From Lampris incognitus (taxonomy: Eukaryota > Chordata > Actinopteri > Lampriformes > Lampridae), in the NCBI RefSeq assembly GCF_029633865.1, contig NC_079214.1, forward strand, positions 29,260,079 through 29,324,078: a stretch of DNA of 64,000 bases, in the 5' to 3' direction. Both the position numbers and the translations under genes were made by a program. The stretch's first letter is position 1, and the number at the start of each line of letters is the position of its first letter. Positions 1-64,000 of the stretch are shown here, piece after piece. Below the pieces are notes generated by a model, which did not search any database, had not been told where the DNA came from, and was given only the letters and a program-made list of their open reading frames with translations.

Positions 1-226
1 CCATAAAAAGAAATAACGCAAATGAAACCACGGTATCGTTCAATCTAACTCTAAGACCCTCCATCTCCCAGAATGCCATACCGGAGTTGCATTTAACTTG
101 AACTGTTAATGGACGTTAAAGCGGAGAAACAGCATCCACGCAGATCCGCGCTTAATTTTGGAAAAGAGCTACAAAATGCAGTCAGGCGCAGCAAAGCGTA
201 AAAAAAGAAAACAAGAAGAAGCAGAG
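1..226. other. unassigned left flank
   Basis: No coding potential or recognisable repeat is visible. It lies outside the putative 5' LTR of the outer Ty3/gypsy element and may be host DNA or another element cut by the window edge. Confidence 0.3.
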
Positions 227-423
227 TGTTATGTCTGCACACACCGGCAGTGCTGCATTTGATTTGGTGCTGTTCTATTGTGCTGGGATCGATTGGTGAT
301 GCCTGTGGGCTCTGGGTTGTTTGATCGGGTCTGCCTGTGATGCTGTGTTAGTCTAAATAAAGAATGCAAAGTAGAGGTTGTGTCGAGCGACAGCGCTGTG
401 TCCTGACGTGATTTCTAAATACA
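227..423 (+). repeat. putative 5' LTR of outer Ty3/gypsy element
   Basis: This 197-bp stretch starts TGTTATGTC and ends AAATACA. It holds an AATAAA signal at about 357 and sits directly before the gag frame. The next bases contain TGGCGACGAGG, a leader type seen just after fish gypsy LTRs. The younger nested element has a similar leader (TGGCGACGATG) right after its own LTR. No 3' partner LTR was found, so the left boundary is inferred from the TG...CA rule only. Confidence 0.45.
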
Positions 424-438
424 ATATTGGCGACGAGG

Positions 439-949
439 ATGGTTGATATCTCTCTCCCACCACCTGCCCCCTTCCTGGCATTACCTGGCGAGCCTCCGGT
501 ACCATGGACTCGCTGGCTACATAGTTTTGAAAATTACATCATCGCCTCAGGGCTCGACGACGTGAGCCAGGCTAGGAAGACGGCTCTGTTGCTACACTGC
601 TTGGGAGCAGAGGGTCATCGTGTGCTCGGGACCCTGGGGAACGTCACAAACTTTGACGAAGCTGTGGGACTTACGAGCACCCATTTCGCTGCTCCACAGA
701 GTGCCCTCCTTCGGCGATTTATATTCCGTCAGCGACACCAACTGCCTGGTGAGTTTGTGCAGCAGTACGTAGCTAATTTGCGAGGGCTAGCTAGCTCATG
801 CAAGCTTGGCGCGCTTCAGGACGAGATGGTTCGCGACCAGTTTATCGAACACACCAACAACGCAAAGGTGCGTGAGACTCTCCTGCTGGAAAAAGACGAT
901 CTGCTGCTGTCCAGAGCAATTACCATCGCACTACAGGTTGAGAGAGCAG
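439..949 (+). pseudogene. gag, N-terminal part, outer Ty3/gypsy (split by insertion)
   Basis: This is the capsid-type Gag of a Ty3/gypsy retrotransposon, which would assemble the particle packaging element RNA. The frame opens upstream at TTG 427, but the first ATG is 439. Typical Gag features are a W-x2-W-like stretch near the start (PWTRWLHSFENYI) and a helical capsid region (FRQRHQLPGEFVQQYVANLR). The frame stops at 952-954 only because another element inserted after 949. The reading frame continues at 9,899 once one copy of the AGCAG duplication is removed, so gag and pol were one frame. Base composition and family differ from the nested element's gag at 4,592. Confidence 0.85.
945..949. 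repeat. target-site duplication (AGCAG) of inner gypsy element, left copy
   Basis: AGCAG immediately precedes the 5' LTR at 950 and recurs at 9,899-9,903 right after the 3' LTR. A 5-bp duplication is normal for Ty3/gypsy integrase. The match fixes both element ends and proves insertion into the older gag-pol frame. Confidence 0.9.
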
Positions 950-1157
950 TGTGATGTTCAGTATTAGGGGAATACACCTTTAAGGACACAGGGAGTTATG
1001 TGATAGTAAATAGAGCAGCCACGGGAGCGGGAAGATAGACGAGGGTCAGTCGGATGATGTGCACGTTATGCATGGAGCGAAATAAACATGCCGAAGTTCC
1101 ACGGCTAATTCAGAAACGGTGTTATAATCTGTGAGAGTGAAAAGTAGGTCGTTACAA
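950..1157 (+). repeat. 5' LTR, inner Ty3/gypsy
   Basis: The LTR starts TGTGATGTTCAG, ends GTTACA and carries AATAAA near 1,080. It pairs with 9,692-9,898 along its full length with about six substitutions plus a one-base A-run difference. Confidence 0.93.
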
Positions 1158-1245
1158 TGGCGACGATGACTTTGTGGATTGACGGAACCTGCACTGCGGA
1201 ATTGAATTATGAACTCTAATTAGTAGTAACAAAAGGGTAGTAACG

Positions 1246-1256
1246 TTCAGCTAACT
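1246..1256. repeat. 11-bp target-site duplication of RTE copy A
   Basis: TTCAGCTAACT here matches 4,391-4,401 exactly and brackets the RTE LINE, marking insertion into the gypsy leader. Confidence 0.85.
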
Positions 1257-1288
1257 ACTACTACTACTACTACTTTCGGCTGCTCCCG

Positions 1289-2905
1289 TTAGGGGTCGCC
1301 ACAGCGGATCATCCGTTTCCATTTCTTCCTGTCTTCTGCGTCTTCCTCTGTCACACCAGCCACCTGCATGTCTTCCCTCACCACATCCATAAACCTCCTC
1401 TTTGGCCTTCCTCTTCTCCTCTTCCCTGGCAGCTCCATATTCAGCATCCTTCTCCCAATATACCCAGCATCTCTCCTCCACATATGTCCAAGCCATCTCA
1501 ATCTTGCCTCTCTTGCTTTGTCTCCAAACCGTCCAACCTGAGCGGTCCCTCTAATATAATCGTTCCTAATCCTGTCCTTTTTCGTTACTCCCAGTGAAAA
1601 TCTCGGCATCTTCAACTCTGCCACCTCCAGCTCCGCCTCCTGTCTTTTCGTCAGTGCCACTGTCTCCAAACCATATAACATAGCTGGTCTCACAACCATC
1701 TTGTAAACTTTCCCTTTAACTCTTGCTGATACCCTTCTGTCGCAAATCACTCCTGACACACTTCTCCACCCACTCCAACCTGCCTGCACTCTCTTTTTCA
1801 CCTCTCTACTACACTCTCCGTTACTTTGGACAGTTGACCCCAAGTATTTAAACTCAAATGCCTTTGTCACCTCCACTCCTTGCATCCTCACCATTCCACT
1901 GTCCTCTCTCTCATTCACGCATAGGCATTCCGTCTTGCTCCTACTGACTTTCATTCCTCTTCTCTCCAGTGCATACCTCCACCTCTCCAGGCTCTCCTCA
2001 ACCTGCACCCTACTCTCGCTACAGATCACAATGTCATCCGCGAACATCATCGTCCATGGAGACTCCTGCCTGATCTTGTCCGTCAACCTGTCCATCACCA
2101 TTGCAAACAAGAAAGGGCTAAGAGCCGATCGATGTAATCCCACCTCCACCTTGAACCCATCTGTCATTCCAACCGCACACCTCACCATTGTCACACTTCC
2201 CTCATACGTATCCTGCACCACTCCTACATACTTCTCTGCAACTCCTGACTTCCTCATACAATACCACACCTCCTCTCTCGGCACTCTGTCATAAGCTTTC
2301 TCTAAATCTACAAAGACACAATGCAACTCTTTCTGGCCTTCTCTATACTTCTCAATCAACATTCTCAAAGCAAACATCGCATCTGTGGTGCTCTTTCGTG
2401 GCATGAAACCATACTGCTGCTCGCTGATCGTCACCTCTCCTCTTAACCTAGCTTCTATTACTCTTTCCCAAATCTTCATGCTGTGGCTGATCAACTTTAT
2501 ACCTCTGTAGTTGTTACAGTTCTGCACATCGCCCTTGTTCTTGAAAATCGGTACCAGTATGCTTCTTCTCCACTCCTCAGGCATCCTCTCACTTTCCAGG
2601 ATTGTGTTAAACAATCTAGTTAAAAACTCCACTGTCATCTCTCCTAAACATCTCCATGCCTCCACAGGTATGTTATCAGGACCAACTGCCTTTCCACTCT
2701 TCATCCTCTTCATAGCTGCCCTCACTTCCTCCTTGCTAATCCGCTGAACTTCCTGATTCACTATCCCTACATCATGCAACCTTCTCTCTCTCTCATTTTC
2801 TTCATTCATCAGCCCCTCAAAGTATTCCTTCCACCTTCTTAGCACACTCTCCTCGCTTGTCAGCACATTTCCATCTCTATCCTTGATCGCCCTAACTTGC
2901 TGCAC
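1289..2905 (-). pseudogene. RTE reverse transcriptase, copy A
   Basis: The RT domain runs from the fingers ([15 protein letters not shown]) through [32 protein letters not shown] (catalytic D) and the palm box MMFADDIVI (ADD). The C-terminal tail ([32 protein letters not shown]) ends in IRCGDP as in other RTE proteins. The usual QGSALSP box reads HRSALSP here, a small lesion compared with copy B. The domain is 538 codons without stops, but it is joined to the endonuclease only by a frameshift. Confidence 0.88.
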
Positions 2906-4272
2906 ATCCTTTGCAGCTTCTGTCTAGCCAATCGGTACAAGTCCTTTTCTCCTTCCTTAGTGTCTAATCTGTCATACAACTCACCATACGCCTTTTCCTT
3001 TGCCTTTGCCACCTCTCTCTTTGCTTTACCCTGCATCTCCTTGTACTCCTGTCTACTTTCTTCATCTCTCTTACTATCCCACTTCTTCTTTGCCAACCAC
3101 TTCCTCTGTATACTTTGCTGTACTTCCTCATTCCACCACCAAGTCTCCTTGTCTTCCTTCCTCTGTCCTGATGACACACCAAGTACCTTCCTAGCTGTCT
3201 CCCTCACTATTTCGGCAGTGGTTGTCCAGCCATCTGGCAACTCTTCACTACCACCCAGTGCCTGTCTTAACTCCTGCCTGAACTCCACACAACAGTCTTC
3301 CTTCTTCAACTTCCACCATTTGATCTTCGGCTGTGTCTTCACTCGCTTCCTCTTCTTGGTCTCCAAAGTCATCCTACAGACCACCATCCGATGCTGCCTA
3401 GCTACGTTCTCCCCTGTCACCACCTTGCAGTCTCCAATCCCTTTTAGATGGCGCCTTCTACATAAGATATAGTCCACCTGTGTGCACTTTCCTCCACTCT
3501 TGTACGTCACCCTGTGTTCCTCCCTCTTCTTGAAATATGTATTCACCACAGCCATTTCCATCCTTTTCGCAAAATCGACCACCACCTGTCCTTCCACATT
3601 TCTCTTCTTGACTCCATACCTTCCCGTCACCTCCTCATCACCTCTGTTCCCTTCACCAACATGTCCATTTAAGTCGGCTCCAATCACCACTCTCTCCTCC
3701 TTGGGTACCCTCTCCACCATGTCGTCCAACTCACTCCAGAATTCTTCTTTTTCATCCATCTCACACCCAACTTGCGGGGCATATGCGCTGATAACATTCA
3801 GCAATAAACCTTCAATTTTCAGCTTCATACTCATCACTCTGTCTGACACTCTCTTCACCTCCAGCACGCTCTTGACATACTCTTCCTTCAGAATTACCCC
3901 TACCCCATTACTCCTCCCATTCACACCATGGTAGAAGAGTTTGAACCCACCTCCGATACTCCTGGCCTTACTCCCCTTCCACCTGGTCTCTTGCACACAC
4001 AGTATGCCTACCTTTCTTCTTTCCATCATGTCAGCCAGCTCTCTCCCTTTACCAGTCATAGTGCCAACATTCAAAGTTCCAACTCTCACCTCCACATGCC
4101 TACCCTTCCTCCTCTCTAGCTGCCCCTGGACATGCTTTCCCCCTCTCCTTCTCCTTCGCCCAACAGTAGCATAGTTTCCACCGACACCCTGCTGGTTAAC
4201 AGTACCGGTGGCGGTCATTGGTAACCCGGGCCTCGACCGATCCGGTATGTAAGTCTTATTTATGATCCGCAT
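2860..4272 (-). pseudogene. RTE endonuclease and linker, copy A
   Basis: The AP-endonuclease-like domain nicks target DNA to prime reverse transcription. Visible motifs are [17 protein letters not shown] near residue 70, CVQETRW (catalytic E), VISAYAPQ, VVIGADLNGHVG (D-x-N), VDYILCRRRH (D) and [12 protein letters not shown] (the final catalytic H region). A Lys/Glu-rich linker toward RT follows. The frame shifts near 2,900, where the RT frame (1,289-2,905) takes over. An intact element would have one continuous ORF, so this is a pseudogene by one frameshift. Confidence 0.85.
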
Positions 4273-4390
4273 ATTTGATTTGGCAAAGATTTTACGCCGG
4301 ATGCCCTTCCTGACGCAACCCTCCCCATTTGTCCGGGCTTGGGACCGGCACTAAGGGTGCACTGAATTGTGCATCCTCAGTGGCTGGGTT

Positions 4391-4401
4391 TTCAGCTAAC
4401 T
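4391..4401. repeat. target-site duplication of RTE copy A, right copy
   Basis: TTCAGCTAACT, identical to 1,246-1,256. Its last two bases overlap the 4-bp duplication of the adjacent solo LTR. Confidence 0.85.
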
Positions 4402-4403
4402 GC

Positions 4404-4528
4404 TGTAACCGGTTATTTTTTTGCCCAGTGCGGGATTCGATACGGGGTGAACTGCACCATCACTAACCGCTCGGCTAAAGGGTCAGACCCGTTAGCTAGG
4501 GACTAACGTGTCTTATTAGTAGTTTACA
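4404..4528 (-). mobile_element. solo LTR of miniature LTR element with tRNA-like core
   Basis: On the minus strand it runs TGTAAACTAC...CCGGTTACA, the same LTR as at 44,720-44,853 and 44,958-45,092. It is flanked by a perfect 4-bp duplication CTGC (4,400-4,403 and 4,529-4,532). The body contains a tRNA A-box-like stretch (TTTAGCCGAGCGGTTAGTG) and a B-box-like ATCGAATCCC. It sits in the leader of the inner gypsy element, 2 bp from the RTE insertion. Confidence 0.85.
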
Positions 4529-4591
4529 CTGCATTAGCTGAGCTAGCTAGAACGAATCAACAAGTTCATCCACGTCATCTGCCATCTCATC

Positions 4592-5266
4592 ATGGCAAAG
4601 TTTTTCGCGTCGAGCGACGCATTCCCGGCGTTTGATATCCATGGAGGTGCCCCGGGGACGTTGGGACCTAGATGGGAGAAATGGACGGCTCGTTTCGAAA
4701 ATTTCTTGTTGGCCATGGACATCAAAGACAATACTAGGAAACGTGCCATGCTACTTCATTATGCGGGCGAACAGGTATATGACATTTTTGTGACGCTGCC
4801 TGATAAGGGAGTCGCTAAAGACTTTGATAAAGCCGTTAAGGCACTTGAGACTCATTTTTCACCAAAGAGGAATGTGGATTTTGAGGTGTACAAGTTTAGG
4901 CAATCTGCACAGTCTGGAAATGAAACCGTTGGGGAATACTATGTCCGCTTATGCACACTTGCAGTGTCCTGTGAGTTCTCTGATGTTGACGCAGAAATAA
5001 GACGCCACATTGCGCAAACCTGCGTATCGCACAAGCTTAGGAGAAAAGCTCTCACTGATCCCATGGTGAATCTGACAAAACTCCTGGAACTAGCCAGGCT
5101 GGAAGAAGCATCTGAACAACAAGCACGTGAAATGGAGAAACGATCAGACACCGTTTCGGATGGTATTTTGGCTCTGCGCCACCGAGAGCGCAGGAATCAG
5201 CGGGCTAGGCAACCTGCTCATTCTGCCCGGCAGCCTGCACATACGGCCCCAGGCGCATGGACGTGA
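4592..5266 (+). pseudogene. gag, inner Ty3/gypsy
   Basis: This Gag has 224 codons, from ATG 4,592 with good context (CATCATGGC). The capsid region includes RWEKWTARFENFLLAMDI and VYKFRQSAQSGNETVGEYYVR. The zinc knuckles that should finish the protein are not in this frame. They appear in the next frame (5,265 onward), so a one-base shift near 5,255 separated gag from pol. It is unrelated at close range to the outer gag at 439, so the two gypsy elements belong to different lineages. Confidence 0.82.
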
Positions 5267-7079
5267 GTGCTTCAACTGCGGTGGCTCATTCCCTCATCAA
5301 GGTGACAGCCCAGCACGTGGGCTTGCATGTCGCAATTGTGGCAAACAAAATCATTTCTCAAAAATGTGCCGGTCGCGCTCAAGACAAAGTATGAACTATG
5401 TACAATGTCAACAGTCAGATGACACCTCAAAATCAAATGCCCACTCACCGCGTCCCAATGAAGACAGCACAGACCACTCCCCCAGATATTTTTTTACACT
5501 GAAAGGCCCAGCTATCACAGCGCCAAAACAGACCATTCAGATAAATGGGTTGCCTCTCGAAGTGCTGGTAGATACAGGAGCCTCAGTCAATGTAATGGAC
5601 TATTGCACATTTCAATCACTCCCAGCCCGCCCAGTACTGCAGAACACACCAGTCCAGATTTTTGCTTATGGCTCCCGCACGCCTCTGCCAATGCGCGGGC
5701 AATTCTGCTCACAACTCATTGAATGTGTTGAAGGCCCCACGTCATGGGTCTCTCCGGTGGTAGTAGCTCCAAAGCCCAAACAACCAGGAAAAATCAGACT
5801 GTGTGTTGACATGAGACGCCCAAATGAAGCCATCAAGCGTGAGAGGCACCTCACTCCCACAGTGGATGACATTCTAGCAGACCTCAATGGGGCAAAAGTG
5901 TTTTCCACACTTGATCTGACAGCTGGCTACCACCAGATTGAACTCCATCCTGACTCCCGCTACATAACAACCTTCACAACACATGTGGGCCTGAGGCGCT
6001 ACAAACGACTCAACTTTGGGATATCTTCAGCGGCAGAGATTTTCCAAAAAACTATTAGAGAGACACTGTCTGACATCCCGGGTGTTCTGAACGTCAGTGA
6101 TGACATGCTGGTGTATGGCACTAGTCAAGAAGAACATGACAAGAGCCTAGAGGCGGTCCTTACGCGTCTCAGTGAATGTAACCTCACACTCAATGCTGAC
6201 AAATGTGACTTCAACAAGACCAAGGTGGAGTTTTTCCGATATGTATTCTCAGATCAAGGCATCTCAGTGGACCCCAAGAAGGTGGCTGCAGTCAAGGAGA
6301 CCCCAGCCCCACGGAACCCAGGAGAGGTCAGAAGTTTCCTTGGCCTTGTCACATACTGTGGTCGTTTCATTCCAGGTCTAGCCACCCTGACACGGCCTCT
6401 CAGAGAGCTCATAAAGAAAGACCAGCTGTGGGACTGGTCCCCAACCCACCAGACAGCTTTTGACAAACTCAAAAATGCACTGAGCAGCGACACAGTCATG
6501 GCCTATGTTGACCAATCGAAACACACAGAAGTTGTTGTGGACGCAAACCCTGTAGGCCAAAGGGCTGTTCTTACCCAAACTGACTCTGATGGTACACTGC
6601 ACACACTTGCCTATGCCAGCAAAACACTGTCACCTGTAGAACAGCGATACTCACAGACTGAGAGGGAGGCTTTAGCTATAATCTGGGGCTGCCTTCATTT
6701 CCAGCTATATCTACTCAGATGCCCATTCACAGTGGTTACTGACCACAAGCCGCTGGTGCCCATGTTTAACAAGCCATCTTCCTCTCCCCCTCCCAGAATT
6801 GAACGCTGGCTACTAAAGCTACAGAACTTCAACTTCTCTGTGACCTACAAGGCAGGTGTTGGTAACCCAGCAGACTACTTCTCCAGACACCCAGTCCCCA
6901 CACTTGGTCCAACTGGTACACTGGGAGAGGACAACAGCACGTGGAGTGAGACTGACCCAAATGACTTTGTTAACGATGAACCCGACCCAACGTCAGGCCC
7001 AGTGACCTCAGGCGCCCCTCGCTACCCAAGAAGGGTTGCCGTGAAACGGCCAGAGTACCTTAATGATTTTGTGCCATAA
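5127..7079 (+). pseudogene. pol (zinc knuckles, protease, RT, RNase H; integrase missing), inner Ty3/gypsy
   Basis: Readable content starts near 5,265. Two CCHC-like knuckles (CFNCGG..., CRNCGKQNHFSKMC) come first, then the aspartic protease active site VLVDTGASVNVMD at about 5,563. The RT has SPVVVAPKPK, RLCVDMRRPN, VFSTLDLTAGYHQ and the palm box NVSDDMLVYG (SDD in place of the commoner YLDD). RNase H follows (VVVDANPVGQ, YSQTEREALAI, VVTDHKPL). The protease C-terminus and the RT N-terminus are joined directly near 5,735 (ECVEGPTSWVSP), and everything between ADYFSRHP and a proline-rich tail is gone, including the whole integrase. It could move only with enzymes supplied by relatives. Confidence 0.88.
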
Positions 7080-7192
7080 CATAACACCTTGGACTGTGTT
7101 GTAGTGGAGCGTTAGTTTGGTTTTTGTATGCCGTTAATAATAATAAAAAAATGTTTATGTTGTGATACCTCTAGTGGGATTTGTTACAAAAA

Positions 7193-7255
7193 AACTTCAA
7201 CCCCTATCCTATAGCAGGAATGTAGTGTTTAAACTTCAACCCCTATCCTATAGCA
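7193..7255. repeat. short tandem duplication in gypsy 3' UTR
   Basis: The segment AACTTCAACCCCTATCCTAT and following bases occurs at 7,193 and again at 7,232. The second copy is interrupted after 7,255 by the hAT element and resumes at 9,651. Confidence 0.75.
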
Positions 7256-9645
7256 CAGCGGTCGGGAACCTATGGCTCGCGAGCCATATATGGCTCTTCC
7301 GGTGACGGCATATGGCTCCCAGACAATTTTGAGTTGAAAATTATTTTTTTTTCAAAAAAATCAGTTTGGAACTGATTTTAAAATACTTGTGATATTTCTT
7401 AATAATACTGTGTCATTTTAAAGTAAACAGAAATTAGTTTTGAAGATAAATTTCACGGGTCACGGGTCACCCGTGGGTCGGGTCGGGAACAAATGGCTCG
7501 CGAGCATGTCCGGGTCATTGTAAAGGTGAAGAAATCAATTTTTTTCAGATAGCCAACTAGTTTATCCGCTTCAACCCTTGTAACGGAAAAGATGGCGAAA
7601 GGAAAAAAAGACGATGATTACCGTGCATTCCAGGCTGCGTGGACAGAGGAATCTGCATTTGTGGAGAGAGCAGGATCTGCGGTATGTCTAATATGCAATG
7701 ATAACATTGCATCGATGAAACGGTCAAATATAAAGCGGCACTTCGATACGCACCATGCTTCATTTGCACGGAAATCTCCAGCGGGGGCCGGCAGGGAAAG
7801 GGCATGCGAGGAGCTACAGCGGAGAGTGCAGACGAGTCAGCAGCAACTACGTGTGTGGACCAAGCAAGGGGACGGGAATTCCGCTAGCTTTGCGGCTGCT
7901 TTGGCAATAGTAAGGAATGGAAAGTCATTCACAGATGGCGAGTATGCCAAAACATTCATGCTTGATGTGGCCAATGAACTGTTTGATGACTTCCCAAATA
8001 AAGACAAGATAATCAAACGAATAAAAGACATGCCCCTGTCAGCAAGAACTGTGCACGATCGTAGCATCATGATGGCAAATCAGGTCGAGGAAACCCAAAG
8101 TAAGGACATAAACGCCGGGACATACTTTTCTCTCGCGTTAGATGAGTCAACAGACGTTAGCCATCTATCTCAGTGCAGTATAATTGCCAGGTATGCTGCA
8201 GGTGACACACTGCGTGAGGAAAGCTTCGCTGTTTTGCCAATGAAAGGGACAACAAGAGGAGAGGACTTATTCACGTCTTTCATGGAGTTTGCTAAAGAAA
8301 AAAAACTACCGATGGATAAACTTATTTCTGTCTGTACTGATGGTGCACCCTGTATGTTGGGGAAGAACAAAGGATTTGTAGCGCTTCTCCGTGAACATGA
8401 AAAGAGAGCCATCCTAAGTTTTCATTGCATCCTGCACCAGGAGGCGCTTTGCGCTCAGACGTGTGGCCAGGAGCTTGGCGAGGTGATGTCTCTGGTCATT
8501 CGAGTGGTCAACTTTATTGTTGCCCGAGCTTTAAATGATCGCCAGTTTAAAGCTCTGTTAGAAGAAGTTGGGAATCATTATCCCGGTCTGCTTTTACACA
8601 GCAACGTGCGTTGGTTGTCAAGGGGGAAGGTGCTCAGCCGTTTTGCAGCTTGCCTGAGTGAAATCCGGACTTTTCTTGAAATGAAAGGCGTCAAGCATCC
8701 TGAGCTAGACAACACTGACTGGCTCCTGCAGTTTCACTATCTCGTGGACATAACTGGCCATCTGAACCAGCTCAATGTGAAAATGCAAGGTATTGGAAAT
8801 ACAATCTCATCCCTTCAACAAGCAGTGTTTGCATTTGAAAGCAAGCTGGAAGTCTTTCTCAGGGACATTGAAACAGGTCGTCTTCTGCACTTTGAAAGAC
8901 TGCAACAAGTTAGAGATGCATGCTTAGCAAGTGACTCCACTCAACATCTGGATCTCCAGCAGCTAGCTGGCTTTACGTTCAATCTCCTGCAGTCATTCAA
9001 AGCACGTTTTGGAGAATTTCGTGCGCGCACTGGTCTTTTCAAGTTCATCACTCATCCACATGAGTGTGCAGTGGACAAAATCGACCTGACATGCATCCCC
9101 GGGGTCTCTATCGGAGACTTTGAGCTGGAAGTTGCTGACCTGAAGGCATCAGACATGTGGATGAGTAAGTTCAAGTCACTTAATGGAGAGTTGGAAAGTC
9201 TTGCGCGACAGCGAGCAGAGCTGGCGAGGGAACACAAGTGGACAGAAATTAAAAATCTTCAACCTGAAGACCAGCTGATTCTTAAAACTTGGAACGAGCT
9301 TCCTGTGACATACCACACAATGCAGCGTGTGAGTATTGCCGTATTGACCATGTTTGGCTCTACATATGCATGTGAACAGTCTTTCTCGCATATGAGGAAC
9401 ATTAAGACCAACCTACGCTCACGTTTAACTGATGGAAGCCTCAACGCCTGCATGAAGCTCAACCTCACCACGTATGAACCAGACTACAAGGCCATCAGCA
9501 AAACCATGCAGCACCAGAAGTCGCATTAAAAGTAAGACATATTTAATTTATTATACGTTAAAAATACTATATGGCTCTCAATGAAATATATTTAGAAATA
9601 TTTGGCTTTTATGGCTCTCCCAGTCAAAAAGGTCCCCGACCCCTG
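7256..9645 (+). mobile_element. complete autonomous hAT transposon (Charlie-like)
   Basis: The 2,390-bp element has terminal inverted repeats CAGCGGTCGGGAACC and (reverse complement) CAGGGGTCGGGGACC. A perfect 8-bp target duplication CTATAGCA flanks it (7,248-7,255 and 9,646-9,653). Subterminal TGGCTC repeats flank a single open transposase gene. The ends and the TATGGCTC-rich subterminal DNA match the Charlie type of hAT elements as I know them. It inserted in the 3' UTR of the inner gypsy element and is therefore the younger of the two. Confidence 0.93.
7592..9529 (+). CDS. hAT transposase, intact (GTF2IRD2/ZBED-like)
   Basis: This transposase cuts and pastes its element through the inverted repeats. 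It is an uninterrupted 645-aa frame from ATG 7,592 to TAA 9,529, a normal length for the group. An N-terminal BED-type zinc finger reads CLICNDN...KRHFDTHH (about residues 31-55). The RNase H-like core has SLALDESTDVS (first acidic site, about residue 187), SVCTDGAPCMLG and the C-x2-H box SFHCILHQEALC. A helical insertion follows (NVRWLSRGKVL). The C-terminal hAT dimerisation region (YACEQSFSHMRNIKTNLRSR) is complete. Relatives domesticated in mammals include GTF2IRD2. With intact ends and duplication it could be active, or recently so. Confidence 0.92.
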   Translation: MAKGKKDDDYRAFQAAWTEESAFVERAGSAVCLICNDNIASMKRSNIKRHFDTHHASFARKSPAGAGRERACEELQRRVQTSQQQLRVWTKQGDGNSASFAAALAIVRNGKSFTDGEYAKTFMLDVANELFDDFPNKDKIIKRIKDMPLSARTVHDRSIMMANQVEETQSKDINAGTYFSLALDESTDVSHLSQCSIIARYAAGDTLREESFAVLPMKGTTRGEDLFTSFMEFAKEKKLPMDKLISVCTDGAPCMLGKNKGFVALLREHEKRAILSFHCILHQEALCAQTCGQELGEVMSLVIRVVNFIVARALNDRQFKALLEEVGNHYPGLLLHSNVRWLSRGKVLSRFAACLSEIRTFLEMKGVKHPELDNTDWLLQFHYLVDITGHLNQLNVKMQGIGNTISSLQQAVFAFESKLEVFLRDIETGRLLHFERLQQVRDACLASDSTQHLDLQQLAGFTFNLLQSFKARFGEFRARTGLFKFITHPHECAVDKIDLTCIPGVSIGDFELEVADLKASDMWMSKFKSLNGELESLARQRAELAREHKWTEIKNLQPEDQLILKTWNELPVTYHTMQRVSIAVLTMFGSTYACEQSFSHMRNIKTNLRSRLTDGSLNACMKLNLTTYEPDYKAISKTMQHQKSH

Positions 9646-9691
9646 CTATAGCAGGAATGTAATGTTTACTTTCTTGGGAATGTTGGAGGGA

Positions 9692-9898
9692 TGTGATGTT
9701 CAGTATTAGGGGAATACACCTTTAAGGACACAGGGAGTTATGTGATAGTAAACAGAGCAGCCACGGGAGCGGGAAGATAGACGAGGGTCAGTCGGATTAT
9801 GTGCACGTTATGCATGGAGCGAAATAAACATGCCAAAGTTCCACGGCTAATTCAGAAACGATGTTATCATCTGTGAGAGTGAAAAGTAGGTCATTACA
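9692..9898 (+). repeat. 3' LTR, inner Ty3/gypsy
   Basis: This is the 207-bp partner of 950-1,157, ending ATTACA at 9,898 and followed by the AGCAG duplication. A purine-rich tract (GGGAATGTTGGAGGGA) just before 9,692 is a likely polypurine primer. Confidence 0.93.
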
Positions 9899-12800
9899 AG
9901 CAGCTGAGTGTGCTGCTATGCTAAATACACAGCAAGTGGCCACCTCCAGTCAAGCTGCCAATAACTTCTCCCTCTACTCACGGCTGCCCCTCGGGACGCA
10001 ACCCAGCCAGAGCGAGGCGGGCGCCGACTCCACTAAGGACGTCTTGCAACTGCAACGACAGTGTTCTCGGCCCCGCCCTCAACAGTCCTGTGGTAACTGT
10101 GGATCTCAGTCTCATGTTTCAAGGGCTCAGAACTGCCCTGCCCGTGGCCAGACATGCCGTAGCTGCGGTAAGCAAAATCAATTTGCCAACGTCTTTCGAT
10201 CTTCCCCGGCTGGGTCAGAGAGCCATACCCCCCAGTCTTCAACCGCCATCATTCACAAGGTGAGCTCTGGGCCAGTGTCATTCAAATCATGCACAGTCAA
10301 CATTAATGATGTGTGTATCCCCCTGCTGTTGGACACTGGTGCAGGTGTGTCTCTCCTGAATGTTGATACCTACAGTCAATTTTTCGGTTCACTGCCACTG
10401 TCTGCACCCTCAGCTGTCCTCTGTGGGTATGGTGACTCCAAAATCGATCTGGTTGGCTCTCTCCAAGTGACTGTCCGCTATGGAACCAAGCTGGTGCCCA
10501 ATGCAGTTTTTCATGTGGCATGCCGTGGGGCCAACCTGATGGGCCTGGACCGGTTCTCCGCTCTGGGGTTCTCCCTCTTAGACACAAGGGGGGCAGCAAT
10601 CCTGACTGTTGCCACGCCTTGGCAGCAGAAGTGGCCATCGCTGTTTATGGGGCTGGACTGCCTCTCTGCCTTCGCCCATCAACCTCTCCTCAACCCTGCT
10701 GTGAAATCGGTCATCCAACCACTGCGCCGCATCCCGTTGGCTCTCCGTGATGGGGTCTCCGCCGAGCTGCAACAACTGCTGGAAGCTGGCATCATTGAAC
10801 CGGTGGACGCGTCACCTTGGGTCTCAAACCTCGTGGTGGCTAAGAAGAAGTCGGGGGGCCTGCGTGTCTGCGTCGATCTACGTGCAGTAAATAAGGCAGT
10901 GGTCCCTGATAAGTATCCACTGCCCACCTCAGAAGAACTCACTGCTCAGTTCTATGGCTCTGAGGTGTTCTCCAAGCTCGACCTCAGACAGGGGTACTTA
11001 CAGGTGCCCCTCCACCCCAGCAGCCGAAACCTCACAGCCTTTGTGACACATGCAGGAGTGTTTCGCTACACCAGGATGCCTTTCGGTCTCAGCTCCGCCC
11101 CTAGCTGCTTCCAGAAAATCATGGTCTCCGTGCTGGCTGGCATACTGGGCGTGGCCATTTATCTGGACGATATAGTGGTACACGGGCCCACAAGTGAAAT
11201 CCACGACAAGCGCCTCAACATGGTCTTCGCAGCCCTGTCCAAGCAAAAGCTAACTCTCAATGCTGAGAAATGTGTCCTCTCTGTGCCAGCCATCGAGTTC
11301 GTGGGGTTCCAACTGTCAGCGAGTGGTGTAACTCCACTACAATCCAACGTGGACGCCATTCAGGCCATCCCTGAGCCCAGCTCAGCCGCCCAGGTCGCCT
11401 CCTTCCTGGGTATGACAAGTTACTACCTGAGGTTTCTTCCCCAGTACTCTGCGACCACAGCCCCCCTGTGCCAGCTGCTGCGTAAGGACGAGCCATGGGT
11501 GTGGTCAAAGGCATGCAGTGACGCTGTGCGTGATCTCAAGACTCAACTGACTTCACCACCAGTGTTGGCTCACTTCGACATCTCCAGCTCCACCTTTGTG
11601 ACCTGTGACGCGTCAGCCACAGCGATAGGGGCTGTGCTGTCTCAAACCCAGAACGGTGTGGAGAAGCCCATCGCCTTCGCCTCCCATGCCCTCAACCTGA
11701 CCGAGCAGCGGTACTCCGTGGGTGAGCATGAGGCGTTAGCCTGTATCTGGGCTTGTGAAAGGTGGCACCTCTACCTCTATGGCCGCTCCTTCACCCTCAG
11801 GACAGATCACCAGGCCCTGACAGCGCTGCTGTCCACATCTGGGACAGGCCACAAACCCCTGAGGCTGCACCGCTGGTCGGACCGCCTCCGCCAGTACAAC
11901 TTCAGCCTGCAGTTCACCCCAGGCAGAGACAATGTTGTCGCCGACCTGCTCTCTCGCTCTGTCTCCACCCCAGCTCCACAGACGGACACTGACTGTGTGG
12001 AAAAGGACATTGTCCAAATGCTACACACACCCCTTCAGGCCACTGTCTCTCCGCAGAAGCTGAGGGCAGCCTCCGAACAGGACCCAGTCCTCTCCCAGCT
12101 CCGCACCTACATCCAGCACGGCTGGCCTCACAAGGTCCCAGAGAAGCTGGCTGTGTTCGCCCGAGTCAGACAGGAGCTCTCCTGCTGGAACGACACCTGC
12201 ATGGCACGTGGGTTTTGCACAGTGGTCCCAGCTGCTCTCCGTGCGCGTGTTTTGAATATGGCGCATGAAGGCCACCTGGGCATTGTGAAACTGAAACAGT
12301 GCTGCCGAGACCTGGTGTGGTGGCCGGGGATAGACAGAGATATTGAGGCTCTGGTGAAGGACTGTTCTGCCTGCCTTGTGAGTGGCAAGACTGGCCACCA
12401 GGCTCCCCCACCCCTGCAACCTCTCGCCTGGCCCTCTCAGCCCTGGGAACACCTGCAGTTGGACATTTGTGGTGAGATCCATGGAGTTCCCCACCACCAA
12501 CGCTTCATGGTGGTCGCCTACGATCCACACTCAAAATGGCCTGAACTCACCACTTCCGGCATTGTGACCTCACAGATCATCATCGACTTCCTGGACTCTC
12601 TCTTCTCTCGCTGGGGCCTCCCAAAGACCATCACCACTGACAACGGCCCTCAGCTGGTCTCTGCTGAGTTCACTGCTTATCTCGACAGCAAGGGCATCCG
12701 TCGTATACGCACTGCATACTACCACCCCCAGGCCAATGGCGGCGTTGAACGTTTTCACCAGTCACTGAAGAACGGCCTCAGAGCACACATGGCCCAAGGG

Positions 12801-13052
12801 TGCTCTTTCACGCAGGCCATCCATCACACTCTGCTGCACTATCGGGCCACACAGCACTCGACCACAGGCGTCTCTCCAGCCTCTCTCATGCTAGGCCAGG
12901 AACTGTGCATGCCCCTTGACAGGCTCCGCCCCTCCACACCCCAGGCACCTCCCTCTGGGGTCAGAGCCTCAGTCACTCGTCAGCAGATGCAGATGAAGCA
13001 ACGGTTTGACCAGAGGCTGAACGCCAAAGGGGGGCATTTGAAAAGTATTTGA
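9899..13052 (+). pseudogene. pol (zinc knuckles, protease, RT, RNase H, integrase), outer Ty3/gypsy
   Basis: Second half of the frame begun at 439; the apparent ATG at 9,861 lies in the inner LTR and is not real. Order: degenerate zinc knuckles (CGNCGSQSHVSR, CRSCGKQNQFANV with the last Cys lost), protease (PLLLDTGAGVSLLN), RT (RVCVDLRAVN, FSKLDLRQGYLQ, palm box AIYLDDIVVHG), RNase H (VTCDASATAIGAV, YSVGEHEALACIW, RTDHQALTALL) and integrase. The integrase has the HHCC finger (HEGHLGIVKL...CSACL) and the D-D-E core (LDICGEIHG, TTDNGPQLV, ANGGVERFHQSLKN). The frame ends about 30 residues after the core, at ...RLNAKGG, with no C-terminal domain and no 3' LTR. The element is truncated near 13,030 but otherwise has no stops. 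Confidence 0.9.
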
Positions 13053-14787
13053 CTCCAGCACCGGTCTCAACACCTCCAAGGCCTGAAAGTAAATATAGCC
13101 CAAGTAAAGAGCTTCAAGGAAGCTTTTCGTTACTGTTGACAAGCTCCTTCGTCGGGACAAAACAAGTTAAACAGGGATTTTCAAGATCACCAGTCAACGA
13201 CAGATAGATGAGATACAGTCAAGAGGTTTAGAAAAAGATCATGTTTTATTAAACGACATATCATTCAGCAGCATTTGAACACAGGAACGCATTTGAGATG
13301 TTTCATACGTCCTTTGCCAAACTGTCTCCCTCTAGTGGACGTATTAAATCAAGAGCGCAGCACTCAGTAGCCTATTATTTCCTCACACAAGCAACATACC
13401 AGGCATTACGTGGTATTAACTGTAGCCTATTGAATACTTATTTATTACTTATTTAATTATAATGAATGATACTTATTTAACTAGCCTATACTTAAATAAT
13501 TAAATATTTATGTTATTGCACTCTGTGCGTGCTCCGTCCATATTTGCCAGCTGTCTGTTATATTGCATTTATTCCAAAACGGAGGTGAGGCCTAGGGCCC
13601 ATTTACGTCATGATCCGGCCCTGGTTAATTACATTAACTTTTGTTAACGTATAGTTGTACGAATACGAATTTTGCAAGCGTTAAGACCTTAATGTTTATG
13701 AACTGATAATGTTATAGGAATATGTGTTTGTATAACGTAACAGGAATAGAGAAGACATACGTTCTACAGCAGCTATTACCACGAAGTCAATTCTAGCTCC
13801 TATCGGCACTGTAGTCATGCCAACATCGTTGGACGAGCTATGCTAGCTCTTGTGAATGCTCGTCCAGCATGTCTAACATTTATACTTTCATATCAATAAA
13901 GGTAGACTACTGAAGGAAGGAGAGGTGAGAGAGGAAGAAGAAGAGAGAGGAGGAAGCTATACCAATTAAGTGGTGTCATATTTGCGAGAAACAAGATGAT
14001 TTGGAGATACTGGAGCATCTTGAGGTTGGATGGCTAAGAGTAACTCACTGTTAAACACACGTTATTATAATTATAGTTACAGTCTGACCATGCATTAGCC
14101 ATTTTTGTATTGAGGTATGATTTTATAAGGAAAATAAAGGACATTTCTCTCAGGTACATGGGACTAGACTCATAGGACTTAATTAACTATGTATACACCC
14201 TACTTTGTTCTACTAAAATAGACAGCTATTCAAATCTAGTAAAATAGAGTTATTATAAATAGTTCAGTGTAAGACAGTTTGGGTTAAATTTTGAAATAAT
14301 GTTACGAACACATTGTGTGTTCTCATGAGCCACTGGAGGGGGGGGGGGGTTCAGGGCCTCCTTGAAACTACAATTAAGCACTAGGGAGGAGGTCCAGAGA
14401 TGGCTGGAGGCCTTTGAAAGTTCATCCCAGATTACCTGGAGGGTGGCAAAAACCTGTACTGCTACTGAGGATTCTGCTCGCCACAACGAGTAGAGAGTAA
14501 GAGCATTCATGATAAATGAATGTTCTTTGCTTTATGATGGTTTAAATAGTCAAAAAATTTAATGAAGCGTCTCTATGTTCTAAGGCTGACTTAAGATGCC
14601 AGCAGAACACACGGCATTCGTCATCTACAAAAAAGAACACATTCTGTCCAGCTGGGCTCTACGTTGTACTGAAAAAAAAACTTTCAGTCAAAACAGAAAG
14701 TCCAGGTTAGCTATTAAACATAGTAATAATAATATCATAATACCATATCAATCATTTTGAGATTGCATACTGTTTAATCAAGGTAAC
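13053..14787. other. intergenic DNA without recognisable genes
   Basis: AT-rich sequence with scattered homopolymers (G-run at 14,338-14,350) and a purine-rich patch at 13,912-13,960. I see no convincing ORF, no 3' LTR for the outer gypsy element and no obvious terminal repeats. Confidence 0.4.
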
Positions 14788-15048
14788 ATGCTCATGTTTC
14801 AGTTCCTTTTTTTTTTTAGATCTGGTGATTGCCACAATCAAGAGGGTTTTTTGTTCCATGTGACCATTAAAAACCAGCATAACCACCGCATGACTTGTGC
14901 TGAGGCCTTGCAGCACTGGGATGTGTCAAAAGAAACAATAGAGAAACTGACAAAATTGTTTGAAAGTGGCCACTCTCCCTCTTCAGCACTGAACACTCTC
15001 AAATACGACCTTCAGGAGCAGCAGGGTGATTCTTACGTGTATTCCATG
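14788..15048 (+). pseudogene. fragment of a DNA-binding/transposase-like protein
   Basis: About 85 codons read GDCHNQEGFLFHVTIKNQHN, HRMTCAEALQHWDVSKETIE and SGHSPSSALNTLKYDLQEQQ. The composition resembles the N-terminal part of MULE-like or CaRF-like proteins common in fish assemblies. I recognise the style rather than a specific family. A pyrimidine tract ending TTTTTTTTTAG at 14,810-14,820 could be an acceptor site, so it may be an internal exon. The frame runs at its 3' side into the LINE that starts near 15,049, which probably truncated it. Confidence 0.4.
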
Positions 15049-17020
15049 TCAGACAGTGATACAACTGGTCAGAATGCTCTCTATGGTACCTCTGTAGAAT
15101 GTAATGAGGATGGGTGGGGGGAGACTCGCCTTCTTCAGACACCGCAGGAAGTGAAGACGTTGCTGGGCCTTCTTGGAGAGCGCAGTGACATGTGAGGACC
15201 AGGAAAGGTCCTCTGTGATGTGAACTCCCAGGAACTTAACACTGCTGACTCTCTCCACGTCCATACCACTGATGGTCAGAGGGGTATGGTGGGAGCTGGT
15301 CTTTCTAAACTCAATGATGACCTCCTTAGTTTTCCCTATATTTAGGGAGAGGTTGTTGTTTTTGCACCTCGCCACCAGTTGATCCACCGCCGCTCTGTAT
15401 GATGATTCATCTGTGTTACTGATGAGACCTACCACTGTGGTATCATCAGCAAACTTTATAATGAGGTTGGAGGTTGTTGATGCTGTTCAGTCACGAGTCA
15501 GCAGGGTGAATAAGAGCGGACTGAGCACACAACCCTGAGGTGTGCTGGTGCTCAGTGTGATGGTCCTGGAGATGATCTTGCCAATTTGCACTGACTGGGG
15601 CCTCCTTGTGAGGAAGTGCAGCACCCAGTTGCAGAGGGAGGTGTTAAGGCCCAGCTGGCTCAGCTTTTCGATCAGGTGTTGTGGTATGATTGTTAAAAGC
15701 TGAGCTGAAGTCACATCCTCACATAGCTGTTCTTTCTCTCCAGGTGGGACAGGGCTGGATGAAGAGCAGAGGTTATGGCATCTTCTGTGGAGTGGTTAAC
15801 GCAAACTGGAGAGGGTTCAGAGTGGAGGGGAGGCTGGACTTGATGTGCTTCATGACCAGCCTCTCAAAGCAATTCGTGATGATGGGAGTCAGTGCAATGA
15901 GGTGGTAGTCATTGTGGCAGGACACAGGGGACTTCTTTGGCACTGGTATGATGGTGGTAGACTTGAAACACGTGGGAATGACTGCCTGGGACAGCGAGAT
16001 GTTTAGGTGTCAGCAAGGACATCTGCCAGCTGCTCAGCACAGTCTGTGATGGCTCAGCCTGGAATTCTGTCTGGACCCGCAGCTGTGTGTGGATTGACTC
16101 TGGAGAGGGTCTTTCTCATGTCATCTGTGGTCACCTGCAGAACCCCGTCATCCATCAGGGATGTAGTCTTCACCACCAGCGTATTGCTCAGTCTCTCATA
16201 TCGTGCGTAGAAGTCATTCAGTGCATCTGGGAGGGTAGGGGCCCCACCACAGGTCTGAGGAGGAGACTTGTAGCCAGTGAGGGTCTGGATACCCTTCCAC
16301 AAGCGCTGTGCATTTCTGCTATCAGCGATGTGGCTGCTGATTCTCTGTACATACTGTCTTTTTGCCTCCCTGATGCCATACGACAGGTTGGCCCTTGCTG
16401 TCTCGAGTGCTACCTTATCACCGGATCTGAATACAGCATTCCAGGTCCTCAACAGTGCCCGGCCTTCTGCTGTCAGCCAGGGCTTCTGGTTGGGCCACGA
16501 AGAGATCGTTTTGGTGACTGTGACATCGTTTATACATTTATTGATGTAGGCTGTCACTGTATATTCCTCCAGATTAATGTGCTCACCAGAGGAGGCTGCC
16601 GCTTTGAAAATGCCCCAGTCGGTGCTCTCAGAGCAGTCCTAAAGAGCTGAAATAGACCCCTCTGACCAGACCCTGATCTGTTGCTGAACCGGTTTGGCAA
16701 GTTTCAGAAGTGGCCTGATGCTGGAATTAGCGTAACAGAGATGTGGTCTGAGTTTGCAAGGTGGGGGTGGGGGAATGCGCTGTATGCATTTTTCTCATTA
16801 GTGTAAACGAGGTCCAGTTTGTTTTTTTCCATTGTGGCAAATTTTACATGTTGATAAAATTTAGGAAATAGTCTTTAGGTTTGCATGATTGAAATCCCCA
16901 GCAATATTGAAAAATCCGTCAGGGTATGCATTTTGTTGTTTGCTGATGCCATTGTGTAGTTCGCGCAGTGCCTCTGAGGCATTAGCGCTCGGAGGCAAGT
17001 ACACAGCCATATATTGTTAT
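15049..17020 (-). mobile_element. CR1/L2/Rex1-group LINE, truncated at both ends
   Basis: Minus-strand pieces read in order from 17,020 downward. They are an endonuclease part (YLPPSANASEALRELHNGIS, IAGDFNHANLK), a linker (WLTAEGRALLRTWNAVFRSG), RT fingers (NPHTAAGPDRIPG), RT ([34 protein letters not shown]) and the tail (NNNLSLNIGKTKEVIIEFRK, VKFLGVHITEDLSWSSHV). The frame is broken several times. The low-coordinate end stops inside the RT tail (SILTSCITV), so the normal 3' UTR is missing. That is unusual for LINEs, which lose 5' ends, and implies a later deletion. Confidence 0.85.
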
Positions 17021-17782
17021 GAATTTGTTGTATGGTTATTTTGATTAAATTACCCTGACCGCACGTCATTGCACAATTCTGTAATAGGACTTTCAAGTCT
17101 CAAGTAGGTATCGAAAGAAAGACACAAAAGGCCTTTTTTTTTTATTACTAGAATTGGCTTTATAGATCAAGACAGAGCAAAATACAAGAAAGAAAAGGCA
17201 AAACCAAACCACAAGCAACTATCTCTAAGTGAATACACATATCTATGCATCACAAACTGTGGTCTGAGGTTAACAATAGCATTACTGTGGCTGTGTGCAC
17301 GCACATGCGATTTAAACAATTCATGTCTTCACAAGAGACTAACACCAAAAACGAATTCACACATGTTAAAAGACCAGCAGAGACGCTCTTTCTAGTTAAC
17401 TGAAGTATATGTTGCAGTTTTGGGAATAGACAGTTAAATGCATTTTACTGTCAGGACTTGAAAATCTAGGCTAAATTGAATGGATTATTTTAACACTAAA
17501 CACCAAAGGCTTTTTGACAAGGTAAACTGAATAACCTAAAGATATACATCACTTACACAAACACATCTGTCAAAAACAAAATAGAGATTTTCACAAGCAA
17601 GCAAGGACAGGAAGGTACCATGTACGAGCACACGCGTCAGGTTTAGGCTTTGATTTCTTCATTGATGTCTACTTATCTAGCCAGGACAGGTCCAGCAAGA
17701 CTGGCTAATTTGTCTGTTATGGCCAAGTGGCATGTATGGGCAATAATGGGGAGAAATGATGGGAAGAAAGTAAAGATGGGGA
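17021..17782. other. intergenic DNA
   Basis: No genes or clear repeats are seen. It lies between the LINE and a SINE, downstream of the 3' end of SCCPDH. Confidence 0.4.
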
Positions 17783-18181
17783 ATTTTTTTTCTTTATATA
17801 AATTTATTTCTGATTTTTCCCTTTTTTCTCCCAATTTAGTGGCCAATCAATCCCTATTTTAATTCAAACACCCACCCTCGTACTGCATGCGTTCGTCAAC
17901 TGCATCTCTCTGGCTGGCAGTCTCGAAGGAGACGCCTCCCCACTTTCGTGACAAGGCGAATTCAGGCCGAACCACTGCTTTTTCCGACACACAGAGATGC
18001 ATTCATGTGACGAACACAAGCCGACTCCGCCCCCCTCCCGAAGACAGCGTTGTCAATTATTGCTGCTTCATCGAGTCCGGCCATAGTCGGATCTGACGAG
18101 ACCGGGGTGCAAACCCCGGTCCCCAGTGGGCAACTGCATCGACACAAAGCCGACGCTTAGACCGCTACACCACTGCAGACC
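17783..18181 (-). mobile_element. tRNA-derived SINE, copy 1
   Basis: Read on the minus strand, the head carries an A box (GTGGTGTAGCGGTCTAAGCG) and a B box (GGGTTTGCACCCC). The tail ends in an A-rich stretch after GGGAGAAAAAAG. A 12-bp duplication TAAAGATGGGGA flanks it (17,771-17,782 and 18,182-18,193). The tRNA-like head differs from SINE copies 2 and 3, while the tail resembles theirs. Confidence 0.85.
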
Positions 18182-18570
18182 TAAAGATGGGGACTTTTGC
18201 CAATAATTAAGGCCAACAGTATTTTTTTTTCCAATACATTTTTTTCGAACCAGCCAACTGTGTCACCTACATTGATTTCATATCAACCAAACCTGTCTGC
18301 AAACAGTCTTGCCAAGTTATCATTGTCCTTAGACTCTTGCCTTTATGAAGCCTTCAGCCTACTTCATTATCATGACACTGAGTGTTCAAAGTGGTGGGGA
18401 AAAATTGGATTTTCCAAATCTGATCTGATGTTTCACAAATTACACCAACAATGGATTGATGAAATCTGAGTCATACAGGGTTATAAATCAGACTCTTTTT
18501 CTCCTTGTAATTTTATATCATAGCTTCATCTATAGGCCTGTGCACATTTTCAACATCAAATTCCTCATAC

Positions 18571-18576
18571 TTTATT
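18571..18576 (-). terminator. candidate SCCPDH polyadenylation signal
   Basis: AATAAA on the minus strand (TTTATT here), about 540 bp beyond the SCCPDH stop codon. It is the first canonical hexamer I noticed downstream; cleavage-site evidence is lacking. Confidence 0.35.
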
Positions 18577-19112
18577 CTGTTACTCCTTCCCCTATGGTGT
18601 GCTTCGACTTCAATAAGGAACGCTAGCAGGCTAATGGCTTTTTTTTTTGTAAACAGCAGCAAAGAGATTATTACAATCAAACATATTAAAGGTGCCCTTC
18701 AAAGTTTGGTTTTGCAAACAGATTAAATTAAATTCTACCTTAAATCCCTCTGAAGACACAATGTTAGTCTAGGACAAGGCTTAACCCATGCTTACGAAAA
18801 TCAGCGCTGTATTCAAGGTGTAGAACATAGCAGAGAGATTAGTAGCATTTTTAAGCCAAATGGATACTGGCAAGTTTCTGACCTTCAGGATTCATCAAGG
18901 ATAATTAAGAAGGTGGTCTCATTACCAGAACCTGAACTGGGCTTGTGAAACTTGCACTGACTATCAGTTGCTGTTTTACTCTCATATAAGGCTCTGGTGC
19001 TGACAACGAACTCTCCCAGGGTTGGAAAACTTTCCATTTCCGTTTTGTTGTGAATGCAGCTTAATTAAGTGCTGAAGAAATCTATAGTACAGCATTAGGG
19101 AGGGGTCAACCT

Positions 19113-22100
19113 TTAGATGACTGAGAACTTGATGCCATGGTTATTGAGACGGTCAATCAAGGTGGTTTTGGCGAAAACGGCTCCCGGGGTATATACTCCT
19201 CCCCTGGAAACAGTGAGAGGTAAGGGAAGAGGAATGGAAAGGAAGATGGTGAATAAAATTAAAATGTAAGGAAAGAGAAAGCGGATGGAAGTGTGGATGG
19301 GCAAAAACCCAAGAAATTTGAGGATGGAGATGTGGGAAGGGAAGAAGATGTCACTATTCAAACTAACAATTAATCTTTGAATCCTGAGAAACTGAGTCAT
19401 GGCTGGGCAAGAACAAAACTACTACCTAGACCAAAAAGTTTGTGTGCGTGTGGTTAAGGGTTTTTCACAAAGAATGTGTAAACTCCACCCCTTCGCATCG
19501 CATTTGTTCAAGTCTATGTGTTGCATGGTGCAGAAGAACTTTTGTGCTGAACACTGTGACATAATGCGGTGCATCCAATAAACACCAAGAGAAGAAGACT
19601 ACAAAAAAGGCCAAATGGAGGAACCCTTGATTTTAGCAGTCCCTGGATATCACAAACTATCATTTTATTCCATATTGTGTTTTATCAAAAAAAAGAAAAA
19701 TCCTTGGCTATCAAAACATTCAAAACATTATTTTTGTAACCAAAAATGTGAAATGATAGATACTCTGGTTGGGCTAGTCTATCTAATGTGCACCTGATAA
19801 GAAGATCTGAAATATGTTGTGGCCTATTAGATATCCCCCTCCATAAGTTGAAGGCTACACAGAACTAACTACTTAATTCACAGTGTTAAATGCAGTTCTC
19901 GTTACTGAAGAAATATTGGCAATGTTTCTCTTCGATTAGTAGTTTATTACAGGTAAAAAAAAACAACTTAAAAGTAATCACATTTCCCTTCCCCCATTTA
20001 TTAAGAGGATGAGTGTAGCAGACGATGGGAGACTCTTGGGGATTGATATATGAATGGGAATAAGCTCATGAGGGAATAAACAGCTTATATGGAAATACGT
20101 ATTTCTCCAAAAATGATTTCATGGAGCCTTTAAGCACACAATTTGAATTGTGCACTTAAGGTTTGTCTGTCATTGGAAAAAAAAAACACACCAATTTTGC
20201 AAGTTGCGTCGAGAGTACCGCATTTGGTGTGAAACCTCGTTATGTCATTTCAATAGAACAGCAGTGAATTTTGTGTCTGGAAAAGCAATAACTTACTTTT
20301 TGGGCAACTCTGTTGGTTCATTGAGGATGGTGAGAGCAGCCTGCACCATGGCAATGGGCGTGGTCACGTATCCAACCTCTGGATTAGCACAGAGATAAAA
20401 GACAAACAATTACATACACATTTCTGGTTTGTTTTCAGCCAGAATTTTTACATTTTCCAGTTCCAAATGGAATGCTACCTTAGGCAATATCTCAAATTTC
20501 TTTGACTCTGTTAACTTTCAATTTTTTCCGCCAGTGTTCTGACAAAACCTCAAATCCCATCAGCTTTACGTCCTGTTACCTGGTCCTTGGACCACTGTGT
20601 GGATCTTGCTGTTGGGCTTTCCCTTGGAAGGGTCTTGTCCCTCTGTGTAGCCTTCTCCATAGAAGGCAATCTGGAAGGATGAGCCCTCTATCTAAAAATA
20701 AAGATATGCCAAATTATTCACAAGACATTGAAAAACAGAGCCTCTCTCTCGCAGCATATTCCAACAAAATGGCATCTGATTAATGATTCTTATCTGATTT
20801 GAAGGGAAAAAAAGGCAATTTAGCCTTTATGTAAGTTAAGTAGTGACTTAACTCACATAAAGTGAAGTGTCACATAAAGCGAAGTGTTGGGAGAGAGAAA
20901 CAGAACATGACACAAAGCAAAGGTCTGCAAAGGAACCCAGGATTCTGCAATTAGGCCTGAGCTTGCGTGATTTGCATTTACTTGGTCAAATATACCCACA
21001 GAATTTTTGAGTGAAACAGGGTCACTGTGAATCAGTGTAGTAATTTTAATTTTCTCTTCTATCAACGGTACCTGCTTTCTGGTTGGTCCTGCCTTAGTGA
21101 AGTAACCAAAGGAGAAGAACTCTGGGAACTGGGGAGGGATAGAGGGGGGCAAATGAGATAGATGCGCATAAGCATTGAAATAGTTCACATTACTAATATT
21201 TTTGATTTTATGTGTATCGTAAATTACATGAAATATTTCCTTCAATCTACAATAAGTGTCATTTACCTTGATAAGTAGCTTGCGTCCGTAAGCAAACTTA
21301 ACCATGCACAAAAACATCATGCCAGCAAAGAGCAACTTGACGATGTTAGCAATACCTCCTATTCCAGCATACGCCCCATACTGGACCTAGGGTTGATGGT
21401 AAGGGATGAGTTATTGCTTTGTATGACACTTTGTGCAAGTTTTGCCTTTAATAAACACCACAGAAAACAAATTTAAGTGTCTAAGAAAAGGGGGTTGACC
21501 AGTAGTAAAAGTCCTGTTCCAGAGCCAGAACACTGCATTCAGGCCTGAGCCTTCATGGTACACACACTTCTAGCTGGGCCACCCAAAGTAATACCTTGCT
21601 ATTACTGTGTACTCTAGGTAGATTATCAGTATCAACTACTTATATCATTCACTTAGGTACAATACTTTTCTTTTTTAAGGTTATGGACTGGTCCCTCATC
21701 TATAGTATTTTTATTGTTTTATTGAACCAATATGAATGCTGGAGCAGTGTCAGAGCTCTTTGGGAAAATGAAGAAGAGAGAGGTCTGACAGGATTTTATC
21801 TTGTCTCAGTCAAGCCACAACTATGACTACAGAGACACAGGTTGAGCCACCTCGTCTGAGAAACCAGGAAATGCTCCTGAGATTCCCTTTGATGTCTGTA
21901 GTGCCACATGTATTTGTTTAAAAATCCAATTTTAAGTATCAAAATTCTTGACAAGGAGATAATCATCTTCCTTATTGGAAATCTACTCATATATTTTCGG
22001 AATGTGTGTGTGTGTTAGTTAGTGTAGATAGCGGGACCGAAAACTACAGCACTTATGATCCTAATTCTTTTTGGAGGTGGTAGGTATTGTTCCAGAGTAC

Positions 22101-25100
22101 GGGAAAAATCTCAAAAAATTAAAATTATGCATAAATATGCAAAATATGCATTTTTCTAAAAATGGCTAAAAACCACTTTTCTCGGCATTTCAGATGATTC
22201 TGAGCATCTATGATTTTTTTCACCTATATATAAAACAATTTCTGGGACTTAGAAATGTTTTGGCATTATGCAAAATAAATGCATTTTGGCAAAAATGCAC
22301 TTATGATCCTAATTTGTTTTGGAGGTGGTAGGTATTGTTCCAGAGAGGACCAGAAAAATAGCAGAAAATTAAAATAATTATGCATAATTGTGCATAAATA
22401 TGCAAAATATGCATTTTCTAAAAATGGCTAAAAACCACTTTTCTCGGCATTTCAAATGATTCTGAGCATCTGGGGGGAGGGAGTTGGAGTGGGGGGGGGT
22501 TTAGGGGCAGGGGGAAGGCAGTTAGCTGGCAGGATGAAGAGGAGGGAGATTTAGACGGGTGGATAACCAAACCGCTACATTGTAGTGGGGTTCTTCTAGT
22601 CTACTCCTGTAGTTTCACAATGTGTGTCTGGTGTGTGGTGTGTCTGTGTGAGAGTCTATAAACGGCCAAACTAAAGCACTTGGGACCTTGATTCTTTTTG
22701 GAGGTTATTGGGGATGATCGGGGGCACCTATAAAAAATAGCAGAAAATTAAAAATGCATAATATGCGGAATATGCATAAAATAGGTAGAATATGCAAAAA
22801 ATATGCGGAATTAATTTGGTCATTTTAGAATGTTCTGGAGGCATACACTATGCTTCAACAAGAAATTTCCATGTTCCTAACCCCCTTCATGGCAAATTCA
22901 GGCCCATCAACTCCCATATTTCCGTAATGTGTGTGTGTGTGGTGTTAGTGTGTGTGTGTGTGTGTTGGTTAGTTAGTGTAGATAGCGGGACCGAAAACTA
23001 AAGCACTTATGATCCTAATTCTTTTTGGAGGTGGTAGGTATTGTCTCAGAGAGCAACGGAAAAATCCCAGAAAATTAAAATTATGCATAAATATGCAAAA
23101 TATTGTAACGTGCATGGATAAGAAGACACACTGGCCGCTGGCTGGCGGGTCTGACCCTTTAGTCTAGCGGTTAGCGATGTCTCCTGCGGTGCGGGCGATA
23201 CGGGTTCGCTTCCCGGCCACGGCAGTTCCTGTGGTTGCATTGTCCCCCAAATTCGCTACAATATGCATTTTCTAAAAATGGCTAAAAACCACTTTTCTCG
23301 GCATTTCAGATGATTCTGAGCATTTGGGGGGAGAGAGTTGGAGTGGGGGGGGGGTTTAGGGGCAAGGGGAAGGCGGTTAGCTGGCAGGATGAAGAGGAGG
23401 GAGATTTAGACGGGTGGATAACCAAACCGCTACATTGTAGCGAGGTTCTTCTATATTTTCGTAATGTGTGTGTGTGGTGTTAGTGTGTGTGTTAGTTAGT
23501 TAGTTAGTATAGATAGCATGACCGAAAACTACAGCACTTATGATCCTAATTCTTTTTGGAGGTGGTAGGTATTGTTCCAGAGAGGACCAGAAAAATAGCA
23601 GAAAATTAAAATAATTATAATAATTATGCAAAATATGCATTTTCTAAAAATGGCTAAAAACCACTTTTCTCGGCATTTCAGATGATTCTGAGCATTTGGG
23701 GGGAGGGAGTTGGAGTGGGGGGGGGGGTTTAGGGGCAGGGGGAAGGCGGTTAGCTGGCAGGATGAAGAGGAGGGAGATTTAGACGGGTGGATAACCAAAC
23801 CGCTACACTGTAGCGGGGTTCTTCTATATTTTCGTAATGTGTGTGTGTGGTGTTAGTGTGTGTGTGTGTTAGTTAGTTAGTAAGTATAGATAGCGTGACC
23901 GAAAACTAAAGCACTTATGATCCTAATTCTTTTTGGAGGTGGTAGGTATTGTTTCAGAGAGTATGGGAAAAAATAAAATTATGCATAATTATGCATACAT
24001 ATGAAAATATGCATTTTTCTAAAAATGGCTAAAAACCACTTTTCTCGGCATTTCAGATGATTCTGAGCATCTTTGATTTTTTTGCACCTATATAAAAAAA
24101 AATTTCTGGGACTTAGAAATGTTTTGGCATTATGCAAAATATGCATTTTTGCAAAAATGCACTTATGATCCTAATTCTTTTTGGAGGTGGTAGGTATTGT
24201 TCCAGAGAGGACCAGAAAAATAGCAGAAAATTAAAATAATTATAATAATTATGCAAAATATGCATTTTCTAAAAATGGCTAAAAACCACTTTTCTCGGCA
24301 TTTCAAATGATTCTGAGCATCTGGGGGGAGGGAGTTGGAGTGGGGGGGGGTTTAGGGGCAGGGGGAAGGCGGTTAGCTGGCAGGATGAAGAGGAGGGAGA
24401 TTTAGACGGGTGGATAACCAAACCGCTACATTGTAGCGGGGTTCTTCTAGTCACATAATACTTCACATGCAAGAAGCAAAAACCATGAAGGTAAAAAAAT
24501 TTACTCTTCTAGTCAGGCGAACACATTGCATCCCGATGGCACTTCTAATTCATGCCCGTCACATTAGTAATCAGAAATAACAAGGGGGTGATTGAAGTAA
24601 AAAGTTTCCACTAAATGTCATCACAACATGGAGCATTATCATGATCTTCTTTATAATAGGTCCATTAATGTGTATGCATTACACTCCACATATGGTAAGG
24701 ATTGGATTATGAAGAACCATAGATTCAATAGATTCCTATTTGCAGATATCTTTCCTTTGTACAGTGTTTTAAATGTTGGAAGATTTACATGGTGATTTTG
24801 AAAGGGACAAACCACATGGAATCTGATCACATGGAATCTGATGTCTCCCTGGTTAGCACATGTTGACAAGTGCAGTTTTTGCTTTGTGTTTAAGTGCGGA
24901 GAGAGCTCAAGAGAGCTGGGTGAGTAGGGGGGCATCCGGGTAGCGTGGCGGTCTATTCCGTTGCCTACCAACACGGGGATTGCCGGATCAAATCCCCATG
25001 TTCCCTCCGGCTTGGTCAGGCATCCCAACAGACACAATTGGCCGTGTCTGTGGGTGGAAAGCCGGATGTAGGTATGTGTCCTGGTCGCTGCACTAGCGCC

Positions 25101-28100
25101 TCCTCTGGTTGGTCAGGGCGCCTGTTCGGGGGGAGGGGTAACTGGGGGGAATAGCATGATCCTCCCAAGTGCTACGTCACCCTGGCTAAACTCCGCACCA
25201 TCAGGTGAAAAGAAGTGGCTGGTGACTCCACATGTATTGGAGGAAGCATGTGAAAGTCTGCAGCCCTCCCTGGCTCAGTAGAGGGGGTGGAGCAGAGACC
25301 GTGACGGCTCGGAAGAGTGTGGTAATTGGCCGGATACAATTGGGGAGAAAAACGGGGGGGGGGGGGGGGTGCAAAAAAAAAACAGCAGGGTGAGTCTCCA
25401 CACAAACTGCACGTTAAAACAGTGTACAAAGTAAGCCTAACACTTAAACTGAAAGAGATTATAAAGCCGAAAGGTATAATACAAGGTGGACTCTGCAATA
25501 TATTCAACACAAAGCACAGTTGCGATCACTCACAAACGAGATAACTTAAGCGAAAAGGAGAAGAAACAATTAATTCTGCCTCTTCGGTTTCCTCTCTGTT
25601 TCAACATCAATAGGACAGAAGTGGATGTAATGCCATGCTCTTTTATTATAACCTCATCCTAAAGGCAGATTTGAAAAGGTTTTAGCCACTAACTCTCAGA
25701 TCCGAACAGATCTAATTTCTAAAATCACTTTGGATATTTCGTTTGTGCTGCATGGCCGAGAGCCAAAAAACAAAAAACCAAACAACTGCATTACTTCAGG
25801 TTTGTTGTTGTTGTTTTGTTTTTTTCTGTACTGCACTTGAATCTTGATTTAGGAGTCTAAAAGAAAACCCCTAAAATCCTGAGAGTGCTGAAAAAGAAAA
25901 GAGGATGAGAGACTTACTGGTGTGGCCTGCTGCTCCTCCACTAGGAAGCGCTGCGTTCTCCTCACTACAGAAGGATCAGATCCTAAGAAAGGTACTGCAT
26001 ACTGCTGGATTTCATTACTGAAGAACATAACACCCCTAGAAATACACACAGAGAAAGATATACAAAACATGTGCATTCAGACACAAAATGCCAAAATGCG
26101 ATATGATCACAAAACATTCACAGTTATTATGTGGGACAAATAGTTTACATCCCTGTGTGTAGTGAAAGGCGAAGTTGCATTTGCATTTTGTGCACAATTT
26201 TAAAAACTGTTTAATCGTTCTTGGAAAGTTGTCTGAACAGGATGCTTTTTCAGGCAATAACATTATATTTTTGAATTTTACCTGATTGTCTTTCCTACAT
26301 CAGAAACTTCAATGTGTGGATAAGAGAATAGTACATCTGTTTTCAGTTTGCCAAAAATGGCCTGTTATGGGCACATTGAAGGTCGAGCTTAATTTTCCAA
26401 ATACCGAAGTATCCCTTTACTGAAGGGTTGCTTTCAGCCATCCTTTTTTATTTCATGCCATTTTCTTTATGCATCAGTTTGCAAAATCCTCAATGCTACA
26501 GCATACAGTTCCCTAAGGTACCTGTGTGACATAAATGGAAACTTGGGTTTTATTTTATTGTTGACTCAATAGAATCCCATGCATGGTCCCCAGCGATGGG
26601 GCATCTCCAAATATTTTTACTGTAGATATGTATGAAAACATAGCATTTTTATGTTTTCATTGTGTGAAATTAATTTACAGTAATGGATTTAATGTGGTTT
26701 GTGAAGTGAAAACTCCTTGCTACCTTAGTGTCTTACCTGCGTTTGATTTTAGAACCAACAGTGGGGAGGGGTTTGTAATTAAACTTTCTTCTTAGTATCT
26801 TGAGCTTTACACTGTCAGCAAAACCATGGATGGCTGACTGCCAAGTACCATCATGGATGCATCCACCCTTGATGTAGACATATTAAAAAAAATGGTTATG
26901 AGGTAAGAAGGACAGAGGCAAAAAAAGAAAACACCAAAGAAGAAATGGGGAGAGTGAGGAAGAGTAAGGAAAACAGGGAGAGGAAGATTCAAAAAGGACA
27001 GACTTAAACAGGAAGTGTACGCTCAGTGCACACACTTATTAGTAACATTGTCAAATACCTCAGGTCCTGTGCTGGTTGTCAGGAAACTCTCTACTGCAGT
27101 AAGTGTCCCTGTGGCCACGCGCACGCACACACACACACACACACCCACACCCACACAGTTTAATCTAATACAAGCTTTAGCAGATACTGTTGGCCTTCAT
27201 GTGTCTAAGGGTGGGAGGAGTTGTGGTTCCAGGATGCTGAAACGCATTGTTGTGCTTTCTTGAGCTGTTGTGGGTCTAACGCAAAGAAACATTGATGAGG
27301 GAAGGCACCCACTTGCTAACCCCAACATACGGAGGCTCAGCCCTCTTATAGCTCATTTAGGTATATTAGTAAATTATGTTGCCTGTGAAATGGGCCACTA
27401 GACTCACATCAGCATAACCTGCTGTCTTCTATGTCTTCTACTATCAGGTTAGTGTACTGGGATAGGACAGGGATTAAGGCTACCTTAGCTTGCTGTCTGA
27501 ATTTGACTTTAGTGTGACTGACTCATTCTGGAGTATGGCACAGGGAGTGTAACATCATATCCTGAATGTTTGTAAATGTCAGAAATGCATCTAGTACCAC
27601 TCGAGGAGAGAGAGAATGAACTACATAAGGGACCTTTGTTTGTGTATGGGTGTTTATGTGTGTGCCTATGTACATGTTCATTTGTTCATACCGTTGAAAT
27701 GGTCCCTGGTGTAAATTACTCCCATATCAGCAGGTATAGAGTCAAATCCACTGCTTCCAATGATGTATACTCCCTTATCAGCCGCCTCGTCATGGTAATC
27801 GTACTGCATGCTCTCCAGAAACTACATACATAGACAAACATAAATCACACTGAGACATGCATAGACATGCATAGATACATAGAAAGACACACACAGAGAA
27901 ATGTTTTAATGATGCCAACTCTTTTGAATACAATGAACTCCTTGACGTGCTGCATTCATCGGACTTGTGAGACTCAGTTTTACACTGTAAGAAAAAAAAA
28001 ACCCTAAAAAAAGGAATCTCTGTATTACTCTTAAGAATAGATCGAAAACATGTATGGTCCCTAAACCTCCCTAAGACCCATATTTAAAATAGATTTGGCC

Positions 28101-31100
28101 AGTATGACACTGAGAATCACATATAACCTATCTTCAAAGTTGTCTGGTCAACTGTATATTGCTTCTTGAGATGACTTTTGCCCTGATAAAATAATGATGA
28201 CCAAGCGTTTTCCTCAGCTTTTTGAGAAGGTTAAATGGCCATACTGCCAGTGACATGGGACTTAAATTGGGACCTGGAATCGATATCCAAGTATACAAAA
28301 CCGTCTAAGTAAGTAACGTTGAATGCCTTTACAGTTTCCAAATACAGTTCACATAAAACTCTCTTTCAGCTGTACAAGCATTGATGGCATTTCAATAGAG
28401 AGGAAACCTGTGCGTCATCATTAACAGCCAAACAAATGAGAATTTGCTCTAAAAGGGTACAGTACGGCTCTCAGCACATTTCCCATTTAAACTGAGAATA
28501 AATAACTGCAAAGTTGAACAGCAGTACATTTACAGAGCAATGACATGAAAGAAAAGGTCAAGTGACACCTTTGCAGGTGAAAACTGATTTAAGAAAAATT
28601 AGAATTATCAAACTGATGGTGCTCATATGTTACGCAAAACAAGGAGTAATGTATAAAAATGAGATGAATGCCATCAGCATAACCCCTGTGTTTTGGGGGA
28701 AAAAAATCCCATGTCTGAAAATACCATTAATAACTAATGTGTTGAAATGTGAAGTCACACCAGTCACTGAAAGTTATACCAGAAATGAAGGAGAACAACA
28801 TCATTTGGCACTCCGTTTATTGACACAAATAGTAAAATGAAACAAATCCTCTTAATTAAATGTAGAATTTAGGTAAAACTGAATAAAATGAGAATTGGAA
28901 AAAAAAAAGAGTCAACCACTGCCCTGGAGTGCGTAGCTTATCGGTTTAATGTGGAGAAACAACCACACACTCAAGACAGCTTACCTGAGGCTCTCCACTG
29001 ATGTCAATATAATGGGCTTCATTCTCCACACAAGCCTTCACCACTGGCTCACCATAGAACCTGTACTGTACACAAGCAAAGACAGATAATAATAACAATA
29101 ATAATAATAATAATTACATTTATATAGCGCTTTTCTAGACACCCAAAGTGCTTCACATTGAAGGGGGCAACTCACTTCAACCACCACCAATGTATAGCAC
29201 CCAGGTGCCTGTGCCTGCTGTAATTCAGCAAAAGGTCAATACAGTGCTGCTGACATAAATCAGCATAGTTGATTACGGTATAAGAATTTAGCTTCGGACA
29301 AGAATCTTTAGCATACAGCGAATGAGGTACTGTTAGAAACCTATTTTCCATTCGGACATTAGCACAATCTGATTATTGTGTTTGTACTGAATGAGGGCTA
29401 CTGTGACGAAGAAAGAACGAAAGAAAGAAAAGAGGGAAGAAGAGAGGGAGAAAAATGGGTTGGTGGTGAGCTATGTTGCAAAATAGGCTAATGTCTCTAA
29501 GCTGTAAGTATTGTGTGATGATGTACAAGAGAAAATTAGTGTAACAGTGAGGGAGTGTGTGGTAAGAGACCACGTTTTGTTAGTAGGAGAGATAGCAACA
29601 CAGTGATAGTATGTGTGTCCAGTATTCTACTTACAGGCCCCACACAGTTGAGAACAATCACAGCCTGTTTGCACATGGCTGCCAGGGAGTCTGGTTCTCC
29701 TACATCTGCTACAATGATGTCTACCTCTGTCTTCAACTCTGGCTCACCTATAAACACACACACATTTAGCCTAGATTAAAATGGCCCGCATTAAGACACA
29801 ATGGGCCTCACTCATCAATCATTCGTACGTACATACAAATTTGTTCTTACACGCCTATGGAATTTTTTAGCCCTGAAGTTTGTCTCAGAAACCAGTGTAG
29901 AACCTGGGTAACCCCTGAATTTAGACACCAATTGGTTAAAACTGATGTCTTTGCAAGCCTGGATGATTGCTTGTTGCAAAAGGTAGACAATAGATGTTAC
30001 GGGGAAGGAATTACAAATAACCATCAGGCTTTGCTTCTGACTGTCAGACAATCTTGAGAGCTAAAAGAATTCCATGGATGTGTAAGAACAAATTTGTATA
30101 TTTGTGCTGTTGTAAAGTCCACTGAGGCAAATTTGTGATTTGTGATATTGGGCTATACAAATAAAATTGACTTGACTTGACTATATACAAACAATTGATG
30201 AATGAGGCCCACTAAGCATAAATACAAGCGCTTACAACCATTACAATTAAACTTTTTCTAAAGAATTACATCAACATATTTTTCATGGACCAAGAGTGAA
30301 CAATCTAGCTTCCGAGTTTGTGGATGTATGTATGGCATGTGCATAGTCACTGCAGTTTTGAACAGTGGTAATGATCATATCTAATGATTTGATTAGAGAT
30401 CAAATTAAATAACCATTTTCCACTCCTAGATGAATACAATTAGATCTCCTAATTATGCAGAGCTGCTAAATTGCTGGCATTGGACAACTTTTTTTGTGAT
30501 CAACAATTTTCGTTTTTAAAAAACAGGACACAACAAACACACAAACAACAACAGGGCAGCACATTAGTAACAATGTTTAAGGACCGAAATAAAGGGGGAA
30601 ACAATTTACAGAATAAAAAAAACATATCCATAGTAGCTGAGAGTAAGAGACAGACATTCCCAAGGGAAAAACAAATAATAATGGACTGAAAAGAAAGGAA
30701 AAAAAACAACAATAAAACAAAACTATACATTGTAAATACAACCATCCATTTCTACTAACTTCCAAAGCTGGCCTGCTCCAGATCTGATGTTACTGGGTGT
30801 GGAGGGGTGCGAGAAGAGGGAGATCCCTTCTTTTAAGGTAGTCTGTTATGGACACAGCTATGCCTGACCATGCCTGCACAGTGGCAGGCTTGGCTCTATT
30901 GAGTCATGCTGTTGTACACTCAAGAGACACTATGCTCTGGTAGGATGCCATCCAGTACTTAATTAAAGGAAGTTTGGGATTAAACCACAGTGTCAGTATG
31001 GTCTTTTTTGCTGCAGTAAAGCCTGCCAGCATTAGTCTTCGCTGATTTAAATTGAGAGACAGAGACGAATCGTCATTGAGCAGACAAAGGCAGGGATGAG

Positions 31101-34100
31101 GCAGTATTGATGATCCTAATAACTCTGACAGCGTTGACATAACCTGTGTCCAAAAATCTCTGATCAGTGAACAGTCCCAAAACATAATTGTGCCCGGCAC
31201 CTGAGCCCAGCAGTGAGTACAGTTAGGACTGGTAATTAGTTTCATTTTAAAACATGTGATTGGTGTAGCATATGCTCTGTGAATCACCTTATAGTGTATA
31301 AGCCAATACGCAATATTTTTAGAGGTACTGCTTATGTTAGACCATATCGTTCCCCAATTTGTTTCCAGACTGACAATGCAGAGTTCCCTGGCCCACACCA
31401 CTTCAACTGCCAGTTAGTCCATGGGCCAGACGATATTTCGGTACACTCAAGGTGGCAAAACTTACTTATAATTTTTGAAAGGATCCATGTCTGTAGATGA
31501 TATTTTGGTATGATAACCATTCCTGAGTGGCAGCTGTATCACAGTTATCAGCTCATGAAGTTAACCACCCGCTAAACTAAATTGCATTTTAGACGCTGGT
31601 GCATATCCTGGTTTAGCCTCATGGTCAGGACATTTTTCAATGTTCTATAATATTGTCTTTGGTATCATTTTAAAGGGGACCTTCTTAGCTTTCATTCAAG
31701 CCCTGTTGTGGATATTTCTCACAAATATAGAGGTCACTTGAGCTCTTCAACCCGTCAATAACACACATCTTTCTGCAATTTTCGCCTAAACTATATTCTT
31801 TCTTTTAGCCCTGTGGCATCTAGGAATATCAGGGACACAAAACACAAAAACTGGAATACTCACAGGACTGTAAAGATTCAGAAAATGTATAATATACCCA
31901 TACTATTTCATTGTGTGAGGTGATTGTGAGCCTTAAATGAGAACTAGACCAAAGCCAGTTAGGTCACAAACTGGTCTCTATACATTTGTTTAAATACACA
32001 ATCAAAATACATGATAAAAAGGAATACCATAGTGAGGTAATGAACTATTTTAATATTTTAAACAACATTGACATTTACATATACTTAGTCAATGATACAT
32101 GTAATCTCATATCATTAGTGGGTATATGTAATGGTAATAGGTAGGGTAATGGGTATATGTGAATATGGTTACATTATTGTTATCAAGCTCTGGGTAACCA
32201 AGTCCAGAATCAACATCCTGTGCATCAATAGACTACTACCACAGTAATACCATCAGAATAATCACACTGTCATTCATCAAACTGCTTGTTTCTCTCATCA
32301 TCTGACTCCCCAAGTTCAAAGTCCAGTTCTGGACCATCCTGCTGTTTTTGGTTACTGCAGGTCTGTAACCTGCACATGTCTGTGCATGGAAGTCCATTGA
32401 CAGGCACATGCAGCTGGGCATTTTGCATGAATGCACACACTTGCATGTTAGCATTTCCAAGACAACATCTGGTGCAGGTGGGGAGCGCATCCAGTAAATG
32501 GCCAGCTTGCCTTCATCGTCTGTCCATCCATACTCAGTAGGGCTTGGCACCACGGGGTTAGCCTGCAGACAGCACTTCCATATTGCTGCCTGATAGTTGG
32601 CTCGTTGAACATGCATAAAGAGACAGTCTCTACATGGTGGCAGCTGGCTGGACTCAACCTCTCCCCTTTTGGTGCAGAAGAGCTGGTAACGCAGTTTGTT
32701 CGCCTCAGCAGTGCTGCTATTAGCAACATACATCCGACAGGTGAACTGCTCAATTTTCTGGAACAGCTCATCACTCACATTCCATGTCTGTCCCAGTTGA
32801 CTAAAAGTCTCTTGGCAGGAAGTGTGCTTTCTCACTATCTTCAGGGCATTCAGCTTCCCTCGACCAGCGAATGCACTGACAGTGTCGCAGCCTGTGAAGG
32901 CATGTAAGCCAATTAGGTTGTCACAGATGCTGTCTCCAAGTGAACTTGCCAGTTTGGTGATGTCGACAAACGGTGTGCGGTTCTGAGTCCCACACTTCTG
33001 GTGCTGGGACAGGTGACAGGTGATGTCCTTCTGGAAGCCAAGACAAAGCACCATGACATCAGTGTCCTCAGCTGTAATGATAACTGACTTTGAGCCCGCA
33101 TTTGCTGCATGCAATGCATGCAGGAGCAGACGGGTGTCAGCTTCTTCATGTGTGGAGTGCAGTTCTGCTGCTTCCTCACACCCATCTTCTGTCAACTTGT
33201 AGCAGGTTTCCTTACAGGTCATGTACAACACCTTGCCATGCAGCATAGCTCTGTATCGTGGGAGTTTCCACCCTTCCACCAGAAACTTGATGAGACTGGT
33301 CTTGTTGGAGGAACTGCACAGAAATGTTCTCCACTGCTGGACGTGGTGTCCCCCTGCAAGATTCTTGTACTGGAGAGTGATGTCTCCACCCCGGTTCAGT
33401 CGTTCAGCATCTTTGATCGAAGTCTGGTGATAGACATCAAAAACAACATCAATCCTCCCACTCTGTGCTCCCTCATGGAGGACCTGGGTCAAGGCTGACT
33501 CTGCCAACTGTGCAAAGGTTTTGTTGTTGCCATTCATTTTTTGGACCAGGCTCATCCCATCAATGATGGAAGTAGATGGGATTGGGATGTCTTCTGCAGG
33601 AGATACATTCTTTTCAAGCTCTCTGGCAAGTGCAGCCTTGTTTGTTTTTCGTAAGGACCCATCAGCATTTGCCAGTGCCCATGGTAGTGGGCCCAATGGG
33701 TAGGCAAGGACATCCTTCAGATTCACCTTCCTGCTTTCAGCCACCAGGATCATGTGACTGAAAAGGTTTCTATCTGCCTTCAGAACCACATCCTGTGCTT
33801 TCTTTCCATGAGCTTGTTTTGTGCTGACATTGGAGAATGTTTTCAGACTTTGCTTGGTCATCTTGTCGTGGAATTTCACAGGTGGTGGGTCTGCATCTAA
33901 CCTTGTTTGCTGGAATGCTTGGTAGGCCTCTTCTCCTTTCTCAAGAGCTCTCAAGAGATCTATGGTCACATCAGGTGGAGCCATGTTGCCAGTGGAGAGG
34001 CTAACCAAATCAATCTCATCAGGGGACATAGGATTGAGCCAGTTATTCTCCATAAGGTCCATGAGAGACTGGACATCTGCTTCATCTCTCTTGATCCTTG

Positions 34101-37100
34101 GACTCTGTAGATCTGGATGAGACCATTTGCACCTGCCTTGACCTGTCAGGTCTCTCAGCTGTCTGAGGTACATGCTTCTATACTCAGCTGTGAGATAATA
34201 TTTGGTCACAGCTCCTGGCTTCAAGCTGAATCCCTTTGTCCCTCCAGCTGTTTGGGTGTCTTTGTTCACCGTTTCTTCTATAGCTTGGTCAACAGGGATT
34301 CGGCCAAAGGGATTGGTGGAGCCCAGTTGGACTGAGAAGCCTCCTTCCATGAATTCTGTGTACACATCTGGGTGTGTGATGGGCAGCTCAGACATCTGGG
34401 CGTAGTAGTAGGGGAGGTAGCATGCATAATTCATCCTGTCATAAGCAAAGCACCATGGGATCATTGCTCGAATGCTAGCCAAGTGTAGCATCCAGTCTCC
34501 CTCTCTGGATGCTTGGATGAGCCCCAACAAGATTTCAACCATGTCCAAATAGGACATCCAGAAGTTCGAGAGGCTGCCGTTTCCACCTCTAAGGAACTCA
34601 CGGTAGACTTCAAATAGATCCATGATGCGTGTACAAGAGCTGTTCTCGAGGACCTCCTTCAAAGCATGTTGTGAGACTTCTTTCCCAAGGCTGTCAATGG
34701 TCTTCAGTGTCTCATTCAGGTGAACCATGTCATTCCTGTGAGTTTCTTCCAACCAGGACAGGAAACCATTCAAGGTCAGTCGCATGAGAGCCTCATACAG
34801 GAGCTTGTGTAGTCGCACTGCCCTGTTGTACTTGCGGCCATCCATAACACCAGCAATTGAGCCTTCTGCAATCATGCCAGACTCAATGCAGAGGTCTTTG
34901 AGTCCAGCATCTTGGAAACGCTTTCCTATTATTGCCAGCAGTGTGCAGATGGTGTGGAATACCCCAAGCCTAACGATATCATGGAACTTGTCATGGTGTT
35001 TCCATGTGATCTCGACAGCCTTCGCATACAGGGCTTGGTCAAAGACACAGACAATCTTCCTCAGGCCTAAGCACTGCATGATGCTCAGTGACTGGTTAAG
35101 CACCTCGTTGACAGTAGACATTTTTGTCGCTCGAGCATTGATGGTAGGCAGATAGCCTATATTGTCGGGGATGACCGTCATCTCTCCTCGAGTCAGGATG
35201 TTGAAGCCTGTCCAGCTGCTGACTGACTGTTCTTCTTGTTGTGACATGCGTGCTAGGACCCAAAGAAGGTTTTTCTCTCTGGCAAGCTTAGTATTGGCTG
35301 CAGTATCGGCATCTGACTTTTTGCTTTGTGGTGGCCCTACCCGTTGTCCAGCATTGTAAGTTGGTAACATTGGTGGGGGTCCATCAATGCTTCTCTTCTT
35401 TGTTTTGGGAACAGTGGGCATGGGTTGGACAGGAAGTGGGTTGACTGGCTTTGCTTGCACAGCAATCCCATGGACTCTGTGAGATGTTCCCTCACCACTG
35501 ACAGTTTCTTCAAGACGGTCGATATTGTCCCATGCTAAAGTTATGAATATGCCAGGATGGATGTTAGCTGGAAGGGCAATGCCACTCCCTGATGATGACA
35601 GTTTCTGGAGACACAGGGCAGTGTTGATCTCTTCCATCTGTGAATAGGACAAACTGTGACCAAGTCGGTTGAGGATGTTTATCAACTCTACATTTCCTGT
35701 CAACGATTTGACACTGAATGGCAGAACAAAGTGCTTGGAAGGCTTGGTATTTCCACATGTCACTGCATATACTATGTCATGGCCAAATGACTGCAGAAGG
35801 CACTGCACTCTCTGGGATGCATGATTAGGATCATTTGAGCCTGTGAGTAGAGAGTACAGGAAGATAATGAGCGACTCTGGAATGGTAGGACATTCTGCTT
35901 CTGGTTTGACTTCAGGCGGCCAGGTTTGAGGAACATCTTGACTTTTAATGTCTGCTCTCAATTTGATGGCTGCTTTGGCTATAACATCTTGTGCACTGAC
36001 ACTTTTCAGGGTCTGCAGCTCCCTTTTGAGAGACTGATTTTCTTTGGCAAGTTCCCTCATGGACAAGTTATCGGGATAGAGGAGGAATTTTCCTTTCTCA
36101 TCAGGGAATATCTGCAAGGCTCCAGCAAACTCACTCTCCAGGTTTCGCCTTATGTGCTTCTTGGTTGATTCCTTGACTTGGGCAATGCCTTGGGAGTTCA
36201 TTGAAGCTACCAGTCTAGAAGAGAGATCAGTCATTGTCATCACTTGAGGATTGCCAAAAAGCTCCATCCTGATGAAGAGGAACAGCTCATTGTATGCCTT
36301 ATTCACAGCAGCTTCATACTGGGCTGCAGCATCATCATCTTCATTGCTGGCAACCTCTCCTTTGGAAACCTCTTCTTTGGTGTAAAGTCTATAGCATGAC
36401 CTGTGGTAGTGCCCTTCAGCTGCTACAAGGTCTCTACTCCCAATGGCAAGGATTCTGCTGTCCCTTTTCTTTGTGGCTGCACTCCTGATCTTTGCATCAG
36501 CTCGCAGTTCTCGACACTGCACCAGTACTTCTCTCGTATTCTGTCTCTTGGAATATTTGCTGTTTTTCTGACAAAATATGCACTCTGCATCATAAGTCCT
36601 AGATGTACTTGGAGCATGTCGAGCTACTCTCTTAGATTGTTTCTCTTCAGCAGAGACACAACTTTTCTTTTCTTTTGCAAGGAGGCCATCAAGAATTTGC
36701 TTCATAGTGAAGATACTGCGACACTTTCTGTGGTAGTAGATTGCTGGAATCTGTCCCTCAGGAATGTCTTTTGCCAGTTTCAAAACTGGTGCATGATTTC
36801 GTATCTGAGCTGCCCTGAGCAGAGTTCTCCATGAGTCGACACTTTGTAGTGAAACCAGCTTATCTGTATCATCAGAACAGTGGATAATGCACTCCACCCG
36901 TGGGCGCTTTGGTATTGGGTAAAAACTTGCTTGTTCACCAGTGGCCATATTCAGTCAGTTTTCACCTGCCACATACAAACAAATACATGTAACTTAGGTG
37001 TATGAACACTACTAAAACAAAGTTTACTTTGCTTCACCAGCGTCATATTACCATTATTTATCTTACATAGCCACAAATAGATACATTACCTAGTTGCTAT

Positions 37101-40100
37101 GCAACAGCTGTATTTTGTCCACATGAGGCCGCTAAAATCAACACAAGATGAAAGTTCCTCGTAGCCACTTTAACTAATCATATTAACACATACATTAAAA
37201 GAACATGCTAACATTATGGGAAATTAGCTTACAATCTTCTCCAGAGTGAGACAAGAAGATAGATACCAGTTTCCTCTATATGTGTTTAGTAGAAAGCTAT
37301 CTGGCTGCACGTTAGCCTAGCTTAGCACAATGAATGGAAGTACACAGTACTGGTTATCCTTGGTTGTTGGCCAACTAAGAACTGTCCCAGAGTTTAAGCT
37401 AGGCTAATCAGTACCAGGGGTGTTGAAATGCTATATTTGTAAAAATCTGGGCAAATACACAATCGTGAGAGGCACAGAAACAGGTTTCCTGAAAGAAAAA
37501 TGAAATAGCTGCTCATTTGGAAAGGTTATCATGTATTATTTTACTTGTGTTAGTGTACCAAATAAAATGGCACCAGTGAAGTTGTGTCACCTTGGGTGAT
37601 ATCGATATCTGGTCTGACCCATGGACTAACTGGCTTTGGTCTAGTTAGTTTCTTAGTAATAATGCCCTTCTAATTTAAGGTTCACAATGACCTCACACAA
37701 TGAAATAGTATGGGTATATTATACATTTCCTGAATCTTTACAGTCCTGTGAGTATTCCAGTTTTTGTGTTTTGTGTCCCTGATATTCCTAGATGCCACAG
37801 GGCTAAAAGAAAGTATATAGTTTAGGCGAACATTGCAGAAAGATGTGTGTTATTGACGGGTTGAAGAGCTCAAGTGACCTCTATATTTGTGAGAAATATC
37901 CACAACAGGGCTTGAATGAAAGCTAAGAAGGTCCCCTTTAAAATGATACCAAAGACAATATTATAGAACATTGAAAAATGTCCTGACCATGAGGCTAAAC
38001 CAGGATATGCACCAGCGTCTAAAATGCAATTTAGTTTAGCGGGTGGTTAACTTCATGAGCTGATAACTGTGATACAGCTGCCACTCAGGAATGGTTATCA
38101 TACCAAAATATCATCTACAGACATGGATCCTTTCAAAAATTATAAGTAAGTTTTGCCATCTTGAGTGTACCGAAATAGGAAATTTTGGGCTCTGGCCCAT
38201 GGACTAAGTGTCTTAGTAGAGTGATCAAGCAGAGCATTACATATACGCGTCACTGTCCCCTGAGTACCCCGCCCAGGACCAATCCACTCCTCCACGGTGT
38301 GTTCTGGCAAAGGTCCATTCCAGGGCACCCCACATATTTACATTGCAGATCTCAGTCTCAAGTAAAAAAAAGAAAGAGGTGCCCGGTAAATCATATTCCT
38401 CCCTAATATCTTGGAATGAACGGAGTCCAGCATTGTTAAAAATATCATTAAGAGTGAAGGCACCTTTTTGTGACCATGAGGGAAATGTAAAAGGCTGCCC
38501 ACCTGATTGAAGGGGATATTATTCCATAGTGGAGATGTTTGATGAAATAAATCTATTTTGCCCATCATCAGTTCCACTATTTTAATACATCAATAGAATT
38601 GGTTACAATGCTCCCGTATCATAGATAAATGTTTTTGCGCCCCCTGCGTGTATATAATAAGTCTTCCAGACAGTGTGGCTTCACACATGCTGCCTCCATA
38701 GCCCGCAAAGGGACCTCAGATTCCTGGTTTCTCCAAACATGCAGTGGTCTAATTTGAAAAGCATAATAATAAAAATTAAGATTTGGGACAGCTAAGCCTC
38801 CAGTGAGTTTGGTTCTTTGTAAGTTTGATTCGTGCATGCTTTCCTCCCCAAATGAACTGTGATATGAGGGATTACATTTCTGTGATAAATTTAGGTGGTG
38901 GTGCTATGGGGATCATAAAAACAAAAAATTAATCCAAGGCAAAATGTTAATTTTGATAGTTGTAACTCTGCCTTGTACAGACACAAAGAGAGCCCGGCCT
39001 CTTCAGATCATCTGTAAACTTCTTTTTCACGGCCAAAACATTTTCTTGAACTATTCTACTAAGACTGAGGTAAATCTTTATGCCAAGGTATGCAAGGGAT
39101 GTACAATTAGGAATGTCAGCGGTCAAACTGGTATTTAATGCAGCGGTATTCAATGGAAGAAGAGCAGGTTTAGTCCAGTTGATTTTATATCCTGTCATCC
39201 CTTTAAATAGAACAAAGAGTTTTAGAACCTGCAGTAGTGATGTCCAAAAATTAGACATGAAAAGAAGACAATCATCTACATATAAGGAAATATAACGTCT
39301 AGATTGGTCTGTGGTTATAGGAGATATTGTGTCACTCTCTGATGGACTGAGCCAGGGGTTCTAGGGACAAGGCGAAGAGCAGAGGGGAAAGCGGACAACC
39401 CTGTCTGAGGAATAATGTGAGGAATAAACAGACCTAAAGAGTGAACAATACCAACGTCAGTCCAAGTCCCGCCACTGTTGAATAGCTAAATTAGCAGGTA
39501 GACACAGTGTAAAGCATACTGTCCCAAGATCGTTTAGCTGTGGGCAACATTGACTCACGGTGGCGGTGACGAGGCGTCCATGTTGTCGCCGTTGTCCGGC
39601 TCCAGGAACAAAGCGGCCATTTCTTGGTTTTGCAGGGCTGGTGGAGGTTGAAAGGTATTTTGAAGAAACTTCTCGGCTTCGTGTGGCGTCCCAAAGTTGA
39701 TAGTGTGCCCACGATAGATGATGTTTAGCTGGGCCGGGTAAAGCAAGAACGGCTGGAGCCCAAACGAAATCCTCCTCTTGTGGACCGGGGCGGACTCCTT
39801 CCGTTTGCTCATCGTTTCTCTGCTGTAATCCGGGAAGAACGGCAAGGTTTGCTTGTTATACTTAACGGGCTGAGCTCTAGCGCCCTTCAAAATGGCTTGA
39901 CGATCAGAGTAGTCCAGCAGTTTGAATATCAAACAGTAGGCAAAGGGTGAGAGACTACGTTGTGTCTTTGTTATTATTATCTAAACATTAACACACCGTT
40001 GTTCTGTGTTCTAGTCTGCGCGCATCAAGACGTATACCATACATAAAATGCTGAAATCGGGGACATTTCCGGGGACAACTTTAGCCGGGGACAGGACATC

Positions 40101-42112
40101 CAAAACGGGGACTGTCCCCGGAAATCGGGGACGTCTGGTCACCCTACCTCGAGTCCTCTCACAAAGTTAACCGGAGCAACACGGCTAAGTTTGACGCGGG
40201 GCAGACTACGATGAGAGCTAGCAAGTGTAAACAACAAGATACTCACTGGCCGGTCGGCCGGTGGGGTCGATCCCTTTAGCCGAGCGGTCAGAGATGTCGT
40301 AGCGGGCTTGATTGAGCTACGCTACACAAGCAACAAGCTAATGCTCTTTGGCATCAAGTGGGGGAACTCACATCAAAGATCACTCAGATCGAGGACCATA
40401 GCCGGAGGTCCAACGTGAGACTGGTCGGGCTGAAGGAAGGTGAGGAAGGGTCGGACGCCATTGGTTTTCTGAGCAAAAAACTTTCCGAAGTGGATGCCGT
40501 CATTGGGCGAACGGGTTATCCGCATAGAGAAGGCCCACATACTTTACAGCAGAGTTAGCACAGATGCTAACCGGCCGGCGGCCTCACACTGTTTGGAGGC
40601 GGAGCAAGCTACGCGAGACCAGATAGATAGACGTCATCTCTACTAATCTCTATGCGCGAGACCGGTAGCTGGTGGTCGCACTGCTGCCGATGCACTGCTG
40701 TTGTTAGGCTACTATGAAGCCCGAGCGAGCAGAGAGCGCGCGGAAATCAAAAGAAGAGCTCTCGTCATTCGTGCCATGGCTTCTATATTGTCACTGATCC
40801 AAGGCTTGAGGATTTTCGGGGACCTGGTCCTGGCTGGATTTACTGCGTTATACGGTAAGTACGTGTGTGAAGAACTTTATTTTGTGTGGGACTATGAGTT
40901 GGGCTAACCGTTAGCATACATGAACCATGACATCCCTCAGCTAACAATTAACGTTAGTGCCAACATCCCTCATCCCCTCACCCTCGACATCCCTCAGCTA
41001 GTCAGTGTAGCACAAACAGTGTAACATAAGCTAGGAGTGGCCACACACTGGCACACAGTAATTAAAGTTACATTGGAAATAGCGACTCAAAAGTAGGCTA
41101 ACGTTACCGTAACGTTACCATTCGAGTAGAAAGACTGAAGAGCTTTTGTGAGTTTGTTGGCTTGGAGTACCACAACATATCAGGGCACAGCAATGTTCGC
41201 TGGCTGTCTATGCTCCCTGCACTAGAAAGAGTGCTGAAAATGTATGCACCACTGAAATCCTTTTTTCTCTCTGAAGAGAAATGCCCTGTTGTCCTGCGAA
41301 GGATGTTTGAAGATCCACTGACTGAGCTATGGCTGGCCTTTGCCCATGGAAACCTGACCATGTTCAGTGACACAATCAAGATGCTTGAAGGCCAGGGCCG
41401 CTGTGCTGTGGAGTCTGCTGCAATTCTGAGAAACCTAGAGGCAAAATTGACAGCACGACATGACGACAACTTCATCCCAGTTCTGGTCAGAGGACTCCTA
41501 AGGGAGCTTGAAGAAAATGGAGCAATGACGAGAGACACCTTTCTAACCACATCCCGGTCATTCTTCACCACCGCTGTCAACTACATATAGGCTTGGGGAA
41601 AGCACGCAGACTCTCTCTCAGACTTAAACTGTCTACTTTTAAAAAAGACACCTCAGCGTGAGGAGATTGAGAAGGCCGCCACAAGACTGAAAGAAAAGTG
41701 CCCCAGTGTCCACATCGATGAGGATACACTATTTGACGAGGTCTCTGCTCTGCATGAATTCTTGAAAGGGGGGTACTTGAAGACTGGAGAAAAGATGAGA
41801 CACCTCTCTTTCAGAGATGGGGCACAGTGTTCTCTCACTTTAAAGCAAACAAAATCCCACACACTAACCTGGCCAGATGTGTATCTGTTGTCCTGTGCCT
41901 ACCTGGGAGTAACGCACCAGTAGAGAGGGTGTTCTCCCTCATGAATGACATTTGGACAGACAGCAGAAATAGATTCACCGTTGAGACCATCAAGGCCATG
42001 CTAATAGTGAAGAACAACATCGACCTCTTGTCAGGAGATCATGGAGATGCTAGCCAGCAACAAAGCCATCCTGAAGAAGATACATTCTTCAGAGAAATAT
42101 GCACATTAGGTA

Positions 42113-42205
<93 letters not shown>

Positions 42206-45200
42206 CAGAAGGAGAAACATGACCTGATCCTTAATGCATTTCTATACAAAAGCTGTGAATATGTTCCTCTGATGAGTGGATTTTATCAGTGCTAGTTATA
42301 GCATGTGGGCTATTTTTATTTTAATACAGTTGCATTATGTTGTTGTTTAGTCTTTCTGATGCTGTTACATGGTTAAATTAGTTAATGGTACATTTCAAAT
42401 CCCTATTCTCTCAGTTTTGTGCTCATGTTCTCTTCTACTCTTATCCATTACAGACTACCAGGACCACTGACTGGCTCTCCTGACAAGATAAGTGGAAGAG
42501 CAAACAGAAAAGAATATTGTGTGTTCTATGTATGTGTATAATACATGACCATATTGTGTGTGATTTTTTTAAAGGGGCACTGTCATGCTATACTATCTTA
42601 AGGCTATTTGGATTGAATGTTTAAATTATATGAGTAGGCTTTGTAAACATTGTCAATGTAACCCTGTCAAACCAGTCCAGATGATGTAATCTGGACTGGT
42701 TTTCTCAATGACTACAATGATGAGTAGAGATTACATTGAGGGTCCATAACTCAAAAACCTCAAATCCGATTTTCATGATTCTTTTTTTAAATATGAAACA
42801 TAACATTGTAACGTTAGATTAAAATGCAGAAAACATACATACATGACTGAGTATTCTTGTTTAAATGTGTATACATTGGTCAAAATAAATGAAACTGTAA
42901 TTGTCCCAGTTTTTTTATTTCATCGTGATAACATTTGATTTTTTTAACCTCAAAACTGGAAATGTCCCCGGATTTGATTTGAGAAATCTGGTCACCTTAA
43001 CTCGAGGTCTTTGACCATTTCACACATATTCACACATCTTTGATATGTTGAATTTGACGCGTTAGTTCTGTTAACTGTGGGATGAGGACACTGTTGATCG
43101 CTTATTTCACTGCCGACTGGATTAACGTGTTGAGGTCACAGCTGCTCTAGCAACACGGTTTTAACAGCGTTAGCTATAGACCACCGGAACACTTCGGGGT
43201 ACCTTGACAACAGGACGCCAGGAGAGGGGGATAGAAAACCCAAGCCGCCAAGCCGCACTGTATTAGATACGCAGCCTAGCCATAGCTACGATGCCCAAAA
43301 GTTGCTGTGTGGTGGACTGTACTGTTAACAAGAAACCAACCCAAATATTCCTTTTTTTGTATTGCTTAAAAGGCAGAAGGAGGGAGAAAAACGATTGAAA
43401 TGGCTCCAGGCGATCAGAAGGAAAGACAAGGATGGACAACTTTGGGATCCTGACAGCAAACATGTTTACGTCTACGGTCTGCACTTCATCACTGGTAATG
43501 TCAGGTTGAGCCGTGGCTATATGGAATTCCACAGTTAGCTAAACCTGTCTGAATGGGATCACATTCTTCAAACCCATATGTATTTTTATCCATTAAAAAT
43601 CATAAAATGGTCCCTCCCCCCTGAATATTTGGTCACATGCTCAATTTTGTTTATCTTTCCTAGAAACAAGGGGTAACTACCCCGGTCTCCCTTACCCAGT
43701 TAAAATGCAAACATTGTTATCACATTATTATTGTCATCCTTATTGAGCAGTATATCATGCATCATTGTATGCAGTCATGTGTAATCCAGTAAAAAGTAAT
43801 AATTGAATAAAATGCAAACATTTGTTGAAAATGTAGCCTAGTTCCTATGTCTTTTCCCCATGGCTGCTCTAGGTCATGATGTGTGATTTAATGTTTGCCT
43901 TTTATCATTTCAGGGTGTAATGCATGAGTGGGGTTATTAACCCATTTCCCGGTTCGATTGAAAGGACACTGGCCACCGATACTGCGAATTTTCGCAAATA
44001 TCGGTTCTTGTCCGCAGCAGCCAACGTAGCGACATAGTTAGCCATTTAAACCGTGTTCAAACTTGCCGGCTTCTATCCCCCTCTAGCTCCCCCCGCTCTA
44101 ACGTTCGAACGCGGAAGTGCAGTGGTCTATGGCGTCGTCCAGCTCTTCCTTTGGCATCGTAACCATAGGCTTTTTCTTTAACGGCGACATACTCTCGCCT
44201 TCCCGTTTGCCCCTGGGCTTTCCTTGAGACATTATGCTGTGATGTGTTATCAATGTTGGTCGAAAGAGTAACTGAAAAAAGGAGTTTAGGAGTTGTTAAG
44301 GACGAGCTACTGAGCTACGAGTGCATCGCAGTCGAGCGCCACCCTGAAGTCGGCATGGGACAACTTGAGTTTTGGTAGACAGTGACTATTTGACATCTAT
44401 GTTTGCTACTTGAAGCTGCTCTCGACATGAACAGCCCAGCAAACACCAGCTTCTGAGCTTGTCCACCTCGGGAGGTGGCCTGGCTGATTCTATCCGTTTC
44501 TGTCGAGGGAGGGACCAGAGGCAGCAATAACGCAAGCCAATCTGGATAACGCCGTTATTATGTTAATGACCCCCCCCCCAAAAAAAGTCTACTTCATCAG
44601 AGGTGGGTGTAGGGCACTGGAGACTACAATTTCCTCTCCCCTGAAATGGGAAGACAACTTCACCAACATCCAGAAGACTATTCTTTCTAAAGCAGCTTAG
44701 GAGTGTCAAGGGTTGCAATTGTAAACTACTATTAAGACACGTTAGCCCCTAGCTAACGGGTCTGACCCTTTAGTCGAGCGGTTAGTGATGTCGCCATGTG
44801 GTGCAGTACACCCGTATCGAATCCCGCACCGGGCAAGAAAATAACCGGTTACATTGGTGGCAGCGGTGGGATCCGGAAGCGTGCAGATCCTCAGAAGTCT
44901 CTTCGGAGCGCGGGAAGAACAAAGCGCGAGGGCGCGCTTCCGGGAGAGGGTGACGACTGTAAACTACTAATAAAACACGTTAGCCCCTAGCTAACGGGTC
45001 TAACCCTTTAGTCGAGCGGTTAGTGATGTCGCCATGTGGTGCAGTACACCACGTATCGAATCCCGCACCGGGCAAGAAAATAACCGGTTACAGAATGTTA
45101 ACAATTCCACAGAGGTGTAATAGAAAGCGTGCTCACTTTCTAAATAACTGTATGGTATGGCCCACGAGAAAAAACTGTTGGACATAGTCATGTGCACAGC

Positions 45201-47170
45201 TTAAAAAATAATTGGTTGTGAACTCCCTACCATTTCTGAATTATACCAGATCTGCAATCAACGGAAAGGTTTTAAAACTTTAAAAGGACTCTTCAAACCC
45301 GGCCAACCACCTATTCAATCATATCTCTTTGGGTAAAAGACTCCACAGTATCAAGACCAGTACATCTCACTTCCACAATAGCCCTTACTCTGAAGCAATC
45401 CGCATCCTAAATGCTTCACCGACTGTACAAGTATAGTCTCCTTAAGCACATGCACTTTAATTTGTCACTTTAAGGGCATGGGCCATATGGTTGCATTAAC
45501 TGTGTACTAAATATAACAGTAGGTTTTTGTGGACACTCCTTAAATGTACTGTGTGGTTATATGTTTACTGTTGTTTTCTTTGAGCACACCAAAACGAATT
45601 CCAAATCAACTAAAGTTTTTTGTTTTACATTTTTTATTGAAAACTAGTGTTAGACACAAGAACAAATCAGTGTTTCACAACATTTTCCCTTCTTTCGGTG
45701 TGTTAGAACAGAGAACTACAACACCTTGTTCCAACCCCCCACCCATCCCAAATTCTTAAAGAAAACAAGGAAGAAGAAAAAAAATAATGCACATACAGAA
45801 CTGAATAAGTAAATACGACACACGTGTGTACACGCGCGCGCGCCCACACACACACACACACACACACAGGGAGTTGATCAAATGAAATAAAATAAAGTAG
45901 GGAGGTCAGTACAATAAAAAGGATGCTCAGGATGTCCACCCAAGGAATGGATTCATTGATAATCAGTTGGGGTCCAGAGAGGTAAGAGAATTTACATATG
46001 AGATAACAGGCTGCCATTTTTTGTAGAACTTAGCAGTTGAGCCTCTTAAAGAACACTTCAACTTGTCTAATGGGAGAAATTACATTAAATCCTTTAACCA
46101 GGAGGTAGTGGAAGGTGGATTTGGGCTTTTCCACTGTAACAGAATGTGTCTATGGGCAATGAGTGAGGCAAAGGCAAAAAACTGTAAAGTTGATAGGGCA
46201 GTATATTATTGACTCTTGAAACCAAGCTACTTTTGGTAAAACCAGATAATCTTTGACGAAAACGTCACAGATGTATTTCATGGCCATACAAGAGTTATAC
46301 TAGTTAAGTTCCTGGTAACTACAATAGAAAGGCAGAAGAATCCTGGATGCTGATGTTATTCTTCAAGTTCTGACTGATAGGACTAATACGCATGCCTCAT
46401 GTCACAACAGGACAGATTTGTTCGATCACCTGTTGTGCTCTCTCTGAAGAGAAAGCCAAAGAGAGAGGGACAGTAGACACATGTCGTGTTTTGGAAACTG
46501 TCTTTTGCAAATATCCCAGAACACGTTCCCTGGATTTAAACTAAACCCACTGATGACGCACTTCATTTTCCATGTTTTGAGTGTTGCATAGCGACAATGG
46601 AACAACTTGAAATAATAAGGTTTAAAACATAAACTTGTTTAAGTCACCTTTCTTACGGGTGAAAGGGATTTATTTTCTTGGTTCTGTGTGCACAAGCTAT
46701 ATGAGTTATTATTACAATACGCATCTCTTGTGATACCCTGGAAATTTGAGAAAAGGGTAAAAGTGTTGTCTAGAAAAGATAAATAAACGGGTTTTCCCCC
46801 AAGGGTCAGCCAATTGCCTCTTGTCTTAGAAATGTTAGATATTTGAAGGTTGGGTGAACTGCGCACTTCGCTGATTGAAATTCCCTGGATAGGCAGTTAC
46901 CCGATAGAGATAGCTAAAAATGTACACCTTTATAATTAAGCTTTAATGGAAATACAGGTTAAAGTACATACCGAGAGCTCCGGCGGCCTGCTCCAGAACT
47001 TTTTCCAGTTTTTCCTTGCTCCTGCCTGCCACGGCCCATTTAAGGCTTCCCTTCGGACCCTCGGACACAGTTCGGGCCACCTCTTCGACTACAAACTGTC
47101 CTGTAAAACCCGAGGCTCCAAAAATAACGATGTGGTATGGCCTGCTGGTAGATGTTGCAACACTCGCCAT
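19113..47170 (-). CDS. sccpdh: saccharopine dehydrogenase-like oxidoreductase, 12 exons
   Basis: Coding exons (high to low): 47170-46972, 29747-29635, 29065-28985, 27821-27692, 27108-27059, 26867-26737, 26035-25918, 21386-21267, 21128-21072, 20691-20580, 20378-20297, 19203-19113. All introns are GT-AG and phases fit, giving 1,284 nt (427 aa; human SCCPDH is about 429). The N-terminus has a Rossmann motif ([14 protein letters not shown]) and AGRSKEKL. Later landmarks are [40 protein letters not shown] and [15 protein letters not shown] hydrophobic stretch at residues about 280-305 ([17 protein letters not shown]) suggests membrane or lipid-droplet association. The family is named for similarity to saccharopine dehydrogenase, but catalysis is unproven. 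The protein ends ...GIKFSVI without the extra residues of the human one. Intron 1 (17.2 kb) is swollen by transposons; no coding exon is damaged. Confidence 0.96.
21991..24450 (+). repeat. Helitron-like tandem array in SCCPDH intron 7
   Basis: About five units of 330-600 bp repeat head to tail. Each begins near TATTTTCGTAATGTGTGTG and holds TTCTTTTTGGAGGTGGTAGG (seven occurrences from 22,065 to 24,179) and ATATGCATTTTCTAAAAATG. Most end with a G-rich tract, then hairpin CCGCTACATTGTAGCGG and TTCTTCTA. Hairpins lie at about 22,572, 23,428, 23,799 and 24,423. The two outer-type ends read TTCTTCTAGT, while internal junctions run straight into the next TATTTTCG. A hairpin about 6-10 nt before CTAG with T next to it is the Helitron-type 3' end, and tandem arrays are known for Helentron/HINE elements. 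No Rep/helicase gene is present, so it would be non-autonomous. Confidence 0.6.
23104..23260 (+). mobile_element. solo LTR with tRNA-like core inside the array
   Basis: The 157-bp insert starts TGTAACGTGC and ends CGCTACA. It is flanked by a 4-bp duplication ATAT and interrupts ...GCAAAATATGCATTTTC, which is uninterrupted in sister array units, so the empty site is known. The body has A-box-like TTTAGTCTAGCGGTTAGCG and B-box-like GGGTTCGCTTCCC, as in the LTRs at 4,404, 40,226 and 44,720. Confidence 0.85.
24926..25383 (+). mobile_element. tRNA-derived SINE, copy 2 (full length)
   Basis: The head has an A box (GGGTAGCGTGGCGGTCTATT) and B box (GGATCAAATCCC). A body beginning CCGGCTTGGTCAGGCATCCC follows, then a tail of GGGGAGAAAAACGGGG and poly(A). 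A 12-bp duplication (AGCTGGGTGAGT, one mismatch on the right) flanks it at 24,914-24,925 and 25,384-25,395. The body matches copy 3 at 59,201. Confidence 0.9.
27120..27160. repeat. (CA)n microsatellite
   Basis: CA-dinucleotide tract just upstream of the SCCPDH exon 5 acceptor, in intron 4. Confidence 0.9.
29085..29220 (-). repeat. LINE 3'-end relic with (ATT)n tail
   Basis: On the minus strand this reads GAAGCACTTTGGGTGTCTAG, AAAAGCGCTATATAAATG and then (ATTATT)n. That is the tail style of fish CR1/L2-type LINEs and SINEs using them. It lies 20 bp from SCCPDH exon 3. Confidence 0.6.
29802..30213. mobile_element. non-autonomous DNA element (MITE-like)
   Basis: The ends form an imperfect inverted repeat (TGGGCCTCACTCATCAAT left; TGGGCCTCATTCATCAAT right, reverse complement). 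Inside, ACAAATTTGTTCTTACA and its inverse near 30,083 extend the symmetry. No convincing target duplication was found. A LINE 3' tail with TTGACTTGACTTGACT (30,108-30,182) is inserted or contained. Confidence 0.55.
30108..30182 (+). repeat. LINE/SINE 3' tail with TTGAC repeats
   Basis: GATATTGGGCTATACAAATA followed by AAATTGACTTGACTTGACT is the 3' end typical of L2-type LINEs in fish. Only the last ~75 bp remain. Confidence 0.55.
30214..30470. other. SCCPDH intron 1, unassigned
   Basis: AT-rich intronic sequence; nothing recognised. Confidence 0.4.
30470..31413 (-). mobile_element. L1 LINE, 3' part (ORF2 C-terminus and 3' UTR)
   Basis: The minus-strand frame 31,401-30,904 reads [35 protein letters not shown] and the Cys/His stretch [17 protein letters not shown]. 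These are landmarks of the C-terminal domain of fish L1 ORF2. Below 30,900 an A/T-rich stretch probably represents the 3' UTR. The element continues upstream at 38,208, on the other side of the inserted 6.8-kb transposon. Confidence 0.78.
31414..31970 (+). repeat. left terminal inverted repeat
   Basis: Outer end TTAGTCCATGGGCCAGA; inner end ...CTAGACCAAAGCCAGTTAG. It pairs with 37,610-38,207 in inverse orientation. Confidence 0.85.
32236..36948 (-). CDS. 1,570-codon transposon protein: Cys/His modules plus C-terminal FEN/PIN-like nuclease region
   Basis: A single uninterrupted frame. Residues 1-190 hold two Cys/His modules: C20-x3-C24...H73-x2-C76 and C123-x2-C126...H182-x2-C185, likely zinc-binding DNA readers. 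Residues about 290-330 look coiled-coil. D474-N-I-D477 precedes a basic proline-rich linker (about 505-540). The central region includes [15 protein letters not shown] (D637) and [12 protein letters not shown] (H665), possibly a nuclease fold I cannot assign. Residues 1267-1365 follow the FEN/XPG order: HEEADTR (E1268, E1269, D1271), [11 protein letters not shown] (E1294, D1295, D1297), then [18 protein letters not shown] (D1355 plus a Gly-rich turn like the FEN helix-hairpin). A Cys-rich tail begins [14 protein letters not shown]. The last ~50 residues seem out of frame, because the next frame continues a better tail ([14 protein letters not shown]) with its own stop. Large proteins of this style are common as uncharacterised loci in fish and cnidarians (from memory). 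Confidence 0.75.
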   Translation of the reverse strand: MATGEQASFYPIPKRPRVECIIHCSDDTDKLVSLQSVDSWRTLLRAAQIRNHAPVLKLAKDIPEGQIPAIYYHRKCRSIFTMKQILDGLLAKEKKSCVSAEEKQSKRVARHAPSTSRTYDAECIFCQKNSKYSKRQNTREVLVQCRELRADAKIRSAATKKRDSRILAIGSRDLVAAEGHYHRSCYRLYTKEEVSKGEVASNEDDDAAAQYEAAVNKAYNELFLFIRMELFGNPQVMTMTDLSSRLVASMNSQGIAQVKESTKKHIRRNLESEFAGALQIFPDEKGKFLLYPDNLSMRELAKENQSLKRELQTLKSVSAQDVIAKAAIKLRADIKSQDVPQTWPPEVKPEAECPTIPESLIIFLYSLLTGSNDPNHASQRVQCLLQSFGHDIVYAVTCGNTKPSKHFVLPFSVKSLTGNVELINILNRLGHSLSYSQMEEINTALCLQKLSSSGSGIALPANIHPGIFITLAWDNIDRLEETVSGEGTSHRVHGIAVQAKPVNPLPVQPMPTVPKTKKRSIDGPPPMLPTYNAGQRVGPPQSKKSDADTAANTKLAREKNLLWVLARMSQQEEQSVSSWTGFNILTRGEMTVIPDNIGYLPTINARATKMSTVNEVLNQSLSIMQCLGLRKIVCVFDQALYAKAVEITWKHHDKFHDIVRLGVFHTICTLLAIIGKRFQDAGLKDLCIESGMIAEGSIAGVMDGRKYNRAVRLHKLLYEALMRLTLNGFLSWLEETHRNDMVHLNETLKTIDSLGKEVSQHALKEVLENSSCTRIMDLFEVYREFLRGGNGSLSNFWMSYLDMVEILLGLIQASREGDWMLHLASIRAMIPWCFAYDRMNYACYLPYYYAQMSELPITHPDVYTEFMEGGFSVQLGSTNPFGRIPVDQAIEETVNKDTQTAGGTKGFSLKPGAVTKYYLTAEYRSMYLRQLRDLTGQGRCKWSHPDLQSPRIKRDEADVQSLMDLMENNWLNPMSPDEIDLVSLSTGNMAPPDVTIDLLRALEKGEEAYQAFQQTRLDADPPPVKFHDKMTKQSLKTFSNVSTKQAHGKKAQDVVLKADRNLFSHMILVAESRKVNLKDVLAYPLGPLPWALANADGSLRKTNKAALARELEKNVSPAEDIPIPSTSIIDGMSLVQKMNGNNKTFAQLAESALTQVLHEGAQSGRIDVVFDVYHQTSIKDAERLNRGGDITLQYKNLAGGHHVQQWRTFLCSSSNKTSLIKFLVEGWKLPRYRAMLHGKVLYMTCKETCYKLTEDGCEEAAELHSTHEEADTRLLLHALHAANAGSKSVIITAEDTDVMVLCLGFQKDITCHLSQHQKCGTQNRTPFVDITKLASSLGDSICDNLIGLHAFTGCDTVSAFAGRGKLNALKIVRKHTSCQETFSQLGQTWNVSDELFQKIEQFTCRMYVANSSTAEANKLRYQLFCTKRGEVESSQLPPCRDCLFMHVQRANYQAAIWKCCLQANPVVPSPTEYGWTDDEGKLAIYWMRSPPAPDVVLEMLTCKCVHSCKMPSCMCLSMDFHAQTCAGYRPAVTKNSRMVQNWTLNLGSQMMRETSSLMNDSVIILMVLLW
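37610..38207 (-). repeat. right terminal inverted repeat
   Basis: Inverse of 31,414-31,970. It carries about 31 extra bases (TTCTTAGTAATAATGCCC region) near the inner end and about 14 extra near the outer end. Its inner end again shows CCCATGGACTAACTGGC, the motif also present at the outer left end. Confidence 0.85.
38208..39950 (-). mobile_element. L1 LINE, 5' part (ORF1 C-terminus fused to ORF2 RT region)
   Basis: From 39,932 down, the frame [20 protein letters not shown] and [19 protein letters not shown] is the C-terminal domain of L1 ORF1. It is followed within about 150 bp by RT motifs ([15 protein letters not shown], [11 protein letters not shown] at about 39,270) and later ORF2 pieces ([44 protein letters not shown]). 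The endonuclease and RT fingers of ORF2 are therefore deleted, and several frameshifts break the rest. It joins the 3' part at 31,413. Confidence 0.8.
40226..40326 (+). mobile_element. short solo LTR with tRNA-like core
   Basis: A 101-bp insert TGTAAACAACAAG...GCTACGCTACA flanked by a perfect 4-bp duplication CAAG (40,222-40,225; 40,327-40,330). It holds the A-box-like stretch CCCTTTAGCCGAGCGGTCAG shared with the other LTRs of this group; the B-box side is shortened. Confidence 0.75.
40340..40560 (+). pseudogene. L1 ORF1 N-terminal half, inverted relative to the rest
   Basis: The plus-strand frame [20 protein letters not shown] followed by [18 protein letters not shown] is the coiled-coil end and start of the RNA-binding domain of L1 ORF1. 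The C-terminal half is on the minus strand at 39,932, so the 5' end of the L1 is inverted, as produced by twin priming. hAT-like and solo-LTR sequences lie between them. Confidence 0.6.
40776..40854 (+). other. possible first exon or exon relic with consensus splice donor
   Basis: An ATG in good context (GTGCCATGG) opens a short frame [20 protein letters not shown] with a hydrophobic segment. It stops at a perfect donor CG|GTAAGT at 40,854. GC-richer DNA precedes it. It may be the 5' exon of the decayed hAT gene downstream or a captured host exon; I do not recognise the protein. Confidence 0.25.
41104..42113 (+). pseudogene. hAT transposase remnant (C-terminal half)
   Basis: The frame starts [13 protein letters not shown] and continues [20 protein letters not shown], the helical region of hAT transposases. 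It is interrupted by an in-frame stop at 41,588. It resumes with [15 protein letters not shown], shifts frame near 41,815 and ends with the dimerisation motif [16 protein letters not shown] and [10 protein letters not shown]. The N-terminal BED finger and first catalytic residues are missing. Terminal-like sequences (ATGTCCCCGGA, TCTGGTCACC) occur at about 42,960-43,000, with related TCCCCGGAAAT...TCTGGTCACC at 40,113-40,145. These suggest an old element spanning roughly 40.1-43.0 kb. Confidence 0.75.
42116..42204. repeat. (GA)n microsatellite
   Basis: About 44 GA dinucleotides immediately after the hAT coding remnant. Confidence 0.95.
43291..43494 (+). pseudogene. THAP-domain exon, frameshifted
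   Basis: ATG 43,291 opens [15 protein letters not shown], the first Cys pair of a THAP zinc finger. After a T-run near 43,342-43,350 the domain continues in another frame ([32 protein letters not shown]), ending at a donor CTG|GTAATG. The expected C of C-x2-H reads Y (YGLHF). The frameshift and lost ligand make it non-functional. THAP domains bind DNA in P-element-type transposases and vertebrate THAP proteins; no later exons were found. Confidence 0.65.
43495..44719. other. SCCPDH intron 1, mostly unassigned
   Basis: Contains a small minus-strand frame at about 44,232-44,098 ([17 protein letters not shown], 44 codons) without recognised homology and a short C-run near 44,571. No clear element boundaries. 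Confidence 0.35.
44720..44853 (+). repeat. LTR 1 of miniature element
   Basis: 134 bp, TG...CA ends, tRNA-like body. Confidence 0.88.
44958..45092 (+). repeat. LTR 2 of miniature element
   Basis: 135 bp; one extra A at ACACCACG compared with LTR 1, giving a slightly better tRNA-like arm. Confidence 0.88.
45093..45599. other. SCCPDH intron 1, unassigned
   Basis: No convincing gene. The stretch about 45,280-45,500 (CCCGGCCAACCACCTATTCA and onward) may be a decayed LINE or SINE piece, but I cannot place it. Confidence 0.3.
45600..46210 (-). mobile_element. L1 LINE 3' fragment
   Basis: On the minus strand 46,210-46,060 reads [20 protein letters not shown] and [11 protein letters not shown], the C-terminal end of fish L1 ORF2. 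A tail with [11 protein letters not shown] and a 3' UTR down to about 45,600 follows. It contains a (CA)n/(CG)n tract at 45,835-45,868. It is a separate copy from the L1 at 30.5-39.9 kb. Confidence 0.7.
45835..45868. repeat. alternating purine-pyrimidine tract (CG/CA)n
   Basis: CACGCGCGCGCGCCCACACACACA-type tract, a potential Z-DNA former, inside the L1 fragment. Confidence 0.85.
46211..46971. other. start of SCCPDH intron 1
   Basis: Unique-looking intron sequence. It begins with the consensus donor GTATGT at 46,971 and shows no repeat I recognise. Confidence 0.5.
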
Positions 47171-47776
47171 TGTGACAGCCGGCTATAACAGGTGTATATG
47201 AGCTTTGTGTGTTACTCCGCAGGGCGACGTTCACGTTGAATGACAACTGCGCTAACAGGCGAGGTGCGTTTTAAACAGCTCCCTTTGGCTACTTCCGTAG
47301 CATAATTATAATAATATGCAAAACACCCACGTGAACGACATGGAGTTTCTCAGCAATAAGCAAATATCCACATAGGCTTAACATACATTACAGATGATAT
47401 CTAATTTAAATATTCCTTTGAAACTGATTATTGTTTTGCTTGTGATAGAGTTGTTTTGTTTGGGTTTTTTTTAGTATCCGGAAGCAGGTTTAAGATTACT
47501 TCCGCAAAAATGTAATCACATGAAATAGGCGTTACTGCACAATTTGGAGATTTTCATTGGGTTCAACTGGTTGTCAATCATCCATTCTCAGTCGCATGAT
47601 ATTGACGCAACCCAAATGAGCCGACCAAACCATCAACACGAGAGCTTCGAATCAACTTGCCGAGGGTCAAGATAGAGCGTGGTCAATGTCAGAGTTTCCG
47701 TTACGAACAGGAATTCACAATTATACCTTTGATGATTACTGGCGTTAAATTGTGAGATAAAGGAGAAAGAGACAAG
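47171..47776. promoter_or_regulatory. divergent promoter of SCCPDH (minus) and TFB2M (plus)
   Basis: The SCCPDH start codon at 47,170 and a likely non-coding first exon of TFB2M, ending at donor AAG|GTGAGC (47,776), are only about 0.5 kb apart. There is no clear TATA box next to either gene. An ACTTCCG ETS-type site occurs at 47,290-47,300, and another with TTACTTCCGC at 47,500-47,510. ETS/NRF-2 sites are typical of divergent promoters of mitochondrial genes. Transcription starts are inferred, not seen. Confidence 0.5.
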
Positions 47777-48590
47777 GTGAGCCACTATTCAGTCATGAAA
47801 CGAAACGGAGTAGGTTGCGCATGGTAAAAATCTAGGGTTAGATAATGTTAGCATTAGCATTTTCAGACGGCCACCTGACTAATAACTTGGCAAATATCAC
47901 ATTTAACTCTGCAAAGCCTTTACTTGAAAACAAGTATGTGCAGATATTTTATATTGGCGAAAGAGTACTAACTAAACTATTTTGCCATTGAAATGAAGCC
48001 TATAATACCAAATGCCAGAATTACTACTACGCAGAGTTGTAAAAACTAGGTCCAGAAAGTAAATGTCCAAACCGTGTATTTGCTTCAACCATGTTACTAA
48101 ACCAGCTGATTTCATTAGCTAGTTTTCCCTACCTCGTTGAGGAGTGGTGTTGACTAGAATCTGCTGGTGTAATGCATGAGTGGAGCAAGTACATGGTTTG
48201 AACTTTTACTTTCTGGACCTGGTTTTTACAACTCTGCTACTACGTACTATGTCTTTCACGGGAAACTACTGTACAGGAACTGTAATATTAATATGGCGAT
48301 GGCTTACAATCGACAGCATTTTTTTTTTTTGCTCCTTGTTATACCTTTTTATAGGCAGTACAGCTGCGAGATATGCATCTGAATTGTCACGACCGTAATC
48401 ATTTCTTGGAACAAATTGAAATTGGACAGCAGTGTTCATTTGAATATATTTTTGTCCATTTATATTTTCTGTTAATTGTTCACTTGTTTTTCATTTTAAT
48501 AATTGTTTCTTTTTTGCTGTCTTTTTTTTTAGACGGAAACCTTCCCTCCCCCTCTAGCACTTTCTCATCAGTACCCCCCATCCACACATC

Positions 48591-51500
48591 ATGTCAACTC
48601 AAATGTCCAAACTGGTTACATTTGCACTGCGCTCTGTTTCCTGCCATACTCGCAGCAGTAGATTCTGTGTGCACCATGCGGTTTATGGTCCAGTGGGACC
48701 CTGTGGGCTCTGTGTTCCTGTTGTATCCATGCTCCAAAGAAGGGCCTATAGTCTAGACTCTTTAACAATGGATCCCGGTTGGCCCACAATTGGCCCTTCA
48801 TCTCAGCAGCACAGTGCTGAGAGGACCTCGCCTTCCTCTGCACACACACACAGAAACTTATCGGCTGTACAGGTGGGCTACGTTTTATTTTTATACACAC
48901 TGTCTCTAGTTTACAAATTAAATATTTGTTACTACTCCACATTGTCTTTAATTTATTTAATCTACTACCACTACTACTTTCGGCTGCTCCCGTCAGGGGT
49001 CGCCACAGCGGATCATCTGTTTCCATTTCTTCCTGTCTTCTGCACCTTCCTCTGTCACACCAGCCACCTTGCATGTCCTCTCTCACCACATTCATAAACC
49101 TCCTCTTTGGCCTTCCTCTTTTCCTCTGCCCTGGCAGCTTCATATTCAGTGTCCTTCTCCCAAAATACCCAGTATCTCTCCTCCACACATGTCCAAGCCA
49201 TCTCAAGCTTGCTTCTCTTACTTTGACTCCAACCCATCCAACCTGAGCTGTCCCTCTAATATACGTGTTCCTAATCCTGTCCGTTCTTCATCACTCCCAA
49301 TGAAAATCTTAGCCTCTTCAACTCTGCCACCTCCAGCTCCACCTCCTTTCGTTTTGTCATTGCCACGGTTTCCAAACCATATAACATAGCTGGTCTCACA
49401 ACCATCTTGTAAACCTTCCCCTTAACTCTTGCTGGTACCCTTCTGTAGCAAATCACTCCTAACACTCTTCTCCACCCACTCCACCCTGCCTGCACCCTTC
49501 ATCTCTATTCTGCACTCCCCGTTACTTTGGACAGTCGACCCAAAGTATTTAAACTCGTACGCCTTCGTCACCTCTACTCCTTGCATCCTCACCATTCCAC
49601 TATCCTCCCTCTCATTCACACATATTTATTCCGTCTTGCTCCTACTGACTTTCATTCCTCTTCTCTCCAGGGCATACCTCCACCTCTCCAGGCTCTCCTT
49701 TACCTGCACCCTACTCTCACTACAGATTACAATGTCATCCGCAAACATCATAATTCAGAGAGACTCCTGCCTGATCTCGCCCGTCAACCTGTCCGTCACC
49801 ATTGCAAACAAGAAAGGGCTCAGAGCCGATCCTTGATGTAATCCCACCTCCACCTTGAACCTATCTGTCATTCCAACCTCACACCTCACCGCTGTCACAC
49901 TTCCCTCATGCATACCCTGCACAACTGTTACATACTTCTCTGCAACTCCCGACTTCCTCATACAATACCACACCTCCTCTCTCGGCACCCTGTCATATGC
50001 TTTCTCTAAATCCACGAAGATACAATGTAACTCCTTCTGGCCTTCTCTATACTTCTCAATCAACATTCTCAAGGCAAACATCACATCTGTAGTGCTCTTT
50101 TGTGGCATGAAACCATACTGCTGCTCGCTAATTGTCACTTCTCCTCTTAACCTAGCTTCTATTACTCTTTCCCATATCTTCATGCTGTGGCTGATCAACT
50201 TCATACCTCTGTAGTTGCTACAGTTCTGCACATCGCCCTTATTCTTGAAAATCGGTACCAGTATACTTCTCCACTCCTCAGGCATCCTCTCGCTTTCCAA
50301 GGTTATGTTAAACAATCTAGTTAAAAACTCCACTGCCATCTCTCCTAAACATCTCCATGCCTCCATAGGTGTGTCATCTGGACCAACTGCCTTTCCACTC
50401 TTCAACCTCTTCATAGCTGCCCTCACTTCCTCCTTGCTAATCCACCGCACTTCCTGATTCACTATCCCAACATCATCCAACCTTCTCTCGCTCTCTCGTT
50501 TTCTTCATTCATCAGCCCCTCAAAGTACTCCTTCCATCTTCTCAACACACTTTCCTCACTTTTCAGCACATTTCCATTTCTGTCCCTGATTGCCCTTACC
50601 TGCTGCATATCCTTCCCAGCTCGGTCCCTCTGTCTAGCCAATCGGTAAAAGTCCCTTTCTCCTTCCTTAGTATCTAACCTCTCATACAACTCACCATGCG
50701 CCTTTTCCTTTGCCTTTGCCACCTCTCTCTTCGCTTTATGGTGCATCTCCTTGTACTCTTGTCTACTGACTTCATCTCTCTGACTGTCCCACTTCTTTGC
50801 CAACCTCTTCCTCTGTATACTTGGCTGTACTGCCTTATTCCACCGCCAAGTCTCCTTGTCTTCCTTTCTCTGTCCTGATGACACACCAAGTACCTTCCTA
50901 GCTGTCTCCCTCACTATTTCTGCAGTGGTTGCCCAGCCATCTGGCAACTCTTCACTACCACCCAGTGCCTGTCTTAACACATCCCTGAACTCCACACAAC
51001 AGTCTTCCTTCTTCAACTTCAATCATTTGATACTTGGCTCTGCCTTCACTCTCTTCCTCTTCTTGGTCTCCAAAGTCATCCTACAGACCACGATCCGATG
51101 CTGCCTAGCTACATTCTCCCGTCACCACCTTGCAGTCTCCAATCCCTTTCAGATTGTGCCTTCTGCATATAGTCCACCTGTATGCACTTTCCTCCACTCT
51201 TATACGTCACCCTGTGTTCCTCCCTCTTCTTGAAATATGTATTCACCACAGCCATTTTCATCCTTTTCGCAAAATCCACCACCATCTGTCCTTCTACATT
51301 TCTCTCCTTGACACCATGCCTACCAATCACTTCCTCATCACCTCTGTTCCCTTCACCAACATGCCCATTGAAGTCGCTCCAGTCACTACTCTCTCCACCA
51401 CTTCATCCAATTCACTCCAGAATTCTTTCTCTTCCATCTCACACCTAACTTGAGGGGCATATGTGCCGATAACATTCATCAATACACCTTCGATTTCCAG

Positions 51501-54500
51501 CTTCATACTCATTACTCTGTCTGACCCTCCCTTAACCTCCAGAACACTCTTGACATACTCTTCCTTCAGAATTATCCCACCCCATTTCTCCTCCCATTTG
51601 CACCATGGTAGAAGAGTTTGAACCCCCCTCCGATGCTCCTGGCTTACTCCCCTTCCACCTGGTGTTTTGCACACACAGTATACCCACCTTTCTTCTCTCC
51701 ATCATATCAGCCAGCTCTCTCCCTTTACCAGTCATAGTGCCAACATTCAAAGTTCTGACTCTCACTTCCACACTCCTACCCTTCCTCCTCTCCCGCTGCC
51801 TCTGGACTTGCCTTCCCCCTTTCCTTCTCCTTCGCCCAACAGTAGCATAGTTTCCACCGGCACCCTGCTGGTTAACAGTACCGGTGGCGGTCGTTGGTAA
51901 CCCGGGCCTTGGCTGATCTGGTATGGAAATCTGATTTATGATCCGCACATTTGATTTGACAAAGATTTTACGCCGGCTGCCCTACCTGACGCAACCCTTG
52001 CCATTTATCCAGGCTTGGGACCGGCACTAAGAATGCACTGGTTTGTGCATCGTCAGTGGCTGGGTTCTGTAATTTATTTAATAGACCACAGAAACCTGTG
52101 CACCATGGCTATATGCATTGGCTACTTGCCTTTCTATGGTTTTCATGATCTCATTCATGTTCCACAACATAAGCTTTGCTAGTTTTTTTTAAAAACATGA
52201 AAGGCATGCTTACCAATAAATTTTTGTGTGTATGTTTGGGGCAGTGCTGCAAAGCTATAAACTGGGTTTCTAAAACTTAACACGTTTAAACCTCTCTCTC
52301 TCTCCCTCTCTCTCTTTCTCTCTCTCTCTTTCTCACACACACACACACATACACACACTAGGGCCAGTGTCGTCCTCTATGCCGATATGACTTCCTGGAC
52401 ATTGGGGAAGTAGAAGAAAACATCCGCCGAGCTAAGACATGTAAAAGCTTCAGATACTTCGTTGTAGACCCAGCCCTGGCTGAAATAGTAACTCAACACC
52501 TAGGACCTGACCTAGATGATACCAAGACTATTATCTTTGAATGTAACCCAGGTGTGTGCATAAATTGTTGAATACAGTCTGAAATAGAGAGGTGGGAGGT
52601 TGTGTATGGGATTTTGTTTTCTTGTGTGTAGAATAAGAGAGTATATGATGAGTAAATCTGAGGCCTTGGTTATACTTCCAATCTTGGCATGTCTGATCTC
52701 ACCAGGCTGCATTAACTGACAAGTCTGAATGCTTAGAAGTTGCATTGAGCTCACCTTTTGATAGGATCAGCCAGGCCACCTCTGAACGTGGACAAGCTCA
52801 CAAGCTTGTGTTTGGAAGTCTTAAAAGTCAAGATCAGGCAACTGAAAATGGATACAGTGGAAAGATATAATCAAACTATGCCCATATTCACCCTTAGTGT
52901 TCTGTCTTGGTTTTTTTTTTTTTTTTTTGCTTGGGTAATTCATAAAACAAGATTGCTCAACACAGTTGACATCGGCTTCCTTGTAGAGTGTTTGATTTGT
53001 GCTAGGCACATCTGCACACGCATGATCATAAAATAAAAATAGATGTAAATATATAGTCCTGCTTTCTGACAAAAGTGGTCAACCATGCCTTAAAGTACAT
53101 ACCAATGCCAGAATTTACCCTGACAACTCTGCAGCGTTTTGTTGAGGGGCAATAGCAGGAAAATGTAAGCCCTCAGTAGCGGGGGAAACCTTTATCCTCA
53201 AACCCACACTTCCTTGAGCTGCACTCCCTTGGGAATACCAATGTACTTTTGGAGTACAGAGTGCAGTGCATTGACACATTGTGGACTCAGGACTGATAAA
53301 GTGGTTCCATTCCCCAAATGAAGATGCACCAGAGCCAGGGAGAGAGCTTTGGGGACAGACCTGCAGAGTTCTCTCCCTGGCTCTGGTGCGTCTTCATTTG
53401 GGGTTTCAAACCAGTTTATCTGTCCTGAGTCAATTAGTAATAAGCCTAACACAGGACTGCTGGTCCATATCCCACTCATCCATTTGCCTCAGTTTTATAA
53501 AGTTTTGTTCATTGTTGTTGTTGTTTGATTGTGTATATGGTTACTGTTTGCAAGAAGGTATTGGTCTTTACTCATGTAAATCACACACTGGGTGCTCTTA
53601 TAAATTGTTTTTTCTCAGGCCCTGGGGTGCTGACTCGGACACTGCTGAATGCTGGAGCTCAAAGAGTGGTAGCTCTAGAGGCGGATAAGTCCTTTTTTAA
53701 TGATATGCAGGTAATACCCCAGTGCTGAGGATGGGTAACTGCCTTTATTGTTTATTTTCCTGTTATTTATACTTGATCCAAAAAAAAAAGGCAAGATAGT
53801 GCAATATCTAAAAGCATTTTCTTTTCTGTTGACTTTGGTACTTTAATAATGATGACAGTGTAATAATGATGACACTAGGTGCACTATCAGTCATACATAT
53901 GGTCACAATACAGAATGCCAGTTGGTATTTAGTGGTAAGGTGGCCTAGTGACCAGTGAGACTGTAGGGGTAGAGCAATTTGAACAAACCATTGAGATTTT
54001 TCTAGACTTTCTTCCAATTGACAGTTCTGATCACAGTATCATTTATTTTATATCTTTTATTTCCTTGCCAAGGTTAGGTTGCAAGATACTGGAAAGAACA
54101 CCCTGTGAAGTTGTGCAACCCTTTCTATTACTTAGACATGACAGCATCCAGTACCTCATGCCAGCGATAGCATTTCTTTTAATATTGCCTTTTTGGTTGG
54201 AACAGCCAGCGGGCCGGCCCTACAAATGCGAATGTCCCTGACTCACTGAGCGGCCACGTTAGCGTGACTGACTGAGTGATCATGTTTAGAGAGACCAACT
54301 GAGTGACCATGTTTACATGATGGGGCCGCTGATCAGGTGACCAACAACGTCACTGAAGTTACATGATTGGTCTACCGAGAGGCATGAGGGAGAGCACACA
54401 GTTAAAGGACCCCAAATAACCATCACTCTGACAAAACGCTCGGTGGCGAATTCACAAAAGGATTGTGCGGCATTTATGGCTGCTAAACCTGCAGAAATAA

Positions 54501-57273
54501 CACAAAAGGAAACCATGTAATTCTCAAAGCACCTGCAAAGAGTGAAATGCACACCTAACTGACCTGCCAAGCAAATAGCGTATTGGTGCTCCGGTGCTAT
54601 TTGCACATATTTAAATTGGGTAATATGCATACGTTTGTCACTAAATTGGCCCCTTTCTATGCAAATGAGCCTTTTTGCAAAAAAGGTCCAATTCACAAAC
54701 ACTAGTGCTAATATCCAAAGGAGTTGAATCAAGTGCAACTGGACTTGGTATATATCCGTGAAAACATTTCGCCTCTCATCCAAGAGGCTTCATCAGTTCG
54801 TGCCTTTCTGACTAGACTAAGCTAGTCTGACTGGCTGGTGATGAGACTCAGAATTTATCCTCTAGGAGTCATTGTCAGAGCTATAGATGTCCATGGTTCT
54901 TTGTGTTCCGATGTTTACCAACGCCCGTCGCTAACAGAGCCATAGATATGAGTGGCTCTCCTGTGCTCTGATGTCCAGCCGCGCCCGTCGCCATCAGAGC
55001 TATTGATTTGCATTTATTTAGCAGCGGCGGTCGTTGGGGGTGTTAGTTTACGACTTCCTTATTCAGTGGTCATGAGAGTCGTTGGAGCCATTAGTGACCG
55101 ACTGTTGTTTTTGGAGGCTAGGCTTCTTGAGTCTCCTGGGTGGAGATGAAAGGACGGGATTGTAAATGGGAGATAGGTGGTGTCGCAGACCTCCTCCTCT
55201 GTTGAGGGATGGTTTTTCCAGTTTCACATAGATGGCTTCCTTTACCCCTCTTTCAAACCATCTATCTTCTCTGTCCAATACACATTTTGGACAGAGAAGA
55301 TTTTGAGATCATCATATAATGTAACTAACCCTACAGTTATTTGAACTGAATGACAATAGTCCAGACCCTGTTTCAGCAACTGCTGAAATATACTTGAACA
55401 CGTCACGAAATCCTTACCATCCTAATCCTAGGGATAGGGCAAACCAGAAGAGTTTTTGTCTATTATGATAGCTACGGCAAATCAAATAAAACTATTGCTG
55501 TATTGTAAATGTGTGCTTTTCATCCTCAAAGACGTTAACAGTTGTTTGGGCTGTCAGCCAGTTGTCCATTTTTAAAATATTGATTTTTGTGTGCATTGGT
55601 TGTAATTGAATAAATGTGTTTTCCCTTGTTGTAGGAGTTGAAGGGTTGTGTTGATGGTCGACTAGAAACAGTCCACTGTGACTTTTTCAAACTGGATCCT
55701 TTCGGCACTGGGCCCATTAGACCCCCCGCCATGTTCACTGACAAGCTCTTCGCTGACCTGGGCATATCAGAGGCTAGCTGGACGGATGGTAAAAAAGAAC
55801 AACACACACACGCACACACACACACACTCACACACACCAGGGCTTAAAAATGAAATGTTTACCAGTTGGTTCAGTCTGACCAAAATCAATATTTTAACAT
55901 TTCCATTCTTGCATTCCAACCCCAACATGATCTTCCTAAACTGGTTTAAATGAGAGGAAATACCTTTCTTAATACAGTTCTTTTCATCATTTAAAAATAA
56001 CATTAATTTCACAGGTTCCTAATGTATGTAATATGCTTAAAACATATTAAGTCTGTGTGACACAGTAATGTAATTACAAAACGGCCATGTATGATACTGA
56101 TGAAAGGAGGTAAAAATTTGATTATTCATACGTTGTCTATGATTGATTTTCTTTTTTCTGCTGTTGAAATCTCAGGTCTCTACCACATGAGTATAGTAAT
56201 TACTCTCAACAATCCTGAGTAGAGTATGGCTGACAAGGTGGTTGAAGGTTGTTTTAATTTTTTTGGGGGATAGGGGTGGAAAAAGGTTCCCATTCCCTTA
56301 CTTGGAGCTGGTTTTTGATTTGTCTAATTTGACAATATTCATTGCACCCTCATCTGTAAAATTTGCAAAAAGATTTGTTCAGCGGTGAGTACCCAAAAGA
56401 ATTTGCTGAAATGAAAATCAGAATCAGAATACTTTATTCATCCCCGAGGGGAAATTGGGTTCTATTACAGACACTCATGCTCTAATAACTAAAAACTAAC
56501 AAGATAAGAAAATAGAAACAAGAAAAACAGAAACAAATAGACATAAAAGATACAATAAAAATATATGTATATCTAAAAAAGATAAAAAATATCTTGCTCA
56601 ACAACTTGTTCAAGTTTATCATTGGGGAAATGTCGAACAGCCAAGGGGAATGATTCACACTTCTGGCCAAGTTATTTGAGAGAAATCCTCAATTTGAAAA
56701 CCAAAAGCAAATGCTGTCAAGAGAAACATGAACTTAACGCTCCTGAATTGTGCAAATTGTGGTAAGTTCATATAACCCACTCCTACCTATAACACCATCC
56801 TGTTTTCCCATGCACACACAGTAACATGAAACTCCTGCCGCCTTCAGCAACAAAATCATTATATACTTTTTTATGTTTCCACTGTAAACAGTTGTGTAAT
56901 TTGGTGGTATTAAATAGTTTGAATTATATATTAATATGAAAGTCCCTGTCTGTTAAATCAAGTGCTTTCATTACACCTTACCAGTTGCAAACTTTGAGTG
57001 TGCAACATGTGGCCAAAACGAAAGGAAGTCAGAAGTAAACAGGAGGGAAAGACAAGAGAGCAGCTTGACATAGAACGTCCTTGGTAAAAGGTGGCAGTGA
57101 GTAAAGTGAAAAGAATTGATAGGCATTGTGTTATGGTGGGTGCAAATGTGTAACAAAAGTAATTTTATGTCCTGAAACTGAGACTAATAATCGTGATTGC
57201 AATATTTAGTAAAATGCACAATGTGAAACTGTAATAGGTGATTGAGCCTTTGGTTAACTGTTTAGGCTACTAA

Positions 57274-57323
<50 letters not shown>

Positions 57324-60300
57324 ATGTCTGCCTTTGTTTGTGTATGCACATTGGTGTGAGTGACTGCAGACATCACAATGAAGGTGGTGGGGATCATGCC
57401 GGTGCGTAATGAGCGAGCCATGCTGCTTAAGATGGTCTACAATCTGTTTGAACAACTGTCTGTCTATAGATATGGTCGGGTAGAGCTCAACCTCTTCATG
57501 AGCGAAGGGGAATACCTGGTAAGACTGAGAAAAGGGAAGTATGGGTGTCAGTGTTTATGTTTGCTCCAAACATATTTACCAACAGTGCTGTAGATAAGAG
57601 TTTGGGAGATGCCTCTTTTACTCTTTGTACTCTTTACAGTCCAATTTGGAAACATTTCCAATCCATCTTTTTTGTTACTACAGGTGTCTGTCAAATAATC
57701 TTAACTGCTATCTTAACTATTTATCCTCACGTTTGCCAGACCCGTCGTAAGAACATGCAGTGATCGCATCACTTGTAGAATCTGTAGATTTCTGAGCATA
57801 TACAATTATAACATCTGATATAATAATAAATTGACTGGTTAATCTGTGTATGTTAACTCATCTCTCTTCAATATTTACAATATTTTTTACAATATTATTA
57901 TTTTTTACAATATTTCTCCATCAGAAACTCATGTCTCGTCCTGGTAACAAGATGTTCTATAGAGCCTTTTGTGTCCTTTGGCAGATGGCCTGTGATATCA
58001 AACTACTGCACAAGGTAAATAGGGAGGGTTTTTTTTTTCGCCATTCATTTAATAGATGTTTATTGGCTAAAAGGGGAAGCCTAATGGACTATAAGCAGTG
58101 GCGCCCCCAGAAATTTTTCATAGCGGTGGCCAAAAGGGGCCACTGAAAATCTTGAGGTGGCACACCAAAACCAAAAGCCATGACTGAATTTAGGGAATTC
58201 TATGATGCTGTTGTAGTATACTGTATAGGCTAGTTGAAAACTGTCAATATGAGAGTTAAGAAAAATATACATTATTGAAATGAACAGCACCTAATGTAAA
58301 ATATTCTGCATATGCGACTCGTGGCTGGGGGGGCCAGCGGGGGGGCCAGGGATAGTATCAGGGTGGCCGTGGCCACCCCTTGGGGGCGCCACTGACTATA
58401 AGAAACAATACATTATTTGAGGCCAGGGTGCTTCTTACACAGTACTTACTCAAAACTTAAATCAACATTGTAAAGAGTTGACTCTTTTTTTTCTTCTCCA
58501 GGAGCCTTGGGGGTCATTTGTGTCATCTTCAAAAAAGGCTGCAATTATTCCAAAGGGCAGGGTAAGGGAGACCGGAAACTGTATGTTAAGAATCAGGGAT
58601 GCTTATTTTGAATTTTTTTTTCCTGACCGATAACCGACGCTCATTAACTGACGAGATTATAAAGTACTATTTACAATGGACGAGTGTCTGTGAAATAAAA
58701 AAAAAAGCTGTACAACAAATTTTTTTTTTCATATGAAGGGGTTGATTTTTACTTGTGTAAATAGCAGCAACAACAACAACAACAACGTGAGAACATCGTC
58801 ACACACCTGCAGCGCTGCTGTGAACGAAATAAAACCGACTGACTAAAATACACTAACAGGCTTACATGAAAAATATTTAACTTAAATAAATGTTTAAATA
58901 CATTCGAATTAGGAGCCAGACTTTCTAAAGAACAAAAACAGATTAACAAAAGGAAAACACACACACTCCGGTGCCAAGTGCGCTGTATAATCGGCATAAT
59001 AGCCTAGATATCCCATGTAGAAAAATATTTTATAATTTATTAGAATAAAGAGTTAGTAGCCAGACGTTCTAATGTTTAAACAGATTAACAAAATGAAAAC
59101 ACACATTGAATCTTCTGGCTAATTAATTATCAAAAACAACCAACAGATGAACAAAACGAAAACTTGTCGCATTTTTGTTACTAGCTTTGTTAGCTTTGTT
59201 TTTGGGGGGGGTTCCCCCTTTTTCTCCCCAGTTTTACCTGGCCAATCACCCTGCTCTCTGAGGCATCCCAGTTGCTGCTCCACCGGGGAAGTCTGCAAAC
59301 TACCACATGCCTCCTCCGATACATGTGGAGTCGCCAGCCGCTTCTTTTCACCTGACAGGGGAGTTTTGCCAGGGGGACATAGCGTGTGAAAGGATCACAC
59401 TATTCCCCCCCAGTTCCCCCTCCCCCCTGAACAGGCGCCCCGACCGACCAGAGGAGGTGCTAGTGCAGCTACCAGGACACATACCCACATCCGTCTTCCC
59501 ACCTGCAGACACGGCCAGTTGTGTCTGTAGGGACACCTGACCAAGCCGGAGGTAACACAGGGTTTCGAACCAGTTTTTTTAGCTTTGTTACTGTTCGGTC
59601 GGACAGAACAGCTGTTACTGCCCACCATTGTTCAAGAAGTCTTGCGAACATGTCCCACACCGAATTTCATCTACTTTTGCATGACTGGATGAGCTGGTGT
59701 TTCGGAAGTTTCATTTTTTCTTGTTTGGCCTCCAGTGCCTTGCATGCAGGGGTGCTGTGGTTGAAGTGCCTGACAAGCCGCCCAGCTGCAACGATAACCC
59801 AATGCGCATGCATGTTAAATCCATCATTTATCACCAGCTGCAGTGTATGCACAAAACAGGCAACGGAATCCCAGTTCACCCATCCGGGAGAGTTAGCAGC
59901 AACGATGTTACGTACATTGTCGCGGACACATTCAGACAGTCTCCACCACATAAATTAGTTTAGCTGTGAGATTGTTAGTCGTGTGTCTAGCTGGCATTCT
60001 AATAGGATGGCCGATTTAACCTGCCAGTCCTCATCAATATAGTGGCATGCAACTGTCACGTAGCTCTCCATTGTGAGCGCCATCCAGCATTCAGTCTTAA
60101 GAGCCACAAACTTAGTGCTAGCAAGTTGCGTTTTAAGCACTTGTTTTTTTTCTCTGCAAAACGGGCTTCAATTTGACGTATAATAGTCAGTCTTGATGGG
60201 ATTTGGTATTTAGGCTCGATATAGCCCAGTAGCTCTTGAAAACCCTCCCAACAGACCACGCTGATGGGCAAAATGTCTTTCTCCACCATTGAACAGATTC

Positions 60301-61528
60301 TGAGTTATCGCGTCAGACTACTGCGCATCACATCTTCTCCCTGCTAAAATGGAGGCCAAAGTTTGTTGTCCTCCATCACCTGATGCTTGTGGATGTTTGC
60401 TTCGCAAGTGGTATTGCATTGTGCTTGTAGTACTGCTATATTTCAGTACTGCATTGGATATTTTACAAATAACCTCATCGTCCTCTTGGTCGAAATTGTC
60501 CCACTCAGTACTTCTTTTTGTTCACTTCATTTTTCTCAGGCACAGCAAAATATGATTGTAGGCATGTGTGGTTGGTTGCATGTGTCATCACGCCCCCATG
60601 AGTTGATTGATATGTATAGACTATTTTTCTTTTGCTATGCAGCAAATTTTTCTTAATTACTTTTTTTTTTATTTCAACCTTTTAACTGAGTATTAGTCAG
60701 TCAAAAATCGTATTATCGGTTAATGGTTAAACGATTAATTATGAACACCCCAATTAAGAATATGATCTCAATTTGTATAGCACATTTAAGACCACATCTT
60801 TCTCTCCTTCCCTGCCTCCTCATCCTCCTCGTAGCTCCCTAATGACCACCTGTGCCTTGTGCGTCTACGGCCTCGTGCGGATCTGTTCTCAGCAGGCCTT
60901 ACACCTGCTAATGCTGGCACGCTACTGCAAATGGTCAAACAATGTCTGGCCAAGAGACAAGTCAAGCTCATTGACAGGCTCAAGTAAGTGAAACATTCAA
61001 ACAGACAGAGCAAGCTGGTGAGGCTTGTTCTGTCTCCCCTCTTTTCTGCTATTCCACTTTAGCCATTACTTATTTCTCTCTTCCTTTATCCACTCAAATA
61101 TCGTAAAACATAATCATATAGTAGTGTTAAAGACAGTGTATTGGATTATCTGTTTGCCCCTGTTTAGTCTACAGAGAGTAACTTTTAAGTATTATCAGAG
61201 GTGGACATGTAGAGGTACACACAGTTCAGATCATGTGCAGGCCATGAGTACCATAGCCTGTTCCATCAAACACTTACCCCTCTCTCTTTTCTCTTATGCT
61301 CTTCTTTTTTGCTCATTCTTACTCCTTTGCTCCCCTAGTCTCTGGTCTCCAGACAGTGGTAGTAAATTATTAACAGAGATGGGCATGCCGCAAGACATAC
61401 TGACAGGCGAAATGTTACCAGAAGAGTACCTGAGACTGTTCCAACTGATGGAGAAGAGCCAAGAGTTTACCCAGAGCTGGCTTTATGAGGAAATCCTGGA
61501 AAACACACAGAGAGTGGGCTGGGTCTGA
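48591..61528 (+). CDS. tfb2m: mitochondrial transcription factor B2 (dimethyladenosine transferase 2), 9 coding exons
   Basis: Coding exons: 48591-48872, 52362-52551, 53619-53710, 55635-55788, 57370-57518, 57925-58014, 58502-58561, 60835-60983, 61339-61528. All introns are GT-AG and phases agree, giving 1,356 nt (451 aa; human is about 396). TFB2M is the KsgA-like factor that helps mitochondrial RNA polymerase melt promoters. The Arg/Ser-rich N-terminus ([18 protein letters not shown]) suits mitochondrial import. The SAM-binding core is visible: [40 protein letters not shown] and [16 protein letters not shown] in place of the N-P-P-Y box, as expected for a paralogue devoted to transcription. 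The C-terminus ends [15 protein letters not shown]. The ATG at 48,591 follows an acceptor at 48,531; M at residue 5 is an alternative start. The extra ~55 residues lie mainly in the poorly conserved leader. Introns carry many transposons. Confidence 0.95.
48962..52069 (-). mobile_element. RTE-clade LINE, copy B, in TFB2M intron
   Basis: 3.1 kb, minus strand, flanked by a perfect 13-bp duplication TAATTTATTTAAT (48,949-48,961 and 52,070-52,082). The order matches copy A: endonuclease (51,948 down; [24 protein letters not shown] with E changed to N), linker, RT (50,480-49,755; [28 protein letters not shown]), palm MMFADDIVI region near 49,740 and C-terminal tail with [11 protein letters not shown]. 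At least six frameshifts or stops break it, so it is older or less constrained than copy A. The 3' end carries the same imperfect (AGT)n. Confidence 0.9.
49755..50480 (-). pseudogene. RTE reverse transcriptase core, copy B
   Basis: Longest surviving frame of copy [46 protein letters not shown] and [12 protein letters not shown]. It stops just before the ADD box, which lies in another frame at about 49,740. Confidence 0.8.
52083..52361. other. TFB2M intron 1 end with pyrimidine repeat
   Basis: A (CT)n/(CA)n tract at 52,291-52,358 forms an extended polypyrimidine/CA stretch directly before the exon acceptor CTAG at 52,361. Confidence 0.7.
52552..53283. other. TFB2M intron, unassigned
   Basis: No recognised repeat except a T-run at 52,911-52,928. 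Confidence 0.4.
53284..53431. repeat. foldback: two ~63-bp inverted arms
   Basis: The left arm (53,284-53,346; GACTCAGGACTGATAAA..., CCAGAGCCAGGGAGAGA) is the inverse complement of the right arm (53,369-53,431) with about seven mismatches. Roughly 22 bp of loop containing GGGGACAGACCTGCAG separates the arms. In the transcript orientation of TFB2M it would form a long imperfect hairpin. No transposon ends or target duplication seen. Confidence 0.85.
54735..55310 (-). mobile_element. Penelope-like element fragment (GIY-YIG end)
   Basis: Minus-strand frame 55,278-55,110 reads [20 protein letters not shown] and [20 protein letters not shown], the C-terminal GIY-YIG endonuclease region of Penelope-like elements. 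The 3' part at 54,755-54,800 (GAAGCCTCTTGGATGAGAGG on the minus strand) is the conserved tail of fish Penelope elements. 5'-truncated; no RT is present. Confidence 0.75.
55311..55634. other. TFB2M intron, unassigned
   Basis: No recognised feature up to the acceptor TTGTAG at 55,634. Confidence 0.4.
55800..55838. repeat. (CA)n microsatellite
   Basis: Interrupted CA tract 12 bp after the exon donor at 55,788. Confidence 0.9.
56407..56700 (-). mobile_element. LINE 3' fragment with GATTCT tail
   Basis: On the minus strand AATTTCCCCTCGGGGATGAA, TAAAGTATTCTGATTCTGATT is the 3' end of a widespread fish LINE (Rex1/L2-type tails end in short GATTCT repeats). Sequence up to about 56,700 is probably its body, but the upstream end is unclear. 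Confidence 0.6.
57276..57322. repeat. (TG)n microsatellite
   Basis: About 23 TG repeats, 47 bp before a TFB2M exon acceptor. Confidence 0.95.
58096..58394. mobile_element. hAT MITE in TFB2M intron
   Basis: 299 bp with inverted ends CAGTGGCGCCCCCA and a perfect 8-bp duplication ACTATAAG (58,088-58,095; 58,395-58,402). No coding capacity. It begins 82 bp after the splice donor at 58,014. Confidence 0.92.
59201..59579 (-). mobile_element. tRNA-derived SINE, copy 3 (head truncated)
   Basis: Minus-strand copy of the SINE at 24,926: CCGGCTTGGTCAGGTGTCCC, GCACCTCCTCTGGTCGGTC and a tail of GGGGAGAAAAAGGGGG. The A-box part of the head is missing; a B-box-like TTCGAAACCC remains. A 10-bp duplication TAGCTTTGTT (59,191-59,200; 59,580-59,589) flanks it. 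Confidence 0.88.
59640..60330 (-). pseudogene. hAT (Ac/ZBED1-like) transposase remnant
   Basis: Minus-strand pieces in order are [11 protein letters not shown]...[12 protein letters not shown] (60,289 down), [53 protein letters not shown] (60,140-59,955) and [42 protein letters not shown] (59,951-59,667). These are the middle of a ZBED1-type hAT transposase. At least two frameshifts separate the parts, and the BED finger and dimerisation region are absent. Confidence 0.8.
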
Positions 61529-62748
61529 AACATACACATCCATGAATTATGTGGATATGTTTATAGAAATCATACACCAAAAATGAACATATAATATAAT
61601 ATAAATTATATTGTATTGTAAAAACATACTTGGCTCACTTGAATTATAATACACAGACAAATCCAAACCATATGTCCACACAGTGCCACATATCCATAAA
61701 TCATAAAAAACAAGGCTGGAGAAAAAAAAGAAGAAAAATAAGCATAGCTGACTGGAACAGACTCACATCTAGCAAAAGTACTTTCAATTGCCACTCAGCA
61801 TGAGCCATTATGGACATTTCATTTGGAATGATTGAACAGATGGGGGGAAAAGGTAAGATGGGATACAAAAACTGAAGTCCAAGTTATTATAGGTATAGTC
61901 CCAAACTTTACCTAAGAGATCATGACTTAGGACCTTATATTAGTTGCAGAGATGTTTTGGGATTTTTATAAGTCCTGACAACACTTGTAATGTAATTTTC
62001 CTCTAACTGGGAAGAAAGAGACTAAAATGTGTTAGAGAAATGAGCCTAAGAGGAAAATGGTTTTAAGATTTTCTGCCGAGTGAAATTCCCTTTTGCCAGA
62101 AATTGTGGAAACGACCAAATTTCTGCACATTTAAGGGAGTTATGATACAGGAGGCTCTCGGACACTAGATAGGCACTACAACATCAGATTGAAGTTTAAT
62201 CAAAAAGAAGTTACAATCCTGTTATTTATTTGCTGGATGGTTGTGCAAAACAATGGTTCTGCTAATGTGTCATGGCAATAGACATTGTACCCTTCTCCAT
62301 TAGTACTGCAGATTTGTTATAGAAATCCTCTTGGGTAGAGTAATGGTGAAGTAAGCATGCAGAGAAAAGGAGGTTGTCCCCTCCTGTCCTATTGTAACCA
62401 TATGGCTTGTATATTTTTGTGTATCAGCATTTGAGTGTACATAAACCAATCCAAATGTTTGATGGTCTTAGTTTTATAAAACATGTTAGCAATAAATCTA
62501 ATGATATGTATTTTTAACAATTCACTGAATATGCATTTTGGTAATGGTGGTTGAAGACCAACTTGATTCTGGCCTTGCTTAAATATTCCTGCATAACAAG
62601 ACAACCCCATGTTCAGGGGAGTCTGTACATTCTCACCATGTGGATTGTTAGTCTGTGGAACTGAAACATTGGATCTGCAGGTCCTTTAATTTTGCCTACA
62701 TGTCTTTTCATTTCAGAACGGTTTAGCCCACATTCTTTTATGTAAGTA
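61529..62748. other. 3' UTR and flank of TFB2M
   Basis: AT-rich, no coding signal. The first canonical AATAAA I noticed is at 62,491-62,496, so the UTR could be about 1 kb; earlier variant signals are possible (AATATAAATT near 61,600). Confidence 0.4.

Positions 62749-64000
<1,252 letters not shown>

Follow-up and report, generated by a model that had tools for sequence, protein, structure and literature searches.

A probable Academ-type transposon of Lampris incognitus with a DDE-like core fused to a predicted FEN/EXO1-type nuclease

The window, a 64,000-nucleotide stretch of Lampris incognitus contig NC_079214.1, contains a 6,792-bp element (Table 1) which, by comparison with published descriptions of Academ, is assigned with good confidence to this superfamily, and there most likely to AcademX, as a cut-and-paste transposon whose one intronless gene would encode a protein combining a DDE core with a fused FEN nuclease. 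An element of this type is already known, while the pairing of the two activities offers a concrete idea of how the DNA cuts are finished.

Table 1. Features of the element and of its encoded protein, with positions in the window
Feature	Position	Strand	Remark
Whole transposon	31415..38206	- (gene on minus strand)	Termini TAGTCC...GGACTA; 3-bp duplication; 12/12 terminal bases matching
Target site duplication (TSD), AGT on +, ACT in gene sense	31412..31414		End-placement scan; supported by flank joining and LINE relatives
TSD, AGT on +, ACT in gene sense	38207..38209		As above
Terminal inverted repeat (TIR), gene 3' side	31415..31943	+	Shared 21-bp tail to 31962
TIR, gene 5' side	37668..38206	-	
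Internal copy (about 84%) of the terminal approximately 56 bp (end duplication)	37579..37634	-	Just inside the 5'-side TIR
1,570-codon ORF	32236..36948	-	Family frame lost at about 32398; last approximately 50 codons out of frame
Two Cys/His zinc-binding-like modules, residues 20-186	36391..36891	-	Column conservation; putative zinc binding
Winged-helix-like region, residues 199-294	36067..36354	-	Probable DNA binding
RNase H-like DDE core, residues 469-902	34243..35544	-	D474 (and D477), D637, E891; helical insertion about 663-867
FEN/EXO1/XPG-type nuclease, residues 1103-1470	32539..33642	-	Predicted structure and column conservation
CXC-like cysteine cluster, C-terminal, residues from 1502	32276..32445	-	Split by frameshift near 32398

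Ends, inverted repeats and the interrupted LINE

The two inverted repeats share a core of 510 nt (31434-31943 and 37668-38177, with 5,724 nt between), which is 99% complementary with 7/510 mismatches. Such a match is far beyond chance, and it bears out the near-perfect repeats of about 0.55 kb noticed in the preliminary description. The outer ends of the inverted-repeat match lie at 31411 and 38210. A scan of end placements (38200-38219 against 31405-31421) for duplications between 2 and 10 bp, with a minimum of 4 matching terminal bases, returned two solutions, one with a 3-bp duplication (ACT in gene sense, TAGTCC...GGACTA) and the other with a 2-bp duplication (TA, GTCC...GGAC). The TA reading was rejected, as it would lengthen the empty site by 5 bases and break the LINE frame, and the LINE relatives show no such site. 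The span given earlier (31414-38207) exceeds the element by one base at either end.

The flanks joined with one copy of ACT give a LINE frame with no stop across the junction. Nine LINE relatives were found, four of which carry PF13966, presumably the zinc-binding part of reverse transcriptases. Eight of the nine were aligned, P0130 with its 46% coverage of the query being left out; seven of the eight span the junction, and none of these seven is gapped within 10 residues either way, while P0124 begins just past the junction. P0127 begins about 6 residues before the junction; in P0126 a single residue is gapped some 18 residues upstream, and in P0128 two residues some 12 downstream. The residues TLAVE at the insertion site are common to P0122 and P0123. 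As the joined frame is open and the relatives are ungapped at the junction, the element is, on this sequence evidence, a transposon inserted into a LINE with a 3-bp duplication. Repeats, duplication and insertion site can all be read directly from the window, and the earlier statement that the element is lodged in an L1 stands as to a LINE-type host frame.

The homology of the 5'-side repeat to the other repeat ends right after a matching TTAG, at the internal copy of the terminal 56 bp, which seems to be an earlier terminus, since capped by a duplicated outer end. The presence of this second copy just internal to the 5'-side repeat suggests that the long repeats may have grown by the copying of one end to the opposite one. 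The other repeat closes, at 31942-31962, with 21 bp that exactly repeat part of the 5'-side internal junction, which likewise points to end duplication.

Domains of the encoded protein

The 1,570-codon frame reported earlier exists as a single minus-strand ORF, but it follows the family frame for about 1,517 codons only. The match of relative P0002 runs in frame -2 of the window as far as 32398 and then in frame -1 from 32398 to 32276; the frame is thus lost inside the CXC-like cluster, and the last 50 or so of the 1,570 residues are not those of the family. The C-terminal ends of the relatives form this cysteine cluster, where Pfam TCR (PF03638) is weakly matched in 3/6 scanned relatives (E 0.11-0.27). 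The window copy may be non-autonomous, unless the frameshift is an assembly error; it is an ordinary member of its family, possibly a defective one. At the other end of the protein, the alignment columns contain two putative zinc-binding modules formed by C20, H73 and C76 and by C123, C126, H182 and C185.

For the C-terminal region, structure prediction followed by structural comparison gives a high-confidence FEN/EXO1/XPG (PIN-superfamily) fold, in agreement with the earlier guess of a PIN-fold nuclease. FEN motifs of the kind named at that time are present in the alignment columns as E-E-x-D (1268-1271), D-x-D (1295-1297) and GCD (1353-1355). The acidic set comprises D1130, D1167/D1171, E1269, D1271, D1295, D1297 and D1355, with a Gly-rich turn at 1362-1365. 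Each acid of this seven-acid set occurs in 98-100% of ungapped rows and in the canonical order, by which we take these acids to be the counterparts of the metal-site residues of EXO1/FEN1. Compared with the FEN1/EXO1/XPG/XRN nuclease superfamily, the identity is 9-16% among the structural matches listed, and the nuclease here differs in its setting, between a transposase-like core to which it is fused and a CXC-like finger that comes after it.

Upstream of the nuclease, D474, D637 and E891 are near-invariant in the alignment columns, and E689, E719 and D887 are equally invariant. In the predicted model the three residues lie on β1, β4 and the helix after β5, respectively, in an RNase H-like order of elements, and a DDE layout is assigned to this region with moderate confidence, that of the FEN fold being strong. 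A long helical insertion preceding the Glu helix of an RNase H-like core is also a trait of RAG1 and Hermes (hAT), and the distance from the second Asp to the Glu (D637-E891, 254 residues) is the same in RAG1. The span structurally matches Hermes, RAG and an integrase with modest Z only; 9 of the 50 listed structural-match rows cover it, all nine being RNase H-fold proteins. Foldseek with a model of residues 1-1060 gave no match at E ≤ 0.001, the top rows being mainly MarR-type and ORC entries and Hermes standing at rank 33 (E 2.0). An enzyme without a DDE core was set aside in view of the element order, the near-invariant acids and the structural matches of modest Z. The earlier suggestion of a mobilising enzyme different from DDE transposases is not supported, as the same protein carries D474, D637 and E891 in RNase H-like order.

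Relatives and placement in Academ

The window protein has no significant match in Pfam, NCBIfam or PDB sequences and no helicase family match, and family profile searches of PDB sequences returned nothing informative. The protein database contains 208 relatives at E ≤ 1e-3 (7,992 candidates scored; best 120 of the 208 listed), the best of which aligns with 97% of the query at 75% identity; the source names among those listed are hypothetical, uncharacterized or Tesmin/TSO1-like CXC proteins. Several animal groups, including lancelets, cnidarians, a bivalve and fish, occur among the matches listed, where named relatives come, for example, from Branchiostoma, Oculina, Porites, Actinostola, Mercenaria, Nucella, Nymphon, Eleginops and Epinephelus. 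When the query was restricted to residues 1040-1518, 721 matches reached E ≤ 1e-3 (best 120 of 721 listed). A protein from Lampetra fluviatilis (P0171) matches this shorter query at 86% over 57% of its length, and at the amino-acid level is 83% identical to window 32374-33222 (289 aligned residues), more than the best full-length relative (75%). Horizontal transfer or a host similar to lampreys might account for this similarity to a lamprey protein.

The full alignment, comprising all 120 listed relatives and the window protein, has two blocks with invariant acidic residues, and clusters of cysteines and histidines at its two ends. Two further alignments, A1 and A2, contain 82/120 listed relatives each and a piece of the window protein, the 38 omitted being P0116, of 2,025 residues, and shorter relatives of 981-1,411 residues; viral-contig scans with each of these two alignments confirmed no relatives. 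Strict regular expressions found all motifs in 59/121 sequences, with individual counts (of 121) of 117 for DNID, 118 for DQA, 79 for DQ..E.T, 111 for DVVFD-like, 105 for EEAD, 106 for DTD, 104 for GCD and 90 for CXC. They were replaced by alignment-column counts, as fragments and a too narrow DQ-x-x-E-x-T pattern gave many misses. Both the DDE-like and the FEN-type motif sets are present in lancelet, coral and sea-spider proteins (P0016, P0024 and P0041). PF20231 (DUF6589) matches a region including the DDE core in two of six scanned relatives, P0115 and P0066 (E 2.2e-7 and 2.1e-5, the second below the cut-off), which suggests that DUF6589 may be a transposase core; a literature search for DUF6589 together with transposon found no paper.

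The nuclease of AcademX is of the XPG type. The element very probably belongs to Academ, judged by published descriptions of this superfamily. In one of these, AcademX is DDE-type, encodes a nuclease and has a TSD of 3 or 4 bp, while AcademH encodes a helicase and has a TSD of 9 or 10 bp, a difference related to the encoded helicase or nuclease (PMC10045372); here a predicted FEN-fold nuclease occurs with a TSD of 3 bp at one insertion. The earlier view that the element fits no named superfamily is doubtful, as its DDE-like core, nuclease and TSD match the AcademX description given there. PMC10294476 follows Yuan and Wessler 2011 in counting Academ as one of 17 DDE/D superfamilies, and the curated Academ elements of its bivalve-centred library average 5,565 bp, against 6,792 bp here. 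Academ is listed in zebrafish, medaka and stickleback and as absent from tetraodon in PMC4746887. Among molluscs Academ is nearly bivalve-only in the account of PMC10294476, with which the gastropod Nucella among the present relatives is a small mismatch. The accessory nucleases of Kolobok are of the PD-D/ExK, His-Me finger and DEDDh types, none of those named in the portion of PMC9587614 concerned being FEN-type.

It is unlikely that the element represents a DDE superfamily of its own, whose FEN domain was acquired independently of Academ. Such a reading would accord with a likeness to Academ drawn from descriptions, with the names of the relatives, and with a literature search that found no paper pairing an XPG or XPG-like nuclease with Academ among the matches listed (Kojima 2020 lying outside its coverage). 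However, the nuclease, the 3-bp TSD and the spread over lancelets, cnidarians, a bivalve and fish fit the AcademX and Academ descriptions, and Academ has been described with an XPG-type nuclease.

Proposed division of labour and other elements in the window

DDE enzymes in general bind the ends, then cut and join the 3' strand, and a short TSD of fixed length with inverted ends is typical of them; in Tn7, TnsB and TnsA split the strand work. In the mechanism proposed for the present Academ-like element, DNA binding and the location of the ends would fall to the zinc and winged-helix-like parts at the N-terminus and to the CXC-like finger at the C-terminus, the RAG1/Hermes-like DDE core would cut the transferred (3') strand and join it across a 3-bp stagger, and the fused FEN/EXO1/XPG-fold nuclease, as its site is complete and conserved, would process the other (5') strand, or flaps or gaps at the ends. 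We tentatively suggest that the FEN domain might be a dedicated second-strand nuclease in a eukaryotic arrangement akin to TnsB-TnsA, the DDE core cutting and joining the 3' strand and the FEN domain cutting or trimming the 5' strand, and that it may shorten the staggered gap. If true, gap shortening would explain the TSDs of 3-4 bp in nuclease-bearing Academ elements versus 9-10 bp in helicase-bearing ones. With an intact FEN-type nuclease behind a DDE-like core in one predicted chain, its role in the second-strand cut and in TSD length is directly testable.

The FEN/PIN-fold domain is the most confidently predicted one, with a complete acidic set, and the structural match of the DDE span is modest, so that this domain might itself mobilise the element, as suggested earlier, the upstream region being a DNA-binding scaffold only. 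This is quite improbable, as D474, D637 and E891, likewise read directly from the alignment columns, are as invariant as the FEN acids, the element order and the long insertion before the Glu helix are traits of DDE enzymes, the listed structural-match rows over this span are RNase H-fold in 9/9 cases, and a TSD of fixed, short length between inverted ends is what DDE enzymes typically leave. That the locus is a degenerate, host-domesticated or chimeric gene instead of a transposon, to which the frameshift near the ORF end might point, can be dismissed almost entirely in view of the few TIR mismatches, the 3-bp TSD, a frame within a LINE that is otherwise open for about 1,517 codons and the 208 relatives in several animal groups.

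The window also contains an open 645-codon ORF at 7592-9529 (+), which by its motifs we take to be hAT/ZBED-type transposase-like; hhalign of the family against this ORF gave a probability of 0.1. Further long ORFs are located at 9861-13052 (+), 4592-7079 (+) and 1289-4272 (-), which are presumably retroelement-like, with aspartic protease/RT/integrase-like and RT/endonuclease-like motifs.
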